In this document: one piece after another, positions 1 to 40,067 of the stretch
Layout of the letters: the number at the start of each line of letters is the position of its first letter
Numbering within the stretch: position 1 is the first letter of the stretch
DNA from: an uncultured Flavonifractor sp.
GTDB taxonomy: Bacteria; Bacillota; Clostridia; Oscillospirales; Oscillospiraceae
Assembly: GCA_944385575.1 (NCBI GenBank)
Contig: CALWXT010000012.1
Location: forward strand, 1-40,067
Reading direction: 5' to 3'
DNA length: 40,067 nt
The notes under the pieces: generated by a model
Seen by the model: only the letters and a program-made list of their open reading frames with translations
The model's database searches: none
Told to the model about the DNA's origin: nothing
Program-made: the position numbers and the translations under genes

Positions 1-176
1 TTTTCCTCCAGACCGTGGAGCAGGGGGTAGAGGGAGCCGGCCTTCAGATGAAAGGTGTTGTCAGAGCGCTGCTTCAATGTCTCAATCATCTGGTAGCCGT
101 ACAGATCGCCGTCTTCCAACAGCTTCATGACCAGCAGTGCCATGCTGCCGCTGACCAAACTCCTGTCCAGTTCCAT
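1..176 (-). CDS. PadR-family transcriptional regulator, N-terminal part (runs off the window)
   Basis: The reverse strand from 176 reads into the window edge and gives 58 codons of a PadR-type winged-helix protein. The PadR hallmarks are the early MALLVMKLLEDGDLYGYQM block (helix 1 and the GxLYGY turn) and GSLYPLLHGLE, the recognition-helix region. PadR proteins are usually 100-180 residues, so about a third to a half is visible; the dimerisation helix is missing. The ATG at 176 follows AGGAGG at good spacing. Its promoter overlaps a palindrome and a second palindrome sits just downstream, which suggests autoregulation. PadR regulators often control an adjacent membrane or efflux gene; that partner would lie outside the window. 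Confidence 0.85.
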   Translation of the reverse strand, partial: MELDRSLVSGSMALLVMKLLEDGDLYGYQMIETLKQRSDNTFHLKAGSLYPLLHGLEE

Positions 177-188
177 GTGCTGCCTCCT

Positions 189-236
189 ATATATAGTTTA
201 TCTATATATGAGATTATATATCGGTAACCTATATAT
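189..236. promoter_or_regulatory. Two AT-rich palindromes, likely PadR operators
   Basis: First site: ATATATAG (189-196) and CTATATAT (202-209), perfect 8-base arms with a 5-base spacer. Second site: ATATAT (216-221) and ATATAT (231-236) around GGTAACC, symmetrical about 226 with one mismatched pair. The second lies in the -35/-10 spacer of the padR promoter and the first just downstream of its -10, the expected places for autorepression. The link to PadR is inferred from position. Confidence 0.6.
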
Positions 237-241
237 GTCAA
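213..241 (-). promoter_or_regulatory. Promoter of the PadR gene
   Basis: On the minus strand a perfect TTGACA (241-236) is followed after 17 bases by a perfect TATAAT (218-213). This is a full sigma-A consensus, which usually needs a repressor to control it. Confidence 0.85.
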
Positions 242-270
242 GGCCGGGAATGGCACCTTATGGTTCTGCC

Positions 271-299
271 TTGTATTTTGGCGAAAAGTACCCTATAAT
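271..299 (+). promoter_or_regulatory. Promoter of the YesL-type gene
   Basis: TTGTAT (271-276), 17-base spacer, TATAAT (294-299), about 40 bases before the start codon at 341. Confidence 0.65.
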
Positions 300-340
300 A
301 CAAATATCTATGCTGCCAGGCGGACAAAGGGGGAAACCAC

Positions 341-973
341 ATGGCGGGCGGAATTTTCAATCCGGAAAACGGAATTTACCGCTTTACGGAAAAGCTGGCG
401 GATCTGGTGATCCTCAGTGTGTTTTGGTTGGTCTGTTCCATTCCGGTGGTTACCATCGGGCCGGCCACCGCGGCGCTGTACAATACGGTGGCCCGGTGCA
501 TTTGGGGAAACGAGCGCAACAGCTGGGGGATGTTTTTCCGCACCTTTCGGAACAATATAAAGGTAGGGGTGCTGACTACGCTGGTCATCCTCCCGGTGGC
601 GGTGGTGCTGGTCTTTATCCAGGGACTGCTCTACCGGACTGCGGTGGAGCAGGTGGGTTATGTGCTCTACATCGCCTATCAGGTGTTCCTCCTGCTGCCG
701 GTGGGGGCAGCCTGCTACCTCTTTCCTGTACTCTCCCGTTTTACGTTCCAGACCGGCGGGCTTCTGGTCAACTGCCTCAAGCTGGCCGTGGCCCATTTGC
801 CCACCACGGTGCTGCTGGGAGTGATCCTGTCCCTGGCGGTGTGGGCCTGCTCCATCCTGCCGCCGCTGATGGCTGTGCTCCCTATGGTGGTAGCTTGGCT
901 TCAGGTCCCGCTGTTGGAACGGATCTTCCGCCCCTATATTCAGGAGCAGCGGGGCGAGAGCGAAGATGTATAA
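341..973 (+). CDS. YesL family (DUF624) membrane protein
   Basis: The 210-residue protein has the YesL/DUF624 opening: a short FNPENGIYRFTEKLADLVIL lead, then a first membrane segment ending in CSIPVVTIGPATAALY, a proline/glycine turn typical of the family. I count about five hydrophobic segments (roughly residues 20-45, 75-100, 110-135, 155-175 and 180-195). YesL proteins are integral membrane proteins of unknown biochemical role, often near carbohydrate ABC transporter operons, which fits the sialic acid locus next door. The ATG at 341 follows AAAGGGGG at good spacing. The gene has its own promoter and ends at a strong terminator, so it is probably monocistronic. Function is not established for the family. 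Confidence 0.8.
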   Translation: MAGGIFNPENGIYRFTEKLADLVILSVFWLVCSIPVVTIGPATAALYNTVARCIWGNERNSWGMFFRTFRNNIKVGVLTTLVILPVAVVLVFIQGLLYRTAVEQVGYVLYIAYQVFLLLPVGAACYLFPVLSRFTFQTGGLLVNCLKLAVAHLPTTVLLGVILSLAVWACSILPPLMAVLPMVVAWLQVPLLERIFRPYIQEQRGESEDV

Positions 974-977
974 ATAA

Positions 978-1008
978 AAAACGGACCGCCGGGAGGCGGT
1001 CCGTTTTT
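978..1008. terminator. Bidirectional rho-independent terminator
   Basis: ACGGACCGCC (981-990), loop GGGA, GGCGGTCCGT (995-1004), then a T run; the left side is an A run, so it also serves the convergent minus-strand operon ending at 1009. Confidence 0.9.
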
Positions 1009-1659
1009 CTATGAATTCATAAGCGTGGGAACAAGCTGCGCCAGGTGGAGGGCCAGTGTGCGGTGGCTCTCCCGGGTCAAGTGCATGTAGTCGGTTTGGT
1101 TCTGCTCTAGTCCCAGCTGATTGGCGTCCAGGAAGGCGCAGCCCAACTCCCGGGCGGCGGCCCGGAACTGGCCGGGTAGCCGCAGGGACTTCTCCACGCA
1201 GCCCGCGCCCATCTCCTGGGCCACCGGGGAGCGCTCCACCCCCTTGCCGATGGCCAGGGGCGCGATGATGAGGATGTTGGGTGCCTGGGGATGACGCCAG
1301 CAGTCAATGGCCTGGGCTTTGCGCACCAGGCGGGCAAGCCCTTTTCCAATGGCGCAGGCATTGGCGCTCAGCCGCTCCTTGGTGTCATTGGTGCCCAGCA
1401 TAATGATGAGTAGATCCACAGGCGCGTGGCTTTTCAGACAGGGATAGAGGTAGGGCAGAGCAGGCATGCCCTCCTCCACCGGGTCCTCGAAGACGGTGGT
1501 GCGGCCGGGCAGACCTTCCTCCAGCACCAGATAGTCCGGACCCAGGGACTGCTGAAGCAGGCAGGTCCACCGTTCCCCCTCGTTGAAGCGGAACAGGGGT
1601 GCGTCCGGACTGTAGCCGTGGGTGTTGGAATCCCCCAGGCAGACAATGTGGCGGCGCAT
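1009..1659 (-). CDS. SGNH/GDSL hydrolase, possible sialate O-acetylesterase
   Basis: The 216-residue protein has the SGNH blocks in order: GDSNTHG with nucleophile Ser11 near the N terminus, the PGRTTVFEDP block, the GTND block (MLGTNDTK, oxyanion Asn), and DYMHLT near the C terminus with the Asp190/His193 pair. There is no signal peptide, so it acts in the cytoplasm. The overall pattern resembles the small arylesterase/acyl hydrolase branch of the family. Its ATG (1659) directly abuts the stop codon of the upstream kinase gene (1660), so the two are translated as a pair. In a sialic acid locus, removal of O-acetyl groups from imported sialic acid or hexosamines is an attractive role, but the substrate is inferred from neighbours only. 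Confidence 0.75.
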   Translation of the reverse strand: MRRHIVCLGDSNTHGYSPDAPLFRFNEGERWTCLLQQSLGPDYLVLEEGLPGRTTVFEDPVEEGMPALPYLYPCLKSHAPVDLLIIMLGTNDTKERLSANACAIGKGLARLVRKAQAIDCWRHPQAPNILIIAPLAIGKGVERSPVAQEMGAGCVEKSLRLPGQFRAAARELGCAFLDANQLGLEQNQTDYMHLTRESHRTLALHLAQLVPTLMNS

Positions 1660-3039
1660 TTACTTGAGCTCAGGCAGGGAGGCGGCGGCCACGGACTGGC
1701 CCACACGGCGGGCCTTCTCGTCGGGCAGGGTGGGATTGATCTTGCCGGCGACCTCGGGGTACTCGTCAGCCAGCACCTGCTTGCAGGTATCCAGGATGAT
1801 GTCGCCGCCCTTGCCGGACATGACCCGGCCCAGCAGCAGCACGTGCTTGAAGCCGTAGAAGTGGTGGTACAGCGCCAGGGAGTGGCCCAGGTACACGCCG
1901 ATGGAGCGGTAGATGGCCTCGGCGGGGGAGTTGGGCTGCTCCATGAGCTTCTGGACTTCCTTCAGCTTCTCGGCGGGGGAGAGGTCGGGGGAGAGGTTGA
2001 TGCCGGCGGCGGGTGCCAGCTTGATGACGCTGTCCTGAGACAAATACTTCACGCCGCAGCCGATATCGCCCGACCACTCGTCCTCCATGGCCTTGGGGCT
2101 GACATCCACGGGGGCGAAGGCCAGCTCACTGAGCCAGCCGGTGATGTTGCCGTTTTCATCCACGTAGCCCACGGCCTCGCTGGTACCCATGGCGATGCCC
2201 AGAATGTTGTTTTCCTCCAGGCTCATGGCACCGGCCAGGGCAGATACGTCACCGTCGTTGGCCACAACATAGGGCACGTCGCCGAAGGTATCGGTGATGG
2301 CACGGATGTAGATGTCCTTCACCTTGGCGTCAAAGTCCTCCTTGGGCACCTTCAGGAACAGGGAGGCCACCATAGTGCGGTTCTCGATGTAAATGCCGGC
2401 GGAGGACACGCCCACGGCATCCACCCGGGGCATGTGGGCGGCGGCGGACTTGAGGGCGGAGACGATGCCCTCATAGTGGTAGTCGGGATCGGCGGTGGTT
2501 TTGGGGAACCACACCACTTCCTCGGAGAATACCGGCTCGCCGTCGATGACGGCGGACACCTTCCGGTCGGAGCCGCCGGCATCAAAGCCAATGCGGCAGC
2601 CGCCCAGATGACGGCCCACGGAATGCGGGTTGCTGTACTCGGCGGGCAACTCGTCGCAGTACACCACCTCGAAGGGCTTCTCGTACACGTTGGACATGAA
2701 ATCGGCGTCAAAGGCCCGGGCGCCGCCGGCGCAGTAGGTGGCCTGCATGGCCTGGCAGATTTCCTTGTCGCCGCTGATGTACACCTTGAAACCGCCCTTC
2801 ATCCAGAGCAGCATCTTGATGAGCCGGTCCACATAGTACCGGTCGGCCTCGGCCATATCCGGGGTGCCGTGGATAAAGGTATTGTAGACCGCCACCTCAC
2901 CGCCGGCCCGCTCCACCGCGATGCCCAGGGGCTTTTTCGCGTCCTTCAGAAAAGCGGTGCAGAACTTGCCCAGAGGGAGAAAGCCGGGGTCCAGCTCCGG
3001 TACGTGTTTGACAGGGACTTCAATTCCAAGATGGTTCAT
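1660..3039 (-). CDS. Long ROK-like sugar kinase, probable N-acetylhexosamine kinase
   Basis: A 459-residue protein with an actin/hexokinase-fold core: GFDAGGSDRKVSAVIDG (the DxGGT-like phosphate-1 motif of ROK kinases) in the middle, VGVSSAGIYIENR, the catalytic-Asp region VVANDGDVSALAGAM (equivalent to NDANAA) and GIAMGTSEAVGY. It is much longer than ordinary ROK kinases (about 290-320), carrying about 150 extra residues before the first motif. The start is placed at the ATG at 3039 because AAAGGAGG lies just upstream; an in-frame ATG at 3066 would place that site inside the gene. It is divergent from the epimerase operon. Because the locus makes GlcNAc through a 2-epimerase, a GlcNAc (or ManNAc) kinase is required and no other gene here supplies it. 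Exact substrate unproven. Confidence 0.7.
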   Translation of the reverse strand: MNHLGIEVPVKHVPELDPGFLPLGKFCTAFLKDAKKPLGIAVERAGGEVAVYNTFIHGTPDMAEADRYYVDRLIKMLLWMKGGFKVYISGDKEICQAMQATYCAGGARAFDADFMSNVYEKPFEVVYCDELPAEYSNPHSVGRHLGGCRIGFDAGGSDRKVSAVIDGEPVFSEEVVWFPKTTADPDYHYEGIVSALKSAAAHMPRVDAVGVSSAGIYIENRTMVASLFLKVPKEDFDAKVKDIYIRAITDTFGDVPYVVANDGDVSALAGAMSLEENNILGIAMGTSEAVGYVDENGNITGWLSELAFAPVDVSPKAMEDEWSGDIGCGVKYLSQDSVIKLAPAAGINLSPDLSPAEKLKEVQKLMEQPNSPAEAIYRSIGVYLGHSLALYHHFYGFKHVLLLGRVMSGKGGDIILDTCKQVLADEYPEVAGKINPTLPDEKARRVGQSVAAASLPELK

Positions 3040-3106
3040 AACCAATCCTCCTTTTGTGTGAAACAAACAGCTTTCCTTGCTTATAGGCTACCAGTTTTTT
3101 TAAATC

Positions 3107-3112
3107 TGTCAA
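3107..3112 (-). promoter_or_regulatory. -35 of the kinase-esterase promoter
   Basis: Minus strand TTGACA at 3112-3107. The -10 is less clear: TAGCCT after 16 bases or TATAAG after 21. Placed 70 bases upstream of the kinase start. Confidence 0.5.
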
Positions 3113-3130
3113 GCATATTTTCAGCGTTTT

Positions 3131-3143
3131 GAAAATTATTTTC
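3131..3143. promoter_or_regulatory. Candidate operator for the RpiR regulator between divergent promoters
   Basis: Perfect palindrome GAAAAT-T-ATTTTC. It ends 9 bases before the -35 of the epimerase promoter. A related GAAAA-AA-TTTTC site (5351-5362) has exactly the same 9-base distance to the -35 of the binding-protein promoter. Confidence 0.5.
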
Positions 3144-3152
3144 TTTTTTCCC

Positions 3153-3181
3153 TTGACGGAGGGGGTGACGGCGGGTATGAT
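3153..3181 (+). promoter_or_regulatory. Promoter of the epimerase-rpiR unit
   Basis: TTGACG (3153-3158), 17-base spacer, TATGAT (3176-3181), about 50 bases before the start codon. Confidence 0.75.
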
Positions 3182-3231
3182 GGTGGCAGTGAGACGGGCT
3201 TTTATTTTTAGAAAGGTGGGTTTTGATAACG

Positions 3232-4443
3232 ATGGATATGACTGCTCGCCTGCAAGGGCATCAGAAATGGATTCAGGCGGAACTGGAGCGCAGCGTGGCG
3301 TTCTGGCTGAAGAACGGTATGGATCTGGTACATGGAGGTGTTTACACCTGCCTGGACCGAGAGGGAAAGGTGTTTTCCACCGATAAGAGCGTGTGGATGC
3401 AGGGCCGCTGTGCCTGGACCTTTGCCTATCTGTGCCACGTGTACGGAGTGAAGGAAGAGTGGCTGAACGCCAGCCGCAGCTGCCTGGAGTTTATGGAGAA
3501 GTACTGCATCAACCGGGAGGCCGGCAACCGCATGTACTTCACCGTTACCGGCGACGGCAAGCCCCTGCGTCAGCGCCGCTACTGCTTCTCTGAGGGATTC
3601 TATGCCATCGCCAACGCGGAGTATTACGGTGTGACCGGCGACAAGGTCTGCCTGGAGCGGGCCCGGGCGGCTTATGAGCTGATTTGGAACCTGAACCAGG
3701 GCCTGATTCAGGACCCCACCGGCATGGGTCCCAAGACCATTCCCGAGACCCGGTCCGGCCGCGCCCTGGCCAACCCCATGATTTACCTGAACATCACCTC
3801 CGTGCTGCGCCGGGTAGACCCGGAGCAGGAGGCCCTGTACGATCAGCGGGCTGCCCAGTGTGTGGATGAGATCTTCCGCTACCACTATAAACCCGAACTG
3901 GGCTGTACCCTGGAGAGCGTGGGCCCCAACGGTGAGTTCCGGGGCGATGTCACCGAGGGCCGCGTGGTCAACCCCGGCCATGACATCGAGTGCTCCTGGT
4001 TTCTGATGGAGGACGCCAACCGCCGCGGAAACAAGGACCAGCACGCCACCGCTGTGAAGATCTTTGACCAGGCCATTGAGGTCGGCTGGGACTACGAGTA
4101 CGGCGGTCTGCTCTACTTTATCGACTGCCTGGGCCGTCCCCCCGAGGCCTATGAGCACGACATGAAGCTGTGGTGGCCTCATGATGAGATCCTCATCGCC
4201 TCCCTGATGATCTACCGCGACACTGGCGACGAGAAGTACCTGACCTGGTTTGAGCGCACCCTGGACTACTGCAAGGAGCACTTCTCCGACCCCGAGTACG
4301 GCGACTGGTACGGCTATCTCCGCCGGGACGGCAAGCCCACCATGCCCGCCTGCAAGGGTTCCACCTTCAAGGGCCCCTTCCATCTGCCCCGTATGCTCAT
4401 CATGTGCGACCAGATGCTGGGGCAGCTGCTGGGCAAAGAATGA
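3232..4443 (+). CDS. N-acylglucosamine 2-epimerase (AGE/RnBP family)
   Basis: This 403-residue cytoplasmic enzyme interconverts ManNAc and GlcNAc. The AGE family (alpha6/alpha6 barrel, about 390-420 residues) is shown by NGMDLVHGGVYTCLDREG and KSVWMQGRCAWTFAYL near the N terminus, VVNPGHDIECSWFLM in the middle and LWWPHDEILIASLM further on; the two His residues in the GHDIE and WPHDE motifs match the catalytic histidines of the family. The start is taken at ATG 3232, 12 bases after AAGGTGGG; a TTG at 3223 is too close to that site. It is first in the forward sialic acid operon, 10 bases before rpiR. It puts epimerisation before phosphorylation, so NanE (ManNAc-6-P epimerase) is not needed. 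Cellobiose 2-epimerase is a relative, but context favours ManNAc. Confidence 0.88.
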   Translation: MDMTARLQGHQKWIQAELERSVAFWLKNGMDLVHGGVYTCLDREGKVFSTDKSVWMQGRCAWTFAYLCHVYGVKEEWLNASRSCLEFMEKYCINREAGNRMYFTVTGDGKPLRQRRYCFSEGFYAIANAEYYGVTGDKVCLERARAAYELIWNLNQGLIQDPTGMGPKTIPETRSGRALANPMIYLNITSVLRRVDPEQEALYDQRAAQCVDEIFRYHYKPELGCTLESVGPNGEFRGDVTEGRVVNPGHDIECSWFLMEDANRRGNKDQHATAVKIFDQAIEVGWDYEYGGLLYFIDCLGRPPEAYEHDMKLWWPHDEILIASLMIYRDTGDEKYLTWFERTLDYCKEHFSDPEYGDWYGYLRRDGKPTMPACKGSTFKGPFHLPRMLIMCDQMLGQLLGKE

Positions 4444-4453
4444 GAGGGCGCCC

Positions 4454-5308
4454 ATGCCCTTAAGTAACGTATTTGAGAAAATCAATACCGAGTACTATGA
4501 GCTGACCAGCGCTGAGAAAAAGGTAGCCGATTACGCGGTGATCCACCAGCAGCGCACCCAGTTCATGTCGATCTCCGAGCTGGCGGAGGAGGCGGGGGTG
4601 GCGGAAGCCACCATTTCCCGCTTCTGCCGGCGGTTGGGGTACAAAGGGTACAGCGCCTTCAAGCTGGCCATCGCCAACGCTACCGCCGGCCGGACCGAGC
4701 TGCCCGTCCGTGAGGACGAGGTGCTGCCGGCCGACAGTGTACAGGAGATGGCGCGCAAGGTGTATGACACCGATCTGGAGGCCATGACCCAGACCCTGGA
4801 GCTGATCCGTCCGGAGGCCATCCGCAGGGCGGCGGACATGGTGGTGTCCGCCAGCCGGGTGCTGTGCATGGGGCAGGGAGGGTCCATGATTCTCTCCCAG
4901 GAGTGCGCCCATCTGTTCAGCACCATCCAGATGAATTTTACCGCCGTGATAGACTCCCATCTGCAGGCCATCGCGGCCTCCCAGCTTACCCCCAGTGACG
5001 TGGTGATCTACTTCTCCTATTCCGGCTCCACCAAGGAACTGCTGAAAAACATGCGCATCATCCGGGAGCGCAAGGCGCGGGTCATCCTGATCACCCGCTT
5101 CCCCAAGTCTCCGGGAGCCTCCTTTGCCGACATCGTGCTCCAGTGCGGCTCCCGGGAGGGCCCTCTGCAGGGCGGCTCCGTAGCCGCCCGGGTGGCGCAG
5201 CTCTACCTGATCGACGTGCTGTTCGGCGAGGTGTGCCGCCGGGACCCGGAGGGTTCCCATATGCGCCAGGAACTGGTGGCTGAAGTGCTGTCAGAGAAGC
5301 ATATCTGA
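4454..5308 (+). CDS. RpiR family transcriptional regulator (NanR-like)
   Basis: 284 residues with an N-terminal helix-turn-helix (about residues 1-77; LTSAEKKVADYAV, then SISELAEEAGVAEATISRFCRRLGY, the RpiR recognition region) and a C-terminal SIS sugar-phosphate-binding domain (about 110-245; VLCMGQGGSMILSQE and DVVIYFSYSGSTKELL). It lies between the epimerase and the importer genes, 10 bases after the epimerase. RpiR-type regulators of sialic acid genes in Firmicutes respond to aminosugar phosphates; with the route encoded here the effector may be GlcNAc-6-P or GlcN-6-P, which is inference. Candidate binding sites are the GAAAA/TTTTC palindromes upstream of both operon promoters. Confidence 0.87.
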   Translation: MPLSNVFEKINTEYYELTSAEKKVADYAVIHQQRTQFMSISELAEEAGVAEATISRFCRRLGYKGYSAFKLAIANATAGRTELPVREDEVLPADSVQEMARKVYDTDLEAMTQTLELIRPEAIRRAADMVVSASRVLCMGQGGSMILSQECAHLFSTIQMNFTAVIDSHLQAIAASQLTPSDVVIYFSYSGSTKELLKNMRIIRERKARVILITRFPKSPGASFADIVLQCGSREGPLQGGSVAARVAQLYLIDVLFGEVCRRDPEGSHMRQELVAEVLSEKHI

Positions 5309-5350
5309 CAGGGATGAAAATGAAAGAAATTTGCAGAATAAAAAAGAATA

Positions 5351-5362
5351 GAAAAAATTTTC
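5351..5362. promoter_or_regulatory. Second candidate RpiR operator
   Basis: GAAAA-AA-TTTTC, perfect 5-base arms, ending 9 bases before the -35 at 5372. The position around -50 would suit activation rather than blocking. Confidence 0.4.
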
Positions 5363-5371
5363 GGAATCATA

Positions 5372-5400
5372 TTGACAAAACTTGTGGGTCACTGTACAAT
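5372..5400 (+). promoter_or_regulatory. Promoter of the importer operon
   Basis: TTGACA (5372-5377), 17-base spacer, TACAAT (5395-5400). Flanked by inverted repeats CGGAATC (5362-5368) and GATTCCG (5411-5417). Confidence 0.85.
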
Positions 5401-5461
5401 CTATACAAGCGATTCCGGAAGGAAAAGAATCAATTTTATTAAAAATGAGGAGGATATGACA

Positions 5462-6793
5462 ATGAACATGAAGAAGCCTCTTGCCCTCCTGCTGGCTGCC
5501 GGCCTGTCCCTTGGCCTGGCTGCCTGCGGCAATGGCTCCCAGGGCAGCACTGAGACCCCCGCGGCCGGCGGCAACACGCCCAGCGGTGATCAGACCGCCA
5601 TCACCATCTGGACTTACCCCATCGGCAAGTTCGGCGATAAGGAGTCCGTGGACGCCCTGATTGCCAAGTTCAACGAGGTGCACCCCGAGATCTCCGTCAC
5701 TCTGGAGACTCTGGACTATCAGAACGGCGATACCCAGGTGACCGGCGCCATCACTGCCGGTACCACTCCCGACATCATCATGGAGGGCCCCGAGCGTCTG
5801 GTGACCAACTGGGGCGCCGCCGGCAAGATGGTTGACCTGTCCGACCTGTGGACCGACGAGGTGAAGGCTGACATCGCTGCCACCAGCGAGTCCGTGGTCA
5901 GCGCCTGCCAGCTGGACGGCAAGTACTATGAGTATCCTCTGTGCATGACCACTCACTGCATGGCCATCAACTACGAGATGTTTGAGAAGGCCGGCGCTCT
6001 GCAGTACATCGACGAGGAGACCCGCACCTGGACCACCGAGGACTTCCAGGCTGCCATGCAGGCCCTGAAGGACAGCGGTGCCGCTCCCGTCAACGGCATT
6101 GTCTACTGCGGCGGCACCGGCGGTGACCAGGGCACCCGCGCTCTGGTGAACAACCTGTACTCCGGCACCTACACCAACGCCGAGCACACCGAGTACACCG
6201 CCAACTCTCCTGAAAACGTGGAGGCCCTGACCCTCCTGCAGACCATGGTCAACGACGGCCTGCTGACCTCCGACGCCAGCTTCGTGGCTTCCGACGAGTT
6301 GCAGCAGTTCGCCAACGGCACCGCTGCCATGACCTTCTGCTGGAACGCCTCCAACAAGGCTCAGTATGCTTCTCAGGTCGCCTTCACCCCCTTCGCCATG
6401 GCTTTCCCCTCTGACGACGGCACGCCCGAGCTGTGCGGCGGCATCTGGGGCTTCGGCATCTTCGACAACGGCGACCAGGCCCGCATCGACGCTGCCAAGG
6501 AGTTCATCAAGTTCGTGTGCGATGGCGATCAGGCTGTTGAGAGCGTGCAGATGACCGGCTTCTTCCCCGTGCGTGCCTCTCTGGGCAACGTCTATGCCGG
6601 CACCGAGCAGGAGGCTGACGCTGAGGAGTTCCTGAAGCTGATGCCTTACCTGGGCGACTACTACAACGTGACCGGCGGCTGGACTGAGCAGCGCACCCTG
6701 TGGTTCAACATGCTGCAGCAGGTCTTCTCCGGCACCGATCCTCAGACCGCTGCCGACGACTTTGTGTCCCAGGCCAACGCCAATATTAAGTAA
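5462..6793 (+). CDS. ABC importer substrate-binding lipoprotein (probably sialic acid)
   Basis: 443 residues. The N terminus is a lipoprotein signal: MNMKKPL, a hydrophobic stretch, and lipobox LAAC with the lipidated Cys22, followed by a Ser/Gly/Thr-rich linker. The mature part starts ITIWTYPIG and looks like the family 1 extracellular solute-binding proteins (MalE-like), with GTTPDIIMEGPERLVTNWGAAGKMVDLSDL and ANGTAAMTFCWNAS. The start at 5462 has GAGGAGG eight bases upstream; ATG 5456 is too close. The gene opens the importer operon, followed by two permeases and nanA, so the ligand is most likely Neu5Ac or a related amino sugar. A strong hairpin separates it from the permease genes, which should leave this transcript more abundant. 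Confidence 0.88.
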   Translation: MNMKKPLALLLAAGLSLGLAACGNGSQGSTETPAAGGNTPSGDQTAITIWTYPIGKFGDKESVDALIAKFNEVHPEISVTLETLDYQNGDTQVTGAITAGTTPDIIMEGPERLVTNWGAAGKMVDLSDLWTDEVKADIAATSESVVSACQLDGKYYEYPLCMTTHCMAINYEMFEKAGALQYIDEETRTWTTEDFQAAMQALKDSGAAPVNGIVYCGGTGGDQGTRALVNNLYSGTYTNAEHTEYTANSPENVEALTLLQTMVNDGLLTSDASFVASDELQQFANGTAAMTFCWNASNKAQYASQVAFTPFAMAFPSDDGTPELCGGIWGFGIFDNGDQARIDAAKEFIKFVCDGDQAVESVQMTGFFPVRASLGNVYAGTEQEADAEEFLKLMPYLGDYYNVTGGWTEQRTLWFNMLQQVFSGTDPQTAADDFVSQANANIK

Positions 6794-6823
6794 GCGGCAG
6801 ATAAGCAGTTGTATTGAAATCCT

Positions 6824-6860
6824 TTGTGCCCGCTCCCTGTACGAGAGGGGGCGGGCACAA
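6824..6860 (+). terminator. Intercistronic hairpin after the binding-protein gene
   Basis: TTGTGCCCGC (6824-6833) pairs with GCGGGCACAA (6851-6860); the stem extends four more pairs inward, giving about 14 pairs and a 9-base loop. The 3' side (CTTTATTAT) is a poor U tract, so partial termination or protection of the upstream mRNA is more likely than full stop. Confidence 0.7.
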
Positions 6861-6901
6861 CTTTATTATCTCGCAAGACCGAAAAAGAGGGGGAGAGATC
6901 T

Positions 6902-7843
6902 ATGGCGCAAAATCCCGCACCGGCTGTCGCCGGGGGAAAGGTCAAAAAGCAAAAACGATCCCAGTTCTCCGGCATGAGCAAGGCGCTGGTCCGGAGAGAG
7001 ACTATTTCTGCCTACATGTTCCTGCTGCCCAGCCTGATTTTCTTCGTGGGATTTGTGGTGATCCCCATGATCATGTGTCTGGTGTACAGCTTCCTGGACA
7101 TGGGGCTGGACGTCGGTTCGGCCAAGTTCATCGGACTGAGCAACTATGTTGAGATGTTCAATGACCCTGTGTTCCGCAAGGGCCTGCTCAATACCGTGAT
7201 TATCGTGGTGGTGGCGGTGCCCTCCGTTACCGCTTTTTCCCTGTGGGTGAGTTCCGCTATCTATCAGATGAAGGCGGTCACCCGGTCCTTCTTCCGCTGT
7301 GTGTTTTATCTGCCTGTGGTCACCGGCACCGTGGCGGTCACCGTTGTGTGGAAGTGGATGTTCAATACTTACAACGGCCTGATCAACCAGGTGTTCGGCA
7401 GCACCCACAATTGGCTGGGCGATCCCAGCACCGCCCTGGCCTGTATCATCATGATCCTGTTTACCACTTCCATCGGCCAGCCCATCGTGCTTTACGTGGC
7501 GGCTCTGGGCAACGTGGACCAGTCTCTGGTCGAGGCGGCCCAGGTGGACGGTGCCACCAAGCTCCAGGTGTTCTGGAAGATCAAGTGGCCCCAGATCATG
7601 CCCACAACTCTGTATATTCTGGTGATTACCACCATTAACTCCTTCCAGTGCTTCGCCCTGATCCAGCTGCTGACCCGCGGCGGACCCAACCACGCCACAG
7701 ACACGATCATGTACTACATCTTCGATATGGCGTACAATGTCCACCGATTCGGTTATGCAAATGCCATGGGCGTGATCCTGGCCATCATCATTGCGATTTT
7801 CTCTGCTATTCAGTTTAAAGTCGCCAAGACGGACAACGGTTAA
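6902..7843 (+). CDS. ABC sugar permease, MalF/UgpA type
   Basis: 313 residues with about six membrane segments after a basic cytoplasmic lead; the first segment is MFLLPSLIFFVGFVVIPMIM. The cytoplasmic EAA loop is VEAAQVDGATKLQVFWKIKW, the contact for the ATPase. The ATG at 6902 follows AGAGGGGGAGA. It pairs with the next permease and the binding protein as a CUT1 carbohydrate importer. It is downstream of the hairpin at 6824-6860. Confidence 0.9.
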   Translation: MAQNPAPAVAGGKVKKQKRSQFSGMSKALVRRETISAYMFLLPSLIFFVGFVVIPMIMCLVYSFLDMGLDVGSAKFIGLSNYVEMFNDPVFRKGLLNTVIIVVVAVPSVTAFSLWVSSAIYQMKAVTRSFFRCVFYLPVVTGTVAVTVVWKWMFNTYNGLINQVFGSTHNWLGDPSTALACIIMILFTTSIGQPIVLYVAALGNVDQSLVEAAQVDGATKLQVFWKIKWPQIMPTTLYILVITTINSFQCFALIQLLTRGGPNHATDTIMYYIFDMAYNVHRFGYANAMGVILAIIIAIFSAIQFKVAKTDNG

Positions 7844-7855
7844 GGAGGTGAGAGG

Positions 7856-8701
7856 ATGAATTCCGCAAAGAGCAAGCTGTCCGGTACTTCCACCGGCTAT
7901 AAGGTGTTTACTATCGTGATCCTGGTGCTGCTGGCGATCTTCTTCATCTTCCCACTGTACTGGATCATCACCGGCTCCTTCAAGGACGCCGCCACTATCA
8001 ACGCGCCCAATCCCCAGTGGTTCCCGCTGAACCCCACGCTGGAGAACTACGCCAAGCTGTTTAAGCAGCCCGCCTTCCAGTGGCTGCTGAACATTATCAT
8101 CATCTGCGTGGGCGCTCTGGTGCTCACCTGCCTGACCGCCTCTCTGGCCGGTTACGCGCTGGCCAAGAAGCGCTTCTACGGCCGGGGCATCCTGTTCACC
8201 ATCATCATCTGCGCCATGGCTCTGCCCAAGCAGGTCATCGTTATCCCCCTGCTTCAGGAAATGAGCATGATCGGCCTCCACGACACTCTGCTGGCCGTCA
8301 TCCTGCCCACCGTCGGCTGGCCTTTCGGCGTGTTCCTGATGAAGCAGTTTGCCGAGACCATCCCCACCGAGATCCTGGAAGCCGCCCGTGTGGACGGCGC
8401 GGGCGAACTGCGCACCTTCTTCAGCGTAGTTTTCCCCATGATCAAGCCGGGTATCGGCGCGCTGGCCATCTTCACCTTCGTGAATACCTGGAACGACTAC
8501 TTCATGCAGTTGATCATGCTGAACAGCCGCGAGATGTGGACCCTGCCTGAAGGCATTGCCCGTCTCCAGGGCGAAATGTCTTCCGACTTCGGCCTTATCA
8601 TGGCCGGCGCCACTCTGGCCGCCGTGCCCATCGTGGCGGTGTTTATCGCCTTCCAGAAGTACTTCACCCAGGGCATTTCCATGGGCGCCGTCAAGGGCTG
8701 A
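7856..8701 (+). CDS. ABC sugar permease, MalG/UgpE type
   Basis: 281 residues with six membrane segments (first: FTIVILVLLAIFFIFPLYWII) and an EAA loop ILEAARVDGAGELRTFF. AAGGAGGTGA directly upstream gives strong translation. It starts 12 bases after the first permease. The pair of permeases forms the membrane channel; no ATPase gene lies directly next, but an MsmK-type ATPase is at the end of the operon. Confidence 0.9.
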   Translation: MNSAKSKLSGTSTGYKVFTIVILVLLAIFFIFPLYWIITGSFKDAATINAPNPQWFPLNPTLENYAKLFKQPAFQWLLNIIIICVGALVLTCLTASLAGYALAKKRFYGRGILFTIIICAMALPKQVIVIPLLQEMSMIGLHDTLLAVILPTVGWPFGVFLMKQFAETIPTEILEAARVDGAGELRTFFSVVFPMIKPGIGALAIFTFVNTWNDYFMQLIMLNSREMWTLPEGIARLQGEMSSDFGLIMAGATLAAVPIVAVFIAFQKYFTQGISMGAVKG

Positions 8702-8736
8702 TTTCTGCCTATCAAGATTGAGAGAAGGAATATAAA

Positions 8737-9642
8737 ATGAGCGATCTGAAGAAATACCAGGGCGTTATCCCCGCCTTTTATGCCTGCTATGACGAGGCAG
8801 GCAACATCTCCCCCGAAGGGGTCCGCGCCCTGACACGTCACCTGATCGAAAAGGGCGTCAACGGCCTGTATGTGGGCGGCTCCTCCGGCGAGTGCATTTA
8901 CCAGAGCGTGGCTGAGCGCAAGGTAGTGCTGGAGAACGTGATGGCCGAGGCCAAGGGCAAGGTGGTTGTCATCGCCCACGTGGCCTGCAACAACACCGCC
9001 GACAGCCAGGAGCTGGCCGCTCATGCCGAGAGCCTGGGCGTGGACGCCATCGCCGCCATCCCCCCCATCTACTTCCACCTGCCCGAGTACGGTATTGCCG
9101 GCTACTGGAACGACATTTCTGCCGCCGCCCCCAACACCGACTTCATCATCTACAACATTCCCCAGCTGGCCGGCGTGGCGCTCACTCCGTCCCTGCTGGC
9201 TGAGATGAAGAAGAACCCCCGGGTCATCGGCGTGAAGAACTCCTCCATGCCCGTCCAGGATATCCAGATGTGGCGTGACGCCGGCGTGATCGTGTTCAAC
9301 GGTCCCGACGAGCAGTATGTCTCCGGCTTGGCCATGGGCGCCTGCGCCGGTATCGGCGGCACCTACGCCGTTATGCCCGAGCTGTTCCTGAAGGTCTATG
9401 ACCTGTTCCACAAGGGCGAGATGGAGCCTGCCCGTGAGATCCAGAACGACATCTGCCGCATCATTTATAAGATGTGCTCCGCCCACGGCAACCTGTATGC
9501 TGTGATGAAGGCCATCCTGGCCAAGAAGGGCGTGAACTGCGGCTCCGTCCGCAAGCCCATGCCCGGCCTGATTGCCAGCGACGCCGCCGTCGTGGACGAG
9601 GCCGCCGCCATGATCGACGCTGCTATCGCCAAGTACTGCTGA
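8737..9642 (+). CDS. nanA: N-acetylneuraminate lyase
   Basis: 301-residue class I aldolase of the DHDPS/NAL family that splits Neu5Ac into ManNAc and pyruvate in the cytoplasm. It has VGGSSGE (residues 46-52), Tyr139 in IIYNIPQ and Schiff-base Lys167 in GVKNSS; the 28-residue Tyr-Lys spacing matches E. coli NanA (Tyr137, Lys165). The Ser-Ser of the GSSGE motif and the GPDE motif (Asp191, Glu192), equivalent to sialate-contacting residues of NanA, favour a lyase over dihydrodipicolinate synthase, which has Thr-Thr. The context (sugar importer, nagB, nagA, epimerase) agrees. AGAAGGAA precedes the ATG. Confidence 0.9.
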   Translation: MSDLKKYQGVIPAFYACYDEAGNISPEGVRALTRHLIEKGVNGLYVGGSSGECIYQSVAERKVVLENVMAEAKGKVVVIAHVACNNTADSQELAAHAESLGVDAIAAIPPIYFHLPEYGIAGYWNDISAAAPNTDFIIYNIPQLAGVALTPSLLAEMKKNPRVIGVKNSSMPVQDIQMWRDAGVIVFNGPDEQYVSGLAMGACAGIGGTYAVMPELFLKVYDLFHKGEMEPAREIQNDICRIIYKMCSAHGNLYAVMKAILAKKGVNCGSVRKPMPGLIASDAAVVDEAAAMIDAAIAKYC

Positions 9643-9660
9643 ATATAGGAGAAGATCGGT

Positions 9661-10413
9661 ATGCGAATTTATCAATCGGAAGATTACAATGCCATGAGCC
9701 GTCGGGCGGCCAATATCATCTCCGCCCAGGTGATTTATAAGCCCGACTGCGTGCTGGGCCTGGCTACCGGTGGTACCCCCGTGGGCACCTATAAGCAGCT
9801 GGTGGACTGGTACAAGAAGGGCGACCTGTCCTTCGCTGAGGTGCGCTCCGTCAACCTGGATGAGTACCTGGGCCTGTCCCCCCACCATGAGCAGAGCTAC
9901 CGCTACTTCATGCAGAGCAACCTGTTCGACCATATCGACATCAAGCCTGAGAACACTCACGTGCTCAACGGCCTGGCCAAGGACCCCCAGGCGGAGTGCG
10001 CGGCCTACAACAAGTTGATCCAGGACCTGGGCGGCATTGATCTGCAGCTGCTGGGTATGGGCCACAACGGCCACATTGCCTTCAACGAGCCCGGCGACGA
10101 CTTTGGCCTGGAGACCCATGTGGTCACTCTGACCGAGAGCACCATCGAGGCCAACAAGCGCTTCTTCGAGAGCCGGGACGAGGTGCCCCGCCACGCCCTG
10201 AGCATGGGCATCAAGAACATCATGAATGCCCGGCGCATCCTGATGGTGGTCAGCGGCGAGGATAAGGCGGATGCGGTGGTCAAGGCCTTTGCTGGCCCGG
10301 TCACCAAGGACGTGCCCGCCTCCGTGCTGCAGCTGCACCCCGACGTGACCCTGGTGGCCGATAAGGCTGCCCTGAGCAAGCTGGTGGAAGCGGGTGTGCC
10401 CGTATGCGGATAA
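9661..10413 (+). CDS. nagB: Glucosamine-6-phosphate deaminase
   Basis: 250 residues, the usual length for Gram-positive NagB. It converts glucosamine-6-phosphate to fructose-6-phosphate and ammonia. LGLATGGTPVGTY (32-44) is the phosphate-binding signature, VNLDEY carries the catalytic Asp67, and GHNGHIAFNEP holds His137 and Glu142. It starts 18 bases after nanA and its end overlaps the start of nagA by 10 bases, so the two are translationally coupled. The last catabolic step before glycolysis. Confidence 0.95.
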   Translation: MRIYQSEDYNAMSRRAANIISAQVIYKPDCVLGLATGGTPVGTYKQLVDWYKKGDLSFAEVRSVNLDEYLGLSPHHEQSYRYFMQSNLFDHIDIKPENTHVLNGLAKDPQAECAAYNKLIQDLGGIDLQLLGMGHNGHIAFNEPGDDFGLETHVVTLTESTIEANKRFFESRDEVPRHALSMGIKNIMNARRILMVVSGEDKADAVVKAFAGPVTKDVPASVLQLHPDVTLVADKAALSKLVEAGVPVCG

Positions 10414-11525
10414 CCGGCGGTCAGGTTTTCGACCTGCATGAGGGGTTCGTCCAGCGCGATGTGTGCTTTGATGGCCGCCTCCTTTCCAATTCCAGCACTG
10501 ACGGTCAGAGCTATGATGCGTCCGGCTGCTATGTGATCCCCGGCCTTACTGACCTGCACTTCCATGGCTGCAAGGGGTATGACTTCTCCGATGCCGACCC
10601 GGAGGGCCTGCAGGTCATGGCCGAGTACGAGCTGTCCCGGGGCGTGACTCAGATCTGCCCTGCCGGCATGACTCTGCTGGAGGAACAGCTGACAAAGGTG
10701 TGCCAGGTGGCTGCCGCCCATAAGGAGGCCGACAAGCCCGGTGCCGCCCTGTGCGGCATCAACCTGGAGGGACCCTTCCTCTCCATGGCTAAGAAGGGTG
10801 CCCAGAACGGCGCCTGGCTCCACGCACCCGACGTGGCCATGTTCCGGCGGCTGATGGCCGCTTCCCATGGCCTGGTCAAGCTGGTGTCCCTGGCTCCCGA
10901 GGAGCCCGGCGCCATGGAATTTGTGGAGGCTGTGGAAGGGGAGGTCACCGTTTCCCTGGCCCACACCACTGCCGACTATGATACTGCCATGGAGGCCTTC
11001 CGGCTGGGCGCCCGTCAGGTGACCCACCTGTTCAATGGTATGCCTCCCTTCAGCCACCGCGCTCCCGGCGTGGTAGGCGCCGCCCTGGACACGCCCCTGT
11101 GCAATGTGGAGCTGATCTGTGACGGTGTCCATATCCACCCCTCTGTGGTGCGGGCGGTATTCAAGATGTTCGGCGCCAAGCGGGTCATCCTGATCTCCGA
11201 CACCATGCGGGCCGCCGGTATGCCTGACGGCGCTTACACCCTGGGCGGTCAGGATGTGACTGTGAAGGGCAAACATGCCACCCTGGCCGACGGCACCCTG
11301 GCCGGCTCGGTCACCGATCTGATGAACTGCATGAAGACCGCAGTTTCCTTCGGCATCCCCCTGGCGGACGCCGTGCGGGCGGCGGCGGTGAACCCCGCCA
11401 AGGCCATCGGCATTTTCAGCCGGGCAGGCAGCCTGGAGCCCGGCAAGCGGGCCAATGTGGTCATTCTGGACGAGAATCTGGACGTAAAGGACGTCTTTTT
11501 CCGCGGCAAGCTGGTCAGCCGCTGA
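10404..11525 (+). CDS. nagA: N-acetylglucosamine-6-phosphate deacetylase
   Basis: 373-residue amidohydrolase that removes acetate from GlcNAc-6-phosphate. Metal and catalytic motifs are present: DLHFHG (His52, His54), INLEGPF with the metal Glu, SLAHTTADYD, QVTHLFNGMPP and LISDTMRAAG with the catalytic Asp. It keeps both His of the HxH motif, as in Bacillus-type enzymes. The start ATG lies inside the end of nagB, a 10-base overlap. It feeds GlcN-6-P to NagB. Confidence 0.93.
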   Translation: MRITGGQVFDLHEGFVQRDVCFDGRLLSNSSTDGQSYDASGCYVIPGLTDLHFHGCKGYDFSDADPEGLQVMAEYELSRGVTQICPAGMTLLEEQLTKVCQVAAAHKEADKPGAALCGINLEGPFLSMAKKGAQNGAWLHAPDVAMFRRLMAASHGLVKLVSLAPEEPGAMEFVEAVEGEVTVSLAHTTADYDTAMEAFRLGARQVTHLFNGMPPFSHRAPGVVGAALDTPLCNVELICDGVHIHPSVVRAVFKMFGAKRVILISDTMRAAGMPDGAYTLGGQDVTVKGKHATLADGTLAGSVTDLMNCMKTAVSFGIPLADAVRAAAVNPAKAIGIFSRAGSLEPGKRANVVILDENLDVKDVFFRGKLVSR

Positions 11526-11715
11526 AGCGCAGCCCCCAAATCAGGCCTCCCGGCCCTACTCCATTCCCATAGGACCGGGGGAGCTGTTAAAAAGGAGGAA
11601 AAACCGCCGGCCGGCGGTGCGGCAGTGTGGAGACCTGCCGTAAAGCCCGCGGGGTAACCACTCCCCGCCGGGCGAGAGGGTATTTGCGGAGGCATTGCCC
11701 TTACGGCCAATGAAT
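11526..11715 (+). other. Structured leader before the ABC ATPase gene
   Basis: 190 bases without a gene. They hold a perfect 16-base palindrome ACCGCCGGCCGGCGGT (11603-11618), preceded by AAAGGAGG (11591-11598) with no usable start after it, and a stable hairpin (GCCCG 11645-11649, GGGG 11651-11654 pairing with CCCC 11663-11666 and CGGGC 11669-11673) just before GGAGG (11688-11692). I recognise no known riboswitch and no promoter. It may tune ATPase expression. Confidence 0.5.
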
Positions 11716-12837
11716 ATGGCAACGGTATCTCTGAAGGGTATCAAGAAGATCTATGACAACAAGGTGACCGCCGTCCACGACTTCAATCTGGAGATCGCGG
11801 ACAAGGAGTTCATCGTGCTGGTCGGCCCCTCCGGCTGCGGCAAGTCCACCACCCTGCGGATGGTGGCCGGCCTGGAGGACATCTCCGAGGGCGATCTGAT
11901 CATCGGCGGCAAGCGGATGAACGACGTGGAGCCCAAGGACCGGGACATCGCCATGGTGTTCCAAAGCTACGCTCTCTATCCCCACATGACCGTGTATGAG
12001 AACATGGCCTTCGCCCTGAAGCTGCGCAAGGTCCCCGCCGACGAGATCGACAAGAAGGTGCGGGAGGCTGCCGCCATTCTGGACATCACCCAGTATCTGG
12101 ACCGCAAGCCCAAAGCTCTGTCCGGCGGCCAGCGTCAGCGTGTGGCCATCGGCCGCGCCATCGTCCGTGATCCCCAGGTCTTCCTGATGGACGAACCTCT
12201 GTCCAACCTGGACGCCAAGCTGCGTAACCAGATGCGTGCCGAGATCATCAAGCTGCGCCAGCGCATCAACACCACCTTCATCTACGTCACCCATGACCAG
12301 ACCGAGGCCATGACCCTGGGCGACCGCATCGTTATCATGAAGGACGGCTTCATTCAGCAGATCGGCACCCCTCAGGAGGTGTTTGACCGTCCCGCCAACC
12401 TGTTTGTGGCCGGCTTTATCGGTTCTCCCCAGATGAACTTCTTTGATGGCAAGCTGTCCAAGAAGGACGGCAAGTATCAGATCAGCGTGGGCGAGGCCGT
12501 GATGGTGCTGGCAGACAAGGCCCAGAAGCTGCTGACCGAGAAGGACGCCGGCGACATGGATGTGGTCGTGGGTGTCCGCCCCGAGCACATCACCTTCGCC
12601 ACTGTGGCTGGTTCCCACACCATTTCCAGCAAGGTGGATGTGTCCGAGATGATGGGCAGCGAGGTCTACCTCCACGTTAACGCCGTGGGCAAGGACGTGG
12701 TGCTGCGTGTGCCTACCGTGGACCTGCCGGAGGAGCATCGCGCCGGCATCCCCTACGGCACTGAGATCAACTTCACCTTCCGTCCTGAGCTGATCCACCT
12801 GTTTGATCCCAAGACCGAGCGCAACCTGATCTATTAA
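11716..12837 (+). CDS. Sugar ABC transporter ATPase, MsmK/UgpC/MalK type
   Basis: 373 residues. ATPase domain (about 1-235): Walker A GPSGCGKST, Q-loop MVFQSYALYPHMTVYENMAF, signature LSGGQRQRVAIGRAIVRDP, Walker B VFLMDEPLSNLD, H-loop THDQTEAM; the C-terminal part is a regulatory TOBE/OB domain ending LIHLFDPKTERNL. It can energise the two permeases of this operon; ATPases of this type often serve several sugar importers. The start is uncertain: MATVSL at 11716 matches the family, but GGAGG (11688-11692) is far away; ATG 11710 and TTG 11695 are alternatives in the same frame. It ends the operon before a strong terminator. Confidence 0.92.
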   Translation: MATVSLKGIKKIYDNKVTAVHDFNLEIADKEFIVLVGPSGCGKSTTLRMVAGLEDISEGDLIIGGKRMNDVEPKDRDIAMVFQSYALYPHMTVYENMAFALKLRKVPADEIDKKVREAAAILDITQYLDRKPKALSGGQRQRVAIGRAIVRDPQVFLMDEPLSNLDAKLRNQMRAEIIKLRQRINTTFIYVTHDQTEAMTLGDRIVIMKDGFIQQIGTPQEVFDRPANLFVAGFIGSPQMNFFDGKLSKKDGKYQISVGEAVMVLADKAQKLLTEKDAGDMDVVVGVRPEHITFATVAGSHTISSKVDVSEMMGSEVYLHVNAVGKDVVLRVPTVDLPEEHRAGIPYGTEINFTFRPELIHLFDPKTERNLIY

Positions 12838-12840
12838 GTA

Positions 12841-12880
12841 AAAAAAGAACCGCGGACCATCGGTCCGCGGTTCTTTTTTT
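12841..12880. terminator. Bidirectional terminator after the sialic acid operon
   Basis: GAACCGCGGACC (12847-12858), 3-base loop, GGTCCGCGGTTC (12862-12873), A run on the left and T7 on the right. The stop codon of the convergent DUF308 gene lies in the T run. Confidence 0.93.
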
Positions 12881-13466
12881 ATTCTGGGTCTACCGGGTCA
12901 ACCTCCACGGGGTGAATCTTGCGGTACTCCTTGGTCCAGCGGGAGAGCTGGAACAAGGTCCACAGATCGGCGACCCCGGAGTACAGCAGGGAGATGCCGA
13001 TGAGCCGCACCAGCGCGGTGCCCGCCAGCATGGGGCGGAAAACCACGACCAGGCCCAGGACCACCGTGATGAGAGAGAGGATCAGATAGAGGGTCCAGCC
13101 CATATGCTCCATTCGACGCAGCTCCATAGCCCGCTTCAGGTTAAGCAGGCCGTCAATGAGGATATACAGACCCAAAATCACGGTCAGGATGCTCTGGAAC
13201 AGGGTGGGCTGGAACAGCAGCACCGCACCTACGGCGGCAGCCACGATGCCCAGCAGCAGGGTAAGGAAGCTGCCGGCTGTACGCATCTCCTCCCGGCAGA
13301 ACCCCACAATGGAGATCACACCGTAGAGCAGCAGAATGCCGCCGGTGAGATAGCACAGCGCGTCCATCACCGTAGCAGGCCAGATAAGGAGCACCAGACC
13401 CAGCAGTACGTAGAGAACAGAGAGGAGCACAAAGCTGACGCTGAGGTTTTTCAGACGGTCTCTCAT
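12879..13466 (-). CDS. DUF308/HdeD-like membrane protein
   Basis: 195 residues with six short hydrophobic segments arranged as three pairs, each with the repeated pattern LxGxxLLxxPxxxxxxL...GxxLLxxGxxxL typical of DUF308/HdeD-like proteins (for example LLGLVLLIWPATVMDALCYL and VLGLVVVFRPMLAGTALV). The C terminus is a soluble acidic tail (VEVDPVDPE). Function of the family in Clostridia is unknown; HdeD is linked to acid resistance in E. coli. Last gene of the minus-strand run from uvrB. AAAGGAAGG precedes the ATG. Confidence 0.75.
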   Translation of the reverse strand: MRDRLKNLSVSFVLLSVLYVLLGLVLLIWPATVMDALCYLTGGILLLYGVISIVGFCREEMRTAGSFLTLLLGIVAAAVGAVLLFQPTLFQSILTVILGLYILIDGLLNLKRAMELRRMEHMGWTLYLILSLITVVLGLVVVFRPMLAGTALVRLIGISLLYSGVADLWTLFQLSRWTKEYRKIHPVEVDPVDPE

Positions 13467-13500
13467 GGTACAGACCTTCCTTTCTTACAGGCTGGGCAGC

Positions 13501-13974
13501 TTACTGCCAGCCCTTGCATACATCAATCCAGCCGGCACTGTTTGCCAGCTGGGACAGCTCGTCACAGTTGAGCTTCACCGCAGAAGCGGCGTTGCCTGCT
13601 GCCGGATAGATGGTGTCAAACCGCTGGAGGGACACATCCAGATAGGCGGTGACATTGGGGTGGGTGATGGCGAAGGGACACACGCCGCCGATGGTATGGC
13701 CCGTGAACTCCACCACCTGGTCGGGGGTAAGCATGGTGGCCTTATGGTGGAACTGGGCCTTGAACTTGGAGTTGTCGATCTTGGCGTCCCCGGCGCAGAC
13801 GATCAGGACAGCCCCGTCCTCATGGATGAAGGAGAGAGTCTTGGCGATGTGGGCGGGCTCGCAGCCCACTGCCTGAGCGGCCAGCTCCACCGTGGCGCTG
13901 GACACGTCAAACTCCTGGATGCGGTCCTCGTAGCCCCGCTCCCGCAGGTAAGCCCGGCAGGCTTCAATAGACAT
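13501..13974 (-). CDS. YbaK/EbsC-type aminoacyl-tRNA deacylase
   Basis: 157 residues of the YbaK/ProX editing-domain family, which hydrolyses mischarged tRNA (Cys-tRNAPro for YbaK itself). The pattern includes AAQAVGCEPAHIAKTLSF, DAKIDNSKFKAQF with conserved lysines, and the glycine-rich GHTIGGVCPFAI motif near residue 95. A free-standing cytoplasmic protein. Its ribosome binding site GGAGG lies in the last codons of the thioesterase gene, and only three bases separate the two genes, so they are coupled. Which tRNA it edits cannot be read from sequence. Confidence 0.85.
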   Translation of the reverse strand: MSIEACRAYLRERGYEDRIQEFDVSSATVELAAQAVGCEPAHIAKTLSFIHEDGAVLIVCAGDAKIDNSKFKAQFHHKATMLTPDQVVEFTGHTIGGVCPFAITHPNVTAYLDVSLQRFDTIYPAAGNAASAVKLNCDELSQLANSAGWIDVCKGWQ

Positions 13975-13977
13975 GGC

Positions 13978-14373
13978 TTACTTGCCTCCCTTTTTGGCTT
14001 CCGCCTTAGCCAGGAAGCGATCCACCGTGATAATGAACCGCTCATGGGTGCCGCCGCCGATGGCGCCGGCCTCGTCAAAGGCCTTGACGGTGAAGGTGAG
14101 CTTTTTGCCTTCAACGGCGGTGAGCTCGGCCTCCGCCCATACCTTCATACCCACGGGGGTGGCGGCGTCGTGGGTGACGTCCAGCTTGGTGCCCACGGTG
14201 CCCTGGCCCTCCTCCAGATGGGCCTGCACGGCATTGACGGCGGCATTTTCCATCAGGGCGATCATATAGGGGGTGGCAAATACGGGCACCAGACCGCTGC
14301 CCACGGCAGCGGCGGTATTCTGCTCGGTGACCACGGTTTCCGCCTTGCCCTTGCATCCAACAGTGAGAGACAT
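13978..14373 (-). CDS. FlK-like hotdog thioesterase
   Basis: 131 residues with a hotdog fold signature GSGLVPVFATPYMIALMENAA. The residues Thr34, Glu42 and His68 have exactly the spacing (8 and 26) of the catalytic Thr42, Glu50 and His76 of fluoroacetyl-CoA thioesterase FlK. Proteins like this are widespread in Clostridia without fluoroacetate; the natural acyl-CoA is unknown. The ribosome binding site GAAAGGAG lies in the end of the duplicated uvrA tail upstream, so the duplicate supplies its translation signal. Confidence 0.8.
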   Translation of the reverse strand: MSLTVGCKGKAETVVTEQNTAAAVGSGLVPVFATPYMIALMENAAVNAVQAHLEEGQGTVGTKLDVTHDAATPVGMKVWAEAELTAVEGKKLTFTVKAFDEAGAIGGGTHERFIITVDRFLAKAEAKKGGK

Positions 14374-14379
14374 ATGCGT

Positions 14380-14490
14380 TCAAACTCCTTTCGATTCCAG
14401 CATCCGCTTCAGATATTGCCCGGTGTAGCTCTCCGGACAGGCAGCCACTTCTTCGGGGGTACCGGTGGCCACGATGGTGCCGCCGCCGGA
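14380..14490 (-). pseudogene. Diverged duplicate of the uvrA 3' end
   Basis: The minus strand of 14490-14398 aligns without gaps over 93 bases to the end of the intact uvrA (14716-14624), about 71 of 93 identical by hand count. It encodes [20 protein letters not shown] and [11 protein letters not shown] then ESKGV and a stop at 14380, against the real uvrA end [12 protein letters not shown]. An open frame runs from 14568 through hairpin DNA into this remnant, but the first 27 or so residues look like non-coding repeat. It is best read as a leftover of a tandem or second uvrA. Confidence 0.75.
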
Positions 14491-14495
14491 CCAAG

Positions 14496-14616
14496 CCCCA
14501 TGGGTCAGGACCCATGGGGACCCCGGAGATTTTATCTGCTCGGGCGGAGTGAATCCGCCCGGCATCAAGGTTTTGGCCTGCGGCCAAAACGCTTGTGTGG
14601 CGGCTCCGGCGGCGGC
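14496..14616. repeat. Three hairpins and an inverted copy of uvrA sequence between the two uvrA ends
   Basis: Perfect inverted repeats: CCCCATGGGTC (14496-14506) with GACCCATGGGG (14509-14519); CGGGCGGA (14541-14548) with TCCGCCCG (14554-14561); GTTTTGGCC (14570-14578) with GGCCAAAAC (14582-14590). An 18-base stretch at 14599-14616 is the exact reverse complement of 14705-14722 inside uvrA. Confidence 0.8.
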
Positions 14617-14617
14617 T

Positions 14618-17443
14618 TCACTTCAGCATTCGCTTGAGATATTGCCCGGTATAGGAGGCGGCGCACTGCGCCACCTCCTCCGGCGTTCCTGTGGCAACGA
14701 TAGTGCCGCCGCCGGAGCCGCCCTCAGGGCCAAGGTCGATGATATGGTCGGCGGTCTTGATGACATCCAGATTGTGCTCGATAACAACCACCGTGTTGCC
14801 CACATCCACCAGTTTCTGGAGCACCTCAATGAGCTTGTGGACGTCGGCGGTGTGCAGACCGGTGGTGGGCTCGTCCAGGATATAGATGGTCTTGCCGGTA
14901 GAGCGCTTGGCCAGCTCAGTGGCCAGCTTCACCCGCTGGGCCTCGCCGCCGGACAGCTCGGTGGAGGGCTGGCCCAGCTTCACATAGCTTAGACCCACCT
15001 CGTAGAGGGTATGCAGCTTGTTGTACAGCCGGGGCAGGTGCTCGAAGAAGGGGAGAGCCTCCTCCACCGTCATGTCCAGCACCTCGTAGATATTTTTGCC
15101 CTTGTAGCGTACCTCCAGAGTTTCCCGGTTGTACCGCTTGCCCTTACATACCTCGCAGGGCACATAGATGTCGGGCAGGAAGTGCATCTCGATCTTAATG
15201 AGGCCGTCGCCCTGGCAGGCCTCGCAGCGGCCGCCCCGGACGTTGAAGGAGAACCGGCCGGGGCCATAGCCTCTGGTCTTGGCGTCGGGGGTGGAGGCAA
15301 ACAGGTCACGGATGTCGTTGAACAGTCCCGTATAGGTGGCCGGATTGGACCGGGGGGTGCGGCCGATGGGGGACTGGTCGATGTCGATGACCTTGTCCAG
15401 GAATTCCTCGCCCTCGATGGCGGCGTGCTTGCCCGCCCGGGTTTTGGCCCGGTTTAGATCGGCGGCCAGCCGCTTGTAGAGGATTTCGTTGACCAGGGAG
15501 GACTTGCCGCTGCCGGAGACGCCGGTGACGCAGGTGAAGGTGCCCAGGGGGATGGACACGTCCACATTCCGCAGGTTGTTTTCCGCCGCGCCCTTGACGG
15601 TGAGGAAGTGGCCGTTGCCCTTCCGGCGCTCCGTGGGTACGGGGATCTGCTTTCGGCCGGACAGGTAGTCGCCGGTGATGGAGCCGGGGGTGTTCATCAC
15701 TTCCTCAGCGGTGCCGCAGGCCACCACCTGACCGCCGTGGACGCCGGCGCCGGGGCCGATGTCCACGATATAGTCGGCCTGGCGCATGGTGTCCTCGTCA
15801 TGCTCCACTACAAGAAGGGTGTTGCCCAGGTCTCGCAGGTGCTTCAGGGTGTCCAGCAGCTTGTCGTTGTCCCGCTGGTGCAGGCCGATGGAGGGCTCGT
15901 CCAGGATATAGAGCACCCCCATCAGGGAGGAGCCGATCTGGGTGGCCAGCCGGATGCGCTGGCTCTCGCCGCCGGAGAGGGTGGCTGCCGCCCGGCTCAG
16001 GGTCAGGTATTGCAGCCCCACGCTCTGGAGGAAGCCCAGCCGGTTCTTGATCTCCTTCAGGATGCGGTCTGCAATGAGCATTTTCTGCTCGGACAGCTCC
16101 AGATGGTCGATGAAGTCCAGGGCGTCAGTCACCGACTTGCGGCAGAACTCGTCGATGTTCAGGTCCCCAACGGTGACCGCCAGGGCCTCCTTCCGCAGCC
16201 GCTTGCCGCCGCAGTCGGGGCAGGGCCGCTCGCTCATGCAGTCCTCCAGATCCCGGCGCATGGCGTCGGACTGGGTCTCACGGTAGCGCCGCTCCAGATT
16301 GTTGATGATGCCCTCAAAGGGCTGCATCAGGGTGCCGTGGCCGTTGGCCCGGTCGTAGGTCAGCTTCAGCTTTTCCCCCTTGGTGCCATAGAGGATGATA
16401 TCCATGATCTCCTCCGGCAGATCCTTCACCGGGGTGGTGAGCTTGAAGCCGTATTTTTTGGACAGAGCCTCAAAATACATCCGGGAGATGGAATCACCCT
16501 TGATGTTGTTCCAGCCGGAGGCGGTAATGGCTCCGTCCAGAATGGACAGTTCCTTGTTGGGGATGATGAGGTCGGGGTCCACCTTTAGCTGGGCCCCCAG
16601 GCCGGTACAGGTGGGGCAGGCACCGAAGGGGTTGTTAAAGGAGAACATCCGGGGGGAGAGTTCCTCAATGGAAATGCCGCAGTCCTCGCAGGCATAGTTC
16701 TGAGAAAACAGGATGTCCCGGTCCTCACCCACGATGTTGATGACCACCAGGCCGCCCGCCAGATTGGAGGCTACCTCCACGCTGTCGGTGAGACGGCGTG
16801 CGATATCCTCCTTGATGACCAGACGGTCCACCACAATCTCGATGTTGTGCTTCTTGTTTTTGTCCAGCTCAATGGCCTCAGTGAGATCATACAGGGAGCC
16901 GTCTGCCCGCACGCGGACATAGCCGGACTTCCGGGCGTCCTCAAAGATCTTCTGATGAGTGCCCTTTTTGCCCCGCACCACCGGAGCCATCACCTGGATG
17001 CGGGTGGCTTCCGGGAGGGCGAGCACCTGGTCGATGATCTGGTCGATGGTCTGCTGCTTGATCTCCTTGCCGCACTTGGGGCAGTGAGGGGTGCCTACCC
17101 GGGCCCACAGCAGACGAAGGTAGTCATAAATCTCCGTGACGGTACCCACGGTGGACCGGGGGTTTTTGGAGGTGGTCTTCTGGTCGATGGAGATGGCAGG
17201 GGACAGGCCGTCAATGTAATCCACGTCGGGCTTCTCCATCTGTCCCAGGAACATCCGGGCATAGGAGGACAGAGACTCCACATACCGGCGCTGCCCCTCG
17301 GCGTAGATGGTGTCAAAGGCCAGGGAGGACTTGCCGCTGCCGGACAGGCCAGTGAGCACCACCAGCTTGTCCCGGGGAATATCCACGTCGATGTTCTTTA
17401 AGTTGTTGGCCCGTGCGCCTTTGACGGAAATATGGTCCAGCAT
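14618..17443 (-). CDS. uvrA: Excinuclease ABC subunit A
   Basis: 941 residues, close to the usual UvrA length. It is the damage-sensing ATPase of nucleotide excision repair. Two ABC modules are complete: Walker [15 protein letters not shown] near the N terminus and [14 protein letters not shown] in the second half, with signatures [16 protein letters not shown] and [16 protein letters not shown]. Zinc-finger cysteines are seen in [15 protein letters not shown] with CPTCTGLG, and CEACQGDG with [10 protein letters not shown]. It starts 23 bases after the aldo/keto reductase gene and should be co-transcribed with uvrB. The end differs from the duplicate just downstream. Confidence 0.97.
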
Positions 17444-17466
17444 AAATGAGGAACTCCTTTAAACGA

Positions 17467-18477
17467 TCAATAGCCGAACAGCTTGGCCACGTCGGTCAGC
17501 ATGTCGCGGATGGGCAGGTTGTAGGGGCAGCGCTTCTCGCAGGCGCCGCACATGACACAGGAACCGGCGTGATATTGCAGCGCCTTGTACCGTGCCACGG
17601 CCCAGTCGGCCAGCCCGTACTTGCGGGCGTAGTTGGCCATCAGGAAATTCTGAGGGATGTCGATGCCGTTGGGGCAGGGGGCGCAGTAACCGCACCGGCG
17701 GCAGAACTGGGTGCCCAGCTCCTTGCGGATGGCGGCACACTGCTCCAGCTCCTCCTGGGTCAGGGGACCGGTCAGATCCACCGCGGCGTTGCGGTCCACC
17801 TCCTCGGGGGAACCCATGCCGGGAATGGAGATGTCGATGACGCCGGAGGCGGCGATGTACCGCAGAGCCAGCTTCCAGTCGTCCAGATTGCCGCCGGCCA
17901 TGGGCTTCATGGCGATGGTGGCAATGCCCTTCTCCCGGGCCAGGGTGAGGGTGTCACGGCCCTGATCCTCCACGATGTTGAAGGGGAACATGACAGTCTC
18001 GATCTTGTCGGCGTACTGCTCCACCAGGATCTTCATGGCATCGGCGCTGTGGCAGGTGACGCCGATGTGGCCGATCTTCCCGGCTTCCTTGGCTTCGGCC
18101 AGGGCGGCATAGGCGCCGTCGGGAGAGAAGACCTTCTCGATCTCCTTTTCCGGCATGTTGTGGAGCTGGTAGATGTCAATATAGTCGGTACGCAGGTTTT
18201 TCAGGCTGATGTCCACGTCCTTGGCCATGGATGCCTTGTCCCGGGCCATGCTCTTGGTGGCCAGGATAAACTTGTCCCGGCGGCCCTCCAAGGCGGCCCC
18301 CAGATATTCCTCGGACACGGTGTAGCCCCGGGCGGTGTCGATATAGTTGATGCCGTATTCCTCCAGCTTGTCCACCACTGCCATGGTGTTGGCGGCGTCG
18401 GCGCGCTGAATGGGGATGCCGCCGAAAGACACCACGGCGGCTTTGAGACCAGTTTTACCTAAGGTGACGTAATTCAT
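17467..18477 (-). CDS. Aldo/keto reductase with C-terminal 4Fe-4S domain
   Basis: 336 residues. The barrel keeps the AKR tetrad: IDTARGYTVSEEYLGAAL (Asp and Tyr), ILATKSM (Lys) and IYQLHNM (His). The C terminus adds a ferredoxin-like domain with CRRCGYCAPCP and CVMCGACEKRCP, two four-cysteine clusters. Such fused reductases are common in anaerobic Clostridia; substrates are unknown. It sits between uvrB and uvrA on the same strand, which is unusual since these two genes are normally adjacent in Firmicutes. It may be expressed with the SOS response. Confidence 0.9.
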   Translation of the reverse strand: MNYVTLGKTGLKAAVVSFGGIPIQRADAANTMAVVDKLEEYGINYIDTARGYTVSEEYLGAALEGRRDKFILATKSMARDKASMAKDVDISLKNLRTDYIDIYQLHNMPEKEIEKVFSPDGAYAALAEAKEAGKIGHIGVTCHSADAMKILVEQYADKIETVMFPFNIVEDQGRDTLTLAREKGIATIAMKPMAGGNLDDWKLALRYIAASGVIDISIPGMGSPEEVDRNAAVDLTGPLTQEELEQCAAIRKELGTQFCRRCGYCAPCPNGIDIPQNFLMANYARKYGLADWAVARYKALQYHAGSCVMCGACEKRCPYNLPIRDMLTDVAKLFGY

Positions 18478-18523
18478 GTGGAAAACCTCGCTTAAACTTG
18501 GGTATGACCCAGAATGAAACGGA

Positions 18524-20485
18524 TTAGGATTGTCCCCGCAGCTCGATGATGCGGTCCCGCAATACAGCGGCGTATTCGAATTCCAGACGCTTCGACGCCT
18601 CCCGCATTTCTTTCTCCAGCTTGGCGATGGCGGCCTCCTTCTCCTTCTTGGACAGGGCCTGCTTGGAGTGGGGGAGCTCGCCCTTGTCCTCGGACAGATC
18701 GATCACGTCACGGACGGACTTGATGACCGTCTTGGGGACGATACCGTGGGCCTGGTTGAAGGCGTCCTGCTTGGCACGTCTCCGCTCAGTCTCGTCGATA
18801 GCCCGGCGCATGGAGGGGGTGATGGAGTCGGCGTACATGACCACCAGGCCCTGGGCGTTGCGGGCGGCCCGGCCGATGGTCTGGATGAGGGAGGTCTCCG
18901 AACGGAGGAAGCCCTCCTTATCGGCGTCCAGAATGGCTACCAGGGACACCTCCGGCAGGTCCAGGCCCTCACGCAGCAGGTTGATGCCCACCAGTACGTC
19001 GAAGGTGCCCAGCCGCAGGTCCCGAATAATTTCCATACGTTCGATGGTGTCGATATCGTGGTGCATGTAGCGCACCTTGATGCCGGCATTGGTGAGATAG
19101 GCGGTGAGATCCTCCGCCATTTTTTTGGTGAGGGTGGTGACCAGCACCCGCTCCTTCCGGGCGGTGCGGTCGTTGATCTCGCCGATCAGGTCGTCGATCT
19201 GGCCTTCCACCGGCCGCACCTCGATCTTGGGGTCCAGCAGGCCGGTGGGGCGGATAACCTGCTCCACAATCTGGCCGGAGCGCTCCCGCTCGTACTCGCC
19301 GGGGGTGGCGGAGACATATACCACCTGGTTGAGCCGCTTCTGGAACTCCTCAAATTTCAGGGGGCGGTTGTCGAAGGCACAGGGGAGGCGGAAGCCGTAA
19401 TCCACCAGAGAGGTCTTCCGGGCCCGGTCGCCGTTGTACATGGCCCGCACCTGGGGGAGGGTCACGTGGCTCTCGTCAATGAACAGGACAAAATCCTTGG
19501 GGAAATAGTCCAGCAGGGTGTGAGGCGGCGACCCGGCGGGCCGGCCCTCGATCACCCGGGAATAGTTCTCGATGCCGGTGCAGTAGCCCAGCTCCTGCAT
19601 CATTTCCACGTCGTACATGGTACGCTGCTTGATGCGCTGGGCCTCGATGAGCTTGCCCTCCTTTTCGAAGAAGGCCACCCGATCCTCCAGCTCCTTGTAG
19701 ATCTCCTGGATGGCGGCGTCCATCTTCTCCTTGGGGGTGACATAGTGGGTGGCGGGCCAGATGGGAATGGTGGTCAACCGCCGGATAGGGGCGCCGGTGA
19801 CCACGTTGATCTCGGAAATGCGGTCGATCTCGTCCCCGAAGAACTCCACGCGGATGGCGGAATCCTTCCAGTAGGCGGGGAAGATCTCCACCGTGTCCCC
19901 CCGGACCCGGAACATGTTGCGCTCGAAGGCGATGTCGTTGCGCTCGTAGCGGATATCCACCAGCTTTTTCAGCAGGGTGTCCCGCTCCATAGTGGCCCCC
20001 ACACGGAGGGAGACCATCATCTTGGCAAAGTCCTCCGGCTCGCCCAGACCGTAGATGCAGGAAACCGAGGATACCACGATCACGTCCCGCCGCTCCATCA
20101 GGGAAGCGGTGGCCGCCAGCCGCAGCCGGTCGATCTCCTCATTCACTGCCGAGTCCTTTTCAATGAAGGTGTCGGTGTGGGGAATATAAGCCTCGGGCTG
20201 ATAATAGTCGTAATAGGACACGAAGTATTCCACCGCGTTGTTGGGAAAAAACTCTTTGAACTCAGCGCACAGCTGGGCGGCCAGGGTCTTGTTATGGGCC
20301 AGCACCAGGGTGGGACGCTGGACCGCCTCGATGACCTTGGCCATGGTGAAGGTTTTGCCCGAGCCGGTGACACCCAGCAGGGTCTGCTCGTCCAGACCAT
20401 TCTCGATGCCCGCCGCCAGGGCGGCAATGGCCTCAGGCTGGTCGCCTGCCGGCTGATATTCACTGACTACTTCAAATTTCGGCAT
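18524..20485 (-). CDS. uvrB: Excinuclease ABC subunit B
   Basis: 653 residues, full length. A helicase-fold protein that verifies damage and recruits UvrC. Visible features are Walker [15 protein letters not shown], the beta-hairpin region [21 protein letters not shown] at about 90-110, the DESH Walker B ([11 protein letters not shown]), helicase motif [11 protein letters not shown], and the C-terminal UVR motif ([18 protein letters not shown]) that binds UvrC. CGAGGTGAT precedes the ATG. An SOS box sits in its promoter. Confidence 0.97.
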
Positions 20486-20504
20486 ACCATCACCTCGCGT
20501 TCCT

Positions 20505-20533
20505 ATTCTACCAAAACAAATGTTCTATTTCAA
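20505..20533 (-). promoter_or_regulatory. uvrB promoter with SOS (LexA/DinR) box
   Basis: Minus strand TTGAAA (20533-20528), 17-base spacer, TAGAAT (20510-20505). The spacer holds GAACATTTGTTT (20525-20514), one base off the Gram-positive DinR core GAAC-N4-GTTC. LexA binding there would block RNA polymerase directly. Confidence 0.8.
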
Positions 20534-20542
20534 CTGATAATT

Positions 20543-21217
20543 TCATGGCCGGTAAAAACCGCTGTCCCGGAGAGACACCATGTCGTCGTCCACGAAGATC
20601 AGGTGATCCACCAGCGCCACCCCCAGGGTGTTCAGGATGGGAGCTAGACTGTTGGTGGTAGCGATATCCTCATCGGACGGAAAGGCGATGCCGGAGACAT
20701 GGTTGTGGGCCAATACCACCGCCGAGGCGTTGAGGGACAGGGCGGCCTCTGCGATGAGCCGGGTGGTGATGTTGACCGCATTCACGTTTCCCTCTCCCAG
20801 CCTGCGGATGCCCAGTACCTTGTGCTTGCCATCCAGGCAGAGCAGACACAGCATTTCGTTCCGGGCGCCGAAGAAGTAGGGCCGCAGCAGGGTATAAAAG
20901 TCCCGGGTACTTCTGGCTATATCGTCCACCTGGGTGCGGACGGTGAGATAGCGGCCGGAAAACTCCTTCACTGCCTTGAACAGGACGGCGGCATGCTCGC
21001 CCACGCCCTTCACCTTCTGCAACTCCTCCGGCGTGGCGTCCAATATCCCCGCCAGGGAGCCGAAGTGGTCGATCAGCTCGTGGGCCAGGGGATTGGTGTC
21101 GCTGCGGGGATTGGCGTAAAAGAGCAGCAGCTCCAGCAGCTTGTGGTCGGGAAAAGAGTCCGGCCGGGCCAGAAATTCAGTTTTCAGCCGCTGACGGTGA
21201 CCGTCGTGGGTGCCCAT
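20543..21217 (-). CDS. radC: RadC family JAMM-domain protein
   Basis: 224 residues. An N-terminal helix-hairpin-helix region (LQKVKGVGEHAAVLFKAV) precedes the JAB/JAMM metalloprotease-like domain with LAHNHVSGIAFPSDED, the H-x-H-x7-S-x2-D zinc motif. The usual Pro in AHNHPSG is Val here. Despite its old name, a repair role for RadC is not established. It lies between pyrE and the uvrB promoter; its end touches the uvrB -35 area. Confidence 0.93.
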   Translation of the reverse strand: MGTHDGHRQRLKTEFLARPDSFPDHKLLELLLFYANPRSDTNPLAHELIDHFGSLAGILDATPEELQKVKGVGEHAAVLFKAVKEFSGRYLTVRTQVDDIARSTRDFYTLLRPYFFGARNEMLCLLCLDGKHKVLGIRRLGEGNVNAVNITTRLIAEAALSLNASAVVLAHNHVSGIAFPSDEDIATTNSLAPILNTLGVALVDHLIFVDDDMVSLRDSGFYRP

Positions 21218-21242
21218 GGCCGGACCTCCTTTCCACGCAGCA

Positions 21243-21914
21243 TTACCGGGCGCCGTACTCCTTCAGGTAGGCTTCCATTTTGCCCTTCATCTCATCGTCG
21301 ATATACACCTTGCCGTCGATCTCCTTGTTGTGGAGGAAGGCAATGATCTCCTTCACGGTGACGATGGGGTAGACGGCGATGCCGTAGTCCTCCCGCAGCT
21401 CATCCAGGGTGGAGCAGTCCTTGGTGCCCCGCTCCATCCGGTCCACGGACACGATGAGGGCCTTCATGTGGACGTCGGCCACGTGCTTGAACAGCTCGAT
21501 GGTCTCACGCACGGCGGTGCCGGCGGTCACCACGTCCTCCACGATGACCACGTCGTCCCCGTCCTGGGGCTTGTAGCCCACCATGGAGCCGCCCTCGCCG
21601 TGGTCCTTGGCCTCCTTGCGGTTGAAGCAGTAGGGCAGGTCACGATCATAGTTGCGGTACAGGGAGGCGGCGGCGGTGACGGCCAGAGGGATGCCCTTGT
21701 AGGCGGGCCCGAACAGGCAGGTGACCCCGTCGGGCAGGTTCTCCTGGATGCAGGCGGCGTAATAGTCGCCCAGCTTGGCGGCCTGAGCGCCGGTCTTGTA
21801 GTTGCCGGTGTTGATGAAGTAGGGGGTCTTGCGTCCGGACTTGGTGGTGAAATCGCCGAAGGTGAGCACGCCGGAGCGCACCATAAAGGTAATAAATTCT
21901 TCCTTGTAGGTCAT
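21243..21914 (-). CDS. pyrE: Orotate phosphoribosyltransferase
   Basis: 223 residues. It makes orotidine monophosphate from orotate and PRPP in pyrimidine synthesis. The PRPP-binding motif is VVIVEDVVTAGTAVRETI, and GVLTFGDFTTKSGRKTPYFINTG near the N terminus is the conserved opening of the family. It stands apart from the other pyr genes and is followed after 25 bases by radC. Its strong promoter lies upstream of 21951. Confidence 0.93.
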   Translation of the reverse strand: MTYKEEFITFMVRSGVLTFGDFTTKSGRKTPYFINTGNYKTGAQAAKLGDYYAACIQENLPDGVTCLFGPAYKGIPLAVTAAASLYRNYDRDLPYCFNRKEAKDHGEGGSMVGYKPQDGDDVVIVEDVVTAGTAVRETIELFKHVADVHMKALIVSVDRMERGTKDCSTLDELREDYGIAVYPIVTVKEIIAFLHNKEIDGKVYIDDEMKGKMEAYLKEYGAR

Positions 21915-21950
21915 GTCGGTCAGCCTCTCTTTTTCAAAAATGGTCGAATT

Positions 21951-21979
21951 ATTATATCACTATTTCTATTCCGGTACAA
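21951..21979 (-). promoter_or_regulatory. pyrE promoter
   Basis: Minus strand TTGTAC (21979-21974), 17-base spacer, TATAAT (21956-21951). A small inverted repeat GGTAC (21973-21977) and GTACC (21984-21988) overlaps the -35. Confidence 0.8.
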
Positions 21980-22019
21980 GGTCGTACCAGGAAAGGGAAA
22001 ATCCTTTTTTCATAAAAAA

Positions 22020-22047
22020 TTAATGTAAAGTTTCCAGTAGATATGAT
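22020..22047 (+). promoter_or_regulatory. Possible promoter of the small-multidrug-export gene
   Basis: TTAATG (22020-22025), 16-base spacer, TATGAT (22042-22047); TACAAT at 22047-22052 is an overlapping alternative -10. The region is AT-rich. Confidence 0.45.
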
Positions 22048-22082
22048 ACAATATAAAAGATTTCAAGTGTGAGGTGTTTTGA

Positions 22083-22574
22083 TTGGATTTGTTGGACTGG
22101 CTCACCCATACCAACCTGGGTGAAATGCTGTTTACTATGCTGGTTTCCATGGTGCCCGTCATCGAGCTGCGGGGCGGCGTGCCCTTCGGCACCGCCCTGG
22201 GCCTGTCTGCGGGGCAGGCGCTGGTGGCCGCTATTATCGGCAATATGATCCCCATTCCCTTTATTATCGTCTATATCCGCCGGATTTTTCTGTGGATGCG
22301 GCGGAAATCCCCAAAGCTCAATTCCCTGGTGGATAAGCTGGAGAAAAAGGCCCACCTGAAGGGAGAGAAGGTGAGCAGGTACAAATATATCGGCCTGTGG
22401 ATCTTTGTGGCCATCCCCCTGCCGGGCACCGGCGCCTGGACGGGGGCTCTGGTGGCTGCCTTTCTGGATATGCCCCTGCGCAAGGCCCTGCCGTCCATCT
22501 TCATGGGAGTGGTGACCGCCGGGCTTATCATGACCTTTGCCACCGGCCTGGTGGTGGCCACTGTGGGAGGCTGA
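22083..22574 (+). CDS. Small multidrug export family protein (COG2426)
   Basis: 163 residues with about four membrane segments. It has the family pattern: SMVPVIELRGGVPFGTALGL near the N terminus, then IGNMIPIPFIIVYIRRIF, a basic cytoplasmic loop, and FVAIPLPGTGAWTGALVA. The name 'putative small multidrug export' is historical; transport has not been shown for most members. The start is TTG at 22083 with GAGGTG six bases upstream. Confidence 0.82.
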   Translation: MDLLDWLTHTNLGEMLFTMLVSMVPVIELRGGVPFGTALGLSAGQALVAAIIGNMIPIPFIIVYIRRIFLWMRRKSPKLNSLVDKLEKKAHLKGEKVSRYKYIGLWIFVAIPLPGTGAWTGALVAAFLDMPLRKALPSIFMGVVTAGLIMTFATGLVVATVGG

Positions 22575-22621
22575 GACCCTTTCCACCTTCTCCGCATAGG
22601 ATAAGGCGGAGGTGAGCGGTG

Positions 22622-22960
22622 ATGCATGAGATCATACAGGTTCTGCTGGCGCTGTTGGCGGCAGTGGGCCTGCTGGCTCTGGGCTGGGTTTTGTTCGGCA
22701 GGCTGGTGACTCCGGTAGGGGAGAACGGCGGACCGGTATACGCCGTGGTGCCCGCCGACGGCGGAGGAGACCACCTGGAACAGGATGTGAAGGGCCTTCT
22801 GTGGCTGCGCGGTGGAGAGTTGGCCCGTTTCACCATCGTCATTGCGGACAACGGCCTGGATGAATCGGGCCGGGCGGTGGCGGCGGCCCTGCTGGCCGAC
22901 TCCACCGGAGTGGTGGTCTGCCCCGGCGACCGGCTTGGGGCGTATATTTTGGGGAAATAG
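22622..22960 (+). CDS. Small membrane-anchored protein of unknown function
   Basis: 112 residues: one N-terminal membrane helix (IIQVLLALLAAVGLLALGWVLFG) and a soluble domain of about 80 residues with a beta-alpha look (PVYAVVPADGGGDHLEQDV, TIVIADNGLDESGRAVAAALL, GVVVCPGDRLGAYI). I do not recognise the family. GGAGGTGA precedes ATG 22622; GTG 22619 is less well spaced. The binding site can pair with CTCCGC upstream (hairpin around 22590-22614). It lies between the export protein and recD2 on the same strand and could be co-expressed with the former. Confidence 0.6.
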   Translation: MHEIIQVLLALLAAVGLLALGWVLFGRLVTPVGENGGPVYAVVPADGGGDHLEQDVKGLLWLRGGELARFTIVIADNGLDESGRAVAAALLADSTGVVVCPGDRLGAYILGK

Positions 22961-22963
22961 GAT

Positions 22964-22992
22964 TCGACAAATGCGCCGCTTGGTGGTATCAT
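22964..22992 (+). promoter_or_regulatory. Promoter of recD2
   Basis: TCGACA (22964-22969), 17-base spacer, TATCAT (22987-22992), 30 bases before the start codon. Confidence 0.55.
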
Positions 22993-23021
22993 AATCCCTG
23001 AGAGCAAGAGGAGGGGCAGCC

Positions 23022-25229
23022 ATGCAGGAGGCGGAACAGACGTACATAGAGGGCACCGTGTCGGCCGTGGTCTATCAGAACCAGGAAAACGGCTACACGG
23101 TGCTCCGTCTCGACGCGGGGGACGGCGCTTCCATCACTGTGGTGGGCTGCATGCCCGGTGTGGCCCCCGGTGAAAGCATCTCCGTTCAGGGGGGGTGGAT
23201 GCGTCACGCCTCCTACGGGAAGCAGTTCAAGGCCGAGGCGGTGGAGCGGCGGCTCCCCGCCGGTACCAAGGCCATCTTTGACTACCTGTCTTCCGGCGCG
23301 GTGCGGGGCATTGGTGCCGCTACCGCCCGGCGGATGGTGGAGGAATTCGGAGAAGACGCCCTGCGGGTGCTGGAGGAGCACCCCGAGCGGCTGACCCAGA
23401 TCAAAGGTATCACCCGCAAGCGGGCCCTGGCCATCGGGGAGAGCTTCCGGATGCAGATGGGTATGCGGCGGCTGCTGGAATTTCTGGGGGAGCATCAGGT
23501 GCCCCTCCAGCTGGCTATGCCCCTTTACCGCAAGTTCGGTGACCGCGCCCTGGAGGTGATCCGGGGGAACCCCTACCTGCTGGTGGATGAGGAGCTGGGC
23601 GTGGAGTTTGCCGACGCCGACGAGCTGGCCCTGTCCATGGGCATGGAGGGAGACGATCCCCAGCGTGTGGAGGCGGCCCTGCTGTTTGAGCTGACCCACA
23701 ATCTGGACAATGGCCACACCTTCCTGCCACGGCGGAAGCTGATCCCCGCCACCGCCCAGCTCATCGGGGTGGAGGAGGACCTGCTGGAGGATGCGCTGGA
23801 AGCCCTGCTGGAGCGGGGAGAGGTCATCCAGGAGCAGGTGGCAGGGGAAGACGCGGTATACCTCCACGACCTGTGCGAGGCGGAGCAGTACGTGGCCTGG
23901 CGTATTACCGAGATGGCCCGGGGTGAGCTGGTGGCTCCCCACGATTTGGACAGGCTCATTGACCGCATCCAAGCCGATCAGGGCATCACCTACGCTCCCC
24001 AGCAGCGCCAGGCGGTGCTGCTGGCCGCCCAGCGGCAGGTGATGCTCCTCACCGGCGGCCCTGGTACCGGTAAGACCACCTCCCTGCGGGGCGTGCTGGC
24101 CCTCTTTGAGGAGCTGGGCCTGGAGACCGCCCTGGCGGCTCCCACCGGTCGGGCAGCCAAGCGACTGGGGGAGCTGTGCGGGGCGGAGGGGTACACCATC
24201 CACCGCCTGCTGGAGACCCAGTATGACCCCCATTCCGGGCGGCTGGTCTTCGCCCATGATGAGAGCGACCCGCTGAAGGCGGATGCCGTCATCGTGGACG
24301 AGACCTCCATGGTGGATATCGTGCTCATGCGTGGCCTGCTGTCTGCCCTGCGGCCGGAGTGCCGCCTCATCCTGGTGGGAGACCCGGACCAGTTGCCCAG
24401 TGTGGGGCCGGGGAACCTGTTCTCCGACCTGATCCGCAGCGGGGTGGTGCCCATGGTGCGCCTGACTGAGATCTTCCGCCAGGCCGCCGAGAGCGCTATT
24501 GTCCGCAACGCCCACGGGGTCAACCGGGGCGAGCTGCCAGACCTGAAGGACAACAAGCACGACTTTTTCTTCCTGCGCCGCAAGGACCCGACCCGGGCAG
24601 CCGAGACCATTGTGGAGCTGATCCAGACCCGCCTGCCTAACAACATGGGCATTCCTGCCGACCAGATCCAGGTGCTGTCCCCCACCCGCAAGCGGGTGGC
24701 GGGTACCGCCAGCCTGAACCGGGCCATCCAGGAGGCGGTGAACCCGCCGGGTGCGGACAAGCCTGAGCGCCGCTTCGGGGAGTATGTCTTCCGCCAGGGC
24801 GACCGGGTCATGCAGGTGCGCAACAACTACGACGTGATGTGGAAAGATGGCCTCACCTCCGGCATGGGCATCTTTAACGGGGACATCGGCCAGATTATCC
24901 GGGTGGACGAGCGGGAAGGCACCCTGACGGTAGATTTTGAGGGCCGTCAGGTGGAGTACACCGGCGACATGCTGGTGGAGCTGGAACCGGCCTACGCCAT
25001 CACCGTCCACAAGGCCCAGGGCAGCGAGTACCGGGCAGTCATTTTGTCGGTAAGCGACGGCGTACCCATGCTGCTGACCCGTGGAGTGCTGTATACTGCA
25101 ATCACCCGGGCACGGGAGCTGCTGATTCTGGTGGGGGACGAGGAAGTGGTGGCCGCCATGACCGCCAACGACCGCCAGCAGCGGCGGTATTCCGGTCTGC
25201 GGTGGCGATTGGTGCAGATGGCGGAGTAA
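23022..25229 (+). CDS. recD2: RecD2-type ATP-dependent DNA helicase
   Basis: 735 residues, the RecD2/YrrC length. It is a 5'-3' SF1B helicase that works without RecBC and supports replication and repair. The N-terminal 300 residues hold an OB-like start (VSAVVYQNQENGYTVLRLD) and helix-hairpin-helix repeats. Helicase motifs follow: motif I LTGGPGTGKTTSLRGV, motif II IVDETSMVDIVLM, motif III LVGDPDQLPSVGPGNLF, motif IV region LTEIFRQ, and motif VI VHKAQGSEYRAV. AGAGGAGGGG precedes the ATG. Confidence 0.95.
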   Translation: MQEAEQTYIEGTVSAVVYQNQENGYTVLRLDAGDGASITVVGCMPGVAPGESISVQGGWMRHASYGKQFKAEAVERRLPAGTKAIFDYLSSGAVRGIGAATARRMVEEFGEDALRVLEEHPERLTQIKGITRKRALAIGESFRMQMGMRRLLEFLGEHQVPLQLAMPLYRKFGDRALEVIRGNPYLLVDEELGVEFADADELALSMGMEGDDPQRVEAALLFELTHNLDNGHTFLPRRKLIPATAQLIGVEEDLLEDALEALLERGEVIQEQVAGEDAVYLHDLCEAEQYVAWRITEMARGELVAPHDLDRLIDRIQADQGITYAPQQRQAVLLAAQRQVMLLTGGPGTGKTTSLRGVLALFEELGLETALAAPTGRAAKRLGELCGAEGYTIHRLLETQYDPHSGRLVFAHDESDPLKADAVIVDETSMVDIVLMRGLLSALRPECRLILVGDPDQLPSVGPGNLFSDLIRSGVVPMVRLTEIFRQAAESAIVRNAHGVNRGELPDLKDNKHDFFFLRRKDPTRAAETIVELIQTRLPNNMGIPADQIQVLSPTRKRVAGTASLNRAIQEAVNPPGADKPERRFGEYVFRQGDRVMQVRNNYDVMWKDGLTSGMGIFNGDIGQIIRVDEREGTLTVDFEGRQVEYTGDMLVELEPAYAITVHKAQGSEYRAVILSVSDGVPMLLTRGVLYTAITRARELLILVGDEEVVAAMTANDRQQRRYSGLRWRLVQMAE

Positions 25230-25570
25230 TGGATACGGAGGCGGAGCCTCCGGCGGTCCCGCTTTCTTTCCAAAGAAAGCGGGAGGAAAGAAATGGTCAG
25301 GGCGGGGGATTCCGAATTTCCCCAGCCCCGACACCCCACCCCTTGAAAACGGCCAAAGAGGGGGAACTGCGGTTCCCCCATCTTTGGAAACTCCCCCTGG
25401 GGGTTGTGCAACCTCCAACCCCGGGGGGTACATCCAATAGGGGGGCCGAAGCCCCCCTGATTGGTCGTTTTTAAGGAGGGGGTGCAGGGGGAGGGAAATC
25501 GAAATCCCTCCCTCCTGCCGGCCTTTCGCCCCTTTCCGCCGGTGGAAAGGGGCCAGCCGGAGGCAATCCA
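25230..25570. repeat. Intergenic island of tandem hairpins
   Basis: No gene is seen in 340 bases; instead there are at least seven inverted repeats. They are: CGGAGGC (25236-25242) with GCCTCCG (25246-25252); 13-base arms 25257-25269 with 25272-25284; 15-base arms 25353-25367 with 25372-25387 (one bulged A); CCCCC with GGGGG (25393-25403); GGTTG with CAACC (25402-25413); GGGGGGC (25440-25446) with GCCCCCC (25451-25457); and CCCCTTTCC (25529-25537) with GGAAAGGGG (25544-25552). Confidence 0.85.
25434..25472 (+). terminator. Terminator-like hairpin after recD2
   Basis: CCAAT plus GGGGGGC (25434-25446), CGAA loop, GCCCCCC plus ATTGG (25451-25464), then TCGTTTTT. It is the only hairpin of the island with a U tract. 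Confidence 0.65.
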
Positions 25571-25588
25571 AATATGGTGAACTTAACA

Positions 25589-25651
25589 TGCGTGCATAAG
25601 TTCAAAGTGCGTGCATAAAATCGGTAACATCACCTTGAAAGGTGGTGTTAC
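25589..25651 (+). promoter_or_regulatory. Direct repeats and RBS-sequestering hairpin before the RHH gene
   Basis: TGCGTGCATAA occurs at 25589-25599 and 25608-25618, 19 bases apart (about two helical turns), a possible tandem operator. Next comes an inverted repeat 25624-25636 with 25639-25651 (one T/G pair, 2-base loop) that covers the ribosome binding site AAGGTGGTG. Confidence 0.55.
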
Positions 25652-25652
25652 T

Positions 25653-25829
25653 ATGAAGCGAGACAAGCACCTCGGTATTCGCATGGACAGTCAGCTGCAC
25701 AAGAAGCTGGTTTACATTGCAGAATACGAGGGCCGTTCCCTGAACTGGCAAGTGATCCACCTCATTCAAGAGTGCGTGCGTGAGTTTGAGCAGGAGCACG
25801 GGCCCATCCCGGAGGAGGAGCTGTCATGA
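25653..25829 (+). CDS. Small ribbon-helix-helix (Arc-like) DNA-binding protein
   Basis: 58 residues. HLGIRMDSQLHKKLVYIAEY fits the ribbon strand and first helix of an Arc/MetJ-type fold; NWQVIHLIQECVREFEQ fits the second helix. The ATG at 25653 is chosen because AAGGTGGTG lies just before it; a GTG at 25611 in frame would put the hairpin and binding site inside the gene. It overlaps comF by four bases (ATGA), so the pair is coupled. It may bind the direct repeats in front of it. Antitoxins have this fold too, but no toxin gene is present. Confidence 0.7.
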   Translation: MKRDKHLGIRMDSQLHKKLVYIAEYEGRSLNWQVIHLIQECVREFEQEHGPIPEEELS

Positions 25830-26482
25830 GCGGGGCGGCGGCGAAACTGCTGGATTTGCTGTTCCCGCCGAAATGTGTGTTCTGCGGGAAGATCCTGCCC
25901 ACAGGGGCCGAGCATCTGTGTCCCGCCTGCCAGAAGGATCTGCCCTGGCTGGAAGGTCCGGCGGCGGAGCAGAAGGGAGAGTTTTTCTCCCTGTGCGCCT
26001 CGCCTCTGCGGTACCAGGATAAGGTGCGGGACTCCGTCCGGCGGTACAAATTCCAGGGACGCAGGGGGTACCACAAGGCCTACGGCCTGTTGGTGGCCCA
26101 GTGTGTCCACGACCATCTGGCGGGAAAATATGACCTGATCACCTGGGTGCCTCTTTCCGAGAAGCGAAAGAAGGAGCGGGGCTACGACCAGGCCTTCCTG
26201 CTGGCCAGCGCGGCGGCGCTGGAACTGAATGACGTGGCGGTGGAGACCTTGCGGAAGGGCCGGGACAACGCGGCCCAGTCCGGTCTGGAGGGGGAAGCCG
26301 AGCGCCGGGCCAACGTGCTGGGTGCCTACCAGCCGGTAGATCCGGAGCTGGTGGAGGGCAAGCGGGTCCTGATCATTGACGATGTGGTGACCACCGGTTC
26401 CACCCTGTCGGAATGTGCCCGGATGCTGCGCTCCATGGGCGCTTCCGACGTGGTTTGTGCCACCCTTGCCCGTGCCAGGTAA
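25826..26482 (+). CDS. comF: ComF family phosphoribosyltransferase-like protein
   Basis: 218 residues. The N terminus has a zinc-type motif CVFCGKILPTGAEHLCPAC; the C terminus carries the PRPP motif VLIIDDVVTTGSTLSECARML. The middle includes SEKRKKERGYDQAFLLA, a conserved ComFC block. ComFC is needed for DNA uptake in B. subtilis and homologues are widespread even in bacteria not known to be competent. Translationally coupled to the RHH gene; no other competence gene is in view. Confidence 0.9.
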   Translation: MSGAAAKLLDLLFPPKCVFCGKILPTGAEHLCPACQKDLPWLEGPAAEQKGEFFSLCASPLRYQDKVRDSVRRYKFQGRRGYHKAYGLLVAQCVHDHLAGKYDLITWVPLSEKRKKERGYDQAFLLASAAALELNDVAVETLRKGRDNAAQSGLEGEAERRANVLGAYQPVDPELVEGKRVLIIDDVVTTGSTLSECARMLRSMGASDVVCATLARAR

Positions 26483-26513
26483 AAAAGTTCCCGAAAATTC
26501 AGGGAAAATGACG

Positions 26514-26542
26514 TTGAAAAGGAAACCGTATTTCAGTATAAT
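26514..26542 (+). promoter_or_regulatory. mreB promoter
   Basis: TTGAAA (26514-26519), 17-base spacer, TATAAT (26537-26542). A start of transcription near 26549 would fall on or just after the AGGAGA serving the first ATG. Confidence 0.8.
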
Positions 26543-26556
26543 ATAGGAGATTATCT

Positions 26557-27633
26557 ATGAAATTTTGGGATAAACTAAAAATAAAGTTATCAAGACTTAG
26601 AGGTGCTGGTATGTTCAGTAAGGATATCGGTATCGACCTGGGTACGGCTTCGATCCTGGTCTACGTAAAAGGCAAAGGCGTGGTGCTGCGGGAGCCTTCC
26701 GTGGTGGCCATTGACAAGAATACAGGTAAACTCCTTAAGGTGGGTACCGAGGCGCAGCAGATGCTGGGCCGTACCCCCGGCAACATTGTTGCCATCCGTC
26801 CTCTGCGTGAGGGCGTCATCTCCGACTACGACATGACCGAGCGTATGCTGAAGGAGTTCATCCGCAAGGTGACCTCCTTCCGGCTGTTCAAGCCCCGCAT
26901 CGTCATCTGCGTCCCCTCCGGTATCACCGAGGTGGAGGAGCGTGCCGTCATCGACGCCGGCATCCAGGCCGGTGCCCGCCGGGTGTACCTCATTGAGGAG
27001 CCGGTGGCCGCCGCTATCGGCGCGGGCATCGACATTGCCAAGCCCGACGGCCACATGATCGTGGACATCGGCGGCGGCACCACCGATATCGCCGTCATCT
27101 CCCTGTCCGGCATCGTGGAGTCCACCTCCATCAAGATTGCCGGCGACCAGTTTGACGAGGCTATTGTGAAGTACATCCGCCGCAAGCACAACGTGCTCAT
27201 CGGTGAGCGTACCGCCGAGGAGCTGAAGATGCAGATCGGCTGCGTGTTCCCCCGTCCCGAGGAGCAGACGGTGGAGATCAAGGGCCGCTGCCTGATGACC
27301 GGCCTGCCCCGCGTGTTCTCCGTGTCCTCCAGCGAGATGATCGAGGCCTTTGAGGAGGTCTCCACCCGCATTCTGGAGGCCATCCACGGTGTGCTGGAGC
27401 GCACGCCCCCTGAGCTGGTGGCCGACATTTCCACCAACGGCATCTGCATGACCGGCGGCGGCTCCCTGGTCTGGGGCTTTGACAAGCTGATTGAATCCCA
27501 CACCGGCATCGAGACCCACGTGGCCGACGACGCTATCTCCTGTGTTGCCTACGGTACCGGCAAGAGCCTGGACGACGTGGACAGCATGCAGGACGGCACC
27601 ATCAACCTGTCCCGGCGCAAGCAAATGAACTGA
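26557..27633 (+). CDS. mreB: Rod-shape-determining actin homologue MreB/Mbl
   Basis: 358 residues from the first ATG. Actin-fold motifs are phosphate-1 DIGIDLGTASILVYV, VVAIDKNTGKLL, IRPLREGVISDYDMTE, phosphate-2 MIVDIGGGTTDIAVISL and adenosine motif MTGGGSLVWGF. It forms membrane filaments that guide side-wall synthesis. Two starts are possible: ATG 26557 (AGGAGA six bases upstream) adds MKFWDKLKIKLSRLRGAG, a basic amphipathic stretch like the membrane helix of E. coli MreB; ATG 26611 (AGAGGTG five bases upstream) gives the usual MFSKDIGIDLGT start of 340 residues. No mreCD genes follow; a terminator does, so it may be an Mbl-like lone copy. Confidence 0.93.
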   Translation: MKFWDKLKIKLSRLRGAGMFSKDIGIDLGTASILVYVKGKGVVLREPSVVAIDKNTGKLLKVGTEAQQMLGRTPGNIVAIRPLREGVISDYDMTERMLKEFIRKVTSFRLFKPRIVICVPSGITEVEERAVIDAGIQAGARRVYLIEEPVAAAIGAGIDIAKPDGHMIVDIGGGTTDIAVISLSGIVESTSIKIAGDQFDEAIVKYIRRKHNVLIGERTAEELKMQIGCVFPRPEEQTVEIKGRCLMTGLPRVFSVSSSEMIEAFEEVSTRILEAIHGVLERTPPELVADISTNGICMTGGGSLVWGFDKLIESHTGIETHVADDAISCVAYGTGKSLDDVDSMQDGTINLSRRKQMN

Positions 27634-27639
27634 ATGACC

Positions 27640-27670
27640 AAAGTCCCCGGCATCTGCCGGGGACTTTTTT
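27640..27670 (+). terminator. Terminator after mreB
   Basis: AAAGTCCCCGGC (27640-27651), ATCT loop, GCCGGGGACTTT (27656-27667), T run. Confidence 0.93.
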
Positions 27671-27683
27671 TATCCGCAGATGG

Positions 27684-27712
27684 TTGAAACAAACCGCCGG
27701 GTACGGTATACT
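27684..27712 (+). promoter_or_regulatory. Promoter of the transketolase operon
   Basis: TTGAAA (27684-27689), 17-base spacer, TATACT (27707-27712). Confidence 0.8.
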
Positions 27713-27763
27713 GGTCATGACAAAAAGCCACAGGGCTGATTTAGAAATGGAAAGGTGAATCAG

Positions 27764-28675
27764 ATGGAACAGTCTAAGGTCCAGACCATGGCCGTCACAG
27801 CGGCCCGGGCGCGGCTGCTGGCTATGGATATGGTGCACGCCGCGGCCTCCGGGCACATCGGCGGCTCCCTGTCCTCCATGGACATTCTTACCACGCTGTA
27901 TTTCCACGTCATGCGGGTGGACCCCGCCAACCCCGGTGATCCGGATCGGGACCGCTTTGTGCTCTCCAAGGGCCACTGCACCCCCGCCCTCTACCCCACG
28001 CTGGCCCTGCGGGGCTTTTTCCCTGTCACTGACCTGACCATGTTCCGCCGCATTGACGGCGACATGTCCGGCCATGCGGAAATGCGCCACGTGAAAGGCG
28101 TTGATATGTCCACCGGCTCTCTGGGCCAGGGTATCTCCGCCGCTGTGGGCATGGCTCTGGCAGGCAAGGCCGATCAGAAGGACTACCGTGTATATGCCCT
28201 GCTGGGCGACGGTGAGATCGAGGAGGGCCAGGTGTGGGAGGCCGCTATGGCTGCCGCCAAGTACCACCTGGACAACCTGTGCGCCATCGTGGACGTCAAC
28301 GGCCTGCAGATCGACGGTGCCACCGCCGACGTGATGCCCTCCGAGCCCCTGGACAAGAAGTTCGAGGCCTTCAACTGGAACGTGATCCATGTGGACGGCC
28401 ACGACTTTGCCGCCCTGGCTGCCGCCTTTGAGGCTGCCGCCGCCTGCAAGGACAAGCCCACCGTGCTCCTGGCCAAGACCGTCAAGGGCAAGGGCGTCTC
28501 CTTCATGGAGAACAACTACGGCTGGCACGGCAAGGCCCCCAATGACGAGCAGTACGCCCAGGCCCACGGAGAGCTGCTCCAGGGTCTGATGGAGCGCATG
28601 GAGCAGGCCGGCCTGCCGGTATCTGAGCAGACCGCCACCACCTACGGCGTGCTCAGCAAGAAAGAGGAGGTGTGA
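27764..28675 (+). CDS. Transketolase, N-terminal subunit
   Basis: 303 residues carrying the thiamine diphosphate/metal-binding half: SGHIGGSLSSMDIL, LSKGHCTPALYP, STGSLGQGISAAVGMAL, and LLGDGEIEEGQVWEAAMAAA followed by the Asn of DVNGLQIDG (the GDG...N metal motif). Split transketolases are common in Clostridia and archaea. It works with the next gene in the non-oxidative pentose phosphate pathway. ATG 27764 has AAAGGTG six bases upstream; GTG 27755 lies within that site. Confidence 0.93.
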   Translation: MEQSKVQTMAVTAARARLLAMDMVHAAASGHIGGSLSSMDILTTLYFHVMRVDPANPGDPDRDRFVLSKGHCTPALYPTLALRGFFPVTDLTMFRRIDGDMSGHAEMRHVKGVDMSTGSLGQGISAAVGMALAGKADQKDYRVYALLGDGEIEEGQVWEAAMAAAKYHLDNLCAIVDVNGLQIDGATADVMPSEPLDKKFEAFNWNVIHVDGHDFAALAAAFEAAAACKDKPTVLLAKTVKGKGVSFMENNYGWHGKAPNDEQYAQAHGELLQGLMERMEQAGLPVSEQTATTYGVLSKKEEV

Positions 28676-28678
28676 GCC

Positions 28679-29626
28679 ATGAGTGAGAAGATCGCTACCC
28701 GTGCCGCGTACGGCAAGGCCCTGGCGGAGCTGGCCGACCAGTACCCTGATCTGGTGGTGCTGGACGCCGACCTGTCCGGTTCCACCCAGAGCCAGTTCTT
28801 TGCCAAGGCTCACCCCGAGCGCTTTTACAACATGGGCATTGCCGAGGCCAATATGACCGGCGTGGCCGCCGGCCTGGCTACCTGCGGCAAGAAGCCCTTT
28901 ACCAACACGTTTGCCATGTTCGCCACCGGCCGCGCCTATGAGCAGGTGCGCAACTCCATTGCCTACCCCCGCCTGAATGTGAAGGTGGTGGGCTCTCACG
29001 GCGGCCTGTCCGTGGGCGAGGACGGCGCCACCCATCAGTGTATCGAGGACTATGCCCTCATGCGGGCCATTCCCAATATGATGGTGGTCTCTCCCTGCGA
29101 CGGCCCCGAGATGCGTCTGGCCGTGAAGGCCCTGCTGGATTATGACGGCCCCGCCTACATGCGTCTGGGCCGCCTGGCGGTGGACAGCATCACCGACGAG
29201 ATCCCCGGCTATACCTTCCAGCTGGGCAAGGGCGCTGTCCTGCGGGACGGCACCGATGTGACGGTGATCGCCACCGGCATGATGGTGCAGATGGCCTACG
29301 AGGCCGCCAAGACCCTGGAGGGGGAGGGCATCTCTGTCCGGGTCATCGACATGCATACCATCAAGCCCCTGGACCATGAGCTGGTGCTCAAGGCCGCGCT
29401 GGAGACCCGCTGCATCGTCACCAGCGAGGAGCACACCGTCATCGGCGGACTGGGCTCCGCTGTGGCGGAATTCCTGTCCGAGCATTGCCCGGTGCCCGTG
29501 GTGCGCCACGGCGTCAATGACGAGTTCGGCCGTTCCGGCGAGGCCAAGGCGGTGCTCAAGGCTTACGGCCTCACCCCCGAGGGCATTGCCGACAAGGTGC
29601 GCCAGGCCCTGAAGCTGAAGAAATGA
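28679..29626 (+). CDS. Transketolase, C-terminal subunit
   Basis: 315 residues with the pyrimidine-binding and C-terminal domains: VVLDADLSGSTQSQFFAKAHPERFYNMGIAEANM includes the catalytic Glu of GIAEANM; SHGGLSVGEDGATHQ and IDMHTIKPLD follow. It starts three bases after the first subunit, with AGAGGAGGTGTG upstream, and its end overlaps the HAD gene by ATGA. Confidence 0.93.
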   Translation: MSEKIATRAAYGKALAELADQYPDLVVLDADLSGSTQSQFFAKAHPERFYNMGIAEANMTGVAAGLATCGKKPFTNTFAMFATGRAYEQVRNSIAYPRLNVKVVGSHGGLSVGEDGATHQCIEDYALMRAIPNMMVVSPCDGPEMRLAVKALLDYDGPAYMRLGRLAVDSITDEIPGYTFQLGKGAVLRDGTDVTVIATGMMVQMAYEAAKTLEGEGISVRVIDMHTIKPLDHELVLKAALETRCIVTSEEHTVIGGLGSAVAEFLSEHCPVPVVRHGVNDEFGRSGEAKAVLKAYGLTPEGIADKVRQALKLKK

Positions 29627-30450
29627 ACGATATCCGTCTGATCTGCCTGGATATGGACGGCACCCTGTTGGATGATGACCACGCCACTGTGCCACAGCGC
29701 AATGTTTCCGCCCTTCGGGCGGCAGCGGAGCGGGGGGCGGCTACCGTCATCTCCAGCGGTCGTGCGTGGGATCTGCTGCAGGAGGTGGATGTCCAACTGG
29801 GAGTTACCAAATACGCTGTGCTCTCCAATGGCGCGGCGGTGCTGGATGTGACCTCTGGGGAGTGGATCTACCGCAGCTGTCTGCCAGACCAGGCCAGGGT
29901 CCCCCTGATTGACCTGCTGCTGGAGTGGGGACTACCCTTTGAGGTATACTGCCAGGGGAAGAACTATATCCAGCTGGACCGGAAGGAGCAGGTGCTCTCC
30001 TGCGCCTTTACTCCCCAGTTTCAGCGCATCCTGGCCAATTACTCCCAGTTTCCGGCTAATATGAATGATGCTCTGCCGGCGGGGACAGTGGAGAAGATCC
30101 ACGTCTTCTATGTGCCCCCTGAGCGGCACCAGGAGCTGGTGGAGCGGGCTTTGGGCTGGGGGCCGCTGTCGGTCACCACGTCTTTCCAGGACAATATGGA
30201 ATTTACCGCACCCGGTGTGAACAAAGGCACCGCGGTGCAGGCCCTGTGCGCCCGATTGGGTCTGGGGCCGGAACAGGTGATGGCCTTCGGAGACGCGGGC
30301 AACGACCTGGAGCTGCTCCGCTGGGCCAAGTGGTCCTTCGCTATGGCCAACGCCACGGAGGATGCCAAGCAGGCCGCCCGTTACGTTACCGGCTCCAACC
30401 ATGAGGCCGGTGTGGGTATGGCGGTAGAGCGGTATCTGCTGAACGGTTAA
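29623..30450 (+). CDS. Cof-type HAD-superfamily phosphatase
   Basis: 275 residues of the HAD IIB class. Motif I is LICLDMDGTLLDDD with the nucleophile Asp, motif II VISSGRAW, the cap lies in the middle, a Lys occurs in VNKGTAVQAL, and motif IV is MAFGDAGNDLELL. Typical substrates are sugar phosphates or flavin/pyridoxal phosphates. The four-base overlap with the transketolase subunit suggests a link to pentose phosphate metabolism; substrate unknown. Confidence 0.88.
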   Translation: MNDIRLICLDMDGTLLDDDHATVPQRNVSALRAAAERGAATVISSGRAWDLLQEVDVQLGVTKYAVLSNGAAVLDVTSGEWIYRSCLPDQARVPLIDLLLEWGLPFEVYCQGKNYIQLDRKEQVLSCAFTPQFQRILANYSQFPANMNDALPAGTVEKIHVFYVPPERHQELVERALGWGPLSVTTSFQDNMEFTAPGVNKGTAVQALCARLGLGPEQVMAFGDAGNDLELLRWAKWSFAMANATEDAKQAARYVTGSNHEAGVGMAVERYLLNG

Positions 30451-30456
30451 AAAAGG

Positions 30457-30486
30457 AAGCGGCGCATGAACTTCATGCGCCGCTTT
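30457..30486. terminator. Terminator between convergent HAD and MATE genes
   Basis: AAGCGGCGCATGAA (30457-30470) and TTCATGCGCCGCTT (30472-30485), 14-base arms. The A run (30449-30454) gives a better U tract for the minus strand; the MATE stop codon is inside the right arm. Confidence 0.8.
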
Positions 30487-31807
30487 CTTCACAGGCCGTT
30501 TCCGGTTCCTTTACTTTACGGAAATACCACAGCAGGAAGATGACAGTAAAGATCAGGCACAGACCCTCCGAGACCAGAGGGGAGAGCCAAATGCCTGTTT
30601 CCCCGAACAGGGAGGACAGGGCCACCAGGCACCCGGAGATGAGCACCAGGCTCCGTCCAAAGGAGATGGTGAGGGCGGGCACTGGATGCTCCATGGCAGT
30701 GAAGAAGCCAGAGACCACCACGTTGAAGCCCATCACCAGGAAGGACAGGGAGTAGAGCCGCAGGGCGCTGGCGGTGTAGCCGAACAGCGGGTCGCCTGCC
30801 TCCAGGAACAGCCCCACGATGGGCCCCGCAAACAGCTGGCAGATCAGAAAGAAGCCCAGCCCGGCTGCCGCCACCAGCCGCACGCCGTAGGTGAGGAACC
30901 GGTGGCACATGGGCCGCTCGCCTGCCCCCAGGTGGAAGCTGGAGAGAGGCTGGATGCCGTGGGCGGTGCCGATCATGGTCATGAGCACCAGGGTGTTCAC
31001 GTAGCTGATGATCGTATAGGAGGTAAGGGCCGCATCTCCGATGACAGACAGGATGATCTGATTGAACAGGAAGATCACAAAGCCGTTGGAGAACTCGCTG
31101 AGGCCGTCGGATACACCCAGGGGGATGATCCGCCGGTAGGCGCCCAGATCCCACTTGAATTTCCCGAACCGCAGAGGCTCCCGGTGGGTCAGGAAGTAGA
31201 CTACGAATACGATAGTGGAGGTGACCTGGGACAGACCGGTGGCCAGGGCGGCGCCCCACACTCCCCAGTGGAAGTGCATCACGAACACATAGTCCAGCAC
31301 CACGTTCATAATGGCGCAGGAGATTACGCCGATGGTGCTGACGTGGGGGGCGCCGTCAGCTTTTACCTGCACCTCCAGATTGTAGGACACCGTGAAGAAC
31401 ACGGTGAAGCAGGAGATGATTCCCACATACTCCTTCACCAGGGGCAGCAGGTCCCCGCTGGCGCCCAGAAATACAGCCACCCGCTCCAGATTGAGGAGCA
31501 CCGCCACCGACAGGGCCAGGGAGAGCACGATGACCACGAACAGGTTCTGGTTAAAGTAGTTGCGCGCCTTCTCCACATCTTTTTGCCCCAACGCCAGGGA
31601 CAGAACAGTGGAGGTGCCGGTGGCCAGCAGGATACCGATGGTGAACACCAGGGACACGAAAGGCATGGACAGGTTCACCGCGCCCAGAGCGTGGCTGCCC
31701 ACCCCGTGGGCCACAAAGATGCCATCCACCATGGTATACAGGGAGAAGATCCACATGGAGACGATGGACGGGATGGTGAATTTGAAAAATTTACGCACTA
31801 AGTTCAA
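30473..31807 (-). CDS. MATE family efflux transporter
   Basis: About 444 residues with twelve hydrophobic segments. The MATE pattern is clear: SIVSMWIFSLYTMVDGIFVAHGVG at the first helix, AVNLSMPFVSLVFTIGILLATGTSTVLSLALG, and the second-half repeat QPLSSFHLGAGE. It exports cationic drugs or metabolites using a Na+ or H+ gradient. Start codon uncertain: TTG 31807 has AGGAGG eight bases upstream; TTG 31813 is only two bases from it. A divergent MerR regulator shares the promoter region. Confidence 0.88.
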   Translation of the reverse strand: MNLVRKFFKFTIPSIVSMWIFSLYTMVDGIFVAHGVGSHALGAVNLSMPFVSLVFTIGILLATGTSTVLSLALGQKDVEKARNYFNQNLFVVIVLSLALSVAVLLNLERVAVFLGASGDLLPLVKEYVGIISCFTVFFTVSYNLEVQVKADGAPHVSTIGVISCAIMNVVLDYVFVMHFHWGVWGAALATGLSQVTSTIVFVVYFLTHREPLRFGKFKWDLGAYRRIIPLGVSDGLSEFSNGFVIFLFNQIILSVIGDAALTSYTIISYVNTLVLMTMIGTAHGIQPLSSFHLGAGERPMCHRFLTYGVRLVAAAGLGFFLICQLFAGPIVGLFLEAGDPLFGYTASALRLYSLSFLVMGFNVVVSGFFTAMEHPVPALTISFGRSLVLISGCLVALSSLFGETGIWLSPLVSEGLCLIFTVIFLLWYFRKVKEPETACEESGA

Positions 31808-31825
31808 GGGCAAAACCTCCTCTTG

Positions 31826-31853
31826 TTGTATCTATCATAAACCCTCGTACTAT
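31826..31853 (+). promoter_or_regulatory. Possible promoter of the MerR gene
   Basis: TTGTAT (31826-31831), 16-base spacer, TACTAT (31848-31853); it overlaps the MATE promoter, so one bound regulator could control both. Confidence 0.45.
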
Positions 31854-31864
31854 CCGAAAGTCAA
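31834..31864 (-). promoter_or_regulatory. MATE promoter with 19-base spacer (MerR-type)
   Basis: Minus strand TTGACT (31864-31859), 19-base spacer, TATGAT (31839-31834). The overlong spacer is the hallmark of promoters that MerR regulators activate by twisting DNA. A short dyad TCG/CGA lies inside. Confidence 0.75.
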
Positions 31865-31882
31865 GGGCAGGAGGCAAAAAAA

Positions 31883-32698
31883 TTGAAAGAGTATTATCAG
31901 ATCCACGAATTGGCCAAATTGTTCGATCTCTGCCCCGATACCCTGCGCTATTACGAGGAAAAGGGGCTGCTCCACCCTGACCGGGGGGAGAACCGTTATC
32001 GAAAATACGGCATCCAGGACATCTGTACCCTGAACATCATCCGTTCCCTCCGGGAGCTGGATCTGCCTACCGGGGAGATCCGAGGGTATTTGGAGCGGCG
32101 GAGCGTGGGGGAGACTTTGGAGCTGCTGGACCGGGAGGAAGATTTGCTCCGCCGCCGGATGGCGGAGTTGGAGGAAGCCTGCCGGGAGGCGGAGGAGCGC
32201 CGGGAACGGCTGGAACGCTACCGCGCGGTGGAGGCCGGGCAGGTAGCGTTTCTGGAGGAAGCGGAGCGGCCCTATGTGTTTCTGGAAAAGGACTTCATTC
32301 TGGAGAAGGAGGTGGACTTCCAGCTCAAGCGGCTGGAGCAGCGCCACCAGGATTACATCCAGGTCATCGGCAGCCAGTGTATGGGGGCGCAGGTGGACGA
32401 GGAGAGCCTGAAAAAGGGGATTTATAACCACTTTTCCCGGGTATTTTTCCTTACTCGGCCCGGCCTGCCCTATGACGATCTGCTGCCCGGCGGGGAATAT
32501 GCCAGGCTGTACTACCGGGGGGAATACGACCGTATGGAGGAGCATATGGCCACGCTGCTGGCGGGTATCCAGGCCGCTGGCCGGGTACCTGCGGGAGCGC
32601 CGCTGGAGCTCTACCGCATCGACGCTCACGACACCAATCATCCGGAGGAATATGTCACCGAACTCCAGGTGCGGGTGAAGTCTGCGAGAGAAGACTGA
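31883..32698 (+). CDS. MerR family regulator with GyrI-like effector domain
   Basis: 271 residues. The winged-helix opening YYQIHELAKLFDLCPDTLRYYEEKGLLHPDR and YRKYGIQDICTLNIIRSLRELD are standard MerR; a coiled coil follows (about 90-120, rich in Glu/Arg), then a GyrI-like small-molecule domain (about 140-270). The start is TTG 31883 with CAGGAGG nine bases upstream. It resembles BmrR-type multidrug sensors and is divergent to the MATE exporter, its likely target. Confidence 0.88.
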   Translation: MKEYYQIHELAKLFDLCPDTLRYYEEKGLLHPDRGENRYRKYGIQDICTLNIIRSLRELDLPTGEIRGYLERRSVGETLELLDREEDLLRRRMAELEEACREAEERRERLERYRAVEAGQVAFLEEAERPYVFLEKDFILEKEVDFQLKRLEQRHQDYIQVIGSQCMGAQVDEESLKKGIYNHFSRVFFLTRPGLPYDDLLPGGEYARLYYRGEYDRMEEHMATLLAGIQAAGRVPAGAPLELYRIDAHDTNHPEEYVTELQVRVKSARED

Positions 32699-32715
32699 CA
32701 TTTCTTTAGACAAAC

Positions 32716-32751
32716 AAGAATCCCCATCGCGGTTTGCGATGGGGATTCTTT
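32716..32751. terminator. Terminator between merR and gntR genes
   Basis: AAGAATCCCCATCGC (32716-32730), GGTTT loop, GCGATGGGGATTCTT (32736-32750), then T. Confidence 0.88.
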
Positions 32752-32772
32752 ATGCTGTTGACACAAAAGGAA

Positions 32773-33543
32773 TCAATCTGCAGAAAGGGGAAACAGCACC
32801 TCGATGCGATCCAGCTGGCGTATTAAGGCATCCTTGTCGCTGTCAATTTGCTCTCTACGGTAGAACATATCAACATGGCTGGATTCTAATTGTTCGGGAT
32901 GGAGTAGTACCTCCCGCATGATTGCAGTAACGGCACGAATGGCCGAGCGTTTTTGGTAGCGGTGGCAGCGGACCGCACCTTCCACATCACCACGCTCTAC
33001 AAGAGAGATCAGTTTATCATGCAACCGGAGGGATTCCGGGATGTAGTGCGACGCGATCAGGGAAGTGCTCGTCCGACCGGTTTGGTATAGCTCGTTCAGG
33101 TATTCTTTCAGATAACGGTAGGGAGAGTGTTCATAAAAGCTGGAGTAGAACTGATGATTGACAACCATATATCGTACAATATTATTTCCCTCGTATAGCG
33201 TATACAAATTTTTAAGTGTATCACGCATGGCATGAATATCATCGCTTGTGATATAGGGAATTGCCGTTTTCAGACAGAGGATTTCGACCTCATTGCGGAG
33301 CGCGGTGGCCTCAAAGATCTTTTCTACATCGATGTCCGCGACCTTTGTGCCTGTGTAAGGGACGGTATGTACAAGACCTTCATGAAACAGTTGGGAAAGT
33401 GCCTCGCGGATGGGAATATAACTCATACCGTATTTTGCTGCCAGTGTTCGGATCACCAGCTTGTCGCCTGGCTTTAGGTTGCCGCAGAGAATATCGTTTT
33501 TTATTTGATGGTAGGCAAAATCCTTTTTGGTTTCAAACTGCAT
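32773..33543 (-). CDS. GntR family (FCD-type) transcriptional regulator
   Basis: 256 residues. The N-terminal winged helix is AYHQIKNDILCGNLKPGDKL then AAKYGMSYIPIREALSQLFHEGLV, the GntR signature (usual 'SRTPVREAL' is SYIPIREAL here). The C-terminal helical FCD domain has ATALRNEVEILCLKTA, NHQFYSSFYEHSPY and a His in SLRLHDKLISLVERGD. It is divergent to the aldolase-transporter operon and is its likely repressor, sensing a carboxylate. Codon use is AT-richer than the genes to its left. Confidence 0.9.
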   Translation of the reverse strand: MQFETKKDFAYHQIKNDILCGNLKPGDKLVIRTLAAKYGMSYIPIREALSQLFHEGLVHTVPYTGTKVADIDVEKIFEATALRNEVEILCLKTAIPYITSDDIHAMRDTLKNLYTLYEGNNIVRYMVVNHQFYSSFYEHSPYRYLKEYLNELYQTGRTSTSLIASHYIPESLRLHDKLISLVERGDVEGAVRCHRYQKRSAIRAVTAIMREVLLHPEQLESSHVDMFYRREQIDSDKDALIRQLDRIEVLFPLSAD

Positions 33544-33781
33544 ACAAATCCTCCCTGTATGTCAGAAATAAAAGCATAGGAGCCACAACGCCAGAAATGT
33601 GGAGAAAAAAGGAAAACAATTGAGGTGGTTAGATATTATTATAGTTTACAATTAAAAAAAAGTAAATGAACAACTGGTGAATTTAAACATTTCTCGCAAT
33701 GACGAAAAAAGTCGAATACGGAGATTCTGACAAAAAAATAAAACTTGGAACTAGCACAATAAATAAAAGTGTAGAAGCGCA

Positions 33782-33811
33782 TTGACAAAAAAATGTTCAA
33801 CATGCTATTTT
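33782..33811 (+). promoter_or_regulatory. Promoter of the aldolase-transporter operon
   Basis: TTGACA (33782-33787), 18-base spacer, TATTTT (33806-33811). A perfect dyad ATGTT-C-AACAT (33793-33803) fills the spacer. Confidence 0.65.
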
Positions 33812-33819
33812 TAAATAAA

Positions 33820-33851
33820 ATGATATATTATATATCATAAATCATATATCA
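33820..33851. promoter_or_regulatory. Probable GntR operators
   Basis: Perfect 19-base palindrome with ATGATATAT (33820-33828) and ATATATCAT (33830-33838) around T33829, plus a repeated half-site ATATATCA (33844-33851). They lie downstream of the -10, a repression position. Confidence 0.6.
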
Positions 33852-33876
33852 AAGAATGTGAAAGGAGCGGACGACA

Positions 33877-34686
33877 ATGCGGATTCCGGGATGCAAAACG
33901 ATGAAACAGCGGCTGCAGGATGGAGAGGTTCTGTTTGGAACTTTTTACAAATTCAACTGTGCGCCTGTGGTGGAAATGTTGGGACTGGCAGGCATGGATT
34001 TTATTATCGTCGATGGCGAGCATGGCGACTATAGTTACCGAGACATGCAGGACATGTGCCGGGTGGCGAACGGGGTCGGCATGAATGCCGTAATCCGGGT
34101 GCCCAGCTCTTCAGCGGAGCATATCCTGCATGCTGGAGATATGGGTGCTCAGGGAATACAGGTACCCAATGCCAAGACTGTGGAAGAAGCCCGGACGGCG
34201 GCGGAAAATATGCGCTATGCACCTGTGGGTACCCGGGGATTGGGACTGACAACCCGGGCTTCCGGGTATTGCCTGGGTGAAGATTTTATCGACAATCAGG
34301 ACTATATCCACTATGTCAACCATGAATTGCTCTCCGTTATCATGGTTGAAAATCAGGAGTTGGCCAACAAGATTGATGAGCTGTGCGAGATCCCCCAGGC
34401 CGATGTGTTTTTCATCGGTACTGGAGACCTGAGTCAGTCCTGTGGCGTAACGGGCCAGTCTGGTCATCCGAAGGTGCAGGAGCTGGTGAAGCACGTGATT
34501 GAAACTGTCCAAGCGAAAGGAAAAATCGGCGGTATTTATGCTGGCAGCATTGAAGATGCACAGAAGTATGTAGACATGGGATTTCAATATATCGGATTCA
34601 GTTCAGAGATGAACTTTATCGCAGAAAAGTTTAAGGATGTGATGCGGGGCGTCAACAAGGTCAAAGCGAGTGTAAAAAAGCAATAG
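33877..34686 (+). CDS. HpcH/HpaI family aldolase
   Basis: 269 residues of the class II pyruvate aldolase family. Motifs: FIIVDGEHGDYSY (general base His), NAVIRVPSSSAEHI (Arg), GAQGIQVPNAKTVEEA, VMVENQELANKID with metal Glu written as IMVENQE, and FIGTGDLSQSCG with metal Asp. Relatives split 4-hydroxy-2-oxo acids into pyruvate and an aldehyde or semialdehyde. It is the first gene of an operon with a carboxylate transporter and a BKACE enzyme. The actual substrate cannot be read from the sequence. AAAGGAG precedes the ATG. Confidence 0.87.
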   Translation: MRIPGCKTMKQRLQDGEVLFGTFYKFNCAPVVEMLGLAGMDFIIVDGEHGDYSYRDMQDMCRVANGVGMNAVIRVPSSSAEHILHAGDMGAQGIQVPNAKTVEEARTAAENMRYAPVGTRGLGLTTRASGYCLGEDFIDNQDYIHYVNHELLSVIMVENQELANKIDELCEIPQADVFFIGTGDLSQSCGVTGQSGHPKVQELVKHVIETVQAKGKIGGIYAGSIEDAQKYVDMGFQYIGFSSEMNFIAEKFKDVMRGVNKVKASVKKQ

Positions 34687-34718
34687 GGGAGCAGATGCGT
34701 TCTGCGGAGGAAACAACA

Positions 34719-35771
34719 ATGATTGGAAAGAAAGAATGGTATCTTATGAAAAAGTACTTGAGGATGGCGTGCCTGGCCTGTGCCGCGATGCTGCTGCTGG
34801 TGCTCTGCGCCTGTGGCCAGAGTTCGGATCAGAAGGAAATTCAGTCACCTGCGGCGGGAACCTCGGATACTCAGAATCCGTCCGCTCAGGGAGAGGAATG
34901 GCCCACTCAGCCCATCAATGTCATTGTTTCCTTTGGTGCTGGCGGTGATACGGACATTCTTTGCAGAAAACTTTGCGATATCATGTCCGAGGAACTGGGC
35001 GTACCCATCGTGTGCACCAATGTAGAGGGATCTTCCGGAACAGTGGCGGCCAGACAGGTAAAGGATTCGGCAGCGGACGGCAATACCGTGCTGTGGCACC
35101 AGAGTTCGTTCCTGGTAGCCAGCGCCACCGGTATTGCGGACTTTGACTATACGGACTTTGAGATTGCAGGTGTGGCGGTTGAGGAAGTGTCCGACTGCCT
35201 CATGGTACGTAAGGGCAGCTATGATGGGTTTGAAGACTTTATCCAGGCGGCAAAGGATCATCCTGGCGAGCTGAACTATGGCACCTCTCTGGGCGGCTAT
35301 TCTCATATGCAGGCGCTGGCTGTTGCAGATGCCTTTGATGTGGACTTTAACATTGTGGACATTGGCGGTGGTTCTGAGACGATTGCCGCGCTGCTGGCCG
35401 GAGATATTGACTTTGTCATTACCACCAATAACTATGCCCGTACTTACGTGGAGTCCGGTGACTGTGAAGTCCTGTGTGTCGTTGCAAATGAGCGCTGTGA
35501 CATCACGCCCGATTGGCCGGCTATGAGTGAGTTTGGTGAGAACTGCGACATTACAAAGTTTTTCGGATTCTACATGCCCAAGGGCACTGATCCTGCTATC
35601 GTGGAGAAATGGTCTGAGGCAGTAGACCATGCTGTAAACTCCGAGGAGTACAGCGAGACCTGTGAGCAGTATGCAGTTACACCTGCCTATAGTACCGGCG
35701 AAGAGGCGTTGGAAATGCACAATACCCAGTATGAGATGGCTAAAAAGTACGCTCAGGAGATGATTAACTAA
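34719..35771 (+). CDS. Tripartite tricarboxylate transporter, substrate-binding lipoprotein (TctC type)
   Basis: 350 residues. A basic lead and hydrophobic stretch end in LVLCAC, a lipobox with Cys32, then a Ser/Gln/Ala linker. The mature domain starts WPTQPINVIVSFGAGGDTDILCRKL, the TctC/Bug signature, and includes GTSLGGYSHMQALAVADAF and GDIDFVITTNN. Bug-type proteins bind carboxylates. The start is ATG 34719 with GGAGG eight bases upstream; ATG 34746 is an alternative that keeps the signal. Followed by the two membrane subunits. Confidence 0.9.
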   Translation: MIGKKEWYLMKKYLRMACLACAAMLLLVLCACGQSSDQKEIQSPAAGTSDTQNPSAQGEEWPTQPINVIVSFGAGGDTDILCRKLCDIMSEELGVPIVCTNVEGSSGTVAARQVKDSAADGNTVLWHQSSFLVASATGIADFDYTDFEIAGVAVEEVSDCLMVRKGSYDGFEDFIQAAKDHPGELNYGTSLGGYSHMQALAVADAFDVDFNIVDIGGGSETIAALLAGDIDFVITTNNYARTYVESGDCEVLCVVANERCDITPDWPAMSEFGENCDITKFFGFYMPKGTDPAIVEKWSEAVDHAVNSEEYSETCEQYAVTPAYSTGEEALEMHNTQYEMAKKYAQEMIN

Positions 35772-35793
35772 GGCCCACAAGGAGTGTGGATAT

Positions 35794-36315
35794 ATGAAAG
35801 ATTCGATATTACGTTTACTCCACTGGTATCGGGATGCTCTGGCTGCTGCGGTGCTGCTGCTGATTTTCGCATTCTTTCTTTCTTCCAGCCGCCATATCCA
35901 GGTCATGATTGCCTCTAGTGTGGATGCGAAGTTTTTTCCTATCGTAATCTGTACGTTCGGCATTATCCTGTGTGCTGTTAATGTAGCGGCAGGGGTTGTG
36001 CGGGGAAATAAGCTGCGCAGGAAGGAAATTGAAGAAGCAATTGGGCCCAATGTTTCGCCGGAGGAGAAGTCTGCCGCAATAAAATCTGTACTTTCCATTG
36101 TATCTATTATTGTATATCTGGTACTGATTGAACCGTTGGGCTTTGTAATTGCCTCTGCGTTGTATCTGTTTGTACAGATTATGCTCTTATCCGAGCGGGG
36201 AAAGCGGAATCCCATACTCTATGTGGTGATTGCTGTAGTGGTATCCGCTGCCTGCTATCTGTTTTTCCGGAACGTATTTTACCTGATGCTGCCCAGCGGG
36301 CTCCTCCCGCTTTAG
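35794..36315 (+). CDS. Tripartite tricarboxylate transporter, small membrane subunit (TctB type)
   Basis: 173 residues with four hydrophobic segments (about 15-30, 48-68, 98-125 and 140-165). The block ASSVDAKFFPIVICTFGIILCAVN matches the conserved 'P..lP.i' opening of TctB proteins, and FVIASALYLFVQIMLLSERGKRNP lies in the second half. Poorly conserved in general; identified mainly through order between TctC and TctA. AAGGAG lies ten bases upstream. Confidence 0.85.
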   Translation: MKDSILRLLHWYRDALAAAVLLLIFAFFLSSSRHIQVMIASSVDAKFFPIVICTFGIILCAVNVAAGVVRGNKLRRKEIEEAIGPNVSPEEKSAAIKSVLSIVSIIVYLVLIEPLGFVIASALYLFVQIMLLSERGKRNPILYVVIAVVVSAACYLFFRNVFYLMLPSGLLPL

Positions 36316-36327
36316 GAGGTGATTGAG

Positions 36328-37827
36328 ATGCAATTATTTCTTTCCAGCCTCGCTCAGATTATGACCCCGATGATTCTTCTCTACATCCTGCTGGGTGTGG
36401 TGATGGGCCTGGTTTTTGGTGCAATCCCTGGCCTGACAGGAACCATGGCGATTGCCCTATGTCTGCCGCTTACGTTTGGTATGGAGCCGACCATGGCATT
36501 TGCACTGCTGATTGCGCTTTATATCGGAGGTATCTCCGGCGGCCTGGTGTCTGCTATCCTGATCAACATTCCCGGCACCCCGTCTTCGGTGGCGACTACA
36601 TTTGACGGCGCGCCTATGGCAAGAAATGGCCAGGCAGGTAAAGCGTTGGGCGCGGGCACATTTTATTCCCTGGTGGGAAATATTTTTGGTATTGCGGTCA
36701 TGATCTTTGTTGCCCCCATGCTGGCTCAGGTGGCACTGAAGTTTGGTGTATATGAATACACAGCGGTCTCATTATTTGCGCTCTCCCTGGTGTCCGGCCT
36801 GGCAGGAAAGTCCGTGACAAAAGGTCTGGTGAGTTGTGCGGTTGGCATGCTGCTGGGATGCTTCGGTGCAGCTCCAATCGACGGCTATGCGCGCTTTACC
36901 TTTGGAATCAGCGGCCTGGAGGCAGGCTTTGCCAGCGTTCCGGCACTGGTTGGCCTGTACGCCCTCAAGGAACTGCTGGCGGAAGCCAAGCCTTCTGGAA
37001 AAGTCAACATCCTGGATGTGGATACCCATATCAAGGGTCTTGGATTCAGCAAGAAAGAATTTGTATGCCAGATCCCCAATATGATACGCTCTGCACTGAT
37101 CGGAGCATGGATCGGTATTCTGCCTGGCATCGGTGGTGCAACAGCTAATATCATGGCCTACGGCATTGCAAAAAAACGATCCAAATACCCTGAGAAGTTT
37201 GGAACCGGCATCATCGACGGCGTGGTGGCATCGGAGACAGCCAACAATGCTACCATCGGCGGTGCTATGATTCCCCTGCTTACGCTGGGCATCCCTGGTG
37301 ATGCGGTAACGGCTATTCTGCTGGGCACTTTTACAATCCACGGACTGCAGCCCGGCCCGCTGTTTTTCAGCCAGAACTATGACCTGATCTATACCATTTT
37401 TGCTGCCATGATTGTGGCCAGCGTTGTTACCTTCCTGGTTCAGCTCTTTGGCATGCGCGGTTTTATCAAAGTTCTGAAACTGCCCAAGCATATCCTGCTG
37501 CCCATCGTGATCGTACTTTGTGTTGTGGGATCCTTTGGTGTAAACAACAGGCTGTTTGATGCATGGGTTCTGATTATCTTTGGCCTGATTGGATACATTA
37601 TGAGCAAATTTGATTATCCGTTGGCGCCTATCATTCTGGGCTTTATCCTTGGGCCGATCACTGAAACCTATATGCGCCGTGGTCTGCAGCTTAGCAAGGG
37701 CAGTTTCCTTCCGTTCCTGACGCGTCCGATTTCCGGCGTGTTTATTGTACTTACTGTAGTTTTCATTGCTCTTACCATCATTAGCAGCATTAGAAAGAGC
37801 AAACGCGCAGAAGCGACCAATCTGTAA
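36328..37827 (+). CDS. Tripartite tricarboxylate transporter, large membrane subunit (TctA type)
   Basis: 499 residues with about eleven membrane segments. The TctA signature is plain: GLVFGAIPGLTGTMAIALCLPLTFGM and ALYIGGISGGLVSAILINIPGTPSSVATTFDG, mirrored in the second half by GILPGIGGATANIMAYGIAKKRS and TLGIPGDAVTAILLG. It forms the carboxylate channel driven by an ion gradient. The start is ATG 36328, eight bases after AGGAGG, which overlaps the end of tctB; GTG 36319 is too close. Confidence 0.95.
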   Translation: MQLFLSSLAQIMTPMILLYILLGVVMGLVFGAIPGLTGTMAIALCLPLTFGMEPTMAFALLIALYIGGISGGLVSAILINIPGTPSSVATTFDGAPMARNGQAGKALGAGTFYSLVGNIFGIAVMIFVAPMLAQVALKFGVYEYTAVSLFALSLVSGLAGKSVTKGLVSCAVGMLLGCFGAAPIDGYARFTFGISGLEAGFASVPALVGLYALKELLAEAKPSGKVNILDVDTHIKGLGFSKKEFVCQIPNMIRSALIGAWIGILPGIGGATANIMAYGIAKKRSKYPEKFGTGIIDGVVASETANNATIGGAMIPLLTLGIPGDAVTAILLGTFTIHGLQPGPLFFSQNYDLIYTIFAAMIVASVVTFLVQLFGMRGFIKVLKLPKHILLPIVIVLCVVGSFGVNNRLFDAWVLIIFGLIGYIMSKFDYPLAPIILGFILGPITETYMRRGLQLSKGSFLPFLTRPISGVFIVLTVVFIALTIISSIRKSKRAEATNL

Positions 37828-37832
37828 AAAAA

Positions 37833-37861
37833 GAAGCCGCCGCGCATTGCACGGCGGCTTC
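37833..37861 (+). terminator. Hairpin between tctA and the BKACE gene
   Basis: GAAGCCGCCG (37833-37842), 9-base loop, GGCGGCTTC side at 37852-37861. The tail TCTATAC is a weak U tract, so partial termination is likely. Confidence 0.65.
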
Positions 37862-37887
37862 TCTATACAATTCGGAGGAATGTAGAA

Positions 37888-38817
37888 ATGGCACAGAAGA
37901 AAGCGATCCTTACTGCCGCTGTCAGTGGTGCAGTACATACTCCTGAGATGAGTCCCTACCTTCCTGTTACGCCGGAGGAAATTATTCGGCAGTCCGTAGA
38001 AGCCTATGAAGCGGGAGCGGCTGTGGTACACATCCATGCCAGGACCCCGGAGAGTGGTGAACCAACCTCAGATCTGAAGATTATGCATCAAATTATATCT
38101 GGCATTAAGCGACGGTGTGACGTTATCATCTGCATTACGACTGGTGCTAGTCAGATGATGACGACCCAGGAACGACTGGCTGTGGTGCCGGAGTTTCAGC
38201 CGGAGTTGGCTTCGTGCAATGCGGGGGCCATGAATTTTGTGCTTGCCGGACTGCTTGATCATCTTCCGGAGCATAGCCCAGAGTGGGCAAAGCGCTATCT
38301 GGGGGGCACTTATGATAACGTGTTTTCAAACACCTATCTGGGCATGGAAACCTACATCCGCACCATGCAGGACAATGGGACAGTTCCTGAATTTGAGATT
38401 TATGATGCTGGTATGATAAACAATGTAGCCTACTTTCGGAAAAAAGGAATCCTTACTGCTCCGGTTTATCTCCAATTTGTCCTGGGAGTACAAGGCGGAC
38501 TTCCGGCAACTGTGGACAACCTGGTCTTTTTGCGTGCAACAGCGGAGCGTCAACTGGGCGACAGCTTCAGCTGGTCGGTAGCAGCGGCAGGCAAGGCACA
38601 ATTTCCTATTGCTGCGGCAGGATTGGCTATGGGGGGTGGCGTTCGCGTGGGACTGGAAGACAACCTTTATATTCGTCCCCGTGAACTGGCGCAGTCAAAC
38701 GCACAGCAAATCCAAGCTGCTGCTGAACTTGCGCGGATTCTGGGGCGGGAAATCGCAGCTCCGGAGGAGGCAAGAAAGATTCTGGGTCTTAAAGGGTCAG
38801 ACCGAGTTAGGTTTTAA
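37888..38817 (+). CDS. Beta-keto acid cleavage enzyme (BKACE, DUF849)
   Basis: 309 residues. BKACE enzymes condense a beta-keto acid with acetyl-CoA and release acetoacetate plus a new CoA ester. Zinc ligands are His48 and His50 in VVHIHART; the Arg, Glu and Asp of RVGLED (spacing identical to Arg226, Glu230, Asp231 of the lysine-pathway enzyme Kce) are kept. AVSGAVHTPEMSPYLPVTPEEI is the conserved opening. The lysine fermentation partners (kamA, kdd and others) are absent, so the substrate is probably not 3-keto-5-aminohexanoate. GGAGGAA precedes the ATG. Confidence 0.92.
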   Translation: MAQKKAILTAAVSGAVHTPEMSPYLPVTPEEIIRQSVEAYEAGAAVVHIHARTPESGEPTSDLKIMHQIISGIKRRCDVIICITTGASQMMTTQERLAVVPEFQPELASCNAGAMNFVLAGLLDHLPEHSPEWAKRYLGGTYDNVFSNTYLGMETYIRTMQDNGTVPEFEIYDAGMINNVAYFRKKGILTAPVYLQFVLGVQGGLPATVDNLVFLRATAERQLGDSFSWSVAAAGKAQFPIAAAGLAMGGGVRVGLEDNLYIRPRELAQSNAQQIQAAAELARILGREIAAPEEARKILGLKGSDRVRF

Positions 38818-38831
38818 AGGGAGGCATAAAT

Positions 38832-39593
38832 ATGAACGAGTATCCATGGAAAGAAATTGTTCCCCGGCTTACTGAGCTGCTCCACCTGTATAACACGCCG
38901 GTAGGGATGAAATGGATTGCTGAGGAAAATGAACTGGCAGCGATTCCCCGGCTGCGTACACATGAAAAGCATCTTCCTCCCTGTGTAATTGTTAGCCAGG
39001 CGGGACAATTCAATTGGACAGTGGCGTGCAGGTATGAGAATTTTCATGCTGACTACTGCCGGTGCATTAACGGCTTTTCTGAGCCGGATGACAGGTGGGA
39101 GTCTGGGAAAATGTTTGATCAGGTATGGTTTGACAATGCGGATGCCGCTGCGGCCCATAACCGGAGCTTACTGCGAATGCCTGCAAAGTATGTCGCCATT
39201 GTAGCGTCTCCGCTGGTTGCCGAGCGCATACAACCGGATGTCTGTGTACTGTATGTCAACGCTTCTCAGGCATTTTTGCTACTGGCGGGATATCAGTTTA
39301 AGACATATGAAAAGATGGAATTTAGTTTTGTAGGAGAATCTACATGCTCTGATTCCTGGGTGAAGACCTTTTTAACGGGAAAGCCGGCAATGGCGCTGCC
39401 ATGCTTTGCCGACAGAAAATTTGCCGGAGTCAGTGAGCAAGACCTGCGTCTCACATTTACGCCCCAAGGGCTGAAGCTGGCGGTGGAGGGAGTGGAGGGC
39501 TTGTTCCGAAATGGCCTGCGCTATCCTATTGCCTCGTACAGCCTGACGAGTGATATTCTGGCTGGACTGCCTGAACATTACCTGAAGTTCTAA
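38832..39593 (+). CDS. DUF169 family protein
   Basis: 253 residues. The pattern LYNTPVGMKWI near the start, KHLPPCVIVSQAGQFNWTVACRYENFHADYCRCINGF, and MALPCFADRKFAGVSEQDLRLTFTP in the second half fit the DUF169 family (uncharacterised, often with conserved cysteines). Cys occurs in PPCVI, VACRY, DYCRC and LPCFA, so a metal or cluster site is conceivable. It is 14 bases after the BKACE gene, with AAAGGGAGG upstream, and closes the island. No function is known; co-location with BKACE suggests a role in the same pathway. Confidence 0.72.
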   Translation: MNEYPWKEIVPRLTELLHLYNTPVGMKWIAEENELAAIPRLRTHEKHLPPCVIVSQAGQFNWTVACRYENFHADYCRCINGFSEPDDRWESGKMFDQVWFDNADAAAAHNRSLLRMPAKYVAIVASPLVAERIQPDVCVLYVNASQAFLLLAGYQFKTYEKMEFSFVGESTCSDSWVKTFLTGKPAMALPCFADRKFAGVSEQDLRLTFTPQGLKLAVEGVEGLFRNGLRYPIASYSLTSDILAGLPEHYLKF

Positions 39594-39674
39594 TATTGGC
39601 TTCGGAGTGAAAATCCATACGCCGTATAAGGACAAACCGTGTCGGAATACAGTGGGACCAGGAGGTGTGACCTA

Positions 39675-40067
39675 TGTTTCCAGCCTGGATCCTGCTGACA
39701 CTCAATCATTTGTTTTTTACCCTGCGGCTCTCTGGCGGAACAGCCAGCTCATTCCCGCGGCCCCTGAAGGCGGAGGAGGAGCGGCAGTACTTGGAGCTGG
39801 CTGCTCAGGGTGACCTGGAAGCCCGCAATAAGCTGATTGAGCACAACCTGCGCCTGGTGGCCCATATCATGAAAAAATACTATACCCCCAATGGAGACCA
39901 GGACGACCTGATTTCCATTGGAACCATTGGACTGATCAAGGGGATCAGTACCTTCCGTCCGGATAAGAAGGTGCGGCTTGCCACTTATGCGTCACGGTGC
40001 ATTGAAAATGAAATCCTTATGTATTTTCGGGCCCAAAGGAAAAGCCAGGGGGACCTCTCTCTGTCCG
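39675..40067 (+). CDS. sigK: RNA polymerase sporulation sigma factor SigK (partial, runs off the window)
   Basis: 131 codons are visible. After a hydrophobic lead [19 protein letters not shown] the mature part follows with [57 protein letters not shown] and [18 protein letters not shown], the SigK/SigE region 2 with core-binding and -10 recognition helices. The lead resembles the pro-sequence of B. subtilis pro-SigK, which is cleaved by SpoIVFB. The frame is unbroken as far as seen, so no skin-like interruption in the first 131 codons. GGAGGTGTG precedes the ATG. It shows the host can sporulate. Confidence 0.92.

Follow-up and report, generated by a model that had tools for sequence, protein, structure and literature searches.

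A probable horizontally acquired operon joining an HpaI-type aldolase, TctCBA, a BKACE and a DUF169 protein in an uncultured Flavonifractor, with a possible role in carboxylic acid breakdown

Toward the end of the window (the whole stretch analyzed, 40,067 nucleotides of contig CALWXT010000012.1, assembly GCA_944385575.1), a GntR regulator gene lies divergent from six co-directional genes separated by short gaps. From gene content and comparison across genomes, we suggest that this unit may have arrived by horizontal transfer and may serve, under repression by GntR, as a catabolic operon for the import of a short carboxylic acid and the formation of pyruvate, acetoacetate and an acyl-CoA, a reading that we give an even chance of being right. 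All seven genes are intact open frames, and each scores above the Pfam cut-off of its named family (Table 1). This agrees with the preliminary description, which had placed one regulator and six co-directional genes here and had matched the set to no described pathway; likewise, none with this set was found in listings from one open-access library. In our reading, TctC probably starts at the ATG at 34740 (the listed frame begins at 34695), with a lipoprotein-like N-terminus.

Table 1 Features of the unit and its borders, in window positions
Feature	Position	Strand	Evidence or remark
GntR + FCD regulator	32773-33543	-	Pfam GntR 57.6 bits, FCD 49.2 bits; divergent from the other six
HpaI/GarL-type class II pyruvate aldolase	33877-34686	+	Pfam HpcH_HpaI (PF03328) 75.9 bits
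TctC solute-binding lipoprotein	34740-35771	+	Pfam TctC 117.3 bits
TctB small membrane subunit	35794-36315	+	Pfam TctB 79.4 bits
TctA large membrane subunit	36319-37827	+	Pfam TctA 507.5 bits
BKACE, beta-keto acid cleavage enzyme, long 310-aa type	37888-38817	+	Pfam BKACE (PF05853) 355.1 bits
DUF169 protein	38832-39593	+	Pfam DUF169 (PF02596) 144.4 bits
Inserted block of ~6.9 kb, MerR gene to sigK-like gene, ends approximate	32681-39619		Same-genus comparison
Terminator-like hairpin, 15-bp stem, between MerR and GntR gene ends	32716-32750	-	Consensus scan
Sigma-70-like promoter TTGACA-18-TATTTT before aldolase gene	33782-33811	+	Consensus only
19-bp perfect palindrome ATGATATATTATATATCAT, candidate GntR operator	33820-33838		Same arms in L099

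In the proposed mechanism, the GntR/FCD protein would occupy the palindrome at the promoter start and leave it once an acid binds the regulator. TctC, TctB and TctA are all present and adjacent, forming a tripartite tricarboxylate transporter (Pfam) with predicted carboxylate transport; by analogy with the family, TctC would capture the acid and TctBA would import it. The aldolase would release pyruvate and an aldehyde from a 4-hydroxy-2-oxo acid, and the BKACE, in which the catalytic residues are present, would form acetoacetate and an acyl-CoA from acetyl-CoA and a short beta-keto acid lacking an amino group, as is typical of the two families. Judging by its neighbors, the DUF169 protein may act on the CoA-ester step or maintain the enzymes for that step. 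The remaining steps (CoA transfer, dehydration, reduction) would be supplied from other loci, most simply from a BKACE-DUF169-HpaI cluster on another contig of the same genome, C22.

The borders of the unit were defined by comparison within the genus. Five of the ten fetched same-genus loci (G118, G690, G692, G697, G700) are empty sites, where the MerR gene is followed directly by the sigK-like gene, the MerR match reaching it within ~50 bp. The window leaves these genomes near 32680 and rejoins them near 39620. The GC content of the block is 0.495 vs 0.608 upstream, and its GC3 is 0.49-0.59 over 6.9 kb vs 0.75-0.86 in five upstream genes; however, the sigK-like flank has a GC3 of 0.66, between the block and the upstream genes, which counts against acquisition. 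Taken together, the comparisons indicate that the operon was most likely acquired horizontally as one block. Plasmid records with a BKACE match numbered 144 of 72,556 at E up to 1e-60, all below 60% identity, and the window HpaI had no match on plasmids at 1e-45.

The candidate operator sits just 3' of the sigma-70-like promoter. An uncultured Oscillibacter with the complete unit (L099) has the same palindrome arms ahead of its aldolase gene (3910-3928), and none of 2000 shuffles shared such a palindrome. As an exact string, the two aldolase promoters have at most 9 bases in common, a length that shuffles reach as well; only the palindrome stands out. No second site with 0 or 1 mismatch was found in the draft genome, and the sequence that we take to be the classic GntR motif, TNGTNNNACNA, is absent near the promoter. 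The consensus scan returned 15 promoter-like sites in the region against 9.6 expected (sd 3.2) and six terminator-like sites against a shuffled mean of 7.2, the latter class being not above the shuffled number. The empty sites, shared palindrome, compositional break and whole unit in one other genome bear out the earlier view of a self-contained unit.

The aldolase shares its fold family and invariant residues with the class II pyruvate aldolases HpaI, GarL and RhmA/YfaU, and its solved relatives are 2vws, 1dxe and 4b5s. Asp46, His49, Arg74 and Glu158 are invariant among nine aligned sequences including that of the window; we take these to be the HpaI family residues in their usual roles. The NCBIfam models of the three groups score it about alike (113-136 bits), with 134.6, 133.7 and 112.8 bits against HpaI, GarL and RhmA equivalog cut-offs of 368.8, 406.75 and 441. 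Because it falls below every equivalog cut-off, the aldehyde partner is not assignable. Relatives at E up to 1e-50 are present in 4 of 400 genomes of the family, and only the one in the window adjoins Tct genes.

The Pfam match of the BKACE spans residues 5-301, and by alignment the protein keeps H46, H48, E143, R226, E230 and D231 (Kce numbering). H46, H48 and E230 are presumably zinc ligands, and we take E143, R226 and D231 to be catalytic. One of the closest characterized likenesses is with BKACE15 of Paracoccus denitrificans (PDB 8RIO/8RIP/9HNF), which is also of the long type and matches over its full length (266 bits, 43% identity). Its catalytic Glu171, the base that aligns with E143, and Arg254 are conserved, and both enzymes have a small apolar residue at the position of the amine-binding Glu14 of Kce, Ile in BKACE15 but Val in the window BKACE. 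The passages available on BKACE15 list 3-oxopentanoate, 3-oxohexanoate, 3,5-dioxohexanoate, 5-hydroxy-3-oxohexanoate and malonate semialdehyde as substrates (PMC11961710) and do not mention an HpaI, Tct or DUF169 setting; BKACE15, too, has no assigned native role.

In the window-type DUF169 protein, C51, C76, C138, C172 and the motif NxHAxYCR are invariant among nine aligned sequences. BKACE is only one of several CoA-ester enzymes that accompany DUF169: relatives of the protein adjoin CoA-transferases in L176, an acyl-CoA dehydrogenase in L175 and a CoA ligase in L183. Five more distant relatives (G070, G147, two in G735, G196) have SDR, OYE or uninformative neighbors and no recognized CoA gene. 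In 391 genomes of the class, the window DUF169 found, besides its own gene, one in its own genome (on C22) and two distant ones; a scan of the genome contig collection with it as the single anchor gave no match. Sequence and profile searches found no solved-structure relative, two alignments giving only chance-level matches, and the AlphaFold2 model from nine sequences had a mean pLDDT of 43. The literature passages on DUF169 mention no biochemical role.

The association of these genes recurs in the same draft genome (2.65 Mb, 204 contigs, 82% complete), which holds ten BKACE, two DUF169 and three HpcH_HpaI matches, one of the latter weak. Each DUF169 gene immediately follows a BKACE gene, and the two strong HpaI genes share contigs with the two BKACE-DUF169 pairs; the C22 HpaI gene is ~5.5 kb from the C22 BKACE gene, on the opposite strand. 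A crude uniform-position simulation gave ~6.5e-5 for each of two coincidences: that both DUF169 genes have a BKACE at most 1.2 kb away, and that each HpaI has its own DUF169 at most 8 kb away. From the match counts and this simulation, the co-location is above chance. The C22 cluster also carries a CoA-transferase, a 4-hydroxybutyryl-CoA-dehydratase-like protein and an acyl-CoA dehydrogenase, in line with the earlier expectation that the missing steps are encoded elsewhere.

For C22-type clusters, we keep only as an idea that the HpaI product might be succinate semialdehyde, feeding the dehydratase-like protein; the neighboring Fe-ADH scores as a glycerol dehydrogenase, and the dehydratase could equally take a BKACE product.

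Among other genomes, the complete set recurs contiguously in L099, where the GntR orthologue lies upstream of HpaI and is co-directional with the rest (identities: GntR 66%, TctC 74%, TctB 55%, BKACE 70%, HpaI and TctA 83-86%). The exact combination is rare; its components turn up again in larger clusters of anaerobes, alongside DUF6282, cupin, TRAP, 4-hydroxybutyryl-CoA-dehydratase-like protein, acyl-CoA dehydrogenase and CoA-transferase genes, in neighbor lists that are incomplete because the gene caller misses genes. Clusters of Oscillibacter, Fusibacter and Youngiibacter (L096, L111, L114, L125) resemble the unit in combining HpaI, BKACE and carboxylate uptake beside a regulator, but have TRAP in place of Tct, extra DUF6282, cupin and other genes, and a sigma-54-type activator gene in place of GntR, an assignment confirmed for the C22 copy. 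The TRAP form is also carried by the cultured relatives Oscillibacter sp. 1-3 and Flavonifractor sp. An10. The presence of CoA_trans genes in the related clusters L096 and L101 fits acetoacetate as a product.

These comparisons also bear on whether the unit serves one function. In the tree, the DUF169-linked BKACEs form one clade; the window BKACE groups with L093/L094 (98/40, weak) and the L099 BKACE with L095/L097/L098 (100/100), so that each full unit has a BKACE nearer to that of TRAP-type clusters than to its counterpart in the other unit. Since the window and L099 alone share the HpaI-Tct part while their BKACEs fall in different groups, the BKACE-DUF169 pair may have been joined to it separately. 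The transcript could then combine two functions, an HpaI-TctCBA uptake and aldolase module and an appended two-gene BKACE-DUF169 cassette disposing of an unrelated beta-keto acid, an explanation that we regard as unlikely, if still worth weighing. HpaI clusters without BKACE (L187, L217) and DUF169 without BKACE (L175, L176) in the fetched stretches favor it. Against it, the same set stands in two genera behind one shared palindrome, and HpaI, BKACE and DUF169 are found together in other arrangements too, in C22, L096, L125 and L163 and, with an HpaI gene ~11-12 kb upstream of BKACE, in G688/G799. Given the tree and the BKACE-less HpaI clusters, one imported acid may, but need not, pass through both enzymes as initially proposed.

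Other known chemistries were compared with the preferred catabolic reading. A sugar-acid route, in which a 2-deoxy-3-keto sugar acid would be cleaved by the BKACE and a 2-keto-3-deoxy acid by HpaI, seems improbable to us. Enolase-superfamily, LarA-like and altronate-dehydratase-type genes do adjoin BKACE-DUF169 or DUF169 in sister clusters, and Pseudomonas simiae needs a BKACE for deoxyribonate use (PMC6365646); according to the passages available, its pathway has transporters and cuts a sugar-acid-derived beta-keto acid, but uses dehydrogenases, a lactonase and glycerate kinase and does not mention HpaI, Tct or DUF169. The seven genes, by Pfam, include no dehydratase, dehydrogenase, lactonase or kinase, and the aldolase is far under the GarL and rhamnonate-aldolase cut-offs. 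Even less probable is that the BKACE is the triacetate acetoacetate-lyase of phloroglucinol breakdown: its best NCBIfam match is the 3,5-dioxohexanoate model NF053538 (401.2 bits), but under the cut-off of 430. The substrate is among those reported for BKACE15, and flavonoid degradation by Flavonifractor appears in literature listings. CsTAL of Clostridium scatologenes is likewise a clostridial BKACE with a non-amino substrate and acetoacetate as product, but has Trp16 where the window BKACE has Val; the Trp type is represented in this genome by other BKACEs (C35b, C35c, C119), and the ring reductase, cyclohydrolase or dehydrogenase of ring reduction and opening are missing from the unit. HpaI aldolases are reversible, and with the aldolase running toward C-C joining the operon could make rather than break a compound, which is very improbable with an importer in the same transcript and no biosynthetic partner; the importer, the acetyl-CoA-consuming BKACE and the CoA-transferase companions in kin clusters point to catabolism. 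Lysine fermentation, which the preliminary description had set aside and which shares only BKACE family membership, has a negligible probability: the Kce model gives 271.1 bits against an equivalog cut-off of 382, Val at the Glu14 position means that this is not the lysine-fermentation enzyme, and a true Kce (418.6, cut-off 382) adjoins a true KDD (270.7, cut-off 200) on contig C34.

Beyond the catabolic operon proposed here, we tentatively suggest, at less than even confidence, that the unit represents, in minimal and transferable form, an undescribed anaerobic pathway joining pyruvate-aldolase and acetyl-CoA-dependent beta-keto acid cleavage. The window-type DUF169 would then belong to acyl-CoA metabolism as a new enzyme or a cysteine-bound cofactor protein, and its partners would be BKACE, CoA-transferases, CoA ligases or acyl-CoA dehydrogenases depending on the lineage. 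The unit is a bounded, regulated and movable test case for the role of the long BKACE type in gut Clostridia, for DUF169 function and for the acid feeding the recurrent HpaI-DUF6282-cupin-BKACE clusters, and the two sister types (Tct with GntR; TRAP with a sigma-54-type activator) give two independent routes to the inducer.

The unit comprises a divergent GntR/FCD regulator followed by six co-directional genes encoding an HpaI-type aldolase, TctC, TctB, TctA, a BKACE and a DUF169 protein, and all seven genes score above the Pfam cut-offs. Base composition changes abruptly: GC3 is 0.49-0.59 in these seven genes, compared with 0.75-0.86 in five genes measured upstream, and the downstream sigK-like gene, which is cut, has a GC3 of 0.66. 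The neighbouring MerR gene is present in 19 of 20 same-genus genomes searched, including the window's own. Among the ten MerR loci fetched for comparison from same-genus genomes, the sigK-like gene begins at most ~50 bp after the MerR match in five (G118, G690, G692, G697, G700), a different 0.9-1.3 kb piece lies between the two genes in four (G022, G182, G232, G689), and no sigK match was found within the 8-kb stretch of G688. The unit's GntR, HpaI, TctA, BKACE and DUF169 genes are absent from all ten stretches. The window departs from the shared sequence near 32680, in the final codons of the MerR gene, and returns to it near 39620; no mobility gene was seen among the genes of the block. The preliminary description had proposed a self-contained unit, and by both composition and the MerR-sigK comparison it is indeed one block. 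In six of the ten relatives (L201-L210) the match to sigK extends over no more than 66-71 residues, which looks like an interruption of the gene there, perhaps by a skin-like element.

The unit also appears to have its own switch, a candidate GntR palindrome at a sigma-70-like promoter, 38 bases upstream of the aldolase ATG. A second whole unit, in an uncultured Oscillibacter (locus L099), has identical palindrome arms ending 21 bases 5' of the first possible HpaI start (ATG 3950; the alternative start is TTG at 3959), and a related palindrome also precedes its GntR gene. In 2000 shuffle pairs a common 9-1-9 palindrome occurred 0 times, and a palindrome of this kind at all was present in 2 and 3 of 2000. 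The longest exact string common to the two promoter regions is 9 bases, while shuffles gave a mean of 8.6 and a maximum of 11; therefore, the evidence is the palindrome and not general similarity. With up to two mismatches, the draft genome contains one further site beyond this promoter, AT-rich, on contig C187. GntR is predicted to bind at the palindrome.

Coordinates of the candidate regulatory site and of individual genes in the window and related loci
Feature	Position	Assignment	Remark
19-bp palindrome ATGATATATTATATATCAT	window 33820-33838	candidate GntR site	8 bases 3' of the second hexamer of the sigma-70-like promoter
sigK-like gene	window 39674-40066		truncated by contig end
BKACE	L163 9998-10902		frame in two pieces in that assembly; homologous L125 gene intact
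HpaI, one of two copies	L125 7030-7860	may be inactive or function-changed	GDLS motif without its Asp, a metal ligand
DUF169 and HpaI remnants	L182 (G780) 9498-10448	decayed C22-type cluster	side by side with a cupin gene

A BKACE-anchored scan of 84,980 species genomes, with two patterns that favour one BKACE group, gave 73 loci, and L099 alone has the whole unit. Its proteins are 66% (GntR), 83% (HpaI), 74% (TctC), 55% (TctB), 86% (TctA), 70% (BKACE) and 67% (DUF169) identical to those of the window, and its unit has a GC of 0.53 vs 0.61-0.62 in the flanks. DUF169, always of the window type, is found in nine of the 73 loci (L093-L099, L125, L163; L097 is interrupted by a contig end), and an HpaI-type gene in the fetched flanks of eight (L096, L099, L101, L111, L114, L116, L125, L163). 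A C22-type HpaI gene lies ~11-12 kb upstream of BKACE in G688 (the L095 cluster) and G799 (L094). Aldolase relatives at E ≤ 1e-50 occur in four of 400 family genomes, namely the window's, G032 (L187), G206 (L216) and G793 (L217), the latter three in clusters with HpaI, DUF6282, cupin and TRAP genes; G206 carries, besides these, a BKACE of another type, and no BKACE was found within the fetched stretches of G032 and G793.

In an alignment of nine sequences, the invariant residues of the aldolase family are all retained. The window BKACE keeps H46, H48, E143, R226, E230 and D231 of Kce, the lysine-fermentation BKACE, while Glu14 is replaced by Val. Neither the aldolase nor the BKACE can be named for a substrate because neither reached any NCBIfam equivalog cut-off. 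A BKACE tree was built with 65 rows, comprising 54 loci out of the 73, eight own genes and three PDB chains; the 19 omitted loci are mostly short, split or distant, and L125 forms a long branch according to a tool warning. All ten DUF169-linked BKACEs in the tree fall in one 11-row branch at 100/99, whose remaining member, L102, comes from a C22-like cluster without DUF169 and CoA-transferase. Within this branch, the window groups weakly with L093/L094 (98/40) and L099 with L095/L097/L098 (100/100). Only the window and L099 share HpaI-Tct, yet their BKACEs group apart, suggesting that BKACE and DUF169 move together as a pair; uneven rates (TctB, 55%) would also permit other interpretations.

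The window's own 2.65 Mb draft genome contains ten BKACE matches (contigs including C35, C119, C71, C145, C34 and C20; L015-L020). Trp-type BKACEs like triacetate lyase occur twice on C35 and once on C119, with a fragment bearing the same motif on C71; C34 has a true Kce-KDD pair, and the C20 BKACE adjoins a BCCT transporter that in NCBIfam scores best as the L-carnitine/gamma-butyrobetaine antiporter, with 402 bits, short of the cut-off of 541. The genome's second BKACE-DUF169-HpaI cluster, on C22 (L014), has a DUF169 of a different subfamily from that of the window. It encodes a protein scoring 814.8 bits against PDB 1u8v, a gamma-aminobutyrate metabolism dehydratase/isomerase also known as 4-hydroxybutyryl-CoA dehydratase, as well as an acyl-CoA dehydrogenase, DUF6282, two cupins, TRAP DctPQM, a sigma-54 activator, an OYE/BaiCD-like flavoenzyme and an acetyl-CoA-hydrolase-type CoA-transferase. 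L096 and L101 also contain CoA_trans genes, which fits acetoacetate as the BKACE product. The Oscillibacter and Flavonifractor TRAP forms have extra LarA-like and enolase-superfamily genes. In the C22-like cluster of G695 (L067/L102), DUF169 and CoA-transferase are jointly missing between BKACE and cupin.

Across nine sequences of the window-type DUF169 subfamily, four cysteines and the motif NxHAxYCR are invariant. Searching 400 family genomes with DUF169 as the anchor (E ≤ 1e-25) gave ten matches in nine genomes. Four are strong: those of G000 and G688 lie beside BKACE, that of G752 (L176) is flanked by two CoA-transferases, and that of G032 (L175) adjoins an acyl-CoA dehydrogenase. The G780 match is a remnant next to HpaI and cupin fragments. 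The remaining five matches (G070, G147, two in G735, G196) have SDR, SnoaL-like or OYE genes as neighbours, or none that are informative. Among 72,556 plasmids, a single one carries a DUF169 relative (33% identity), immediately 5' of a CoA ligase. These neighbours point to probable CoA-ester chemistry, in a small sample whose BKACE cases come mostly from the BKACE-anchored scan. In L177, L178 and L179, distant DUF169 genes have SDR, OYE and TRAP-like genes beside them, a setting reminiscent of steroid- or bile-acid-type clusters; L177 also has a SnoaL-like gene, and L178 one similar to it. In L091 and L092, judged from N-terminal letters only, DUF169 lies between ABC transporter ATPase-like and NifH-like ATPase genes.

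Published papers describe a phloroglucinol BKACE (PMC10470551), BKACE15 (PMC11961710) and a deoxyribonate BKACE (PMC6365646). A DUF169 gene is tabulated in a selenium-gene study (PMC5322559), and a Desulfovibrio DUF169 gene is among those whose disruption raised fitness with nitrate (PMC4001038); the passages that name these genes assign DUF169 no biochemical role. In open-access papers, searches for DUF849 with an aldolase gave no description of the gene set, nothing paired Kce with tripartite tricarboxylate or with HpcH, DUF6282 gave no match, and dehydratase with HpaI, anaerobic and TRAP returned only unrelated work. The earlier remark that no pathway with this gene set was known agrees with these searches.

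In summary, the unit is real, was most likely acquired as one block and is probably regulated, and its mechanism class is likely. The exact gene set is rare, yet it is part of a recurrent theme, and among the forms seen of a wider pathway family the one in the window is the smallest.
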